41,656 nt of DNA from an uncultured Holophagaceae bacterium (GTDB lineage Bacteria > Acidobacteriota > Holophagae > Holophagales > Holophagaceae). A program made the translations under genes and the position numbers. Of this stretch, positions 1 through 41,656 are shown one piece after another. The notes under the pieces were generated by a model. It searched no databases. It had not been told where the DNA came from and saw only the letters and a program-made list of their open reading frames with translations. Each line of letters begins with the position of its first letter. The stretch's first letter is position 1. Location: positions 1-41,656 of the forward strand of contig CAIOFF010000043.1 of assembly GCA_903857495.1 (NCBI GenBank). Reading direction: 5' to 3'.

Positions 1-187
1 CCTCGGGCATCCCCAAGGGGGCGGCGGCTGGCTGCGGCCCCAAAAAGCCGTTCCAGCCGCCGCCCCCTTGGCCGGTCGCACGCGACCGGGGGCCCCCGGC
101 CCGGATGCCCTTCCGAGGCGATGATTGCGCCTTCGTGTCCATTTGGGCAGGTTCTTCGTGCCCTTCGTGGAGATCTTTGCAGGCCAA
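1..187 (-). repeat. Dispersed palindromic repeat A, left copy (cut by window edge)
   Basis: This is one of three copies; the others are at 33237-33462 and 41521-41656 in the opposite orientation. It contains a perfect 19-bp inverted repeat (13-31 with 53-71), then a short palindrome CCGGTCGC-AC-GCGACCGG (72-89), flanked by GGGCATCC and GGATGCCC. Beyond that runs a less conserved part rich in CTTCGTG motifs. Positions 52-111 are identical to the reverse complement of 41597-41656. Bases 188-251 hold nothing I recognise. No transposase lies nearby. The role is unknown. Confidence 0.85.
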
Positions 188-251
188 GTGGCGGAGCAAG
201 GCCGATAATCGGGAACGCTTTTTCCTTTTCCCCCGTGCATCACCCGAGGCC

Positions 252-1817
252 TCAGAGGCTGCCCCAGTCGGTGGTGAGGGCGGGGCCGGGGACAATCGAC
301 TGCTCGGGGGGCAGGTCGGCGAAGGCGGCTTCGCAGTGGGTCTGCCAGCGGAGGAAGCCGTCGGCGGTGGGGCGGGCGCCGGGATGGGTGCCCTGGCCGG
401 CGAAGGGCAGGCGGGCTTCGGCGGCGTCCGCGGGGCGGTTGACTGTGGCGAGGTCCGCCCAGATCTCCCGGGTGAACTGCTGGACCTGCGCCCGGTCCTG
501 GGTGTAAAGGCTGACCGCGAAGCCGCAGGGGGCGGTGCGCGTCCAGGCCAGGGCCTGCTCCAGCTCGGTGAAGGGGCAGAGGTTCACGGAGGGGCCGGAA
601 ACCGGGTTCTGGAACAGGCCCATGACGGGCAGCACGCTGTCCCAGACGCAGGGTTGGGGGTAGGCGCCGTAGCCGATCTCACCCTGCACCTGCTCGGTGC
701 GGTTGGCCTCCGTCCAGGTCTCGCCGCCGGTCAGCAGGGCGGCGCCCTCCTGGCGGCCTGCCTCCCAGTGCTCGGCGAAGGCCTTGGCCGCGCGGGTATT
801 GATCAGGGGGCCAAAGGTCACCTCGGGATGGCTCAAGGGATTGCCCTGGGGCAGGCCCGCCAGGCCCGCCAGGAACCGCTCGCGGAAGGTGGTCGCGATT
901 TCTTCGTGGAGCAGCAGGTTCCCCAGGCCCACGGGCCGCTGGCCCGCCTGGCCGAAGGCACCAGCCAGGGCGTCCGTCACGGCCAGGTCCAGGTCCGCAT
1001 CCGGCAGCACCACCATGGTGCCCTTGCCCACCACATCCAGACTCGGGTTGATCAGGTTCCGGCCGCACAGCTCCCCCACGATCCGGCCGAGCACCCGGGA
1101 GCCCACGAAGCCGAAGCCCTGGAACAGGCCCTTCTCGATGCCCGCCAGGAAGTGCCGGCCGCAGCCGGCCCGGCCCCGGCCGTTGATGGTGTTCACCACG
1201 CCCGGGGGGAGTCCCGCTTCCATGAGGGCGCGCAGGAGGAGGTAGGCGGCGGCGGGGGCGTTGTCGCTGGGCTTCCACACCACCGTGTTGCCCGCGAGGA
1301 GGGCGGGCAACAGCTTGCGAAGGGGCGCCGCCAGGGGGGACGTGCCCGTGGCCAGGATGCCGCAGACGCCCACGGGGCGGGGGTGGGCTTGGAGCCCCGA
1401 AGGCAGCTCTCTACCCTCGGGCGAGGACTGAAGGCAGAAGTGGCGGCAGGCATCGAGGGCTTCCTGCACCTCGACCTGCGCTTCGCGGGGTGTGAGGCCC
1501 ACTTCCCGGGTGAGGAGGCGGGCCAGCTTGTTCCGGTGGGCCGCCAGGATCGCTTCGGCCCGGAGCACCACGCCCGCACGCTCGGTGGGCGGAGTCCGGG
1601 ACCAGCTCTGGAAGGCCTCGGCGGCGGCCTTGGCGGCCCGGGCCACGTCCTTGTCGCCACTGTCCGGGAACATGCCCACCAGATCCCGGCCGTCCACCGG
1701 AGACTTGGACAGGATCAGGGCCAGGTCCCCCTCGACCTCCTTGCCGTTGACGAGGTTGAACCCGATGAGGGTCGGGCCAGCCTCGACGGCGTGGGGCGAG
1801 TTGGGCTTGAGGTGCAT
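252..1817 (-). CDS. Aldehyde dehydrogenase-family protein, probably catalytically inactive
   Basis: The 521-residue product has the aldehyde dehydrogenase superfamily fold. The nucleotide-binding region is recognisable (PALLAGNTVVWKPSDNAP, about 171-188; EAGLPPGVVNTINGRG, about 200-214), and a DADLDLAV segment lies at 273-280. All three catalytic positions look altered. The PWNFP segment reads TGTSP, so the oxyanion Asn is replaced near residue 159. The LELGGK segment reads LDVVGK, so Glu becomes Asp 261. The GQxC nucleophile segment reads GQRP, so Cys becomes Pro 295. The start was placed at the ATG at 1817 because a GGAG site precedes it; the frame stays open upstream to 1949 but would run into the divergent gene. 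The family includes P5C and succinylglutamate semialdehyde dehydrogenases, but activity here is doubtful. It is divergent from the M50 gene, with a 103-bp shared gap. Confidence 0.8.
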   Translation of the reverse strand: MHLKPNSPHAVEAGPTLIGFNLVNGKEVEGDLALILSKSPVDGRDLVGMFPDSGDKDVARAAKAAAEAFQSWSRTPPTERAGVVLRAEAILAAHRNKLARLLTREVGLTPREAQVEVQEALDACRHFCLQSSPEGRELPSGLQAHPRPVGVCGILATGTSPLAAPLRKLLPALLAGNTVVWKPSDNAPAAAYLLLRALMEAGLPPGVVNTINGRGRAGCGRHFLAGIEKGLFQGFGFVGSRVLGRIVGELCGRNLINPSLDVVGKGTMVVLPDADLDLAVTDALAGAFGQAGQRPVGLGNLLLHEEIATTFRERFLAGLAGLPQGNPLSHPEVTFGPLINTRAAKAFAEHWEAGRQEGAALLTGGETWTEANRTEQVQGEIGYGAYPQPCVWDSVLPVMGLFQNPVSGPSVNLCPFTELEQALAWTRTAPCGFAVSLYTQDRAQVQQFTREIWADLATVNRPADAAEARLPFAGQGTHPGARPTADGFLRWQTHCEAAFADLPPEQSIVPGPALTTDWGSL

Positions 1818-1920
1818 GGGAACTCCAGGGCGGGGCAGGTGGTGCTCCAGCGCTGCCGACGCAGGCCATATCCCAGTCATCGGCTCCGGCCCTGTAGACT
1901 GGAGGATTGCCGGAGTCCGG

Positions 1921-2670
1921 GTGTTCGATAGCCTTTCCATACCAACCATCCTCGTCAGCTATGTGGCCCTGCTGTTCAGCCTCAGCGTGCACGAGGCGAG
2001 CCATGCCGGGGCAGCCCACCAGCTGGGGGACGACACCGCGGCGCGGCTGGGCCGCCTGACCCTGAACCCCCTGGCTCACATGGATCCCCTGGGCACCTTT
2101 GTCTTCCCACTGCTGGGCCTGGCCACGGGCTTCCCCTTCATCGGCTGGGCCAAGCCCGTGCCGGTCGATCCCCGGAACCTCACCCGCAAGTTCACCCAGC
2201 GGGGGGGGATGGCCTTGGTGGCCGCTGCGGGCCCCGCCTCCAACCTGGTGTTGGCCGGGCTCTTCCTGACCGTGCTCATCCTGCTGGTGAAGCTCTCCGG
2301 AGTGCCGCGGATGCTGGAGTTCCGGCTGTTCGTGTATGCGTTGCAGGCCTGGCGGGTTGAAGCCATCCAGTCGCTGGAGCTGAGCACGGGCATGACCCTG
2401 GCTCTTGCGCTCTCGAGTCGGCTGGTGCTCATCAACATCGGCCTGGCCCTGTTCAACCTGCTGCCCATGGGACCCCTGGACGGCTCGGGGATCGTGCGTG
2501 GCCTGCTGCCCTGGCAGTGGCTGCCCAAGTACGATCGCGTCCAGCCCTGGATGGGCGGCGTGCTGATCGTGCTCGCGCTCACCGGCCTGCTGGGCTATGT
2601 CATCGGTCCCGTCTTCGGTGTGATCCTCACGGGTGTCAAAGTCATCGCCCACCTATTTCTCGGAGTCTGA
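1921..2670 (+). CDS. Site-2 protease-like membrane metallopeptidase (M50)
   Basis: The 249-residue membrane protein has the zinc motif HEASH in its first transmembrane segment, right after SLSV. The second M50 motif, NLLPMGPLDG, lies in a later helix and supplies the Asp ligand. The length and compact layout match the short rhomboid-like S2P group without PDZ domains that is widespread in bacteria; substrates of this group are generally unknown. The start is taken as the GTG at 1921, preceded by a GGAG site at good spacing, because no ATG fits upstream without entering the divergent gene. It ends 5 bp before trpS, so the two are likely co-transcribed. Confidence 0.85.
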   Translation: MFDSLSIPTILVSYVALLFSLSVHEASHAGAAHQLGDDTAARLGRLTLNPLAHMDPLGTFVFPLLGLATGFPFIGWAKPVPVDPRNLTRKFTQRGGMALVAAAGPASNLVLAGLFLTVLILLVKLSGVPRMLEFRLFVYALQAWRVEAIQSLELSTGMTLALALSSRLVLINIGLALFNLLPMGPLDGSGIVRGLLPWQWLPKYDRVQPWMGGVLIVLALTGLLGYVIGPVFGVILTGVKVIAHLFLGV

Positions 2671-2675
2671 GCGTC

Positions 2676-3665
2676 ATGAGTCGCGTCCTATCCGGTATCC
2701 AGCCCTCGGGCTCCCAGCACATCGGCCACCTGGTCGGGGCCCTGGAGAACTTCACCCGCCTGCAGGGCGAGGGCGAAGCCTTCTACATGATTGCGGACTG
2801 GCACGCACTGACCTCGAAATACGAGTCCGTCGAAGAGATCTGGCCCGCCACCCTGGAGCTGACCGCCACCTTCCTGGCCGCAGGCCTGGATCCCGACCGG
2901 GCGACCCTATTCGTGCAGAGCCTGGTGAAGGAACATGCAGAGCTGCACCTGCTGCTCTCCATGGTGACGCCGCTCTCCTGGTTGGAGCGCGTGCCCACCT
3001 ACAAAGAGAAGCTGCAGAACGCCGTGGCGGACCTGGGCAGCTACGGCTTCCTGGGCTATCCCCTGCTGCAGACCGCCGACATCATCATCTACAAGGCCCA
3101 CAAGGTGCCCGTGGGTGAGGACCAGCTCTTCCACCTGGAGCTGGCCCGCGAGGTGGTGCGGCGCTTCAACTTCCTCTACCAGCGGGAGGTGTTTCCCGAG
3201 CCCGAGGCCGTGCTGACCAAGGCCGCGAAGGTGCCGGGCCTGGATGGCCGCAAGATGTCGAAGAGCTACGGGAACTGCATCTACCTGCGGGACACCAACG
3301 CCGCGATCCTGGAGAAGTGCACCCGCCAGATGGCCTCGGATCCGGCCCGGCTGCGGCGCACCGATCCCGGCAACCCCGAGATCTGCCCGGTCTTCGAGTT
3401 CCACAAGCTCTTCAGCGACGCCGAGACGGTGGCGCTGGTGGCCAGCGAGTGCCGCCAGGCCGGCATCGGCTGCTTCGACTGCAAGAAGCGCGTGGCCGAG
3501 GCTCTAACGCGCCGCATCGAGCCCATCCGCGAGAAGATCGAGAGCCACCTGGGCCACCCCGGCGACATCGAGGCGGTCCTGCGGGACGGCAGCGCCCGCG
3601 CCCGGGCCGTGGCCGCCGAGACCATGGCCGACGTGCGCGACGCCATGAAGCTGCCGGTGCTCTGA
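2676..3665 (+). CDS. trpS: Tryptophan--tRNA ligase
   Basis: TrpRS charges tRNA-Trp in the cytoplasm. The 329-residue length is typical of the bacterial enzyme. The class I signature HIGH appears as QHIGHLVG near the N-terminus after SGIQPSG, and the KMSKS loop is present as GRKMSKSYGN near residue 195. The ADIIIYKAHKVPVGEDQ segment is the conserved substrate-binding and dimer region. The ATG at 2676 follows a GGAG site and lies 5 bp after the M50 stop, which indicates a two-gene transcription unit. Confidence 0.97.
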   Translation: MSRVLSGIQPSGSQHIGHLVGALENFTRLQGEGEAFYMIADWHALTSKYESVEEIWPATLELTATFLAAGLDPDRATLFVQSLVKEHAELHLLLSMVTPLSWLERVPTYKEKLQNAVADLGSYGFLGYPLLQTADIIIYKAHKVPVGEDQLFHLELAREVVRRFNFLYQREVFPEPEAVLTKAAKVPGLDGRKMSKSYGNCIYLRDTNAAILEKCTRQMASDPARLRRTDPGNPEICPVFEFHKLFSDAETVALVASECRQAGIGCFDCKKRVAEALTRRIEPIREKIESHLGHPGDIEAVLRDGSARARAVAAETMADVRDAMKLPVL

Positions 3666-3721
3666 GTCCGAACCGCTGCCGCGGGGTGCCAGGCCACTGA
3701 GACCCGGTGCCGAACCGACTC

Positions 3722-3749
3722 TTGTGTTCCCGACCGGCCCTGATAGACT
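3722..3749 (+). promoter_or_regulatory. Probable sigma-70-type promoter of tRNA-Lys
   Basis: TTGTGT (3722-3727) and TAGACT (3744-3749) are separated by 16 bp and sit 11 bp upstream of the tRNA 5' end. Spacing and position suit a housekeeping promoter. The same TAGACT hexamer occurs at 1895-1900 upstream of the M50 gene. Confidence 0.5.
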
Positions 3750-3760
3750 TGTGTCTTCGT

Positions 3761-3837
3761 GGTCCCTTAGCTCAGCTGGTTAGAGCATCTGACTCTTAAT
3801 CAGAGGGTCCCCGGTTCGAGTCCGGGAGGGACCACCA
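3761..3837 (+). tRNA. tRNA-Lys (anticodon CTT)
   Basis: The full cloverleaf is readable. The acceptor stem GGTCCCT pairs with AGGGACC. The D arm contains AGCTCAGCTGGTTAGAGC. The anticodon stem TCTGA/TCAGA encloses CTCTTAA, giving anticodon CTT. The T arm is CCCGGTTCGAGTCCGGG, and CCA is encoded. The 3' half is the attachment site of the element that follows; integration kept the gene intact on this side. Confidence 0.97.
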
Positions 3838-3840
3838 GCA
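3789..3840 (+). repeat. attL: 52-bp core within tRNA-Lys
   Basis: It is identical to 11816-11867. It runs from the anticodon stem through the CCA end plus GCA. Outside the repeat the sequences diverge on both sides. Confidence 0.93.
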
Positions 3841-3843
3841 AGG

Positions 3844-3887
3844 AAGCCCCGATTCCATTAGGTTTCGGGGCTTTTTCTTGTTCTTTT
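3844..3887 (+). terminator. Rho-independent terminator supplied by the element downstream of tRNA-Lys
   Basis: A 9-bp stem (AAGCCCCGA, 3844-3852, with TCGGGGCTT, 3865-3873) is followed by a T-rich tract. It lies inside the element directly after attL, so it replaces the chromosomal terminator now stranded behind attR (11871-11902). Confidence 0.85.
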
Positions 3888-4307
3888 AACAGGGCCGTGA
3901 TTCCGGCCGTTACCGCACCTTTACCACATCCGGGCCAAATCGAAGCCCAAAAGGGCAGGGACGGCCAGGCCGCGCGCCTATGCCGAACCTATGCAATCAG
4001 GCCCGCCAAACCTTACCCCAACCTTACCGTTGGCAGCCCCGCCCATTATGACAAGTCATCCCGGCGGCCTTCAGCGTAGAAGCCCGCCAATGCTGGATTC
4101 ATCCTGTTTCCGCGCCCGCCAAAGGGCCGTTTTACTTGGCACTAACTTGTCATTAAGCAGGCCCGGCGCCTGGCGGGCAGGCCCAGGATCTTACCCGAAT
4201 CTTACCGGCCCGGAACCTTAGTCAAATCTTAGTGGTTCATCCCCGCCCTGCCTGGCGCTGGGCGTGTCCAAGGAACACTGGACACCAGGCTGGACACCCT
4301 TAGTACT
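3888..4307. other. Non-coding left end of the element with repeated TTACC motifs
   Basis: I see no convincing gene here. Same-orientation TTACC motifs occur at 3910, 3922, 4013, 4024, 4191 and 4202. The first pair (3910-3929) matches 17 of 20 bases of 11667-11686 near the right end. Such end-proximal repeats would suit integrase arm-type or excisionase sites. Near 4264-4297 there are also repeated TGGACAC/GTGTCCA motifs next to the stop of the zinc-ribbon gene. Confidence 0.5.
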
Positions 4308-4817
4308 TCATCCCCGCCGGGCCTGCCGCTGGGCCTTGAAGTCCGCCCGCATTTCCTTCTCGTATTCCCGCGGGCTGGCGCCTGTCATGGCGCAGAGCAT
4401 CCCGATCATGGCGCCGCGATCCCACCTGTGGGCTTCTTGGCTACTGATGTAGGCCAGGCCGTGACACCGGCGGCAGTAGAACCAATAGGCGCCAGGCGGG
4501 CGGTAGAGCTTCAGGCACCGCCGATTGCACCTGGGACAATGGAACCACCACGACGAACCGCCCAGGTGCGGGTGCCATTCTTCAACTTCCACCATCCCGC
4601 CGTCGGGCAGCTGCACTATCGGCCAGTCCCGCCCGGGCCAGATCACCCGGCCGTCCCAGGCTTCGGGTTCCGGCAGGATGCCCTTCCATCGCCACTCAAG
4701 CGGCCTGGCCCGCAGGACACCCGCCAGCTTCAACCCCTTGATGGACACGACGGCACAGGCTTCCACCACCTGGCGCGCCCTGTGTCCGTCCCACCGTCCG
4801 CTGCCTGATCCGCCCAT
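4308..4817 (-). CDS. Zinc-ribbon protein of a mobile-element-associated family
   Basis: The 169-residue product begins MGGSGSGRWDGH, a start I associate from memory with a family of uncharacterised proteins common in mobile elements. This is why the ATG at 4817 was chosen over the upstream ATG at 4883; a GGGGCGG-like site precedes it. The C-terminal half has two cysteine pairs, CPRC (in WWFHCPRCNRRC) and CRRC (in FYCRRCHGLAY), which form a probable four-Cys zinc ribbon, followed by the conserved SSQEAHRWD. It is the last gene of the element before attL. The function is unknown; nucleic-acid binding is plausible. Confidence 0.75.
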   Translation of the reverse strand: MGGSGSGRWDGHRARQVVEACAVVSIKGLKLAGVLRARPLEWRWKGILPEPEAWDGRVIWPGRDWPIVQLPDGGMVEVEEWHPHLGGSSWWFHCPRCNRRCLKLYRPPGAYWFYCRRCHGLAYISSQEAHRWDRGAMIGMLCAMTGASPREYEKEMRADFKAQRQARRG

Positions 4818-4859
4818 ATCCGCCCCGATTTTCCAAACGCCACTTGGTTCTGTCCACCT

Positions 4860-4922
4860 GTTAATGCTATTAACCCGCACCATTACTGTGTTTCATGCGT
4901 TCCGTAATTAGTGCAATTACGG
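4860..4922. promoter_or_regulatory. Two AT-rich palindromes upstream of the zinc-ribbon gene
   Basis: GTTAAT-GCT-ATTAAC (4860-4874) and CCGTAATT-AGTGC-AATTACGG (4902-4922) have perfect arms. They lie in the gap between the 120-residue gene and the zinc-ribbon gene and are AT-rich against the surroundings. Neither has a T tract, so operators or protein-binding sites are more likely than terminators. Confidence 0.45.
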
Positions 4923-4947
4923 GACACCCACCCTATCAGGCCAGGAT

Positions 4948-5310
4948 CTAGCACCGGCGCGGGTTTAAGCGTGTTTGGCTGGGCATAGAAGTAGGCCGAA
5001 GATGGCCCTTTTGGGCCGTATTTAGCGTGATCTGGCGCCTATTCTCGGCGTCCCGGCAGGCCCGCAACAGGGCGGGATCGACTAGGTGGGCCAGGTAGTC
5101 CGGGAAGGTTGTCACCCGATCCGCGGCCAGGCTGGCGTCATGGGCGGCGTCCGCTTCCAGCAGGGCCAGCAGGGCGGGCCGGTGTTCGGCGATCAGGCCC
5201 AGCAGCTCGGGCGGCGGTTCGGTGGCGCCTGTTAGCCGCAGGCCGCCAGGCCGAAGGGACAGGTGGAAGCCCATCCCTTCGGCGCGGCCCAGCACATCCC
5301 GCGGCGTCAC
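4948..5310 (-). CDS. Small protein with TubC N-terminal-like helical domain
   Basis: The 120-residue product starts at GTG; GTGA overlaps the stop of the ATPase gene by 4 bp, implying translational coupling. Residues 1-50 (leucine-rich, with a LSLRPGGLRLTG core and HRPALLALL end) resemble the short TubC-type docking fold that I have seen attached to replication proteins of mobile elements. The remainder is hydrophilic and unrecognised. It could be an accessory factor for the primase/ATPase pair. The domain match is from memory only. Confidence 0.6.
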   Translation of the reverse strand: MTPRDVLGRAEGMGFHLSLRPGGLRLTGATEPPPELLGLIAEHRPALLALLEADAAHDASLAADRVTTFPDYLAHLVDPALLRACRDAENRRQITLNTAQKGHLRPTSMPSQTRLNPRRC

Positions 5311-7139
5311 AAGTCCACCGTGACGGAATCACCCGACACGGCCCTTAAAGATAGGATTGAACCGTCCGAACCGTCCGAACCGTCCGAATCCTTTGTGGCA
5401 TAAGGGATTTCTTGTCGGACGGTTGGGATTTCGGATCGTCCGACGGATGCCGCTACCGTCCGAACGGACGGACTGTCCGGTGTTTTCGGACGGTTGCCCG
5501 ATTCTACCGTCCGAACAGAATTCCCTTGTGACGTATGGCCTTCGGACTGTTCGGACTGTTCGGACTGTTCTTTCTCATCATTAAGGGCCGCCTGCTTCAA
5601 TGTGATGATCCGGGCGTTCTTCTTCCCACCGCCCTTGGTGTGTTCCACTTCAAGCCCTGTCTGCCGCATAGCCGGTGCGATCCGTCGAAGGTGATTACCC
5701 ATACCCTTCGCGGACTTCGGCCAGCCCTGCGGTGGGCGGGCGCCTTCGGGCCTTGCAGCGTTCAGGGCATCCAGCAGATCCGCGGCGGTGCCTGTCCAGG
5801 TATTGCCCCCGGCCTTCACGATGCCCAGCACCAGGGCGTGGATCGAATCCCCTTCCAGCAGAATCCGGGCGCCGTCCTCCCGGGCCGCGGCGTATGTCTC
5901 GAGGAATTCACCTTCCTTCCAGGGCATCGCGGGTTCCGCGGCCATGATGAACCGGGCGAAGTCTGCCATCCGCGGCAGGGCGCAGCTGGGCAGGCCCGGC
6001 AGGCGCCGTAGAGCCACCGCCACCGCGCCCAACAGGCCGCCCAGGATGTCAGGCTTCACCAGATCCACGGCGCGCCAAACATCCGCTTCGGGCAGGCGGT
6101 TTTCTTCTTTGATCTGTTCCAGCGTGACGGCCAGGGCGCGATCCGCCAGATCCCCGCGCGTCATCAAGTCCGGGATGCCGTTCAGGATGATGGGCCGCTT
6201 CGCGCTGAACAGGGTTTCTTCCGAATCGGTGTAAAGGGCGCGGGTGGCGGACCCGGCGCCGGTAGCCAGGCGGCACAGGGCGTCCGACAGCCACTCAGGG
6301 ATCGTGGAAAAGTTATCGAAGCCCAGGATGTGGGCGTTCTGTGCGGCAATAGCCAGATCCCTTTCTTCCTTCGGTGTGGTGCGAAGGCCGACACTATTCG
6401 GATCGACGATTTCCCGCAGCACCCGGGCCGCGGTGCTTTTGCCGGTCCCCTGTTCACCGGCCAGGGCCAGGATCGGGTAAGGCCCGGAACCGCCCAAGGC
6501 AAACAACAGCCAGGCCAGGGCCAGGCGGATGCCTTCTGCATCGGTGTTCAGGACGTCGATCAGCTTCGTCAAGTCCCCGCCGGGCTTGGGCATCGGCAAG
6601 GGCAGCAGGCCCGCCGGGCGCTTGAACCGCACCGGCAGATCCAGGGCCGGGCGGATCGTCCAGCCACCCGGTGTCACATCCACCACATCCCATTCGGGCC
6701 GTCCAAGATCCAGCATCACCCGGCCCGGAAGGTGGGCCACCCGGACGGCCACCGGGTGTTCGTCGCCGTCATGGATGGCCTTCGCTTCCAGCAGGCCCAG
6801 GGCGTCGGCACATTCCTGGGCGCTTAGGCCGCGGCCTTCCCGGCCATAGAACAGGCCCATCATCCACATCCGCGCGGCCCTGCTTCGGATCGGGTAGTTT
6901 TCCCTGTGGCCGCCCTTGTGGATGCTGACGAACCCAACCATTTCGGGATCGTGCCACAGTTCCGCACCACTACCCAGGGCCAGGCGCACCGCCCGATCCG
7001 ATGCCTTGGTGCGGGTGGCCTTTTCTTCTTCCTGGGCAGGCGGTGCTTCCGCAGGATGGGCGCCAAGATCCAGCCCTTCGGGTTCTTCCGGCCCTTCGGG
7101 TTCCAGCGGGTCGATGAATTCCGACAGATTGATATTCAT
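5307..7139 (-). CDS. P-loop ATPase/helicase-like replication protein of the element
   Basis: The 610-residue protein has an acidic N-terminus (1-45), an unassigned domain to about residue 190, and an ATPase core. Walker A is GEQGTGKS (228-235), Walker B is in ILGFDN (271-276), a sensor-like ILNGI is at 318-322 and an arginine lies in DLADRA (331-336). This arrangement is common in phage and island proteins partnered with AEP primases, where they unwind the origin. The C-terminal ~90 residues are low-complexity (SEQ and SDG triplets) because the DNA carries 9-bp iterons here. ATGA overlaps the primase stop by 4 bp, so the proteins are made together. Helicase activity is inferred. Confidence 0.8.
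   Translation of the reverse strand: MNINLSEFIDPLEPEGPEEPEGLDLGAHPAEAPPAQEEEKATRTKASDRAVRLALGSGAELWHDPEMVGFVSIHKGGHRENYPIRSRAARMWMMGLFYGREGRGLSAQECADALGLLEAKAIHDGDEHPVAVRVAHLPGRVMLDLGRPEWDVVDVTPGGWTIRPALDLPVRFKRPAGLLPLPMPKPGGDLTKLIDVLNTDAEGIRLALAWLLFALGGSGPYPILALAGEQGTGKSTAARVLREIVDPNSVGLRTTPKEERDLAIAAQNAHILGFDNFSTIPEWLSDALCRLATGAGSATRALYTDSEETLFSAKRPIILNGIPDLMTRGDLADRALAVTLEQIKEENRLPEADVWRAVDLVKPDILGGLLGAVAVALRRLPGLPSCALPRMADFARFIMAAEPAMPWKEGEFLETYAAAREDGARILLEGDSIHALVLGIVKAGGNTWTGTAADLLDALNAARPEGARPPQGWPKSAKGMGNHLRRIAPAMRQTGLEVEHTKGGGKKNARIITLKQAALNDEKEQSEQSEQSEGHTSQGNSVRTVESGNRPKTPDSPSVRTVAASVGRSEIPTVRQEIPYATKDSDGSDGSDGSILSLRAVSGDSVTVDL
5361..5568. repeat. Iteron-like 9-bp repeats inside the ATPase gene; candidate origin
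   Basis: Unit ACCGTCCGA on the plus strand is at 5361, 5370, 5379 (tandem), 5455 and 5506, with one mismatch at 5435. The inverse TCGGACGGT is at 5415 and 5486. A tandem inverse variant, TCGGACTGT, is at 5542, 5551 and 5560. That makes eleven units in 208 bp, in both orientations. The period of 9 keeps the reading frame and encodes SDG/SEQ repeats. Origin function is inference. Confidence 0.7.
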
Positions 7140-8146
7140 GAAATCACCCCCGCGGCGCGAAGAACATCAGCCAATCCCAGGTGGGCGTGGCAGCCATGAG
7201 AACAGGACCAAGTGGGCCACCGGCCCGGTTCGTGGATGATGAAACCCGAATCGTCGTCAACGTTGCCGGAGTGTTCGTCATACCAAGGGCAGCTTGTCCG
7301 CCACTTCTTACCCTTCTTGACGCCTTCCTTGAAGAATGGCCGTTCAGGGCCAACCTGCACATCCATGGCCTTGAGCAGATCCGCCAGGCGCAGGGTTGAA
7401 AGATATCCAGGGACTGGCGCAGCCCAGCCATAGCCCGCTTCTTCGCGTTCTTCTCTTAGCCGCTTGATGTGCGGCAGAACAGGGATCGGCGGCACATCCA
7501 TCGTGGGCAGCTCGTCCAGCGGAATCGCCAGGGCTTCCCCCGGGATTTCTTCGCGCTGGATGGCATCGGCGCCGCCAGGATGCCCGGCCAGAAAGTAGAT
7601 CCGCGCCACATCGCGCAGGGCGCCCATGTCCAACCCGCGCCGGGTGTCCAGCAGGCCAAGGTGGGCCAGCGCCCATTCCGTCGCTTGATGCCACTGGGCC
7701 ACCGGGACAGGCTCGGCAAGGGCCACTAGGGCGCGATGCTTGGGCCATCCGTCCTTGTGGCTATATGTCGTGTACTGGTAGGCCAGCACCTCGGCAGCCC
7801 ACAGGGCATCCGACACTTCCAGCATCGTCACCGGGTTGTCGATCAGCACCTTCCGGGTTTTCGGTGTGCCGCTTTTGTGGAATTCGCCCGGGATCACTTC
7901 GTCGCGCGCGTTGTCATAGTCCAGGCCCAGCAATTGGATGGACTGGGCTTCGTCCTTGCCGCGGTGCTGCGGTTCAAACCTGGCGCCAGCAATTGCCGGT
8001 AGTCCCTTCTTGGGATCGTCGCCCTGCTTCACGCGGCGCGGCGTGTTCGTTCGTTCCAGGATCGCAACCAGTTCCGGCCAGGTGCCTTCCCAGGGCTTCG
8101 GTAGGTTGTCTGAAGCATGGGTGAATAATGAGCAGGTGACATTCAT
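7136..8146 (-). CDS. AEP-superfamily (primase-polymerase) replication protein
   Basis: The 336-residue product has the archaeo-eukaryotic primase hallmarks. LLGLDYDN (73-80) supplies two metal-binding aspartates (D76, D78). TTYSH (126-130), followed by PKHRALVAL, matches the histidine motif. DVARIYFLAGHPG (179-191) fits the third motif. The C-terminus has C and H residues in SCPWYDEH and WSCSHGCHAH that could bind zinc, as in primases with a terminal zinc element. The start ATG overlaps the upstream stop (ATGA), and the stop overlaps the ATPase start. It should prime replication of the excised element. Confidence 0.78.
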   Translation of the reverse strand: MNVTCSLFTHASDNLPKPWEGTWPELVAILERTNTPRRVKQGDDPKKGLPAIAGARFEPQHRGKDEAQSIQLLGLDYDNARDEVIPGEFHKSGTPKTRKVLIDNPVTMLEVSDALWAAEVLAYQYTTYSHKDGWPKHRALVALAEPVPVAQWHQATEWALAHLGLLDTRRGLDMGALRDVARIYFLAGHPGGADAIQREEIPGEALAIPLDELPTMDVPPIPVLPHIKRLREEREEAGYGWAAPVPGYLSTLRLADLLKAMDVQVGPERPFFKEGVKKGKKWRTSCPWYDEHSGNVDDDSGFIIHEPGRWPTWSCSHGCHAHLGLADVLRAAGVIS

Positions 8147-8490
8147 TCGGCACCGCCTTCCGGGCGCTCAATCTGCACCTTGTTTCCGGCGCCCAGGGCT
8201 TCCATCGCCAGCACCACATCCGCGCCCAGCTTCGTCCCGGCACCGGCGGCGTCCAGGATGATGCACCCGCCCTTGCCGTTGCGGATCTTCAGTTCTTCCA
8301 GGATCGTCCCATCCAGCTGGCGCAGGTAGAGCATCTGGAACCCGCGCCCGCGGGCCGCGCAAACTAGAATCCGCTTTGCCTGCCACCGCATCACATCCGG
8401 CGCCAGTTCGCCGTCCATGAACCGGCTCACGATCATAAATTCTTCCCCACAGTCCTGCTGGCGTCCCGCGCCACCGGCCCGCTTCGCCAT
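8143..8490 (-). CDS. Unknown 115-residue protein of the replication operon
   Basis: The start was chosen at the ATG at 8490, one base after the stop of the AlpA-like gene, with an AGGCGGG site upstream; the open frame extends to 8583 but would overlap that gene. The product (MAKRAGGAGRQ...) has a basic N-terminus and a C-terminal half with alternating hydrophobic and charged residues. I recognise no motif. Tight packing between the AlpA-like and primase genes suggests a role in replication or its control. Confidence 0.65.
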   Translation of the reverse strand: MAKRAGGAGRQQDCGEEFMIVSRFMDGELAPDVMRWQAKRILVCAARGRGFQMLYLRQLDGTILEELKIRNGKGGCIILDAAGAGTKLGADVVLAMEALGAGNKVQIERPEGGAE

Positions 8491-8491
8491 A

Positions 8492-8749
8492 TCAACCCGC
8501 CTTTCTGGCGTCATGCTCGGAAGTCGAGGCGGCGGTGTGGGCTTCCACCCATTCCGCCAGGGCGGGCAGGGAATAGCGGACACGGTTCCCCAGCTTGACG
8601 AACCGCGGGCCTTTGCCCTGGCAGCGCCATTCGGCCAGCGTCCACTCGGAACACTTCAAGTAGGCCGCCGCGTATCCCGCGCCTACCAGGCCGCCAGGGA
8701 TCGGCACCGCGTCGGCGGGTGCCTTGGGTTTTGTGGCTTCGTCGTTCAT
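8492..8749 (-). CDS. AlpA/excisionase-like helix-turn-helix protein
   Basis: This is a small DNA-binding protein of 85 residues. Residues 22-72 (AGYAAAYLKCSEWTLAEWR, then RFVKLGNRVRYSLPALAEWVEAH) match the MerR-like HTH of AlpA/excisionase proteins, with the typical R(V/Y)RY strand after the recognition helix. In P4-like elements such proteins activate integrase or promote excision. It heads the replication operon, so it may act as a switch. Its ribosome binding site AGAGG lies inside the dyad at 8754-8788. Confidence 0.82.
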   Translation of the reverse strand: MNDEATKPKAPADAVPIPGGLVGAGYAAAYLKCSEWTLAEWRCQGKGPRFVKLGNRVRYSLPALAEWVEAHTAASTSEHDARKAG

Positions 8750-8753
8750 GTTT

Positions 8754-8788
8754 ACCTCTGGATAGGCCCACTTGGGCTATCCACAGGT
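8754..8788 (-). promoter_or_regulatory. Dyad covering the ribosome binding site of the AlpA-like gene
   Basis: Arms 8754-8765 and 8777-8788 match at 11 of 12 positions, and inner GGG/CCC pairs leave a 4-base loop. On the minus strand the 3' arm contains AGAGGT, 4 bases before the ATG. As RNA it would hide the ribosome binding site; as DNA it would make a good operator for the RHH or AlpA-like protein. The two readings are not exclusive. Confidence 0.6.
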
Positions 8789-8832
8789 ATGAATTCCGGC
8801 TTTCGTATTATCAAAAACGAACAGCCCGGGAG

Positions 8833-9525
8833 TTAATACACCTCTATATCCCCCTGTGGGTTGGGCGCTAGATCCTGGAGTTTCCTTGAGGTGATTATTT
8901 CCTCACCATATTTGTCCCAGGCCGCGTCGAACAGCTGGGATTTAGTGCTGAGTTTTTCGCCAGTGATGGCATGACGCTTTATTTCTAGAGAATCGCCAGT
9001 GGACGCTTCGTGGATTATTCGGCAAATTTTTGGCGGCAGGCTTGAATCGTGGCAACCCATGCGGGTGAGAATTTCCCAGCAGCACGCCAATAAGGCTTTG
9101 CTAGGTGTTTGCTGCCCTTTCTTGACTGGAAGGAAAGTGGCGATCCTCCCGGCACGGGTCTTTATCTTCTGGATTGATTCCATGTCTCTGGCGAGGGCGG
9201 CCTGTTCTTCATCGACTAAATTTGTGTAGTGGCAAGCTGCCAAACCACCCATGTCTCGAAGGCCACGATAAAGGGCGTCGGCCTGCCTCTCGATATTGAG
9301 TAATTTGTCCCTGGCATCTGCTGGTGTTTGCCCCGCGGACAGACCTAACACAGCAGAGTAAAGCTGGGAGAGGTAGATCATTTCAGCGCGGAGGATCTCC
9401 GGGTTGACAGCCTGAACAGAAGCCTGGAGAAGCGACACAGCGCCGCCTATGGCCTTCTTCCCTTGCGCGGTTTCCCAGTTCCTAGGCTCCGCCTTGGCCT
9501 TTGGGTTTCTTCCTCGCCCAGCCAT
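8833..9525 (-). CDS. Unknown 230-residue protein, possible cargo
   Basis: The product starts MAGRGRNPKAKAE with a basic N-terminus, then appears mostly helical, with cysteines scattered in LAACHYTN and LLACCWEIL. I recognise no family. The gene uses many A/T-ending codons and is visibly AT-richer than the rest of the element, suggesting separate acquisition. A GGGGA site precedes the ATG at 9525. It stands alone between the replication operon and the RHH pair, with gaps of about 80-90 bp on each side, as a cargo or moron gene would. A phage-interference role is possible but unsupported. Confidence 0.6.
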   Translation of the reverse strand: MAGRGRNPKAKAEPRNWETAQGKKAIGGAVSLLQASVQAVNPEILRAEMIYLSQLYSAVLGLSAGQTPADARDKLLNIERQADALYRGLRDMGGLAACHYTNLVDEEQAALARDMESIQKIKTRAGRIATFLPVKKGQQTPSKALLACCWEILTRMGCHDSSLPPKICRIIHEASTGDSLEIKRHAITGEKLSTKSQLFDAAWDKYGEEIITSRKLQDLAPNPQGDIEVY

Positions 9526-9617
9526 AACATCCCCGCCGATGCATCCCGCAAAGGAAGCGCGGCAGCTGGTGCGGGAACCAGTTTTCGGGCCGTCGCCCTA
9601 GCCGCGCTTATTCGATT

Positions 9618-9842
9618 CTAGGCTACCGATTCACGGCCCGCCTGGATGAAGGCGCGAAGGTTCCACGGCCCGCCGGTGACGAACAGGCGTTCACCTGCCA
9701 GGGCGCCCAGTTCGGCATACCCTTCGGCTTCTTCGGGTGTGGGTGCGGGCTTGTGCAGATCCGCCGCCAGGCGGGCCATGATCACAGGGCCAGCGAACCG
9801 CCCCGCCTGGCGGGCTTCTTCTAGTGTGGTGGGCTTGTTCAT
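9618..9842 (-). CDS. Unknown 74-residue protein coupled to the RHH gene
   Basis: The ATG at 9842 overlaps the stop of the RHH gene (ATGA), so the two are translated together. The product (MNKPTTLEEARQAG...) is acidic, alanine-rich and probably helical, with no recognised motif. The RHH-plus-small-partner layout recalls antitoxin-toxin pairs, but nothing in the sequence identifies a toxin. Confidence 0.6.
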   Translation of the reverse strand: MNKPTTLEEARQAGRFAGPVIMARLAADLHKPAPTPEEAEGYAELGALAGERLFVTGGPWNLRAFIQAGRESVA

Positions 9843-10039
9843 GGCTTTAGATCCTCAAGGGACACAGGCGCGGGATCTGCCGCGGCAGGGCCGTAGGCGG
9901 CCAGGATTAGGCGGCCCAGCAGGCGGCCAGGTGACAGGCCCAGGCGCTCGCAAGCGGCCCGGAACAGGGCGTGTTCATCTTCCCGAAGGCGGAAGGATAA
10001 TTGGACTGTGGGTATTTCAGCTTTCGGCCTGCCTGCCAT
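9839..10039 (-). CDS. Ribbon-helix-helix (CopG/Arc-like) DNA-binding protein
   Basis: The 66-residue product begins MAGRPKAEIPTVQLSFRLREDEHALFRAACERLGLSP... with an extended strand VQLSFRLRED followed by two helices, the pattern of ribbon-helix-helix proteins. It is likely dimeric and a candidate repressor of the element. The 200-bp gap upstream (10040-10239), shared with the end of the integrase gene, is AT-rich and should hold its promoter; I could not settle on -35/-10 boxes. Confidence 0.7.
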   Translation of the reverse strand: MAGRPKAEIPTVQLSFRLREDEHALFRAACERLGLSPGRLLGRLILAAYGPAAADPAPVSLEDLKP

Positions 10040-10239
10040 GTTTCACCCCATGCCCAACAGGCTAGCCGATCCGCGCGGGCGCGTGAAGGGTATTTCTACT
10101 TTCGATAACGGCCATTATGTAACCTCAACTTTTTGCTAAGTACTTGTGTTTTCAGCATCGGATATTTTGGCCTGTGCCGGGTTCTGAAAGTGAATAAGTG
10201 GGCGCCGGTTATCTGCACTTGGCCGCCTAATCGAATGAG

Positions 10240-11637
10240 TCAGGCGCCCTTGGCCTTCTCTTTCGCCTTCTCATCCTTGGCCGCCTTCGCTTCTTCGGCT
10301 TCCTTCGCCAGATCCACCGATCCGGCCAGCAGGGCGGCCATGCGGGCGCCGATCACTTCCACGGCATCCTTCAGCGGGTCAAAGCCCAGGCGGGCATACC
10401 CTTCGGTTACAGTCCCGGCGGCGTGGCCCAGCAGGGCGCCGGTGAAGGAATTGGGATAGCCCAGGCGGGCGCCCAGGCTGGCGAAGGATCGGCGCAGATC
10501 ATGGATCGTCACATCCGACAGATCCACCCGATCCTTCTTCGGCACCTTGGCCTTCACTTGCAGGGCCGTCACCGCGGCTTGAACCGTGGCCCACATCTTG
10601 GGCAGGCCCACCAGGGCTTCGCCTGTGTAATAGCCCGGGATCACATAGGGATTACCCAACACCTTCGGCAGCGTGTCGAGCAGCTGGTGGGCGGCGGCGC
10701 ATAGCGGCACGATCCGGGCGCCTACCTTCTTGGCCGTCTTGTGGAAGGCCAGGCGGATCTGCCCGGCTTCCAGATCCACCGCGGCCCAGGGCAGGGCAGG
10801 GCTTTCCACGATGTAGGCGCCGGTTTCCTTGTCCTTCTTCTTGGCGCCGATCAATTCGGACTTCCTCATGCCGGTGAGCAGGTAAAGGCGGAAGGCGGCC
10901 AGGGCGTGAACATCCAGGGCCGCCAGGGCTTCCTTGTCCCGGTTCTGGCCTGTGGGCGTGGGTTCCAGGTGCCGCAGGGCCGCGCCCAGGGCGATCAGTT
11001 CCCGATCCGACAGGTGGCGATCCTTCTTCGTTTCTGCGGCGCGGGCCTGGCCCTTGGCTGGGTTTGTTCCGGCAGGACAGAAGCCCCACAGGGCGCCCAG
11101 GGTAAACATCTTGGACAGGACGGCCCGGGTGCGGTTCGCCAGGATGCCCTTGGGCGTGTCCTTGCGGATCTTCGCCAGCAGGCGGGCCACTTCGGGCGTG
11201 TCCACATCCTTTACCCGCATGGGACCCAGGGCGGGAAGGATGTGCTTATCCAACAGGCGGGCGTATTCGGCGCGGGTGCTGGGCTTGAGCGTGGGCAGGT
11301 GTTCGGCCCGGAATTGCTCGGCCAGATCCTTCACTGTCTTGGCCGCGCGCTCGGCCTTCTTCTTTGCCGCGGGATCGTTGCCGTCGCCAATGTCGCCTAG
11401 CAGCTTGATGGCCTTTTCCCTGGCCCTGCCCACCGTCACTTCCGGCCACCTGCCGATTGAGTGCGTTTTCCCCTGCCCATGCACCCGGAAGCGCAGCACC
11501 CAGGACAGGGTGCCTGCGGGCGTCATCTGGATATACAGGCCGCGGGTTGTGGCATCTGGAACCCGGTATGTCTTGGCCTTCGGTTCCATCCCTTCAACAA
11601 ACGCCTTGTTGATCACCTTGCCCTTGGTTTCGCCCAT
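10240..11637 (-). CDS. int: Tyrosine-recombinase integrase of the element
   Basis: The 465-residue protein integrates and excises the element at tRNA-Lys. The N-terminal 1-95 region is the arm-binding (DUF4102-type) domain, 100-180 the SAM-like core-binding domain, and 205-430 the catalytic domain. Catalytic residues are visible: R258 in LTGMRKSEL, K near 300 (HKTAKK), H379 and R382 in IHDLRRS, H405 in LLGHAAG and Y414 in TEGYAR. A Lys/Ala/Glu-rich tail follows (440-465). It reads away from attR and toward the tRNA, so it lies at the far end from the reconstituted tRNA gene. Confidence 0.95.
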   Translation of the reverse strand: MGETKGKVINKAFVEGMEPKAKTYRVPDATTRGLYIQMTPAGTLSWVLRFRVHGQGKTHSIGRWPEVTVGRAREKAIKLLGDIGDGNDPAAKKKAERAAKTVKDLAEQFRAEHLPTLKPSTRAEYARLLDKHILPALGPMRVKDVDTPEVARLLAKIRKDTPKGILANRTRAVLSKMFTLGALWGFCPAGTNPAKGQARAAETKKDRHLSDRELIALGAALRHLEPTPTGQNRDKEALAALDVHALAAFRLYLLTGMRKSELIGAKKKDKETGAYIVESPALPWAAVDLEAGQIRLAFHKTAKKVGARIVPLCAAAHQLLDTLPKVLGNPYVIPGYYTGEALVGLPKMWATVQAAVTALQVKAKVPKKDRVDLSDVTIHDLRRSFASLGARLGYPNSFTGALLGHAAGTVTEGYARLGFDPLKDAVEVIGARMAALLAGSVDLAKEAEEAKAAKDEKAKEKAKGA

Positions 11638-11666
11638 GAGTCACCGCCTGGGATCAGTGTAAGCCA

Positions 11667-11686
11667 TTACCACACTGTTACCACAT
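11667..11686 (+). repeat. Candidate integrase arm site at the right end
   Basis: The double TTACC motif (TTACC-N6-TTACCACAT) matches 3910-3929 at 17 of 20 bases in the same orientation. It lies just upstream of the integrase start. The following 11700-11815 stretch has further short repeats (GTAGGCCC twice) and no gene. Confidence 0.45.
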
Positions 11687-11815
11687 ACCAGGCCCAATTT
11701 GCACCCAGGTAGGCCCTGGGTAGGCCCAAGGTAGATTGGCCTAAGATCCAGCAGGGACGCGGTAAAGCCCAGGGATGCACCCGGGTAGCACCCAGGGCGG
11801 CCCAAGTCGAAAAAC

Positions 11816-11867
11816 CTGACTCTTAATCAGAGGGTCCCCGGTTCGAGTCCGGGAGGGACCACCAGCA
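11816..11867 (+). repeat. attR: 52-bp copy of the tRNA-Lys 3' half
   Basis: It is identical to 3789-3840. The 5' half of the tRNA is absent, so this is not a functional tRNA gene. Confidence 0.93.
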
Positions 11868-11870
11868 CTG

Positions 11871-11902
11871 AACCCCGTGGAAGCTGAGCCACGGGGTTTT
11901 TT
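11871..11902 (+). terminator. Original chromosomal terminator of tRNA-Lys, displaced by the element
   Basis: A 10-bp perfect stem AACCCCGTGG/CCACGGGGTT (11871-11880, 11889-11898) is followed by TTTTTT. It sits immediately after attR, where the uninterrupted tRNA gene would have ended before integration. Confidence 0.85.
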
Positions 11903-11963
11903 CTGTACGATTTAACCTAAGGCTGATCTGGGGTGCTTCTGCCCCAACTCTCGGAGAGCCTGC

Positions 11964-12590
11964 ATGCCCAGCCTACGAGTCGCCTATGTGGATACGGAGA
12001 CCACCGGGCTGTCGGCCACCTCGGACCGGATCATCGAGATTGCCATCGTGCTGGCCGAAGTGGACTGGGAGACAGGCCGGATCATCCAGCGGCTGGACCA
12101 GTACCAGGGCCTTCAGGATCCGGGCCGCCGGATCCCCGCTGAGGCCATGGCCGTCCACGGCATCACGGATGCGATGGTGCGGGGGCATCGGATCGATCGT
12201 CGTGCCTGCACGGGCCTGCTCGCCGCCGCCGACCTCTGTCTCGCCCACAACAGCGGGTTTGACAAGGGCTTCGTGGCCCAGGTGGTCGCGGAGACGCACA
12301 CCTACACCTGGGGCTGCACCTGCCGCGGAATTCCCTGGAAGAAGCTCTATCCCTCCATCTGCTCGACGGCCCTGCAGAGCCTCAGCCGGTACTTCGGCTC
12401 TGAGAAGGGGGTTGCGCACCGGGCCCTGGGCGATGTGGAGACCACCATGAACCTGGTGTCTCTCCTAGGCATCCAGGGGGCCCGAGCCTTCCAGCATTAT
12501 CTTTTGCACAAGAAGATCATGCGGGTGGGCCTGACGCCCGAGGTTGTGGTCCTGCCAGACCTTACCTTCCAAAGACAGCTGCTCCGGTAG
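11964..12590 (+). CDS. DnaQ-like DEDDh 3'-5' exonuclease
   Basis: The 208-residue protein has Exo I YVDTETTG (8-15), Exo II in AHNSGFDKGF and Exo III HRALGDVETT, giving the DEDDh metal and histidine residues. This family includes the polymerase III epsilon subunit, RNase T and stand-alone exonucleases. The lack of a clear beta-clamp motif or extra domain argues for a stand-alone nuclease; the exact substrate cannot be read from sequence. A GGAG site precedes the ATG. Confidence 0.88.
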   Translation: MPSLRVAYVDTETTGLSATSDRIIEIAIVLAEVDWETGRIIQRLDQYQGLQDPGRRIPAEAMAVHGITDAMVRGHRIDRRACTGLLAAADLCLAHNSGFDKGFVAQVVAETHTYTWGCTCRGIPWKKLYPSICSTALQSLSRYFGSEKGVAHRALGDVETTMNLVSLLGIQGARAFQHYLLHKKIMRVGLTPEVVVLPDLTFQRQLLR

Positions 12591-12621
12591 CAGACAGCCG
12601 TCGCCTCTGCGGCTTACCCCC

Positions 12622-12644
12622 TACAATGAAGCCTTGCCCGGAGG
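12622..12644 (+). promoter_or_regulatory. -10 box and ribosome binding site of topB
   Basis: TACAAT at 12622-12627 is a near-consensus -10 box; the -35 region is weak. GGAGG at 12640-12644 is 4 bases before the CTG at 12649. A transcript starting near 12634 would exclude the TTG at 12634 as a useful start. Confidence 0.45.
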
Positions 12645-12648
12645 CTGC

Positions 12649-14649
12649 CTGCGTCTGATCGTCGCTGAGAAACCCAGCATGGGGCGTGCCCTGGCGGAGG
12701 CTCTAGGGCTCACGGAGCGGGGGCGGAACCTCATCGAGGGCAAAGGTCTGGTGGTGACCTGGTGCGTGGGGCATCTGGTGGAGGCCCTGAACCCCGAGGG
12801 CTATGATCCCGCCTGGAAGGCCTGGCGCTGGGATCGCCTGCCCATCTTTCCGGAGCCCTTCCGCTACGCACCCATCGCCCAGACGAAGGAGCAGTTCGAG
12901 GTGGTGGCGCGCCTGCTCAACCGGGCGGACATCACGGACGTGGTGAACGCCACGGACGCCGGTCGGGAAGGAGAGCTGATCTTCGACCTCGTCTACCGCC
13001 TGGCCGCCTGCGAGAAGCCCGTGCTGCGCTTCTGGACCTCCAGCCTCACGCCGGAGGCCATCCAGGCCGCCTACGACTGCATGAAGCCCGGCGAGGCCTA
13101 CACGGGCCTGCGGGAGGCCGCGCGCAGCCGCCAGGAGGCCGACTGGCTGGTGGGCATCAACGCGACCCGGGCCCAGACCCTCCGCATGCGCCGGAGCGGG
13201 GCCGAGGATGGCGTGTGGAGTGTGGGGCGCGTGCAGACGCCGACCCTGGCGCTGCTGGTGCGCCGGGAGCTGGAGATCCGGGACTTCACGCCCCAGACCT
13301 TCTGGACCCTGCGGGCCCGCTTCGCCCATCCCAACGGCAGCTACGAGGGGCGCTGGTTCAAGGAACAGGGCGACCAGTCCGTGGAGCGCTTCACCACCGA
13401 GGCCGAGGCCCTGGCCCTGGCTGCAAGGCTGGAGGGCCAGCCTGGGAAGATCCGCAGCGCCACCGGCCGCACCGAGAAGAAGAAGCCGGAGCTGCTCTAC
13501 GACCTGACGGCCCTGCAGAAGGAGGCCAACAAGCGCTTCGGCTTCACCGCCGAGGGCACCCTGGGGCTGGCGCAGAGCCTGTACGAGAAGCAGCTCATAT
13601 CGTACCCCCGCACCAACAGCCGCCACCTCACCGAGGCTGACGCGCTGAAGGCGCCCCACTGGATCAAGGCCCTGGCCCAGGGCCACCTCACGGAGCTGCA
13701 GCCCTTCCTGGACGAGCTGCGCAAGCGCTGGCCCGTGAAGCTGGACAAGCGGTTCGTGAACGACAAGGAAGTAGAGGACCACGCGGCCCTGGTGCCCACG
13801 GAGAAGCCCGCCCGGGGCCTGGCCGGCGACGAACTGCGGATCTACGACCTCATCGCCCGGCGCTTCCTGGGCGCCTACTTCCCGGACCGGGTGGAGGCCA
13901 AGACCACGATCATCACCGAGGTGGATGGCGAGACCTTCAAGACCAACGGCACCGTCGTGAAGGAGGAGGGCTGGTCCGCGGTGGATCCGCCGCACCGCCG
14001 CAAGAAGGTCGAGAAGGTGGCCGATCCCGCCGAGGCCGAGGAGGACGGCGAGGAGGAGGTCGAAGGCGGGCTGCCGGGGGTGAAGAAGGGCGATGCAGTG
14101 GAGACCACCTCGCTGCATCCCAAGGAGGGCAAGACCACCCCGCCCAAGCGCATGAGCGAAGGCGACCTGCTGTCGGCCATGCAGGGGGCGGGCCGGGAGC
14201 TGGATGACGAGGCCCTGCGCGGGGCCATGCGGGACTGCGGGCTCGGCACCCCGGCCACCCGCGCCAACATGATCGAGACCCTCATCAAGCGGACCTACAT
14301 CGACCGGAAGCGCAACGTACTGGTGCCCACGGACAAGGGCATCCGCCTGATCCAGGGCCTCCCGGCCGAGGCCCTGCGGAGCGCCGAGCTGACCGGCAGC
14401 TGGGAGGCCCGCCTCGAGCGCATGCGCCGCGGCGAGGAGACCCGCACGGCGTTCATGGCGGACATCCGCGGCTTCGTCGCCACGGTGGTGGCCGAGCTCC
14501 AGGATGCCCCGGCCCCGCAGGCCCACGGCATCCCCTGCGCCACCTGCGGCAAGCCCATGCGCATCCTCCCCAGCACCCGGCGCGGCGATTTCTTTCACCG
14601 CTGCTCCGACTGCAACCTGACGCTCCCCATCGTGAAGACCGCCGGTTGA
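12649..14649 (+). CDS. topB: DNA topoisomerase III (type IA)
   Basis: The 666-residue type IA topoisomerase relaxes and decatenates DNA. The Toprim domain opens with (M)RLIVAEKPS and has ATDAGREGE at about 101-109. The active-site tyrosine is Y319 in ISYPRTNSRHL. The C-terminus (GIPCATCGKPM to RCSDCN) carries a four-Cys zinc motif. An acidic linker follows near 460. The family normally starts MRLxxAEKPS; here the Met codon is CTG, with no ATG, GTG or suitably placed TTG, so a CTG start is proposed. It lies outside attR, so it is chromosomal. Confidence 0.93.
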   Translation: MRLIVAEKPSMGRALAEALGLTERGRNLIEGKGLVVTWCVGHLVEALNPEGYDPAWKAWRWDRLPIFPEPFRYAPIAQTKEQFEVVARLLNRADITDVVNATDAGREGELIFDLVYRLAACEKPVLRFWTSSLTPEAIQAAYDCMKPGEAYTGLREAARSRQEADWLVGINATRAQTLRMRRSGAEDGVWSVGRVQTPTLALLVRRELEIRDFTPQTFWTLRARFAHPNGSYEGRWFKEQGDQSVERFTTEAEALALAARLEGQPGKIRSATGRTEKKKPELLYDLTALQKEANKRFGFTAEGTLGLAQSLYEKQLISYPRTNSRHLTEADALKAPHWIKALAQGHLTELQPFLDELRKRWPVKLDKRFVNDKEVEDHAALVPTEKPARGLAGDELRIYDLIARRFLGAYFPDRVEAKTTIITEVDGETFKTNGTVVKEEGWSAVDPPHRRKKVEKVADPAEAEEDGEEEVEGGLPGVKKGDAVETTSLHPKEGKTTPPKRMSEGDLLSAMQGAGRELDDEALRGAMRDCGLGTPATRANMIETLIKRTYIDRKRNVLVPTDKGIRLIQGLPAEALRSAELTGSWEARLERMRRGEETRTAFMADIRGFVATVVAELQDAPAPQAHGIPCATCGKPMRILPSTRRGDFFHRCSDCNLTLPIVKTAG

Positions 14650-14737
14650 GGGGCCGCGGGGTCGGGCTCATTAAATATTTTATGGCGTTAATGGAACAGG
14701 AGCCTATGTTGGGGCTCTGCCCTTCCCCGGAGACTCC

Positions 14738-14911
14738 ATGTCCAGCCTGACCGCCCCGCAGCTGCAGCTCTCCTTCGAGTTCGCCGAGACCCTGGTCCAG
14801 CACCTGCAGGAGGCCTCCCATCAGCTCGACGCGTCCGTCCTGCAGCGGGACGCCGAAGCGCTGCGCGCTCAGATCAACGCCCAGATCCGGTCCGTCCAGC
14901 CGGAGCACTGA
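14738..14911 (+). CDS. Unknown 57-residue protein
   Basis: ATG at 14738 follows a well-placed GGAG. The product (MSSLTAPQLQLSFEFAETLV...) looks like one long amphipathic helix, including residues QHLQEASHQLDASVLQRDAE, ending QPEH. An AT-rich stretch at 14670-14690 upstream may hold a promoter. Nothing else is recognised. It is short but has a proper start site and GC-rich third positions. Confidence 0.65.
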   Translation: MSSLTAPQLQLSFEFAETLVQHLQEASHQLDASVLQRDAEALRAQINAQIRSVQPEH

Positions 14912-15258
14912 GGCCGATCCGCAGCCGAAGATCGTCAGCTCAAGGGCCGCATCCGCTCAGGCGAGCCGCCCGAAGCAGGTCCAGGGCTCCAGGCCGGGCA
15001 GGGGGATGGCGCCCGCCAGGGCCACGGGGCGGAGGCCGGGGAGGCCCGGGGCCTGAGGTCGGCTTGGAGGGGGAGTCCGCAGGACCGGCGCGGGCACGGC
15101 GAGGTTATCAGAGTGGCAGGGGTCGGTCGGGGCGGGGAGCATGCGACCAGTCTGGGTTCGGGAATTGGACAGTGGGTGACCAGTGGCAGCCCTGCCTGGA
15201 GGCTCCGCCGGTTAGGATGGCAGGGGAAGCCAGAGCACCGATTCCCGGGAGGCCCTCC
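14912..15258. other. Intergenic, no convincing gene
   Basis: A 61-codon minus-strand frame (14957-15142) exists but has no ribosome binding site and a proline-rich product, so I do not call it. No repeat or hairpin stands out. Confidence 0.5.
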
Positions 15259-15552
15259 ATGAACCCAGCCGATGGCAGCAGCCCCGAGCGCCCACCCGAG
15301 CCGCTGCCCGAGTGGCAGGTGGTGCTGCCCTCCTGGGCACCCGCGGACCCCGAGCACCCCACGGCCGAAGAGCTCGAAGCCTACGCCGCCGCCCTGGAGC
15401 AGACCCGGCAGGACTCCATCCGGACCATGGAGGCCCTCGCCGCCCTCACCGAGGCCCGGCTGCAGGACCCCGGTGTTGCCGACGACCAGAAGGAGGCGCT
15501 GCGCCAGGCCCTCCTCCAGGCCACGGAATACCTGAACGTGCTGCGCGGCTGA
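15259..15552 (+). CDS. Unknown 97-residue acidic protein
   Basis: The ATG at 15259 follows GGAGG at ideal spacing; the frame is open upstream to 15064, but that part lacks a start site. The product has a proline-rich N-terminus (PERPPEPLPEW) and a helical remainder with Glu/Ala/Leu (EELEAYAAALEQTRQ...). There is no signal peptide or membrane segment. The function is unknown. Confidence 0.7.
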   Translation: MNPADGSSPERPPEPLPEWQVVLPSWAPADPEHPTAEELEAYAAALEQTRQDSIRTMEALAALTEARLQDPGVADDQKEALRQALLQATEYLNVLRG

Positions 15553-15579
15553 GCCGGTGAGGCCCAGCCGTGGCGTGGC

Positions 15580-15789
15580 TCAGCTGGCCTTGCGCCGGCG
15601 GCTTCTGCCGTTCGCTGCGGCCGCCTCGTCTTTCCCGAAGAAGCCATCGGCCCAGGGATCGATCATGCCGGCCTTCCAGTCCTGGATGGCCCGGAGCACC
15701 TCGTAGGGGAGCTCGTCGTCGGAAGCCGGCCCCGCGGACTCCTGGAGCTGCTGCCCGGGTTCAAGCATCGGGATCGTCTGATCGTGCAT
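15580..15789 (-). CDS. Unknown 69-residue protein
   Basis: It is convergent with the preceding gene (27-bp gap). A GGAG site precedes the ATG at 15789. The product has an acidic middle (SDDELPYEVLRAIQDWKAGMIDP) and a basic Arg-rich tail (GRSRRRKAS). I recognise no family. Confidence 0.65.
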   Translation of the reverse strand: MHDQTIPMLEPGQQLQESAGPASDDELPYEVLRAIQDWKAGMIDPWADGFFGKDEAAAANGRSRRRKAS

Positions 15790-16276
15790 GGGGCAACTCC
15801 TCGTCCCGTGGTCTGCCGAAGGGGCTCATAGGATCACGTCAAGCGCAATGGTGACCATGTTCATTAAATTTATAAATAGGCAAATAAACACCAAGAAAAG
15901 CTTGAAACGACTAGCTTTTTTAGAAAATTATCCTATTGCTATCGGACCAGAAATAGGTCTCGGGATAGTCGCCAGAGGGGCCCCCGGGCGGGCGCCAGCC
16001 GACCCAGGCTAGAAGTGGTTTCCGGGCTGACCCAGGACCAGGCCGGGCTCACGGCATTGGCTTCGGACAGCCCCGACCTCGCTGTCCAGCACAGCAGCTC
16101 GGGCGGGACGCCGATAATGAAGACCGGCACCCAGGCCGTGGTGCTTTCTGGGGGTTTTGCGACCACCAGTCTCTCCTTCCCCTGATCATCGGAAAGGGTT
16201 GGTCCCGCTATGATTGAGGGGTGCAGACCCATCCCTACCCTTGGGTCTTGACAGCAGAAGCGCCGGGAGGAATACC
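15790..16276. other. Intergenic with an AT-rich island
   Basis: About 15848-15965 is strikingly AT-rich for this genome and contains an imperfect hairpin AAAAGCT/AGCTTTTTT (near 15896-15925). A 54-codon frame beginning at the ATG at 15848 crosses it, but it has no ribosome binding site and turns abruptly GC-rich. TATGAT at 16209-16214 could be a -10 box for the proline dehydrogenase gene. Nothing else is recognised. Confidence 0.5.
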
Positions 16277-17173
16277 GTGGGTATCAAGGACAGCATCATC
16301 GACCTCATGCCCGGCCGACTGGTCCGTGTGTTCGCCTCGCCCTACATCGCAGGCAAGGGCATCGCCAGTGGCGTGGCCAAGGCCGATGACCTGCACGGGA
16401 AGCAGGGGCTCTACTCCACCGTGGACCTGCTGGGCGAGGAGGTCTTCCAGCGGGAGGACGTGGAGGCGATGGTCCAGCTCTACTTCCGCATGGTTGAATC
16501 CCTGAAGGGCCGGCCCTTCGCCAGCATCAGCCTCAAGCCCACCCAGCTGGGCCTCAACGAGAGCGAGGCCTACTGCCAGGACAACCTGCGGCGCATCGTG
16601 GCCGCCGCCGCCACGGCGGGCATCCACGTCACCCTGGACATGGAGGACCGCCACTTCACGGACGTCACCCTGCGGATGTTCCGGGTCATCCGCGACGAGT
16701 TCGACAACTTCGGCATCGTGCTCCAGAGCCGCCTCTTCCGCACGGACGAGGACATCCGGCAGCTCCACGCCAAGCCCTGCAAGGTGCGGATCTGCATCGG
16801 CATCTACACCGAGCCGCCGGAAGTCTCGCTCCAGGACAAGCCGGCCATGAAGGACAAGCTCTTCGAGCACGTGCAGCTGCTCCTGGACCACGGCCACTAC
16901 CCCGAGATCGCCACCCACGACGAGCCCCTGCTCCGGCGCTGCCTGGACTACCTCGACGGCAAGGGCGTGGCCCGGGATGCCTACGAGTTCCAGATGCTGC
17001 TGGGCGTGCCCCGGACAGAGATCCAGCAGGAGATCGTGAAGCGGGGGCAGATCATGCGGCTCTACGTGCCCTTCGCCGAGGACTGGAAGTACGCGGTGCA
17101 CTACCTCAAGCGCCGGCTCGCCCACAACCCCGCCATGGCCGTCATGGTCATGGGGAATCTATTCCGCAGCTGA
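16277..17173 (+). CDS. Proline dehydrogenase (monofunctional)
   Basis: The 298-residue FAD enzyme oxidises proline to pyrroline-5-carboxylate at the membrane. Family motifs are present: SLKPTQLGL on an early barrel strand, LDMEDRHFTD, VLQSRLFRT, IATHDEP, and the C-terminal RLYVPFAEDWKYAVHYLKRRLAHN, which holds the substrate-binding arginine pair. The length fits the one-domain enzyme, not bifunctional PutA. GTG at 16277 with GGGAGGA upstream is the start. No P5C dehydrogenase is adjacent; the aldehyde dehydrogenase-like gene at 252-1817 lacks catalytic residues and cannot be assumed to complete the pathway. Confidence 0.93.
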   Translation: MGIKDSIIDLMPGRLVRVFASPYIAGKGIASGVAKADDLHGKQGLYSTVDLLGEEVFQREDVEAMVQLYFRMVESLKGRPFASISLKPTQLGLNESEAYCQDNLRRIVAAAATAGIHVTLDMEDRHFTDVTLRMFRVIRDEFDNFGIVLQSRLFRTDEDIRQLHAKPCKVRICIGIYTEPPEVSLQDKPAMKDKLFEHVQLLLDHGHYPEIATHDEPLLRRCLDYLDGKGVARDAYEFQMLLGVPRTEIQQEIVKRGQIMRLYVPFAEDWKYAVHYLKRRLAHNPAMAVMVMGNLFRS

Positions 17174-17175
17174 TT

Positions 17176-17218
17176 CACGGGTATGTAATCCATACTATTC
17201 CGGTATGGTATTCCCGTG
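17176..17218. promoter_or_regulatory. Nested dyad upstream of the Cys-rich peptide gene
   Basis: CCATAC/GTATGG arms (17190-17195, 17203-17208) lie inside CACGGG/CCCGTG arms (17176-17181, 17213-17218), nearly concentric. There is no T tract. It is placed 31 bp before the ATG, where an operator would be expected; a terminator for the upstream gene is the alternative. Confidence 0.45.
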
Positions 17219-17248
17219 GGACCGGATCCCACCCCTCTGGAGACTCCG

Positions 17249-17464
17249 ATGAAAAAGATGCTGGCCCTCCTCCTGGTGAGCTCCTTCGCGCTGGTGGCCT
17301 TCGCCGCCGACGAGAAGAAGCCCGAGAGCAAGAAGTCCTCCTGCGGCATGGCCTGTTGCGAGAAGAACAAGGCCGCCTCCTGCAAGGAGTGCCCGGACTG
17401 CGGCGGCAAGAAGAAGGGTCCCGCCAAGAAGGAAGCCCCCAAGAAGGACGAGGCCCCCAAGTAG
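17249..17464 (+). CDS. Small secreted Cys-rich, Lys-rich peptide
   Basis: The 71-residue product has a classic signal peptide (MKKMLALLLVSSFALVAFAA, cleavage after AFA or AA). The mature part has six cysteines in CGMACC (32-37) and CKECPDC (45-51), followed by a Lys/Pro/Glu tail. Such clusters suggest binding of soft metals in the periplasm; I cannot name a family. A GGAG site precedes the ATG, and a strong terminator follows, so it is a single-gene unit. Confidence 0.8.
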   Translation: MKKMLALLLVSSFALVAFAADEKKPESKKSSCGMACCEKNKAASCKECPDCGGKKKGPAKKEAPKKDEAPK

Positions 17465-17493
17465 ACCTGATTCCCACGCGGTTGCCCGCGGCG

Positions 17494-17520
17494 AACCCCG
17501 GAGCCTAGCTCCGGGGTTTT
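17494..17520 (+). terminator. Rho-independent terminator
   Basis: The perfect stem AACCCCGGAG/CTCCGGGGTT around CCTAG is followed by TTTT-GCGTTT. It is placed 30 bp after the Cys-rich peptide gene. Confidence 0.88.
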
Positions 17521-17554
17521 GCGTTTGGCCCCCGATCATGATTGTCTGGACCTG

Positions 17555-19411
17555 ATGAAACATCGACCCTGGATCCCCGCAGCAGTGCTGCTGTCCCTGG
17601 CGGCCTTCGCGGCGGCCGGCTGGTTCTGGACCCGGGAGCCACTGCCCCCGGCGGCCCAGGAGTTGGCGGGTCCGAAGACGTCCGGCCTGCGGCGGCAGGG
17701 CCCCCGGCGGGAGCGGCTGGTGGATCAGACGCCTCTGCTCACAGCTCGGAGTCTCCTGCCCCTGGCCCAGACCGGCGAAGAGCAGCAGCTGGCCCGTCAG
17801 GCCGAGCGCCTGGCCAACCACGAGGTGGACCTTGCCTTCGCCGATGCGCTGCGGCGGGCCGCCCTGGCCCCAGGCCAGGCCTCGCCGGAGCTCAAGGCCC
17901 TGGCGGACACCAAGCTGGCGGCCGAGACCCAGGTCGAGGCGGACCGGCAGGTCGTCCAGCGGCTCACGCAGCAGCTCGCGGGTGCCGGACTGGCCGCCAA
18001 GGGCGCCCTGCAGGATCAGTTGGAGGTCGCCAAGGCCCAGCTGGAGTTGGACGGGGACGAGCTCGATGCCGCCGCCGAGGACCTCGCCCGGGCCGGTGGG
18101 GACTCCCAGGCCCGGATCCGGCGCCTCAAGGAGGCTCACGAGGCCGCGGACCGCGAGTCCTCGCGGCTGCTGGCCGCCGTCCCCGCCACGCCCGCATTCC
18201 AGCTCAGCAGCCTCGCCGGACGGATCGGCGAGGGCCTGGCCCTGCGCGCCAAGGGCGCCCGGCTGGAGACCGCCCGGCAGGAGGCCCTGGCCAAGGCGCA
18301 AGCGCTGACCCAGCGCCACGAAGTCCTCTCCCAAGCCAGCAAGAAGGACCAGGAAGACCGCGAGGCCGCGAAGTACTGGGCCAAGAACCTGGTGCGGGAG
18401 AGCCCACAGGGACCCGGCCGCGACCAGGCCCAGCAGGCGGTGTCCTACCTCAAGCAGTATTCCGATGATCAGCGCCGGCTCGCGGACATGGGCCGCCGCA
18501 TCCAGGACCAGAAGGCCCTGGCCGAGGTCTACGGCACCTGGAAGTCCCATGTGGACGGCTACGGCCTGACCAGCCTGCACCATGCCCTCACGCGGCTCCT
18601 GTGGATCCTGGGCCTCGCCCTGGCGGCCTTCCTGATGGGCGTGCTGGTGGACCACCTGTTCCACCGCGCCGCGGACGGGAAGAAGAGCGCGGGCACCCTG
18701 CGGGTGGTGGTGAAGCTGGTGCTGCAGGTGCTCTGCGGCCTGGCCATCCTCTTCATCGGGTTCGGGCTGCCCGCCCAGACCACGACGGTCCTCGGCCTGG
18801 CGGGCGCCGGCCTGACCGTGGCCATGAAGGACTTCATCGTGGCCTTCTTCGGCTGGTTCATCCTCATGGGCCGCAACGGCATCCGGGTGGGCGACTGGGT
18901 GGAGATCCGCGGGGTCGGCGGCGAGGTCGTCGAGATCGGTCTCCTGCGCACGGTCGTGATGGAGACCGGCAGCTGGGCCGACGCCGGGCATCCCACGGGC
19001 CGGCGCGTGGCTTTCGTGAACAACTTCGCCATCGAGGGGCACTTCTTCAACTTCTCCACCTCCGGCCAGTGGATGTGGGACGAGCTGACCCTCCTCATTC
19101 CCACCGGGCAGGATCCCTATCCGGTCATCGACGGCATCCAGAAGCTGGTGGAACGCGAGACCGAAGCCAACGCCCAGCTCGCGGAGCAGGAGTGGCAGGG
19201 CGCCACGGCGCGCTATCATGTGAAGTCCTTCTCGGCGGCGCCCGGCCTGAACATCGTGCCCTCCAACAACGGCATCGAGATCCGGGTCCGCTACATCACC
19301 CGGGCTTTCGAGCGCCACGAGACCCGCCTGCGGCTGAACCAGGCGGTGGTTGAACTCATGCATGGTCCCCGCGGGGATGCCGACAGCCCCGGCGGAAAAG
19401 GCGAGGCCTGA
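17555..19411 (+). CDS. MscS-family mechanosensitive channel with long periplasmic domain
   Basis: The 618-residue product has an N-terminal signal/anchor (WIPAAVLLSLAAFAAAGWF), then about 300 residues of Ala/Glu/Arg-rich coiled coil (roughly 60-350), two or three membrane helices, and the MscS core. The pore helix reads TTVLGLAGAGLTVAMKDFIV, followed by the beta-domain start GRNGIRVGDWVEIRGVGGEV. This is the layout of the large MscK/YbdG-like channels that open on membrane tension. The start at 17555 avoids the terminator that overlaps an earlier TTG. The stop overlaps the next ATG by 1 bp. Confidence 0.88.
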   Translation: MKHRPWIPAAVLLSLAAFAAAGWFWTREPLPPAAQELAGPKTSGLRRQGPRRERLVDQTPLLTARSLLPLAQTGEEQQLARQAERLANHEVDLAFADALRRAALAPGQASPELKALADTKLAAETQVEADRQVVQRLTQQLAGAGLAAKGALQDQLEVAKAQLELDGDELDAAAEDLARAGGDSQARIRRLKEAHEAADRESSRLLAAVPATPAFQLSSLAGRIGEGLALRAKGARLETARQEALAKAQALTQRHEVLSQASKKDQEDREAAKYWAKNLVRESPQGPGRDQAQQAVSYLKQYSDDQRRLADMGRRIQDQKALAEVYGTWKSHVDGYGLTSLHHALTRLLWILGLALAAFLMGVLVDHLFHRAADGKKSAGTLRVVVKLVLQVLCGLAILFIGFGLPAQTTTVLGLAGAGLTVAMKDFIVAFFGWFILMGRNGIRVGDWVEIRGVGGEVVEIGLLRTVVMETGSWADAGHPTGRRVAFVNNFAIEGHFFNFSTSGQWMWDELTLLIPTGQDPYPVIDGIQKLVERETEANAQLAEQEWQGATARYHVKSFSAAPGLNIVPSNNGIEIRVRYITRAFERHETRLRLNQAVVELMHGPRGDADSPGGKGEA

Positions 19412-21042
19412 TGATTTCGTTCTCCAGTGTCAGCAAGCAGTACGGCCGGCAGGTGCTCTTCATCGAAGCGGACTTCCAGCTCAATCCGGGCGAGAAGGTG
19501 GGTCTCGTGGGGCCCAACGGCGCCGGCAAGTCCACGCTGTTCCGCATGATCATGGGCGAGGAGTCGCCGGATGACGGCACCGTCAGCCTGCCGAAGAAGC
19601 TCACCCTCGGCTACTTCCGGCAGGAGGTGGACGAGATGTCCGGGCGCTCGGTGCTGGACGAGGCCATCGCAGGCAGCGGCCGCCTGGGCGACCTGCATCA
19701 CGAACTCACGGACCTGGAGCACGCCCTCTCGGATCCGGAGCGGGCCGATGAGATGGAGGCCATCCTGGACCGCTTCGGCCACGTGCAGGAGGAATACCAG
19801 CACCGGGGCGGCTATGAGCTGGAAGCCCGGGCCCGGGCCTGCCTGCAGGGCCTCGGCTTCGAGGAGGACCAGATCGACGGTGACGTCGGCGCCCTCTCCG
19901 GCGGCTGGAAGATGCGCGTCTCCATGGCCAAGGTGCTGCTCGGCAGCTTCGACGTGCTGCTCATGGACGAGCCCACCAACCACCTGGACATCGAGTCGAT
20001 CCTGTGGCTCGAGACCTTCCTGAAGTCCGTGTCCTCGACGCTGCTCATGACCTCTCACGACCGGGACTTCATGAACCGCGTGGTGACCAAGGTGCTGGAG
20101 ATCGACGGCGGCGACATCGTCACCTACTCCGGCAACTACGACTTCTACGTGCGGGAGCGGGAGACCCGGGAGGCCAACCAGGAGGCCGCCTACGCGCGCC
20201 AGCAGGCCAAGCTCGCCAAGGAGCAGCGCTTCATCGAGCGGTTCTCCGCTCACGCCGCCAAGGCTGCCCAGGTGCAGAGCCGGGTGAAGGCCCTGGACAA
20301 GATCGAGCGCATCGAAGCGCCTCGCCGCCGCCAGGTGGTGAAGTGGAACTTCCGCATCCCCGGCCGCTCCGGCGATGACGTGGCCATGCTGGAAGGCGTC
20401 GGCAAGGCCTACGGGCCCCGCCGCATCTACGACGACTTCGCGCTGCACATCCGGCGCGGTGAGCGCTGGTGCGTCATGGGCCGCAACGGCGCCGGCAAGT
20501 CCACCCTGCTGAAGATGATCTCCGGGGCCGTCCAGCCGGATACCGGCACCGTGCGCCTGGGCGCCAGCCTCAAGCTGGGGTACTTCTCTCAGCAGGCCCT
20601 GGACCTGCTGAACCCGGACCTGACGGTGCTGGAGCAGATGCAACAGGACTTCCCCATGGAGGGCCTGGGCGTCGTGCGGAACCTGCTGGGCGCCTTCCAG
20701 TTCTCGGGCGATGACGTGGACAAGAAGGTGCGCGCCCTGTCCGGGGGTGAGAAGTCCCGCCTGGTGATGGCGCGGATGCTCTTTGATCCGCCCAACTTCC
20801 TGGTGCTGGACGAGCCCACCAACCACCTGGACCTGGCCACCAAGGAGATGCTCATCGAGGCCCTCAAGGACTTCGAGGGCACCATGCTCTTCGTCTCCCA
20901 CGACCGCGCCTTCCTGCGCGGCCTCGCCAACCGGGTGCTGGAGCTGGCCGGCGAAGAGCACGACCGCCCCCTGCTGTTCAGCGGCAGCTACGCCGAATAC
21001 GTCGAGAGCACCGGCCGCGAAGCTCCAGGGGTTCACAACTAG
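19411..21042 (+). CDS. ABC-F family ATPase (YbiT/EttA-like)
   Basis: The 543-residue soluble protein has two ABC domains and no membrane segment. Each has Walker A (GPNGAGKST; GRNGAGKST), signature (LSGGWKMR; LSGGEKSR) and Walker B followed by EPTNHLD. An interdomain linker rich in Lys/Arg/Gln (about 250-315) is the P-site tRNA-interaction motif of ABC-F factors, which act on ribosomes. Its C-terminus is short, unlike Uup. It is translationally coupled to the channel gene (TGATG). Confidence 0.93.
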   Translation: MISFSSVSKQYGRQVLFIEADFQLNPGEKVGLVGPNGAGKSTLFRMIMGEESPDDGTVSLPKKLTLGYFRQEVDEMSGRSVLDEAIAGSGRLGDLHHELTDLEHALSDPERADEMEAILDRFGHVQEEYQHRGGYELEARARACLQGLGFEEDQIDGDVGALSGGWKMRVSMAKVLLGSFDVLLMDEPTNHLDIESILWLETFLKSVSSTLLMTSHDRDFMNRVVTKVLEIDGGDIVTYSGNYDFYVRERETREANQEAAYARQQAKLAKEQRFIERFSAHAAKAAQVQSRVKALDKIERIEAPRRRQVVKWNFRIPGRSGDDVAMLEGVGKAYGPRRIYDDFALHIRRGERWCVMGRNGAGKSTLLKMISGAVQPDTGTVRLGASLKLGYFSQQALDLLNPDLTVLEQMQQDFPMEGLGVVRNLLGAFQFSGDDVDKKVRALSGGEKSRLVMARMLFDPPNFLVLDEPTNHLDLATKEMLIEALKDFEGTMLFVSHDRAFLRGLANRVLELAGEEHDRPLLFSGSYAEYVESTGREAPGVHN

Positions 21043-21049
21043 GGGCGCG

Positions 21050-21076
21050 CTCGAAATCGGCTGCGCCGATTTCGAG
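21050..21076. terminator. Bidirectional hairpin between convergent genes
   Basis: A perfect 12-bp stem CTCGAAATCGGC/GCCGATTTCGAG has loop TGC. It lies between the stops of the ABC-F gene and the RluA-like gene. Only a weak A/T run follows, so it may be a terminator or RNA-end stabiliser. Confidence 0.6.
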
Positions 21077-21097
21077 ATTGTAAAAGATACCTGGGGC

Positions 21098-22009
21098 TCA
21101 GCCGCTGACGCGCAGGGGCGGGGGCGGCTGGCACTCGAGGACGAGCCAGGCGCCGGTGCGGGGGTGGGCGAGCTCGAGGCGGTGGGCGTGGAGGCGGTAG
21201 CCTGGGTCGCCGGGCAGGGCGGTGGTGCTGGGCAGGGGCAGGCCACCGGGGCCGTAGAGCGGATCGCCCATCAGGGGGTGGCCGGCCCAGGCCAGGTGGA
21301 TGCGGATCTGGTGGGGGCGGCCGGTGCGGATCTCCACGTCCAGCAGGGTCGAGTCCGGGCGGCGCTCCAGCACCTTCACGCGGCTCTCGGAGGGGCGTCC
21401 GCCGGGCGCGGCCGCGTGGAGGAGGCCGAGCGGCGCGTAGGGGACCTCCCCGATGGGGGCGGTGATGGGAAAGGCGTCGAGGTCCGGCCGGCCGCTGCAG
21501 AGGGCGCGGTAGACCTTGCGGGTGCGCGGGTCGCTGAAGGCCGCCTGGAGCGGCTGGCGCGCGGCGACGGTGCGGGCGAAGAGCACAATCCCGGAGGTGC
21601 CCCGGCCCAGGCGGTGCATGGGGCTGGCCTCGGGCACCCGCCGGCGCACCAGGGCCAGCAGGGTGTGCTCCAGGAACTCGCCCCCGGCGGGCAGGGTCGG
21701 CAGGCCGCTGGGCTTGGCCACGGCGAGCAGGTCCGCGTCTTCGTAGAGGAGGGCCGTGGCGAGGGGGACCTCGGGCTCGACCCAGGGGGGCCGGACCCAG
21801 CTGAGCTGCTGGCCGGCCCGGAGCAGGTCCCCGGGCTGCGCGGGCTCGTCACCGAGGAGCACCTGGCCCTGGTCGATGCGGCGCTGCCACTCGGCACGGG
21901 AAGCCAGGGGGAACCGCTGGGCCAGGTGGTCGAGCACCGTCCGCCCCGCCGCGGCGGAACTGACCTGCTCCCCGTGGCGGTATCCCTGGTTCGGCGTTGA
22001 CATGGACAT
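21098..22009 (-). CDS. RluA-family pseudouridine synthase-like protein lacking the usual Asp
   Basis: The 303-residue product has an N-terminal S4-like RNA-binding region (about 20-75) and an RluA catalytic fold. The active-site motif HRLDxxTSG reads HRLGRGTSG (132-140), so the catalytic aspartate position is G135. RTGRPHQIRIHLAWAGHPLMGDPLYG matches the conserved RluA segment, and LHAHRLELAHPRTG ends the domain. A similar HRLGRGTSG variant exists, as I recall, in some plant and bacterial members. Either of two ATGs (22009, 22003) could be the start. RNA target unknown. Confidence 0.85.
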   Translation of the reverse strand: MSMSTPNQGYRHGEQVSSAAAGRTVLDHLAQRFPLASRAEWQRRIDQGQVLLGDEPAQPGDLLRAGQQLSWVRPPWVEPEVPLATALLYEDADLLAVAKPSGLPTLPAGGEFLEHTLLALVRRRVPEASPMHRLGRGTSGIVLFARTVAARQPLQAAFSDPRTRKVYRALCSGRPDLDAFPITAPIGEVPYAPLGLLHAAAPGGRPSESRVKVLERRPDSTLLDVEIRTGRPHQIRIHLAWAGHPLMGDPLYGPGGLPLPSTTALPGDPGYRLHAHRLELAHPRTGAWLVLECQPPPPLRVSG

Positions 22010-22045
22010 CCCGGCGCCACCGGGATAACCCCGGTTGGCTCCCGT

Positions 22046-23584
22046 CTAATATCGCAGCTTGAACCGCTGCACGGTCTCCTTGAGGTTCTCGGCCACCCGC
22101 GACAGGTCCTCGGAGGTCCGGGCCACTTCCTGCACTGTGGCTGCCAGCTGATGGGTGGCCGTGGCGTTCTGTTCCAGCCGGGTCGCGGTCTGGTTCATCA
22201 TGCGGCCCACCTCCTGGCTGGTCTTGGCCTGGCCCTGGCTGAGGCCGCTGATGTCGTGGATGTTGCTCGAGACCTGGGAGATGCGGTTCCGGATCGCCTC
22301 CAGGTGGTGCAGGGTCACGTCCACGCTGGAGGCACCCTCGGCCACGGCCTCCTGCATGGCGTGGATGGTCTCCTCGATCTCCTTGGCGCTCTGGCCGCTG
22401 CGCTCGGCGAGGATGCGGACCTCCTCGGCCACCACGGCGAAGCCCTTGCCCTGGGCGCCGGCCTTGGCCGCCTCGATGGCGGCATTCAGCGACAGCAGGT
22501 TGGTCTGCCGGGCGATGCCCTGGATCACCTTCACGGCCTGGACGATGCGGGCGGTGGCCTGCTGGATGGCCCCCATGCCCTGGGCTGTGCCCCGGCCCGT
22601 CTCGGCGCCGCGGTCGGTATCCTGGACGGCCTCCTCGGCCTTGGTGCCGGTCTGGTGCGTGTGATTGGCCATGGCCTCCACGTTGGCGTCCAGCTGCCGC
22701 AGGGCCCCCAGGACTTCCTGTCCCGCCTGACGCAGCGCCTCGCCCACGCGAGCCGTCTCCTGGACGGTGGCGTTCATCTGGTCCGCGCTGGCGGCCAGCT
22801 CGGTGCTGCCCGAGGCCACCTGCTCGGAGGCCTGGCCCATGCTGCCGAGGGCCTGGTTGAGGTCGGTCACCATGCGATTGAAGGTCTCGGCCACCCGGCC
22901 GATCTCGTCCTGGCTCTCCACCGGGGCCTGCACGGTCATGTCGCCGCCCGCCACCTTGGCGATGGTCTCGGAGAGGTGCCGCAGCGGATTGAGGATCGCG
23001 GTCTTCACCCGGCGGGTGATGATGGCGCTGATCACGAGCAGCAGGGCCGCCCCGCCGAGGATGGAGATGAGCCGGATGTTCCGCTGGGTGCGGTAGAGCC
23101 CGGCCGTGGACTTGGAGACGCCGAAGGCCGCCACCAGCTCACCGGCGGGGCGGCCCTTGAAGGTCTCGATGCCGAAGGCGGAATGGCACTGGATGCAGGA
23201 GTCCTTGTTCCGGCCGGGGCTGAGCACGTAGATGCGGGGCTCGCCCTTGGCGTCGGTGTAGTTGAGCACGCGCTGCTCAGAGGCCGGGTTGCTGGCGAAG
23301 AAGGCGAGGCTGGTCCGCTCGAAGGCCTCGGCGGCCCGGTCGGCGGTGAACTGCCCCTCCCGGACCCGGTGGAAGTCCAGGCCGCGGCTGCGGCAGTAGT
23401 CCTCGGCGTCCGCATGGAACATGGAGCGGGAGGCCACCGCCAGGGAGGTCAGCTGCTCCTCGAAGGCCTGTTCCGTCTGCGCGGTCTGGTAGGCGCTGAC
23501 GCCCCAGATGACGACTCCGAGCAGGGCCGCCAGAGACAGGGCCACAGGCAGGAAGAACTTGAGCGCCAATCCCTTGCGGTTCAT
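22046..23584 (-). CDS. Methyl-accepting chemotaxis protein with periplasmic c-type haem domain (1 of 3)
   Basis: The 512-residue chemoreceptor has TM1 (about 9-31), a periplasmic DUF3365/Tll0287-like sensor domain with haem site CIQCH (C130, C133, H134), TM2 (about 171-190), HAMP (about 191-250) and a cytoplasmic signalling domain with the hairpin tip [32 protein letters not shown]. The C-terminus (VQRFKLRY) lacks a CheR-binding NWETF-type tail. Redox or gas sensing through covalent haem is inferred from the family. It is closely related to the next two genes. No che genes lie nearby. Confidence 0.93.
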
Positions 23585-23674
23585 GAGTCCACCCCCTGGC
23601 CAGGCGGTCCGGAGACCAACCTAGGTAGGAATCGACTCAGATGACCAAGAGGTTGAGTTGTGGCCAAAAATAAA

Positions 23675-23793
23675 TCAGCCACCGATGAACACCGATAAAC
23701 ACCGATAAAAGCATGATAAAAACAGATAATGATCTATTTCAGTTCTTTCTTTATCAGCTTTTAATCAGCACTTATCGGTGTTCATCGGTGGTT
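23675..23793. repeat. Dispersed repeat B, inverted pair
   Basis: ACCGATGAACACCGATAAAC and related units at 23675-23713 face an inverted copy at about 23756-23793, with an AT-rich spacer. Related units occur at 32991-33039 and 33496-33530. It lies between two chemoreceptor genes, upstream of the first one (22046-23584). No gene is present in 23585-23837. Confidence 0.75.
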
Positions 23794-23837
23794 AAAAAAG
23801 CTTTTATTGCTTTGACCACGGTGACGACCCCGGGGCC

Positions 23838-25373
23838 TCAGCGCAGCCGGAACCGCTGGACGGTGGCTTTGAGGCTTTCGGCCACCTGGGCCAGGTCGTC
23901 CGAGGTCCGGGCGATCTCCTCCACGGTGGCGGCCAGCTCGTGGGTCCCGGTGGCGTTCTGGTCCAGCCGGGAGGAGGTCTGGTTCATCATCTCGCCCACT
24001 TTCTGGCTGGTCTGCGCCTGACCCTGGCTGAGGGTCCCGATCTCGTGGATGTTGGTCGAGACCTGGGAGATGCGGTCCCGGATGGCCTCCAGGTGGTGGA
24101 GGGTGACATCCACGCTGGTGGCACCGCCGTTCACGGCGTCCAGCATGGCCTGGATGGTGTCCTCGATCTCCTTGGCGCTCTGCCGGCTGCGCTCGGCCAG
24201 CTTGCGCACTTCGTCTGCCACCACGGCGAAGCCCTTGCCCTGGGCGCCGGCCTTGGCGGCCTCGATGGCCGCGTTGAGGGACAGCAGGTTGGTCTGCCGG
24301 GCGATGTCCTGGATCACCTTCACGGTCTGGACGATGCGGGAGGTGGCCTGCTGGATGGCCTCCATGCCCTGGGCGGTGGCCCGCCCCGTCTCGGCGCCGC
24401 GGTCCGTGTCCTGGACTGCCTCGTCGGTGCGGAGGCTGGTCTGACGGGAGTGCTCGGTCATGGCATCGACGTTGGTGTCGAGTCGGTGCAGGGCGTCCAG
24501 CACCTCGCGTCCGGCCTGCCGCAGCTCCTCCCCCACCTTGGCGGTCTCCTGCACCGTCTGGCTCATCTGCTCTGCGCTGGAGGCCAGCTCGGTGCTGCCT
24601 GAGGCCACCCGGTCCGAGGCCAGGCTCATGCTGCCCAGGGCCTGGTTCAGGTCCGAGACCATGCCGTTGAAGGTTCCGGCCAGCTGGCCGATCTCGTCCT
24701 CACTTTCTACGGGCGCCTTGACCGTCATGTTGCCGGTGGCCACCTCGGTGATGGCGCCGGAGAGCTTCCCCAGGGGCTTGAGCATGGAGGCCCGCACCTG
24801 GTAGGCGACGATGCCGGCGATGGCCAGCAGCAGCGCCAGGCCGCCGACGATAGAGAGCACCTGCAGGTTCCGCTGGGAGCGGTAGAGCTCGGCCGTGGAG
24901 ACAGAGACGCCGAAGGTGGCGACCAGGGTCCCGGCCGGCCGGCCCGTGAAGGCCTCCATGCCGAAGGCGCCATGGCAGTTGATGCAGACGTCCTTGAGGC
25001 GGCCCGGGGTGAGCACGTAGAGGCGGGGATCCCCCTTCTCGTCATTGAAGCGGCGCACCAGCTTGAGCGCGGCGGGATTCGCCGCGAAGTGGGCGAAGGC
25101 TTCCCGCTCCAGGCCTGCCGCGACGGGGTCCGGGGAGGACTTCCCCTCCCGGACGCGGTGGAAGGTCATGCCCCGGCTGGTGCAGTATTCCCGGGCCTCG
25201 GCGTGGATCATGAAGCGCGAGGCCAGGGCCAGGGAGGTCAGGTGCTCCTCGAAGCCCTGTTCCGCCTGGGCGGTCTGATAGGAACTCACCCCCCAGATCA
25301 CGGCGCCCAGCAAGGCGGCCAGGGCCAGAACCACGGGAAGGATGAACTTGAAGGCCAATCCCTTGCGCTTCAT
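23838..25373 (-). CDS. Methyl-accepting chemotaxis protein with periplasmic c-type haem domain (2 of 3)
   Basis: The 511-residue paralogue has the same layout: TM1 9-31, haem site CINCH at C130/C133/H134, TM2 near 171-191, HAMP, and signalling domain ending VQRFRLR. The start is the ATG at 25373 ([10 protein letters not shown]), preceded by GAGGAG; the frame continues to 25406 without a good site. Conserved in all three paralogues just upstream of the haem region are EYC/DYC (residue 64) and FHR (71-73), possible haem or ligand contacts. It likely has its own promoter in the 188-bp gap upstream. Confidence 0.93.
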   Translation of the reverse strand: MKRKGLAFKFILPVVLALAALLGAVIWGVSSYQTAQAEQGFEEHLTSLALASRFMIHAEAREYCTSRGMTFHRVREGKSSPDPVAAGLEREAFAHFAANPAALKLVRRFNDEKGDPRLYVLTPGRLKDVCINCHGAFGMEAFTGRPAGTLVATFGVSVSTAELYRSQRNLQVLSIVGGLALLLAIAGIVAYQVRASMLKPLGKLSGAITEVATGNMTVKAPVESEDEIGQLAGTFNGMVSDLNQALGSMSLASDRVASGSTELASSAEQMSQTVQETAKVGEELRQAGREVLDALHRLDTNVDAMTEHSRQTSLRTDEAVQDTDRGAETGRATAQGMEAIQQATSRIVQTVKVIQDIARQTNLLSLNAAIEAAKAGAQGKGFAVVADEVRKLAERSRQSAKEIEDTIQAMLDAVNGGATSVDVTLHHLEAIRDRISQVSTNIHEIGTLSQGQAQTSQKVGEMMNQTSSRLDQNATGTHELAATVEEIARTSDDLAQVAESLKATVQRFRLR

Positions 25374-25470
25374 CGGGGGCCGCTCCTCGTCAGGTTGGTG
25401 GTGCATTGTTGTGGAGTCTTGCAGGGCGGGTTGCCGGCGATGGTTTCGCGGCAGTTCCTGGAGTGGGAAT

Positions 25471-25516
25471 GAAGGGTGAATTTACAAACGGCACCGTTTT
25501 GCTGGAAGGTGAATTT
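25471..25516. promoter_or_regulatory. Direct repeats flanking a palindrome upstream of chemoreceptor 2
   Basis: GAAGGGTGAATTT (25471-25483) and GAAGGTGAATTT (25505-25516) flank AAACGG-CA-CCGTTT (25486-25499). The block is AT-richer than its surroundings and about 100-140 bp before the chemoreceptor-2 start. A regulator-binding site is plausible. Confidence 0.4.
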
Positions 25517-25561
25517 CGTAATTAAACAATGGCGCTTATGAGGCCCAGGAGGCCTCCCTGG

Positions 25562-27097
25562 TCACTGCAACTTGAACCGCTCGACGGTCTCCCGAAGGTT
25601 CTCGGCCACCTGGGACAGGTCCTCCGAGGTCCTGGCGATCTCCAGCACCGTGGCCGCCAGCTCATGGGTGGCGGTGGCGTTCTGGTCCAGTCGGGTGGCG
25701 GTCTCGCCCATGCGTCGGCCCACCTCCTGGCTGGTCTTGGCCTGGCCCTGGCTGAGCACGGCGATCTCCTGGATGCTGCCGGCCACCTGGGAGATGCGGT
25801 TCCGGATGGCCTCCAGGTGGTGGAGCGTGACGTCCACACTCTGGGAGCCCTGGGCCACGGCATTCTGCATGGCCTGGATGGTGGTCTCGATCTCCTCCGC
25901 GCTCTGCTCGCTGCGTTCGGCCAGCTTGCGGACCTCGTCGGCCACCACCGCGAACCCCTTGCCCATGGTCCCGGCCGTGGCGGCCTCGATGGCGGCGTTG
26001 AGGGACAGCAGGTTGGTCTGCCGGGCGATGTCCTGGATCACCTTGACGATCTCGACGATGCGGGAGGTGGACTCCTGGATCGCGGCCATGCCCCGGGCCG
26101 TGGCGCGCCCCGTCTCGGCGCCGCGGTCCGTGTCTGCCACGGCCTCCTTGGTGCGGAGGCCGGTCGCCTGGCCGTGGCCTGCCGCGGACTCGATGCTGGC
26201 GTCCAGCAGCCGGAGAGCCTCCAGGACGTCTCCGCCGGCCTGCCTGAGTTCCTCACCCACCCGGGCGGTCTCCTGCACGGTCTGGCTCATCTCTTCGGCG
26301 CTGGAGGCCAGCTCGGTGCTGCCCGAAGCCACCCGGTCCGAGGCCAGGCGCATGCTGCCCAGGGCGCGGTTCAGATCCGAGACCATGCCATTGATGCTCC
26401 CGGCCAGCAGCGCGATTTCGTCTTCGCTCTCCACGGGGGCCACGACCGTCAGGTTGCCACCGGCGACCTGCTGAATGGCGGTGCCGAGGTGTCCCAGGGG
26501 CACCAGCAGAGAGAGTCGCACCTGCCGGCTGACGATCCAGCCGATCAGGCCCAGCAGGGCCAGGCCTGCGACACCGGCCAGGACCTGCAGGAGGCGCTGC
26601 TTCCGGTAGAGCTCGGCCGTGGACATGGAGACCCCGAAGGTGGCCAGCAGGTCCCCGTTCTTGCGGCCCTTGAAGGACTCCATCCCATTGGCGGAGTGGC
26701 AGTTCACGCAGGCTTCCATCTGGCGGCCGGGACTGAGCACGTAGAGCCGGGAGTCGCCTTTGGCGTCCTCGAAGCGCACCGTTCGGGTCTCGGCCTCAGG
26801 ATGCTCCTGGAAGTGCCGCAGGCTCGCCCGCTCGAAGGTCTCCGCGGCGGCCTCCCGGGAGTAGGTGCCTTCGGGGTTCCGGTGGAAGGTCATGCCCCGC
26901 CGCTTGCAGTAGTCTTCGGCCTCGCTGTGGATCATGAAGCGGGAGGCCACGGCCAGGGAGGAGAGGAGATCCTCGAAGGCATGCTCGGATTGGGCGGTCT
27001 GATAGGCGCTCACCCCCCAGATCACCGCACCCAGCAGGGCGGCCAGGGCCATGGTCACGGGAAACATGAATTTGAAAGCCAGCCCCTTGCGGTTCAT
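25562..27097 (-). CDS. Methyl-accepting chemotaxis protein with periplasmic c-type haem domain (3 of 3)
   Basis: The 511-residue paralogue has the haem site CVNCH at the same positions (C130, C133, H134), TM1 9-31, TM2 near 171-193, HAMP and a signalling domain ending VERFKLQ. The tip differs slightly ([11 protein letters not shown] instead of [11 protein letters not shown]). GAGGAG precedes the ATG at 27097. It is the first gene in reading direction of the three and may have founded the tandem array; each gene keeps its own upstream gap, so they need not be one operon. Confidence 0.93.
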
Positions 27098-27259
27098 AAC
27101 CTGCCGCTCCTCTGGGGGGAGTGGATCCCGCCCGAGGTGTGCTTCGGCCCACCCGGCCGCAGGATTGAATCGCAGCGGCCTGAAAAGGGGTTTGTCCAGA
27201 CTTATGTAAGTGCACCAAAAGGTGGATTAAGTGAACTCGGCTTCGGGTGCGGCCGGCCC

Positions 27260-29119
27260 TCAGGTTCGGGGGGTCCGGGCCTTCAGGATGCGGTCCTGCA
27301 GCTTCTGGTCCACCAGGGCGGTAACGGTCGCCAGCCGCTCCGTGGCCCGGGCCAGCAGGCCGGCGGCCTGGGCCTGCATGCTGTCCACGTAGGCGAGGTC
27401 CGCGATGTCCTTGAGGTTGATGACCACGTTCCAGACGCCGCCGCGCACGCCAGCGAAGGCCATCTGGGCCCCGACCGCCGCGTCGCTGATGCTGGCCACC
27501 TTGCCCAGCCGGGCGGCCTCGCCCGCCAGCTCCAGGGCCTCGAGGCTGGCCTGGGCCGTGTCCAGGGGCACCTCGATGGCGATCTTCAGGCCCGCCTGCA
27601 GGGCGGCCTGGCGCGCGGCCTTCTGTTCCGGCGTGGTGTCCGGCAGGCGGCGGGCGTCCATGTAGGCGTTAAAGGCCTGGGTGTCCGCGTCCACCGCGGC
27701 CATGAGCCGGTCCTTGAGTAGCTGGGCCCGCTCGGCCAGGGCGACGAGGCTTGCGCTCTTCGCCGCATCCGGCCCGCCGTGCGCCAGGTTGGCGACCATG
27801 CTGGCCAGGGCCGCGCCCAGGCTGCCCGCCAGGGCCGCGATGGAGCCGCCGCCCGGGGCCGGCGTGTCCCGGCTGACCTCGTCCGTGAAGGCGTGGACGG
27901 GCAGGGCCACCAGGGCCTTGGGATCGACCTTGGGCAGCCCGAGGACCTTCTGCTCCACGTCAAAGGGGGCCACGTCGCCGAGGCCCATGGAGAAGACGGC
28001 GGTCTGGAGGATGTCCTGCACCGGCACCCCCGTGGACTTGCCCATGGCCTGCAGGTAGTGGCGGCCGGAGGCCAGCAGGCAGGGGAAGGGCACCAGGCCC
28101 ACGATCTCGCTGCCGGTGACCACCAGACCCCGCTCCGCGGCAAGGCGGCGCGTGGCCTCCAGCACCGTGTGGGGCGCCGTCTGCTGGTAGTCCGTGAGGT
28201 TGATGCTGATCTGGGCCCGGCGGTAGGTATCGACGTACCACCCGATGGCCTTGCAGTGGCCGTAGAGCCCCCGCCGGCGGACCTTCTGGCCCACGGGACG
28301 GCTGGGGTCCACGTCGTTGAGGCGCAGCAGCTCCGGCAGGTCATAGCCGTGGGCCGCGGCGCAGTGGGCCGTGGTCTCCTCGAAGGTGACACCGGTGAAG
28401 TCGCAGTTGCCGCAGGGGAAGGACCCCTCGGCGTAGAGCTGGATCTCGCCGGTCTGATAGAACGGCTGGATGCGGCCGCGGCGGGCCACCCGGCCCTTCT
28501 CCCGCAGCTCGAAGGCGATGTCTGTGGCGTGGGCCTTGTCGCCGGAGTTCAGCGTGACGTTGTAGGCCACCAGGAACTCCCGGGCGCCGATGATGGTGGC
28601 GCCGCTGCGGGCGCTGAAGGCGGCGGGGCCGAAGTCCGGCTGCCACTGGGCATCCCGCAGCTTCGCGGCCAGGCCTTCATACTCGCCCCGGCGCACGTCG
28701 GCGAGGTTGCGCCGCTCGGGCCGCGAGGCGGCGGCTTCGTAGAGATAGACCGGGATTCCCAGCTCGGCGCCCACGCGCTGGCCCAGGCGGCGGGCCAGCT
28801 CCGCGCAGTCCGCCATGCTGACGCCCGCCACGGGCACGAAGGGCACCACATCCGTGGCGCCCAGGCGGGGGTGCGCGCCGTGTTGCTGGGCCATGTCGAT
28901 GACCCTGGCGGCCTCGGCGATGCAGCGGAAGGCGCCCTCCAGCACCGCCTCGGGCTCGCCCACGAAGGTGATCACCGTGCGGTTCGTGTCCGCGCCCGGA
29001 TCCACATCGAGGACTTCCACGCCGGGCACCGCCGCGATGGCATCTGTCACCGCCTTGATCTTCGCCGCGTCCCGGCCCTCCGAGATGTTCGGCACACACT
29101 CCACCAGCCTGCGGGACAT
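27260..29119 (-). CDS. ftcD: Bifunctional glutamate formimidoyltransferase / formimino-THF cyclodeaminase
   Basis: The 619-residue fusion would finish histidine degradation by moving the formimino group from formiminoglutamate to tetrahydrofolate and releasing ammonia. The N-terminal transferase half shows ECVPNISEGRD (7-17) and HGAHPRLGATDVVPF (80-94, with the catalytic His). AQISINLTDY (302-311) is its second conserved part. The cyclodeaminase half starts near 395 with PAPGGGSIAALAGSLGAALA. Between the transferase parts is an insertion with C236-x2-C239-x12-H252-x4-H257, the spacing of a C2H2 zinc finger. No hut genes are nearby. Confidence 0.93.
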   Translation of the reverse strand: MSRRLVECVPNISEGRDAAKIKAVTDAIAAVPGVEVLDVDPGADTNRTVITFVGEPEAVLEGAFRCIAEAARVIDMAQQHGAHPRLGATDVVPFVPVAGVSMADCAELARRLGQRVGAELGIPVYLYEAAASRPERRNLADVRRGEYEGLAAKLRDAQWQPDFGPAAFSARSGATIIGAREFLVAYNVTLNSGDKAHATDIAFELREKGRVARRGRIQPFYQTGEIQLYAEGSFPCGNCDFTGVTFEETTAHCAAAHGYDLPELLRLNDVDPSRPVGQKVRRRGLYGHCKAIGWYVDTYRRAQISINLTDYQQTAPHTVLEATRRLAAERGLVVTGSEIVGLVPFPCLLASGRHYLQAMGKSTGVPVQDILQTAVFSMGLGDVAPFDVEQKVLGLPKVDPKALVALPVHAFTDEVSRDTPAPGGGSIAALAGSLGAALASMVANLAHGGPDAAKSASLVALAERAQLLKDRLMAAVDADTQAFNAYMDARRLPDTTPEQKAARQAALQAGLKIAIEVPLDTAQASLEALELAGEAARLGKVASISDAAVGAQMAFAGVRGGVWNVVINLKDIADLAYVDSMQAQAAGLLARATERLATVTALVDQKLQDRILKARTPRT

Positions 29120-29163
29120 GGGTCCTCCGTCTGTTCAAGTCTAACCTTTGGTGCCGCGCCGCG

Positions 29164-29261
29164 CTCCAAAGCCGGACCGCGCGCGGCCCGGCTTTGGAGA
29201 TAAATTGACAATCTGTTAGTGGCGAAGCTTCTTCTCATCTCGGAACGCGCAGCGTTCCGAG
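29164..29261. terminator. Two strong hairpins between 5'-nucleotidase and ftcD genes
   Basis: Stem 1: CTCCAAAGCCGG/CCGGCTTTGGAG (29164-29175, 29188-29199), 12 bp perfect. Stem 2: CTCGGAACGC/GCGTTCCGAG (29239-29248, 29252-29261), 10 bp with a GCA loop, 2 bp from the nucleotidase stop. Neither has a long T tract. Stem 2 is built like the hairpin at 21050-21076. Confidence 0.6.
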
Positions 29262-29263
29262 CC

Positions 29264-30190
29264 CTACCGATCCCCCCGGGCCGCCTGATCCACCTCGTTC
29301 TTTACGCCGCTGACGACGTGGCCGGTGGGGCTGACGCGGGAGGCGGTGTCGCAGGTGCCGGTCTGGTCGTCGAAGAAGAAGTCGGGCTCGAACTCGCGCA
29401 GGAAGTCGGCCTTCTCCAGGCCGCCCAGGAACATGGCCTCGTCCACCTGGATGTTCCAGGCCATGAGGGTGCGGATGGCGCGCTCGTGGGCCGGGGCGCT
29501 GCGGGCCGTGACCAGGGCGGTGCGGATGCGCATGGGGGCGCCGGCGCCCGCGGCCTGCAGGGGCTGCAGCGCCTCCAGGAGGGGCTTGAAGGGGCCCGGG
29601 GGCAGGGGCACTCCAGCCCGCTCGATCTCGTGGGCCTGGAAGGCCGCCAGGCCGCCCTGGTCGTAGACCCGCTCGGCCTCGTCGCTGAAGATCACGGCGT
29701 CACCGTCGAAGGCGATGCGGATCTCCTCCGGGTGGCGGTCCGCGGCCACGGTGCTGTCGGGATAGACCCGGGCGGCGGCGAAGCCCGCCAGCAGGGCCGC
29801 GCGGACGTCATCCTCCTTGGCGGACAGGAACAGGTTCGCCCCCAGGGACGTGAGGTAGGGATAGGGGTTGCGGCCCCGGGTGAAGACCCCGCGCTCCAGC
29901 TGGAGGTTGGCCTCCTGGGCGCTGCGGAAGACCCGCAGGCCGCTCACGGGATCGTTGCGGGAGAGGATCACCACCGCCACCCGGGAGGCCCCGTCGGCGT
30001 TGAAGGCCAGCAGCTTCTGCACCAGCGGGAAGGCCACGCCGGGCTGGGCGGGCTGGTCCAGGCGGGCGAGCTGCAGCTCCATGTAGGCGCGGTCGTCGCT
30101 CTCCTCGAAGACCCGGTTCTCTTCCTCGAAGTCGAAGAGGGCGCGGGACGAAATGGCGACGACGAGCTTGCCTGCCAGGGATCGGGTCAT
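29264..30190 (-). CDS. 5'-nucleotidase (cytosolic NT5C1-like family)
   Basis: The 308-residue product matches the family of cytosolic 5'-nucleotidase I homologues found in bacteria. Features include the opening VVAISSRALFDFEEENRVFEE, VVILSRNDPVSGLRVFRS, RIAFDGDAVIFSDEAERVY (HAD-like catalytic Asp region) and FEPDFFFDDQTGTCD near the end. It would dephosphorylate nucleoside monophosphates in the cytoplasm. It is divergent from the cysteine desulfurase gene, with only 21 bp between start codons. Confidence 0.85.
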   Translation of the reverse strand: MTRSLAGKLVVAISSRALFDFEEENRVFEESDDRAYMELQLARLDQPAQPGVAFPLVQKLLAFNADGASRVAVVILSRNDPVSGLRVFRSAQEANLQLERGVFTRGRNPYPYLTSLGANLFLSAKEDDVRAALLAGFAAARVYPDSTVAADRHPEEIRIAFDGDAVIFSDEAERVYDQGGLAAFQAHEIERAGVPLPPGPFKPLLEALQPLQAAGAGAPMRIRTALVTARSAPAHERAIRTLMAWNIQVDEAMFLGGLEKADFLREFEPDFFFDDQTGTCDTASRVSPTGHVVSGVKNEVDQAARGDR

Positions 30191-30211
30191 GCCCTCAGGT
30201 TACATTGAGGG

Positions 30212-31246
30212 ATGGCCCGCCTCTACTTCGATGCCAACGCCACGACCCCGCCCCATCCGGACGCGGTGGCGGCGGTGTGCCAGACCCTAGCCAAGGATTG
30301 GGCCAATCCCACCAGCACCCACCGCGAGGGCCAGCGGGCGCGCCACCTGCTGGAAGAGGCCCGCCGGGAGCTGGCGGAGGCCCTGGGCGTGGCGCCCGGG
30401 GAGCTGGTCTGTTGCGCCAGCGCCACCGAGGCCCTGCACCTGCTGCTGCGGGGCCTCCAGGCCGCGCTGGGGGACCGGCCCGCCGCGGTGTTTCCCGGCG
30501 AGCACAGCGCCTGCCTGAACCCCCTGCGGGACTGGTCTCGCGTGAGCTGGCTGCCGGAGCTGCCCGAGGGCTGCGCCACGGTGGTCCAGCTGGCGGCGAG
30601 CAACGAGACGGGGCTGCTCTACCCGCTGCCGACGGTGCTGGACGCGGTGCGCCTCCAGGACTGCGCCCAGGCCTGGGGCAAGGTGCCTGTGGACCTCTCG
30701 GGCTGCGACGCCGCCGTGTTCAGCGGCCACAAGGTGGGCGGCCCCCGGGGCGCGGCCCTGCTGTGGTTGCGGCCGGGCCTGCCCTGGGAGGCGGTCCTGG
30801 AGGGCCCCCAGGAGCGCCGCCGCCGGGGCGGCACCGAGGACCTGCCGGCCATCCTGGGGCTGGCTGCGGTCATGCGGCACCTGCCCGAGCGCCTGGCGCA
30901 GAACGCTGCCCTGGCGCCGCTGCGGGACGCCTTCGAGGCGGAGCTGCTCTCCTGGCACCGGGACCTGGAGGTCATCGGCCACGGCCAGCCCCGGCTGCCC
31001 AACACCAGCTGCGTGCTGTTCCGGGGCCGCAGCGGCGAGGGCCTGCAGGTGGCGCTGGACCTGGCTGGCTTCGCCGTGAGCACCGGCAGCGCCTGCCACA
31101 GCGGGTCCGTGAAACCGAGCCACGCGATCACGACCTTGGGGTATACTATCGAGGACGCGCGCTCGGTGCTTCGCTTTTCGATGCTTCCCGACACGCAGCC
31201 CGGCGAGGTGGAGGCCCTGGTGGCGGCCATCAAGCGGTTGACATGA
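30212..31246 (+). CDS. Cysteine desulfurase (NifS/IscS-like, class V aminotransferase)
   Basis: The 344-residue PLP enzyme takes sulfur from cysteine for Fe-S clusters or thiolation. It has YFDANATTPPHP at the N-terminus, the PLP lysine in FSGHKVGGPRG, RRRGGTEDLP, and the catalytic cysteine in STGSACHSGSVKPSH. It is shorter than IscS (about 400 residues). No isc/suf scaffold gene is adjacent. TACATT (30201-30206) just 6 bases before the ATG raises the possibility of a leaderless transcript, though no good -35 box is seen. Confidence 0.9.
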   Translation: MARLYFDANATTPPHPDAVAAVCQTLAKDWANPTSTHREGQRARHLLEEARRELAEALGVAPGELVCCASATEALHLLLRGLQAALGDRPAAVFPGEHSACLNPLRDWSRVSWLPELPEGCATVVQLAASNETGLLYPLPTVLDAVRLQDCAQAWGKVPVDLSGCDAAVFSGHKVGGPRGAALLWLRPGLPWEAVLEGPQERRRRGGTEDLPAILGLAAVMRHLPERLAQNAALAPLRDAFEAELLSWHRDLEVIGHGQPRLPNTSCVLFRGRSGEGLQVALDLAGFAVSTGSACHSGSVKPSHAITTLGYTIEDARSVLRFSMLPDTQPGEVEALVAAIKRLT

Positions 31247-31280
31247 AGTCCTGGAAGACCGGGCTGGGCATGGAGTGAGC

Positions 31281-32963
31281 ATGGTCGAACAGGTCCTCTT
31301 CTTCTTCGCGCACAACCCGCTCCTGTTGCTGTTCGCCGTGGTGGCCCTGGGCTATCCCATCAGCAAGCTCAAGGTGGCCGGCGCCTCCTTCGGCATCGCC
31401 AGCATCCTCTTCGCGGGCATCGCCCTGGGCGCCCTGGTCATGGCGCCGGGCCTGGACCCCGCCCTCAAGCAGGACATCTCCAAGGACATGAAGCTGGTCT
31501 ACGAGCTGGGCCTGGCGGTCTTCGTCTACGCCATGGGCCTGTCCATCTCGCACAGCTTCTGGGCCGCCTTCAGCCGCGAGGGCATGAAGAAGAACGCCGT
31601 GGTGTTCCTGGTGATGCTGTTCTCCACGGGCTTCGTGATGCTCCTGGCCCGGGTCATGGGCTTCAACGCCCGCTATGCCGCCGGCCTGCTCACGGGCAGC
31701 TTCACCAACATGCCGGCCCTGGCGGGCGTCATCGAGCGGGTGAAGGCCTCCGGGGCCAGCCCCCTGGAGCTGGCCCAGCCCACGGTGGCCTCGGCCATCG
31801 CGTATCCCATCGGCGTGCTGGTGCCCATGCTGGTGATCCTCCTCAGCGCCAAGGTCTTCCGCGTGAACCTGCAGGAGGAGGCGGACGGCCTCAAGGACTA
31901 CCAGACCGGCCACCAGAAGCTGGAGGCCTGGACGATCCGGGTGACGCGGCCCGAGGCCGAAGCCCTGACCAAGCACGATGTCTGCGCCGCGGGCCGCCTG
32001 CGGGTGGTGTTCGGCCGGGTGCTGCGCAAGGCGGAGCTGCTGCTGCCGGGGCCGGACCTGGGGCTGAAGCTTGATGACCTCGTGACGGTAGTGGGCTCGC
32101 CCGATGACCTGGCCCAGGTGGAGGCCCTGCTCGGCGAGCGCAGCCATGTGGAGCTGGACCGCGACCAGAGCGCCCTGGACGCCACGCGGGTGTTCGTCTC
32201 GCGCTGGGACGTGGTGGGCGTGCCCCTGGGCAAGCTGGATCTGGTGAACCGCTTCCAGGCCATCATCACGCGGGTGCGGCGCGGTGACCTCTGGTTCGTG
32301 CCGGACGGCGACACGGTGCTGGAGCTGGGCGACCGGGTGCGGGTCACCACCCGCCGCGACAACATCGAGGCCATCGAGGAGTTCTTCGGCGACAGCTACC
32401 GGGCCATCAGCGAGGTGAGCTTCCTGACCTTCGCCATGGGCCTGGCCGCGGGCCTCGCCCTGGGCCAGCTGCCCATCCCCCTGGGCCACGGCATCATCTT
32501 CAAGCTGGGCTTCGCAGGCGGCCCTCTGGCCGTGGCTCTGATCCTGGGCCGGTTCCACCGCGTCGGCTCCCTGGTCTGGAACTTCCCCTACAGCGCCAAC
32601 CATACGGTCCGCCAGTTCGGCCTGGTGCTCTTCGCGGCGGGCATCGGCATCCTCTCCGGCGAGGGCTTCCGGGCCATCCTGTCCCGGGATGCCTCGGTGC
32701 TGCCGCTGTTCCTGGGCGCGGCCTTCCTGGTCTGCTTCGTGGCGGACTCCCTGACCATGGTGCTGGGACACAAGCTGTTCGGCATCCCCCTGAACGTCAT
32801 GTTCGGCATCCTGGCGGGCACCCACACCCAGCCCGTGGTGCTGGGCTATGCCAATCACCACACCGGCAACGACCTGCCCAACGTCGGCTTCGCCACCGTC
32901 TACCCCCTGGCCACCATCCTCAAGATCGTCCTCGCCCAGGTGCTGCTGGGGCTGCTGCGGTAG
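31281..32963 (+). CDS. AspT/YidE/YbjL-type transporter with TrkA-C domains
   Basis: The 560-residue inner membrane protein is two homologous membrane halves (about 5-205 and 380-560) around two cytoplasmic RCK/TrkA-C-like domains (about 215-370). Conserved family segments include YAAGLLTGSFTNMPALAGV in the first half and FGILAGTHTQPVVLGYAN in the second, the repeated substrate-path motif. AspT itself exchanges aspartate for alanine; the substrate here is unknown. The ATG at 31281 follows GGAG and starts 34 bp after the cysteine desulfurase stop, so the two may be co-transcribed. Confidence 0.85.
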   Translation: MVEQVLFFFAHNPLLLLFAVVALGYPISKLKVAGASFGIASILFAGIALGALVMAPGLDPALKQDISKDMKLVYELGLAVFVYAMGLSISHSFWAAFSREGMKKNAVVFLVMLFSTGFVMLLARVMGFNARYAAGLLTGSFTNMPALAGVIERVKASGASPLELAQPTVASAIAYPIGVLVPMLVILLSAKVFRVNLQEEADGLKDYQTGHQKLEAWTIRVTRPEAEALTKHDVCAAGRLRVVFGRVLRKAELLLPGPDLGLKLDDLVTVVGSPDDLAQVEALLGERSHVELDRDQSALDATRVFVSRWDVVGVPLGKLDLVNRFQAIITRVRRGDLWFVPDGDTVLELGDRVRVTTRRDNIEAIEEFFGDSYRAISEVSFLTFAMGLAAGLALGQLPIPLGHGIIFKLGFAGGPLAVALILGRFHRVGSLVWNFPYSANHTVRQFGLVLFAAGIGILSGEGFRAILSRDASVLPLFLGAAFLVCFVADSLTMVLGHKLFGIPLNVMFGILAGTHTQPVVLGYANHHTGNDLPNVGFATVYPLATILKIVLAQVLLGLLR

Positions 32964-33542
32964 CGGGCATCGTCTGGACCAGGGAAAGAAAATTCAGCCA
33001 CCGATGAACACCGAGAAAAGCCGATGAACACCGATAAGGCCTGCTGATGTTGGCGCTGCGCAGGCTCAGGCATCCAAGAGCAAAAGCGGAACCGCAGATT
33101 TCACAGATTCCACAGGTGAGCGCCGACCGACCCTGCATGGGCCCGCCGCAGGCGGCTTCCGGCCCAGATGGAGCCCATGCTCAGTGCGGCCACAACCCAG
33201 CAACTGGATCCCCGTTATCCCCGTCCAATCAGTTTCTGGCCACGGATACTTGCCCCAAAGGGCACGAAGGCGCAGCCATCGCGCCGACAGGGCATCCGGG
33301 CCTGGGGCCCCCGGTCGCATGCGACCGGCCAAGGGGGCGGCGGCTGGAACGGCTTTCTGGGGCCGCAGCCAGCCGCCGCCCCCTTGGGGATGCCCGGGGT
33401 GAGCCAGGGCGCATTCGTGTGCGTCCTTCGCCCGCAGGGCGACTTCGTGTCCTTCGTGGAGCGTCCTTTTAGCGGAGTCTGGCCGATAATCAGGTCAGCT
33501 GTTATCGGTGTTCATCGGTGTTCAGAGCTGTTCCTTCCGGGC
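32964..33542. repeat. Composite repeat island: B units flanking a complete repeat A
   Basis: It has repeat B units at 32991-33039, an AT-containing unit at about 33090-33115 (CGCAGATTTCACAGATTCC), repeat A at 33237-33462, and inverted B units at 33496-33530. No gene is credible here. The B units point inward like terminal inverted repeats of the island, but I see no target-site duplication. Confidence 0.7.
33237..33462 (+). repeat. Dispersed palindromic repeat A, complete copy
   Basis: It contains the perfect palindrome CCGGTCGCATGCGACCGG (33311-33328) and the 19-bp inverted repeat (33329-33347 with 33369-33387), bracketed by GGGCATCC and GGATGCCC. Outer parts carry CGAAGG/CTTCGTG motifs in inverted orientation. 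It is the only copy in the window with both sides present. Confidence 0.85.
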
Positions 33543-34676
33543 TCAGCGAATCGGCAGGCCGTCGGGCGCCTGGGCCCAGTGGATGTCGAGCCAGGCGGCG
33601 GCGGTGGGGGCGAGGTCCCAGAGGGGCACGTGGCCGAGGGGGGCTCTGCCGGCGCCCAGGACCACCAGCCAGGTGTGCATGCTGGGGGTCTCGCTGGTGT
33701 AGGCGTGGGCGCCGCTGCGGCCGTAGCGCTCGCCTTCCTCCTCGCGGCTGGAGCGGGCCTGGGAGAACCACTGGCCTTCGGGGGCCAGCAGCACCAGGTC
33801 GCCGACTCGGTCGCTGCCCGCCAGGTGGTAGCGGGCGGGCACCTGCGCCCGGGTCCAGACCTGGAGGCCGGGCTTGCGCAGGCGGGCCAGGGCCTTGGCC
33901 TCGTCCTGGGGGTTCTTCAGATACACATAGGCGCTGCCGCCGTGGGTGATCAGGGTGCAGGGAATGCGGTCCAGCAGGGACGGGAGGTGGATGCGGCGCG
34001 TCATCGGGGCCATGCCGTGGTCCGCTGCCAGGATCACGCGGAGGCCGGGGTGGGTGGCTAGCATCCGCTCCAGCCAGGGGGCCATCTCGTCGTCGATGAC
34101 CTGGAGCTTGGTGCGGAGCTCGGGGCTGCGGGGCCCCTTGACGTGGCCCTCCCCATCGGTGCCCGAGAGGTAGGCCATGACGAGCTGGGCGCCGTCCTTG
34201 AGGGCCGCTTCCGCAAAGGCGAGGCCCTCGGTGTCCGGGTGGCCTGAGCGGAAGACCTGCATGCGCCAGGGGGTGACACCGTCCCAGGGACCCGTGGCGC
34301 CCACCCAGTGGAAGACCGCCGTGCGCACGCCGCTGCGGGTGGCGGCCACCCAGAGGGGCTCGCGGAGGATGTCCTTGGCATTGTGGGCCACGGGTACCAG
34401 GGCCTTGGTGGCGGGCTCCACATAGCCGTTGGCCACGACCCCGTGGTGCTCGGGAAAGCAGCCCGTGGCCATGGTCACGTGGCCGTTGAAGGTGGTGGCG
34501 GGGAAGGGGGGCAGGCCCTCGCCCCGGCGGCCCTGCTGGGCCAGCGCCCAGAGCTTGGGCATGGTGGTCGGGTTGAACTGATCCGCACCCAGCCCGTCCG
34601 TGCTGATGAGCAGGACGGGCCCCGCCGCCTGCAGGAGGGCGGAAAAGAGCAGGGCGAGAACGGCTGAGCGACGCAT
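33543..34676 (-). CDS. Secreted alkaline phosphatase-superfamily nucleotide pyrophosphatase/phosphodiesterase
   Basis: The 377-residue product has a signal peptide (MRRSAVLALLFSALLQAAG). The mature enzyme has metal and nucleophile motifs of the NPP/type I phosphodiesterase group: LLISTDGLG, PATTFNGHVTMATGCFPEHHG (nucleophile Thr), YLSGTDGEGH, LAADHGMAPM and the late SMHTWLVV. It is expected in the periplasm, hydrolysing phosphodiester or pyrophosphate bonds; the substrate is unknown. It is divergent from rlmI with 30 bp between starts; CTGGAAAG precedes the ATG and TGATACT may be its -10 box. Confidence 0.88.
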   Translation of the reverse strand: MRRSAVLALLFSALLQAAGPVLLISTDGLGADQFNPTTMPKLWALAQQGRRGEGLPPFPATTFNGHVTMATGCFPEHHGVVANGYVEPATKALVPVAHNAKDILREPLWVAATRSGVRTAVFHWVGATGPWDGVTPWRMQVFRSGHPDTEGLAFAEAALKDGAQLVMAYLSGTDGEGHVKGPRSPELRTKLQVIDDEMAPWLERMLATHPGLRVILAADHGMAPMTRRIHLPSLLDRIPCTLITHGGSAYVYLKNPQDEAKALARLRKPGLQVWTRAQVPARYHLAGSDRVGDLVLLAPEGQWFSQARSSREEEGERYGRSGAHAYTSETPSMHTWLVVLGAGRAPLGHVPLWDLAPTAAAWLDIHWAQAPDGLPIR

Positions 34677-34706
34677 CTTTCCAGAGTATCAAGTTAACCT
34701 GGACTC

Positions 34707-35897
34707 ATGAACACACCTCGCTGGCCCTATCCCCTGCTCCGTCTCAAGCCCGGCAAGGAGGCGATGCTCTCGCGGCACCATCCCTGGGTGTTCTCGGGCG
34801 CCCTGGCCAAGCCCACGGACTCGACCCTGGTGCGGCTGGCAGATGACAGCGGCCAGGTGCTGGGGGTCGGCACGGCCAGTCCCACGAACCCGCTGGCCGT
34901 GCGGCTCTTCCGCTTCGAGGACGCGCCCCTGGACGAGGCCTTCTTCCGCGCCCGCTTCGAGGCTGCCCTGGCCCTGCGCAAGCAGCTGGGCCTGTGGGAG
35001 CCCGAAGGCGGCTGCCGCTGGATCTTCAGCGAAGGCGACGGCCTGCCGGGGCTGGTGGTGGACCGCTACGCCAGCGCCCTGGTGCTGCAGGTGGGCACCG
35101 CGGGGCTGGAGGCCCTGCGCGAGGTCTGGTGGCCCATCCTCTACGAGCTGGGCAAGCGTGAGGGCATCACGGCCTTCGTGGAGCGCAGCCAGTCCGGCCG
35201 CCGCGACGAGGGCCTGGAGCTCGTTAACCGGCTGCTGAAGGGCAGCCTCGCGGGGCCCGTGCAGCTGCGGGAGGGCGCGGCGCAGTTCACCGTGGACCTG
35301 CTGCGGGGCCAGAAGACGGGCTTCTTCCTGGACCAGCGGGAGCACCGGCTGCAGGTGGGCCGGGTGTCCCAGGGCAAGCGGGTGCTGAACGCCTTCGGCT
35401 ACACCGGCGGCTTCAGCATCCACGCGGGCCTGGGCGGCGCCACGGAGGTGGCCACCCTGGACATCAGCGTCCCGGCCCTGGACCACGCGGCGCGCGACTG
35501 GGCCGCCAATGGCCTGGACCCGGCGGCGCACCTGCGGATGGAGGGGGACGCCTTCGAGCTGATGCGCACCCTGGAGCCCCTGTCCTGGGACCGCGTCATC
35601 GTGGACCCGCCCGCCTTCGCCAAGCAGCGCAAGGACGTGGACCGGGCCTTCAAGGCCTACAAGGACCTCTTCCGCCTCGGCGCCCGCGCCGCGGCCCCCG
35701 GCGGCATGCTGTGGGTCTTCTCCTGCAGCCAGCACCTGGACCGCACCCGCTTCCAGGAAGCCGTGTGGACCGCCCTGCTGGAAGCCGGCCGCGAAGCCAA
35801 AGTCCTGGCCCACCTCGGCCAGCCCGCCGATCACCCCTACAGCCTGAACCACCCCGAAGGCTTCTACCTCAAAGGCCTGTGGCTGAGCCTGGACTGA
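34707..35897 (+). CDS. rlmI: Class I rRNA (cytosine-C5) methyltransferase, RlmI-like
   Basis: The 396-residue protein matches RlmI, which makes m5C1962 in 23S rRNA. It has an N-terminal PUA domain (about 8-80; RHHPWVFSGALAKP), a central domain with GDGLPGLVVDRY, and the Rossmann methyltransferase. FFLDQREHR and LNAFGYTGGFSIHA bind SAM, IVDPPAFAKQRK is motif IV, and FSCSQHLDRTRF is motif VI with the catalytic Cys. The length equals E. coli RlmI (396). The start is the ATG at 34707. Confidence 0.92.
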   Translation: MNTPRWPYPLLRLKPGKEAMLSRHHPWVFSGALAKPTDSTLVRLADDSGQVLGVGTASPTNPLAVRLFRFEDAPLDEAFFRARFEAALALRKQLGLWEPEGGCRWIFSEGDGLPGLVVDRYASALVLQVGTAGLEALREVWWPILYELGKREGITAFVERSQSGRRDEGLELVNRLLKGSLAGPVQLREGAAQFTVDLLRGQKTGFFLDQREHRLQVGRVSQGKRVLNAFGYTGGFSIHAGLGGATEVATLDISVPALDHAARDWAANGLDPAAHLRMEGDAFELMRTLEPLSWDRVIVDPPAFAKQRKDVDRAFKAYKDLFRLGARAAAPGGMLWVFSCSQHLDRTRFQEAVWTALLEAGREAKVLAHLGQPADHPYSLNHPEGFYLKGLWLSLD

Positions 35898-36295
35898 GGG
35901 GACCTGGTCGCTTCATTCGGAAAACCAGGGAAGAGAAACCGAAGAGAGACCCAGAGGAAGGCCGGAGGCGCGGAGGAGAGCGGAGAAGGGCGCTGGGTCT
36001 TTCATGTCTCGGCAGTTACTACTGTTCATCACTGGTTAAACAGCCCTTCGCTGACGCCTCAATGGCCCATCCCTTCATTCCCTGCATCCCTGTAAAAACT
36101 TCCTTTTCAACAGGGATGCAGGGGATGAAGGGGATAACTAAAAATGCAGACATCCTCCTACTCAGTCTTAGGACGCTCTCCCGAGCAGAAGCGGCACACT
36201 GCACCCAGGAATCTGGCCGATCTTTCGCTGTCGCTCACTTCGGAGGAGATGCCGCCGATGAGGTCACCGACCTGGCTCGGGCAAACTCCCGGTGC
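35898..36295. other. Intergenic with repeat C
   Basis: Three things stand out. A purine-rich stretch (35930-35990) is bracketed by GACCCAG and CTGGGTC. A short TGTTCATCACTGGTT unit lies near 36024. Repeat C is at 36071-36132. No gene is credible. Confidence 0.55.
36071..36132. repeat. Repeat C: 22-bp inverted repeat
   Basis: CCCTTCATTCCCTGCATCCCTG (given in two parts: 36071-36080, 36081-36092) pairs with 36111-36132 at 21 of 22 positions around an 18-bp A/T-rich loop. From memory, similar GGGATGCAGGGGATGAAGG units occur as dispersed repeats in other genomes. Confidence 0.7.
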
Positions 36296-36466
36296 TCACC
36301 TTGATTTCCCTGGCTTCTTTCGGCTCTTGGCCTTGGCGGCGGGGGCTTTCGGGGTGGCCTTGGGAGCTTCTTCCTTGTGATCGCCGAGGACGGTCTTGAG
36401 GGGGCAAACCGGGAAGGCGAAGCACTTTTGGCAGGTGACGGCCAGGGCAATGGGGCAGAGGGTCAT
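36296..36466 (-). CDS. Small four-cysteine protein (MTLCPIAL family)
   Basis: The 56-residue product has C4, C12, C15 and C21 (MTLCPIALAVTCQKCFAFPVC split as CPIALAVTC, QKC, FAFPVC), then a Lys/Pro/Ala-rich basic tail. From memory, small proteins opening MTLCPIAL with CxxC and SVCPLKxVxGD occur as conserved hypotheticals in diverse bacteria. The cysteine spacing suggests a bound metal or Fe-S cluster. GGAG precedes the ATG. Function unknown. Confidence 0.8.
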   Translation of the reverse strand: MTLCPIALAVTCQKCFAFPVCPLKTVLGDHKEEAPKATPKAPAAKAKSRKKPGKSR

Positions 36467-36609
36467 GGGGTTCTCCTGGGGCGGATCAGAGCTGCCTATT
36501 GGCTATCATGCTCCAGTCGTTGGACCCTGATCCTGTTAATCCCCTTCGGCCCCGCTTGTCGACCCGCTGCAGTCGGGTCCGGCCAGTTCTTTTCAAGGGT
36601 GACTCCCCC

Positions 36610-36843
36610 ATGTCGATTGAAGATGAGCTCGACGGTGCGTTCGATGAGGGTCGTCGGCACCCTATGGACATGCCCTTTGTCTTCAACGATGCGGTCGAGC
36701 TGCAGGACGGTCCTGATGCGGGGCTGCGAGGGTCTGTGGTCTCTGTCTTCCTGGACGAAGGTGGGTTGTGCTACACCGTCGAGCTCTCGACGGGTCGGGA
36801 TATCCAGGTGGCACCCGCTGAGCTCCGACTGATTGATCCCTGA
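36610..36843 (+). CDS. Unknown 77-residue protein with SH3-like barrel character
   Basis: The start at ATG 36610 follows AAGGG. The product begins MSIEDELDGAFDEGRR and continues with short beta-strand-like segments (GLRGSVVSVFLDE, CYTVELSTGRDIQVAPAELRLI). This resembles small barrel domains that bind nucleic acid or proteins. No family was recognised. It lies 21 bp before the VOC gene and may share its transcript. Confidence 0.65.
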   Translation: MSIEDELDGAFDEGRRHPMDMPFVFNDAVELQDGPDAGLRGSVVSVFLDEGGLCYTVELSTGRDIQVAPAELRLIDP

Positions 36844-36864
36844 AACGTGCACCAAGGAGTGTTC

Positions 36865-37242
36865 ATGAAGCGAGTCGTCGGCATTGGTGGGGTCTTCTTC
36901 AAGGCGAAGGACCCCGAGGCGCTCAGGGCCTGGTACCAGGCGCACCTGGGCATCGACGTGCAGGCCTGGGGCGGGACGGCCTTTCCCTGGGACCGGCCAG
37001 GCGGGGTGACGGTCTGGAGCATCTTCCCGGATACCTCGGAATACTTCGCGCCGAGCGCCTCGCCGTTCATGGTCAATTATGTGGTGGAAGACCTGCATGC
37101 GGTCCTGGAGGCCCTGCGTTCCGAGGGCTGTGACGTGGATGCCAAGGTCGATGAGTCCGAGTACGGGAAGTTCGGCTGGGTGATGGACCCCGAGGGCAAC
37201 CGGGTGGAGCTCTGGCAACCCCCCGAGGATCCCGTATCCTGA
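36865..37242 (+). CDS. VOC (glyoxalase/bleomycin-resistance) family protein
   Basis: The 125-residue one-module VOC protein has GVFFKAKDPEALRAWYQAHLGID at the N-terminus and the terminal GWVMDPEGNRVELWQP, the usual second metal-binding strand with Glu. The pattern matches small dimeric VOC enzymes; the substrate is unknown. AAGGAG precedes the ATG at 36865. An in-frame GTG at 36847 is less likely. Confidence 0.85.
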   Translation: MKRVVGIGGVFFKAKDPEALRAWYQAHLGIDVQAWGGTAFPWDRPGGVTVWSIFPDTSEYFAPSASPFMVNYVVEDLHAVLEALRSEGCDVDAKVDESEYGKFGWVMDPEGNRVELWQPPEDPVS

Positions 37243-37259
37243 ACCCAAAGGGAGCAGCC

Positions 37260-37592
37260 ATGAGCCAGCCGGTCTATGCCCTGAACCTGTTCAACGTCTC
37301 GAATCGGGATGAGTACCTGGCCTACGCGCGCCGCTCCGTCAGGGAAGTCCAGACCCACGGCGGCCAGGTCGTGGCGCTCGGCAAGTTTCGCGAGGCCGTG
37401 GTGGGCGAGCTCGAGCCCCGGGCCGTGCTGATTCTGGTTGAGTGGGCGTCCAAGGCGGCCTTTGAGTCCTACTGCCAGGACCCCGCCCTGGCCGACCTGC
37501 ACCCGCATCGCATCAACGGCACCCAGAACTACATCTGGCACCTCTTCGACAAGCTCGAGGACCTGCGGCCCATCCTCAAAGACCTGAAGTAG
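37260..37592 (+). CDS. DUF1330-like dimeric alpha/beta-barrel protein
   Basis: The 110-residue cytoplasmic protein resembles the DUF1330/ferredoxin-like fold: ALNLFNVSNRDEYLAYARRS, then GGQVVALGKFREAVVGELEPRAVLILVEWASKAAFESYCQDP, the typical strand-helix order with the late W/F-S-x2-A-x5-Y segment. It lies 17 bp after the VOC gene with GGGAG before its ATG, and 4 bp before the next gene. Function unknown. Confidence 0.72.
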   Translation: MSQPVYALNLFNVSNRDEYLAYARRSVREVQTHGGQVVALGKFREAVVGELEPRAVLILVEWASKAAFESYCQDPALADLHPHRINGTQNYIWHLFDKLEDLRPILKDLK

Positions 37593-37596
37593 GCCC

Positions 37597-37827
37597 ATGC
37601 TCCCCACCCTGTTCCTGGTCCTCGGCGCACTGTTCTTCTGGCTGGTTTTCAGGGCTTATGTCTCCCAGGAGATCCAGGGCCGGGGCTGGGGGTTCAGCAC
37701 CCGAACCTACCAGCGGGAGAGCCAGCCCGTCTGGTACTGGGTGACCTTTGCGTCCTACCTGGTCTGTGCCGCGTGGGCCACGGCGTTTGGCGTGCTGGCT
37801 GCGCTCCGGCTGCTCAATCCGAAATAG
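37597..37827 (+). CDS. Small membrane protein, two helices
   Basis: The 76-residue product has TM1 (LPTLFLVLGALFFWLVFRAY) and TM2 (VTFASYLVCAAWATAFGVLAALRL), joined by a polar loop with aromatic residues (GWGFSTRTYQRES). It is 4 bp after the DUF1330-like gene. Function unknown. Confidence 0.7.
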   Translation: MLPTLFLVLGALFFWLVFRAYVSQEIQGRGWGFSTRTYQRESQPVWYWVTFASYLVCAAWATAFGVLAALRLLNPK

Positions 37828-37903
37828 AGCGGGGGGCCAGCCCTCTTTCGCCGGTCGCAGCCCGCTCTCCGCCCTGCCTATACTGTCCGGAGAGGTAGCC
37901 TCC

Positions 37904-38173
37904 ATGCGCCTGTTCGCCTTGCTCATCCTGCCCTGCCTCGCGAGTGCGGGATCGCTGGAGCACCTGGTGCCCCGGCCCGCGCCGCCGAAGGGCCTTCAGC
38001 TCCGGGTGCCGTCCTTCTCCACGCAGACCCGCGCCGAGAGGGCCCGCGGGGGCGCACCGGTCGCGCAGCAGGGGGCCCCGGACCCGCTGGGCCGGCCGCG
38101 GCAGGACCTCCCCCTGATTCCCTACCCGAATCAGGTCCCAGCTCGGTACCGCGGCTTCCTCCACGGCTACTGA
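37904..38173 (+). CDS. Small secreted protein, Pro/Arg-rich
   Basis: The 89-residue product has a short signal peptide (MRLFALLILPCLASAG); the Cys followed by LAS could suit a lipobox-like site only poorly. The mature part is rich in Pro, Arg and Gln with no recognisable domain. TATACT at 37879-37884 may be a -10 box. The stop is 9 bp before the next start. Confidence 0.65.
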   Translation: MRLFALLILPCLASAGSLEHLVPRPAPPKGLQLRVPSFSTQTRAERARGGAPVAQQGAPDPLGRPRQDLPLIPYPNQVPARYRGFLHGY

Positions 38174-38182
38174 TTCCTGCTG

Positions 38183-38617
38183 ATGAACCCCGTCCTGCTC
38201 ACTCTCGCCCTGCTGCTTGCGGTTCCCTGTCTCCAGGGACAGGCGAGCGAAGTCGATGCCCTGATCCAGGAGGTGGCTGGCGTCGATCCGAAGGAGGCCA
38301 AGGCCTTCTTCCTGGGGATCAAGACCGAGGCCGCAGCGCTGGATCGCTTGGCGCTGGTGAAGCGAGTCGCCTTCCCCCTCACGGTGGACCTGAAGGCCCG
38401 CCGGAACGTGAAGCTCAGGAACCCTGCGCAGCTTCTCAAGCACTTCGACGAGGTCTTCACGCCGAAGGTGCTCGGGGCGATCCACGGACAGGCCTATGAG
38501 GATCTGTTCGTGAACTACCAGGGCATCATGATCGGGTCCGGCGAGGTCTGGTTCACCGGGTTGAAGGGACCCAGCGGCAACTTCGACCAGCTCCGGATCA
38601 TCACGATCAATAACTGA
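38183..38617 (+). CDS. Secreted hypothetical protein
   Basis: The 144-residue product has a signal peptide (NPVLLTLALLLAVPCLQGQA). The rest has charged helices and a C-terminal conserved-looking region, LFVNYQGIMIGSGEVWFTGL, a pattern I have seen in uncharacterised periplasmic proteins. It may form a small NTF2-like or related fold, which I cannot confirm. Cys in the signal region is not in a clear lipobox. Confidence 0.7.
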   Translation: MNPVLLTLALLLAVPCLQGQASEVDALIQEVAGVDPKEAKAFFLGIKTEAAALDRLALVKRVAFPLTVDLKARRNVKLRNPAQLLKHFDEVFTPKVLGAIHGQAYEDLFVNYQGIMIGSGEVWFTGLKGPSGNFDQLRIITINN

Positions 38618-38662
38618 TCCATCTCCGCACCACTCACGAGACGCCACCCCCGACAGGACTCC

Positions 38663-39022
38663 ATGCCCCAACCGAAACGCCTCATCCACCTTGGCTCCTG
38701 GGTCCTGCTGCTCCTCCTCAACGTGGCGGGGGCGCTTACCTTCTTCCAGAAGCCAGACTACCTGCCCATCGACGCCGCCGATGTGATGCTGGTGCGGCCG
38801 GGGCCCACCCAGGACGCTTCGGCCGCCGCCACCATTGCCAGTGGCCAGGGCAACCAGATCGCCGTTCCGCAGCCCGCCGACAAGGTCCTGGTGCTCATCC
38901 ATTCGAGGTATCGGGGGCTGAGGCTGCCCCTTGTGTGTCTGGCCTCGGTGCTGCTGATCGCCTCGATCCTGCTGACCCGAACGTGGCCCGCCAAAAAGCC
39001 GCTTCCCCCGGAATCGGCTTGA
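38663..39022 (+). CDS. Membrane protein with two helices and a periplasmic loop
   Basis: The 119-residue product has TM1 (GSWVLLLLLNVAGALTFF), about 55 residues of polar loop, then TM2 (LPLVCLASVLLIASILLT) and a short basic tail. No motif is recognised. A 121-bp gap follows. Confidence 0.65.
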   Translation: MPQPKRLIHLGSWVLLLLLNVAGALTFFQKPDYLPIDAADVMLVRPGPTQDASAAATIASGQGNQIAVPQPADKVLVLIHSRYRGLRLPLVCLASVLLIASILLTRTWPAKKPLPPESA

Positions 39023-39143
39023 CCCTCCGCCGAGCCTGCCTTCGGCGCTCTCCCATCGTCCAGAATGATCGGCTTCGCTCGGAGCCTGGGGTCAGGCGGG
39101 TGCGGTAAGATCCCTCTGCTGGTCGCCACCCCCGAGGTGTCCC

Positions 39144-39386
39144 ATGGCTCCTGAGAAACTCATCGAGAAGCGCGGGAAAGAGCCTGCCTTCCTGCCGGGG
39201 CATGTCGGTGAGTCCTGGCAGCGGGTCGATTTTGGCCTGGGGGCCTCCACCCTGCAGTCCTCCCCGCAGGTCCAGGACTCGCTTCCTCCCCAGGATCGCC
39301 ACTGGGGCCGGATGGTCGCCTGTGCGGTGGCGGGTGGCCTCGTTACCCTCCTCCTCGGTATGCTCGTCCGCAAGCTCTTCCACTGA
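39144..39386 (+). CDS. Small C-tail-anchored protein
   Basis: The 80-residue product has a polar N-terminal 55 residues and a single C-terminal helix (MVACAVAGGLVTLLLGMLVRKLF) of the tail-anchor type. No family was recognised. The ribosome binding site is weak (GAGG, 8 bases upstream). Confidence 0.6.
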   Translation: MAPEKLIEKRGKEPAFLPGHVGESWQRVDFGLGASTLQSSPQVQDSLPPQDRHWGRMVACAVAGGLVTLLLGMLVRKLFH

Positions 39387-39452
39387 TCCACTTCCACAGC
39401 CAGCCCTGCCTTCCTCTCAGGCATGGCTCCATGCAAGTTCTGGAGCTCACCC

Positions 39453-39980
39453 ATGATTCCCTTGGCTCTGGCTCTGGCACTGGTGCCGGCCCTGCTCGGT
39501 CAGGTCTCTGCCGAGGCGCCGAAGAAACCCCGGCAGATGGAGATCAAGGGCACCCTTTCGACCCTGCCCGTCCCGAAGAAGATGGGGGAGTGGAGGGGAA
39601 GCAGGGCGGTCTCGGATCCCTTCGTGGCGGGGAAGACCCAGTACCGGATTCCCCTCAAGCCCAACCAGAGCATCCAGGCCGAGATCAAGGCCAGCCGCCC
39701 AACCTTCAATGTCAGCATCGTGGAGGCCCAGGGCACCGATACCGGCTACGATGCCCTGCCTGAGAAGACCGAGCTGCGGAAGGACCGGGCCATCTACCTC
39801 AACCGGCAGAAGCGGGCGATGGAGGTACTGGTGCAGATCCGGTCCACGGAGATCGTCAACAAGGAGCCGTTCACGTTGATCCTGACGGAGCTGGACACTG
39901 AGCTTTATCTGAAGGAGCTGGAAGCGGCTAAGACGGCGGCTCCCGGTCCCGCTCCAGAGCGGGTGACTCCTGAGAAATGA
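39453..39980 (+). CDS. Secreted hypothetical protein, 175 residues
   Basis: The start at ATG 39453 follows GGAG; an upstream in-frame ATG at 39423 is less good. It has a signal peptide (MIPLALALALVPALLGQVSA), then a domain with alternating strands (YRIPLKPNQSIQAEIKAS, TFNVSIVEAQG, AMEVLVQIRSTEIVNKEPFTLILTEL) that looks like a beta sandwich, resembling the pre-peptidase or bacterial sugar-binding type. A Pro/Ala tail ends it. Function unknown. Confidence 0.7.
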   Translation: MIPLALALALVPALLGQVSAEAPKKPRQMEIKGTLSTLPVPKKMGEWRGSRAVSDPFVAGKTQYRIPLKPNQSIQAEIKASRPTFNVSIVEAQGTDTGYDALPEKTELRKDRAIYLNRQKRAMEVLVQIRSTEIVNKEPFTLILTELDTELYLKELEAAKTAAPGPAPERVTPEK

Positions 39981-40013
39981 GGTCGCCCTGCCACCCAGCC
40001 CCGGAGCCCGTCC

Positions 40014-40235
40014 ATGTCGAGCAAGCTGATCTCCTTCATTGCCTTCCTGCTCACCTACGCCATCACACGGCTCGGCCAGGCCGCGCTCCACTTCAAGCCG
40101 ACCCGGGACCTCCCTTTCTGGCCCGGCCTGGCGGTGGAGTTCGTCCTCTGGGCGGTGGTGTTCCTCCTCGTCCTGCTGGGCCTGACGAAGCTGGTCACCC
40201 GGCTGGCGCCCGCCAAGGGACCAGAGCAGGCCTGA
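40014..40235 (+). CDS. Small membrane protein, two helices
   Basis: The 73-residue product has TM1 (KLISFIAFLLTYAITRLGQ) and TM2 (LAVEFVLWAVVFLLVLLGLTKLVT), with a short basic loop. Unknown function. It lies 33 bp after the secreted protein gene and 16 bp before the DinB-like gene. Confidence 0.68.
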   Translation: MSSKLISFIAFLLTYAITRLGQAALHFKPTRDLPFWPGLAVEFVLWAVVFLLVLLGLTKLVTRLAPAKGPEQA

Positions 40236-40251
40236 TCCAGAGAGGATGTCC

Positions 40252-40791
40252 ATGAACGGTGCGGCCTATCTGGCAGATGCGATCCGGCGGTTCCGGGAAG
40301 CGCAGGCGCAAGCCGAAGGAGCGCTGGCTCAGGTCCCCTTTGAGCGCTGGCACCAGCGCCTCGATCCCGAGTCGAACAGCCTGGCGACGCTGGTGCTGCA
40401 CCTCTCGGGCAACCTGCGCTCCCGCTGGTCGGACTTCCTCCAGAGCGATGGGGAGAAGCCCGATCGGGACCGGGACGCCGAGTTCGAGGATCCCGCCACG
40501 CTCACCCAGCAGGCGCTGCTGGAGGGCTGGTCCCAGGGCTGGACCTGCCTCTTCGCCGCGCTGACCGGGCTGGCGGAGAGCGACCTCGAGCGCACCATCA
40601 CCATCCGGGCGCAGCCGCACTCGGTGGTGGAAGCCATCAACCGTCAGCTGGCGCACTACCCCTACCACGTGGGCCAGCTCGTCTTCCTGGCCAAGCACCT
40701 GGCCGGACGCGACTGGCAGACCCTGAGCGTGCCCCGGCGTGGCTCGGTGGCCTTCAACGAGGCCATGCGGCGGAAGCCGGCCGGGAGCTGA
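40252..40791 (+). CDS. DinB-superfamily protein (DUF1572-like)
   Basis: The 179-residue four-helix-bundle protein shows the DinB/YfiT metal-histidine pattern: LATLVLHLSGNLRSRW (first His), and PHSVVEAINRQLAHYPYHVGQLVFLAKHL (paired His in HYPYHVGQ), as in DUF1572 thiol-S-transferase-like proteins. The activity is uncertain; some relatives use bacillithiol or other thiols. Start at 40252 is preferred over the ATG at 40246 because AGAGG then has proper spacing. Confidence 0.83.
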   Translation: MNGAAYLADAIRRFREAQAQAEGALAQVPFERWHQRLDPESNSLATLVLHLSGNLRSRWSDFLQSDGEKPDRDRDAEFEDPATLTQQALLEGWSQGWTCLFAALTGLAESDLERTITIRAQPHSVVEAINRQLAHYPYHVGQLVFLAKHLAGRDWQTLSVPRRGSVAFNEAMRRKPAGS

Positions 40792-40820
40792 GCTGCTCGC
40801 CCGGACGCCCGGGCGATGAG

Positions 40821-41489
40821 TCAGTAACGGCCGACGTCGATCGGCTGCTCGGTTTCGATGTTTCGCAGGCGCTCGCCCCAGGCCTGGAGCCAGGCTTCCC
40901 GCTGGGCGGGCTCGACCCGCACGGGGCCGTAGTGGATCTGAGGGGCCAGCACCTCGAAGCCCGTGAACTCGAGCATGCCCCGGTGGATGGGGCGGAGGAT
41001 GGCCTGGAGATCCCCGTTGAAGCCCTCGGGCTGGTAGGCCCCCTCGGGACCGCCGGTGGTGAGGGAGAGCAGGGCGCGCTTGCCCCGGAACATCCCGGTC
41101 TCATAGACGCGGCCGCCACCATAGGCGCGGCCCATGGCGAAGACCCGGTCCACCCAGCCCTTGAGGATGGCGGGGACGCTGAACCACCAGAGGGGGAACT
41201 GCCAGATCATCAGGTCCGCGGCCTCCACCTTGGCGATCTCCGCCTCCAGCTCCGGCGCGAAGCCGTGGGTCTCCGTGGCGTACAGCTCCTCGGTTTGCAG
41301 CTTCAGGTAGGCCGGGTCCTTGGCCGTGGTGAAGTTGGACCGGTCCGAGAGGGGGCTGAACCCCAGGCGGTGCAGGTCACTGGTGACGACGGTGTGGCCC
41401 GCCGCCTGCAGCGTGGCGATGGCCGTCTCGAACAGCGCGCCGTTGAAGCTCTGGAGTTCCGGGTGGGCTAGGACGATCAGCACGTTCAT
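40821..41489 (-). CDS. NAD(P)H-dependent quinone oxidoreductase-like flavoprotein
   Basis: The 222-residue flavodoxin-fold protein resembles NQO1/MdaB/KefF: MNVLIVLAHPELQSFNGAL at the FMN/FAD-binding start, ADLMIWQFPLWWFSVPAILKGWVDRVF as the conserved core, and YGGGRVYETGMFRGKRALLSLTTGGPEGAY. It would reduce quinones in the cytosol. GGAG precedes the ATG at 41489; the frame continues upstream into the dispersed repeat to 41603, which I reject as coding. Confidence 0.9.
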   Translation of the reverse strand: MNVLIVLAHPELQSFNGALFETAIATLQAAGHTVVTSDLHRLGFSPLSDRSNFTTAKDPAYLKLQTEELYATETHGFAPELEAEIAKVEAADLMIWQFPLWWFSVPAILKGWVDRVFAMGRAYGGGRVYETGMFRGKRALLSLTTGGPEGAYQPEGFNGDLQAILRPIHRGMLEFTGFEVLAPQIHYGPVRVEPAQREAWLQAWGERLRNIETEQPIDVGRY

Positions 41490-41520
41490 GGCGGCTCCCG
41501 ATCTGAGGGTTTCAGCATAG

Positions 41521-41656
41521 TTGGCTTGCAAGGATCTCCACAAAGGACACGAAGCACAGACCCAAAGGACCACGAAGGCGCAGTCATCGCGCCGACAGGG
41601 CATCCGGGCCGGGGGCCCCCGGTCGCGTGCGACCGGCCAAGGGGGCGGCGGCTGGA
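41521..41656 (+). repeat. Dispersed palindromic repeat A, right copy (cut by window edge)
   Basis: The same element as 1-187, in the opposite orientation and running off the window in the first arm of the 19-bp inverted repeat. Positions 41597-41656 are an exact reverse complement of 52-111. The CACAAAGGACACGAAG-type segment corresponds to the CTTCGTG part of the left copy. Confidence 0.85.

Follow-up and report, generated by a model that had tools for sequence, protein, structure and literature searches.

Pseudoenzymes of the aldehyde dehydrogenase (ALDH) superfamily exist and are already known as such, bacterial precedents included, and those of bacteria are little described in the open-licence literature searched. 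The bacterial protein PutA reportedly contains a non-catalytic, ALDH-like domain of the ALDH superfamily, of unknown function, an account said to be that of Luo et al. in 2016; this domain is part of a bifunctional enzyme. In the second AldDH of GRM1 microcompartment loci, the catalytic Cys is described as replaced by Ser or Pro, and a role as scaffold or regulator has been suggested (PMC4207490). Human ALDH16A1 is presented as an ALDH pseudoenzyme without catalytic residues, for which a binding role is proposed, and ALDH16, as described from the bacterial LsALDH16, is reported to have an extra C-terminal, non-functional cofactor-binding domain (PMC10650815, PMC8160307).

For ALDHTt of Thermus thermophilus, the published account numbers the catalytic residues Lys182, Glu261 and Cys295. 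It gives Lys182, Ser184, Ser240 and Arg342 as contacts of the ADP side of NAD (adenosine ribose, 2'-phosphate and pyrophosphate), and describes a tail with a crook over the substrate tunnel and an end in contact with the N-terminus of another monomer (PMC6127216). Removal of the 22 C-terminal residues of ALDHTt is reported to destabilize the tetramer (PMC11080044).

The gene considered here lies at positions 252-1817, on the minus strand, of a 41,656-nucleotide stretch of DNA (the window) from an uncultured Holophagaceae bacterium of a Geothrix-like genus (contig CAIOFF010000043.1 of assembly GCA_903857495.1). It encodes a probable ALDH-fold pseudoenzyme of 521 aa. Amongst open-licence papers, none on exactly this protein was found.

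Gene product and predicted fold

The minus-strand frame is open from an ATG at 1817 to a stop codon at 252-254. A sequence-only reading of the window had described the frame as intact, which is correct, and had given no strand. In a profile search, residues 39-475 match Pfam Aldedh (PF00171) at 2e-86; no NCBIfam equivalog comes near its cut-off for this protein, the best scoring 226 bits where 770 are required. Compared with solved structures by phmmer, the protein is closest to ALDHTt (7.9e-104). An AlphaFold2 model, made from an alignment of 45 sequences, has a pLDDT of 88.5 and a pTM of 0.89, and its best solved structural match is again ALDHTt (6fjx_A, Z 48.9, 1.6 A over 487 residues). The Aldedh profile over most of the length and the three-domain fold of the model are those of the ALDH superfamily, and both sequence and structure place the protein nearest to the ALDHTt-like group. 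As modelled, the 521-aa protein has probably retained the fold of an ALDH. The ALDH stop codon is followed by a G+C-rich inverted repeat (window 13-71), which matches its reverse complement at 77 % and is possibly a terminator.

Orthologues and origin of the loss

The family search covered 77 genomes, 47 of them from the window's genus. Within these 47, a full-length orthologue is present in 31, a fragment at a contig end in one (G037) and none in 15. Six of the full-length orthologues (L027-L032) are intact, with the oxyanion-hole Asn, general-base Glu and nucleophile Cys (N/E/C), and the other 25 lack the Cys; the Cys-less copies are referred to below as dead and the intact ones as live. Two of the 25 (L033 and L052) are intermediates that read T/E/G, while the remaining 23 lack both Cys and Asn, with Asp for Glu in 20 of them. 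Every dead copy in the genus is full-length with an open frame, and most are 54-67 % identical to the copy in the window. One of the dead copies, L048, is that of Geothrix limicola Red804, a cultured species. The translation of L052 has an X (unreadable codon) at the expected stop and was cut at 518 residues.

In a tree of 54 of the 56 orthologue rows (all but L068 and L069, which are truncated at contig ends), the 25 Cys-less rows from the genus form one clade (support 100/100), and the tree requires two losses of the Cys. In the genus, the loss of the Cys happened in place and had a single origin. As the Cys is absent from 25 same-genus genomes, an error of sequencing or assembly is ruled out as the source of its absence. 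The second loss is in another genus, g9 (support 100/99), where Arg occupies the Cys position in all five orthologues read (L061-L064 and L067) and ELSGK is found in four; L067 has Asp for Glu and the motif GQCR, possibly a one-residue shift. Elsewhere outside the window's genus, the orthologues read are mostly intact. One of them, L059 (G071), has kept Glu and Cys, with Val in the position of the oxyanion Asn and ELGAK instead of ELGGK, and may represent the same loss at an early stage. The phylum search added eight loci outside the family (L078-L085), all of which have N/E/C.

Orthologues with an intact motif had been named in the sequence-only reading as evidence that would speak against a pseudoenzyme. 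Copies with GQRC do occur, at the same locus; since the dead copies form a separate clade under selection, these intact copies point to descent from an active enzyme.

Replacement of the active site

For comparison of sites kept and lost, 23 of the 25 dead rows from the genus (L033 and L052 were left out) were set against 15 intact rows from the family, a set that excludes L059, L068, L069 and eight outgroup rows. At the positions of the ALDHTt catalytic residues, the window protein has Lys182, Asp261 and Pro295. The three replacements noted earlier are exact; at the aligned positions, intact orthologues have Asn159, Glu261 and Cys295. Thr159 (codon 1341-1343, minus strand) takes the place of the oxyanion-hole Asn, which is Asn in 15/15 live rows; the 23 dead rows have Ser in 16, Ala in three, Thr in two, and Ile and Cys in one each. 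Asp261 (1035-1037, minus strand) stands for the general-base Glu of all 15 live rows, and the dead rows divide into 20 with Asp and three with Glu. Pro295 (933-935, minus strand) replaces the nucleophile Cys, again present in 15/15 live rows, and is found in 15 of the 23 dead rows, the others having Leu (two), Ser (two), Gln (two), Thr (one) or Ala (one).

The Cys, Glu and Asn required of an active ALDH are thus all replaced in the window protein. Loss of the Cys throughout the clade, which had been proposed as a check, was confirmed; the uniform GQRP expected with it was not, the Pro being present in 15 of 23 rows. Another Cys at the nucleophile position had been named as a refutation, and no conserved substitute was found: in the 23 dead copies, the 10 positions on either side of 295 include no column that bears a Cys. 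Further away in the sequence, Cys307 is present in 19/23 dead rows and also in 9/15 live rows, and Cys431 in 17/23 dead rows and 0/15 live ones.

Sites kept and lost elsewhere in the protein

On the ADP side, the NAD contacts of ALDHTt are largely kept. Lys182 and Ser184 (codons Lys182 to Ser184, 1266-1274), Ser240 (1098-1100) and Arg342 (792-794), the last two being pyrophosphate contacts in ALDHTt, are each encoded on the minus strand and are present in 23/23 dead and 15/15 live rows. At the fifth ADP-side contact (ALDHTt Thr156), Ala is found in the window protein, in 23/23 dead rows and in 13/15 live rows. The nicotinamide side has fared differently. Position 405 corresponds to ALDHTt Glu404, described as a contact of the nicotinamide ribose (PMC6127216). 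In the window protein, Pro405 to Ser407 (597-605, minus strand) occupy the place of the nicotinamide-side Glu and Phe, both of which are present in all 15 live rows and neither of which is found in the dead ones. Together, Asn159, Gly263, Cys295, Glu405 and Phe407 are lost in 23/23 dead rows, and Glu261 in 20/23. The suggestion that fold and nucleotide-binding segments are kept is therefore borne out for the fold, by the model and its match to 6fjx_A, and for one half only of the nucleotide site.

The retained sites form a selective pattern along the chain. Amongst columns invariant in the live rows, 11/13 are kept in the dead clade in residues 1-30, 22/41 in 31-125, 37/68 in 148-261 and 27/80 in 262-458. 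The oligomerization hairpin (126-147) keeps 1/14, the anchor loop and linker (459-493) 3/18, and residues 494-498 keep 0/2. The tail segment that holds the crook (residues 499-513; 279-323, minus strand) is degenerate, with 0/9 of its live-invariant columns still invariant, and the C-terminal end beyond it (255-278, minus strand; the last eight residues, with a TDWxSL-like motif) keeps both of its own, T516 and W518. A crook over the tunnel as in ALDHTt is thus not supported, although the tail is present and its end kept; this is a comparison of sequence columns, with the position of the tail in the oligomer unmodelled. The dead clade also has some novel residues that are fixed, for example Thr157, Gly158, Ser160 and Asp455 (23/23 each).

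This pattern fits a protein that would retain nucleotide-side and chain-end contacts and would no longer need the tunnel. Whether the tetramer is retained is uncertain, because the hairpin keeps so few of its columns. The retained ADP-site residues may have a role in folding rather than in binding.

Selection on the dead copies

Under a codon model, dN/dS is 0.097 in the 23 dead copies versus 0.035 in the six intact copies of the genus, 0.029 in four intact copies from elsewhere and 0.050 in four g9 copies. The neighbouring gene for an M50-family peptidase has an omega of 0.052 in dead genomes and 0.051 in live ones. For the window together with the two relatives nearest to it, omega is 0.068 for the ALDH gene, on a par with the 0.072 of the M50 gene, and 0.016 for trpS; a trpS fit for the second dead group stuck at 1.000 and was excluded from use. 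Fixing omega at 1 (kappa fixed at 2.3) worsened the fit by 2143 log-likelihood units for the 23 dead copies and by 178 for the window and its two relatives. By the Nei-Gojobori method, dN/dS lies at 0.14-0.27 in eight close dead pairs and at 0.03-0.18 in five live ones; the pair of intermediates has 0.29 and one g9 pair 0.17. Constraint on the dead copies is relaxed compared with intact orthologues and is still clearly purifying. The preference in the sequence-only reading for a maintained pseudoenzyme over a decayed gene is upheld by this, by the Cys having been lost only once in the genus and by the 25 open, full-length frames.

The locus and its neighbours

Next to the ALDH gene lie the gene for the M50-family peptidase, a divergent member of its family (1918-2670, plus strand; Pfam Peptidase_M50, 7.5e-9; start codon not settled), and then a gene for tryptophan--tRNA ligase (2676-3665, plus strand; tblastn 87 % to the L070 gene), which, without a family call, we take to be trpS by sequence recognition. 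Both are conserved neighbours, in the same order in relatives. The M50 gene adjoins the ALDH gene in all 31 full-length genus copies and trpS comes next in 30, the contig piece of L029 being too short. The arrangement is alike in the 25 dead and six intact copies, and the locus is thus one and the same.

On the other side of the ALDH gene, dead genomes with stretches of sufficient length have tlyA, mltG, usually an amino acid permease gene, a saccharopine-dehydrogenase-like gene, rapZ and secA; the names mltG, rapZ and secA are presumed from sequence recognition. In the intact genomes of the genus, tlyA was not found at the ALDH locus. Ten genus genomes (L097-L106) lack the ALDH gene cleanly, with M50 directly beside tlyA, and in the other five without an orthologue the locus is out of view. 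The history of this deleted state differs between two trees. A SecA tree with outgroups (48 rows; L137-L140 and L167 were omitted, so that G015 and G058 are missing, G016 and G045 had no match and G043 was outside the search) places the six intact genomes outside the group of dead, deleted and intermediate genomes (96.8/93), and eight deleted genomes adjoin an intermediate (94.7/99). In a tree of four flanking proteins, the intact genomes are joined with eight of the ten deleted ones (99) and lie amongst the dead. The root of the latter tree is not trusted, because the outgroups, which are scattered, and the intact genomes lack two of the four proteins.

In other genera, a gene for an FAD-dependent oxidoreductase of the DAO family lies beside the ALDH gene in 16 of 17 loci (L053-L069, except L058), including those of the second dead group. 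It was not found at the ALDH locus of the window's genus, beside intact or dead copies. As a lost partner of the enzyme, the oxidoreductase fails to explain the loss of the Cys, because it is present beside the second dead group and absent from intact and dead loci of the genus alike. A contig titled Deltaproteobacteria (L044) agrees in length and in gene matches with L053 of G060, a genome of the family, and the two may be one contig, the former under an older name.

Further along the window, an integrative element of ~8 kb (3761-11867) lies at a tRNA-Lys(CTT) gene, and a 52-base piece of the 3' part of this gene (3789-3840) is repeated at 11816-11867. The element has a gene of the phage-integrase family (10240-11637, minus strand), and three of its larger genes (5307-7139, 7136-8146 and 8833-9525) have no PHROG or Pfam match at E 0.001.

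A linked PAS histidine kinase

A PAS-HisKA-HATPase gene was found in 6 of the 47 genus genomes (E 1e-100; at most 35 candidates scored per genome, from a first look that gave as many as 110). In all six it is directly behind a dead ALDH gene, and what we judge to be the likeliest start codon is 0-13 nt past the ALDH stop. By eye, its N-terminal stretch has a membrane-spanning look. For these six genomes, the tree of the kinase and that of the ALDH agree in shape, with weak inner support (65 and 38; 61 and 60). In 17 of the 23 dead genomes, that of the window included, the search did not find the kinase; with at most 35 scored candidates per genome, a distant copy could escape. No convincing remnant lies in the 251 bases between the window's ALDH gene and the contig end; matches there and in L005, L006 and L034 are short, with E 0.076 or worse, and were rejected as remnants.

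Possible role of the dead protein

The dead protein is probably a maintained pseudoenzyme that acts by binding and not by aldehyde oxidation. In the ancestor of a large clade of the Geothrix-like genus, the catalytic Cys and Asn of an ALDHTt-type ALDH were lost in place, and in most lines of the dead clade the general-base Glu was lost too, the protein probably being kept for another job. It may bind a dinucleotide by its ADP half, or else a different adenine nucleotide, without redox chemistry. Some inter-subunit contacts through the two chain ends would be retained, and with them at least part of an ALDH-like assembly. Action through binding would make it the nucleotide-responsive partner of some other protein, which in some members of the clade may be the histidine kinase of the same operon; for the window genome, in which the kinase was not found, one candidate is an ALDH paralogue. 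The binding or regulatory role put forward in the sequence-only reading thus remains inferential for the 521-aa protein.

A narrower proposal, which we consider unlikely, is that the protein is a nucleotide sensor, with the ADP half of the site kept and the redox half lost. At an early stage it would have been co-produced with a PAS kinase and have regulated this kinase in response to the NAD(H) or adenine-nucleotide state, and some descendants would have dropped the kinase and gained a new partner.

Against the binding reading, the gene is dispensable, since it is absent from the locus in 10 same-genus genomes. This clean absence would also suit slow decay, in which the enzyme became unneeded, catalysis was lost, the gene is on its way to deletion and the residual constraint serves only to avoid misfolding. 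The dN/dS, ~2.8 times that of the six live copies, and the unconstrained Cys position are also in keeping with decay. However, the dead copies have remained full-length throughout the genus in spite of their divergence, an omega of 1 is strongly rejected, with close pairs likewise well below 1, and the kept sites are selective and not uniform; decay is therefore unlikely. The residues newly fixed in the dead clade, and Cys431 with its restriction to dead copies, could indicate instead that the pocket catalyses a different reaction with other residues, as the sequence-only reading had also allowed. New chemistry at the nucleophile site is argued against because this position is not fixed, with six different residues in 23 copies; the nicotinamide contacts and anchor loop are lost as well, and a changed chemistry is highly improbable.

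The dead subunit might also enter mixed oligomers with an active ALDH paralogue, and so tune it. Three ALDH paralogues with N/E/C motifs are encoded in the genome and might serve as partners or provide for aldehyde oxidation; L002, the closest of them, shares 36 % identity with an intact orthologue. The chain ends conserved here are those that mediate monomer-monomer contacts in ALDHTt. On the other hand, the paralogues are distant and encoded elsewhere, one of them (L004) has a stop codon inside the matched stretch, and paralogue matches of ~30 % occur also in genomes without the pseudoenzyme. Such a structural partnership is distinctly improbable.

Returning to a maintained, binding pseudoenzyme, the survival of the ADP-side contacts and chain ends leads to a prediction: the protein should bind nucleotide without redox chemistry. 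The kinase operon offers a candidate partner in six species. One genus has, at one locus, three states of the gene (intact, dead but conserved, and deleted), and in another genus the Cys was lost a second time, independently; close relatives thus allow a direct test of why a dead enzyme should be kept.

Comparison with known systems

ALDHTt (PDB 6FJX, 6FK3, 6FKU and 6FKV) is the best match in both sequence and structure, with the same active-site numbering and an extended C-terminal arm. It differs in that it is described as an active, NAD(P)-dependent enzyme that has Cys295 and Glu261 as well as anchor loop and crook (PMC6127216); in the window protein the catalytic residues are replaced, and anchor loop and crook are degenerate. 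The second AldDH of GRM1 loci resembles the window protein as a bacterial ALDH homologue with the catalytic Cys replaced. It is described, however, from microcompartment loci, beside another AldDH, whereas the window gene lies beside M50 and trpS. No BMC-domain shell protein (PF00936) was found in the window's genome (G000, 98.5 % complete), in a search whose control was positive in 2 of 14 genomes, and a GRM1 microcompartment AldDH was rejected on this ground. ALDH16A1, as reported, shares the missing catalytic residues, whereas the window protein is a single ALDH domain. PutA provides a non-catalytic ALDH-like domain in bacteria, and the window protein differs in standing alone. As far as tested, the window gene is none of these three: it encodes a single domain, at a locus of its own and in a genome in which no BMC protein was found.
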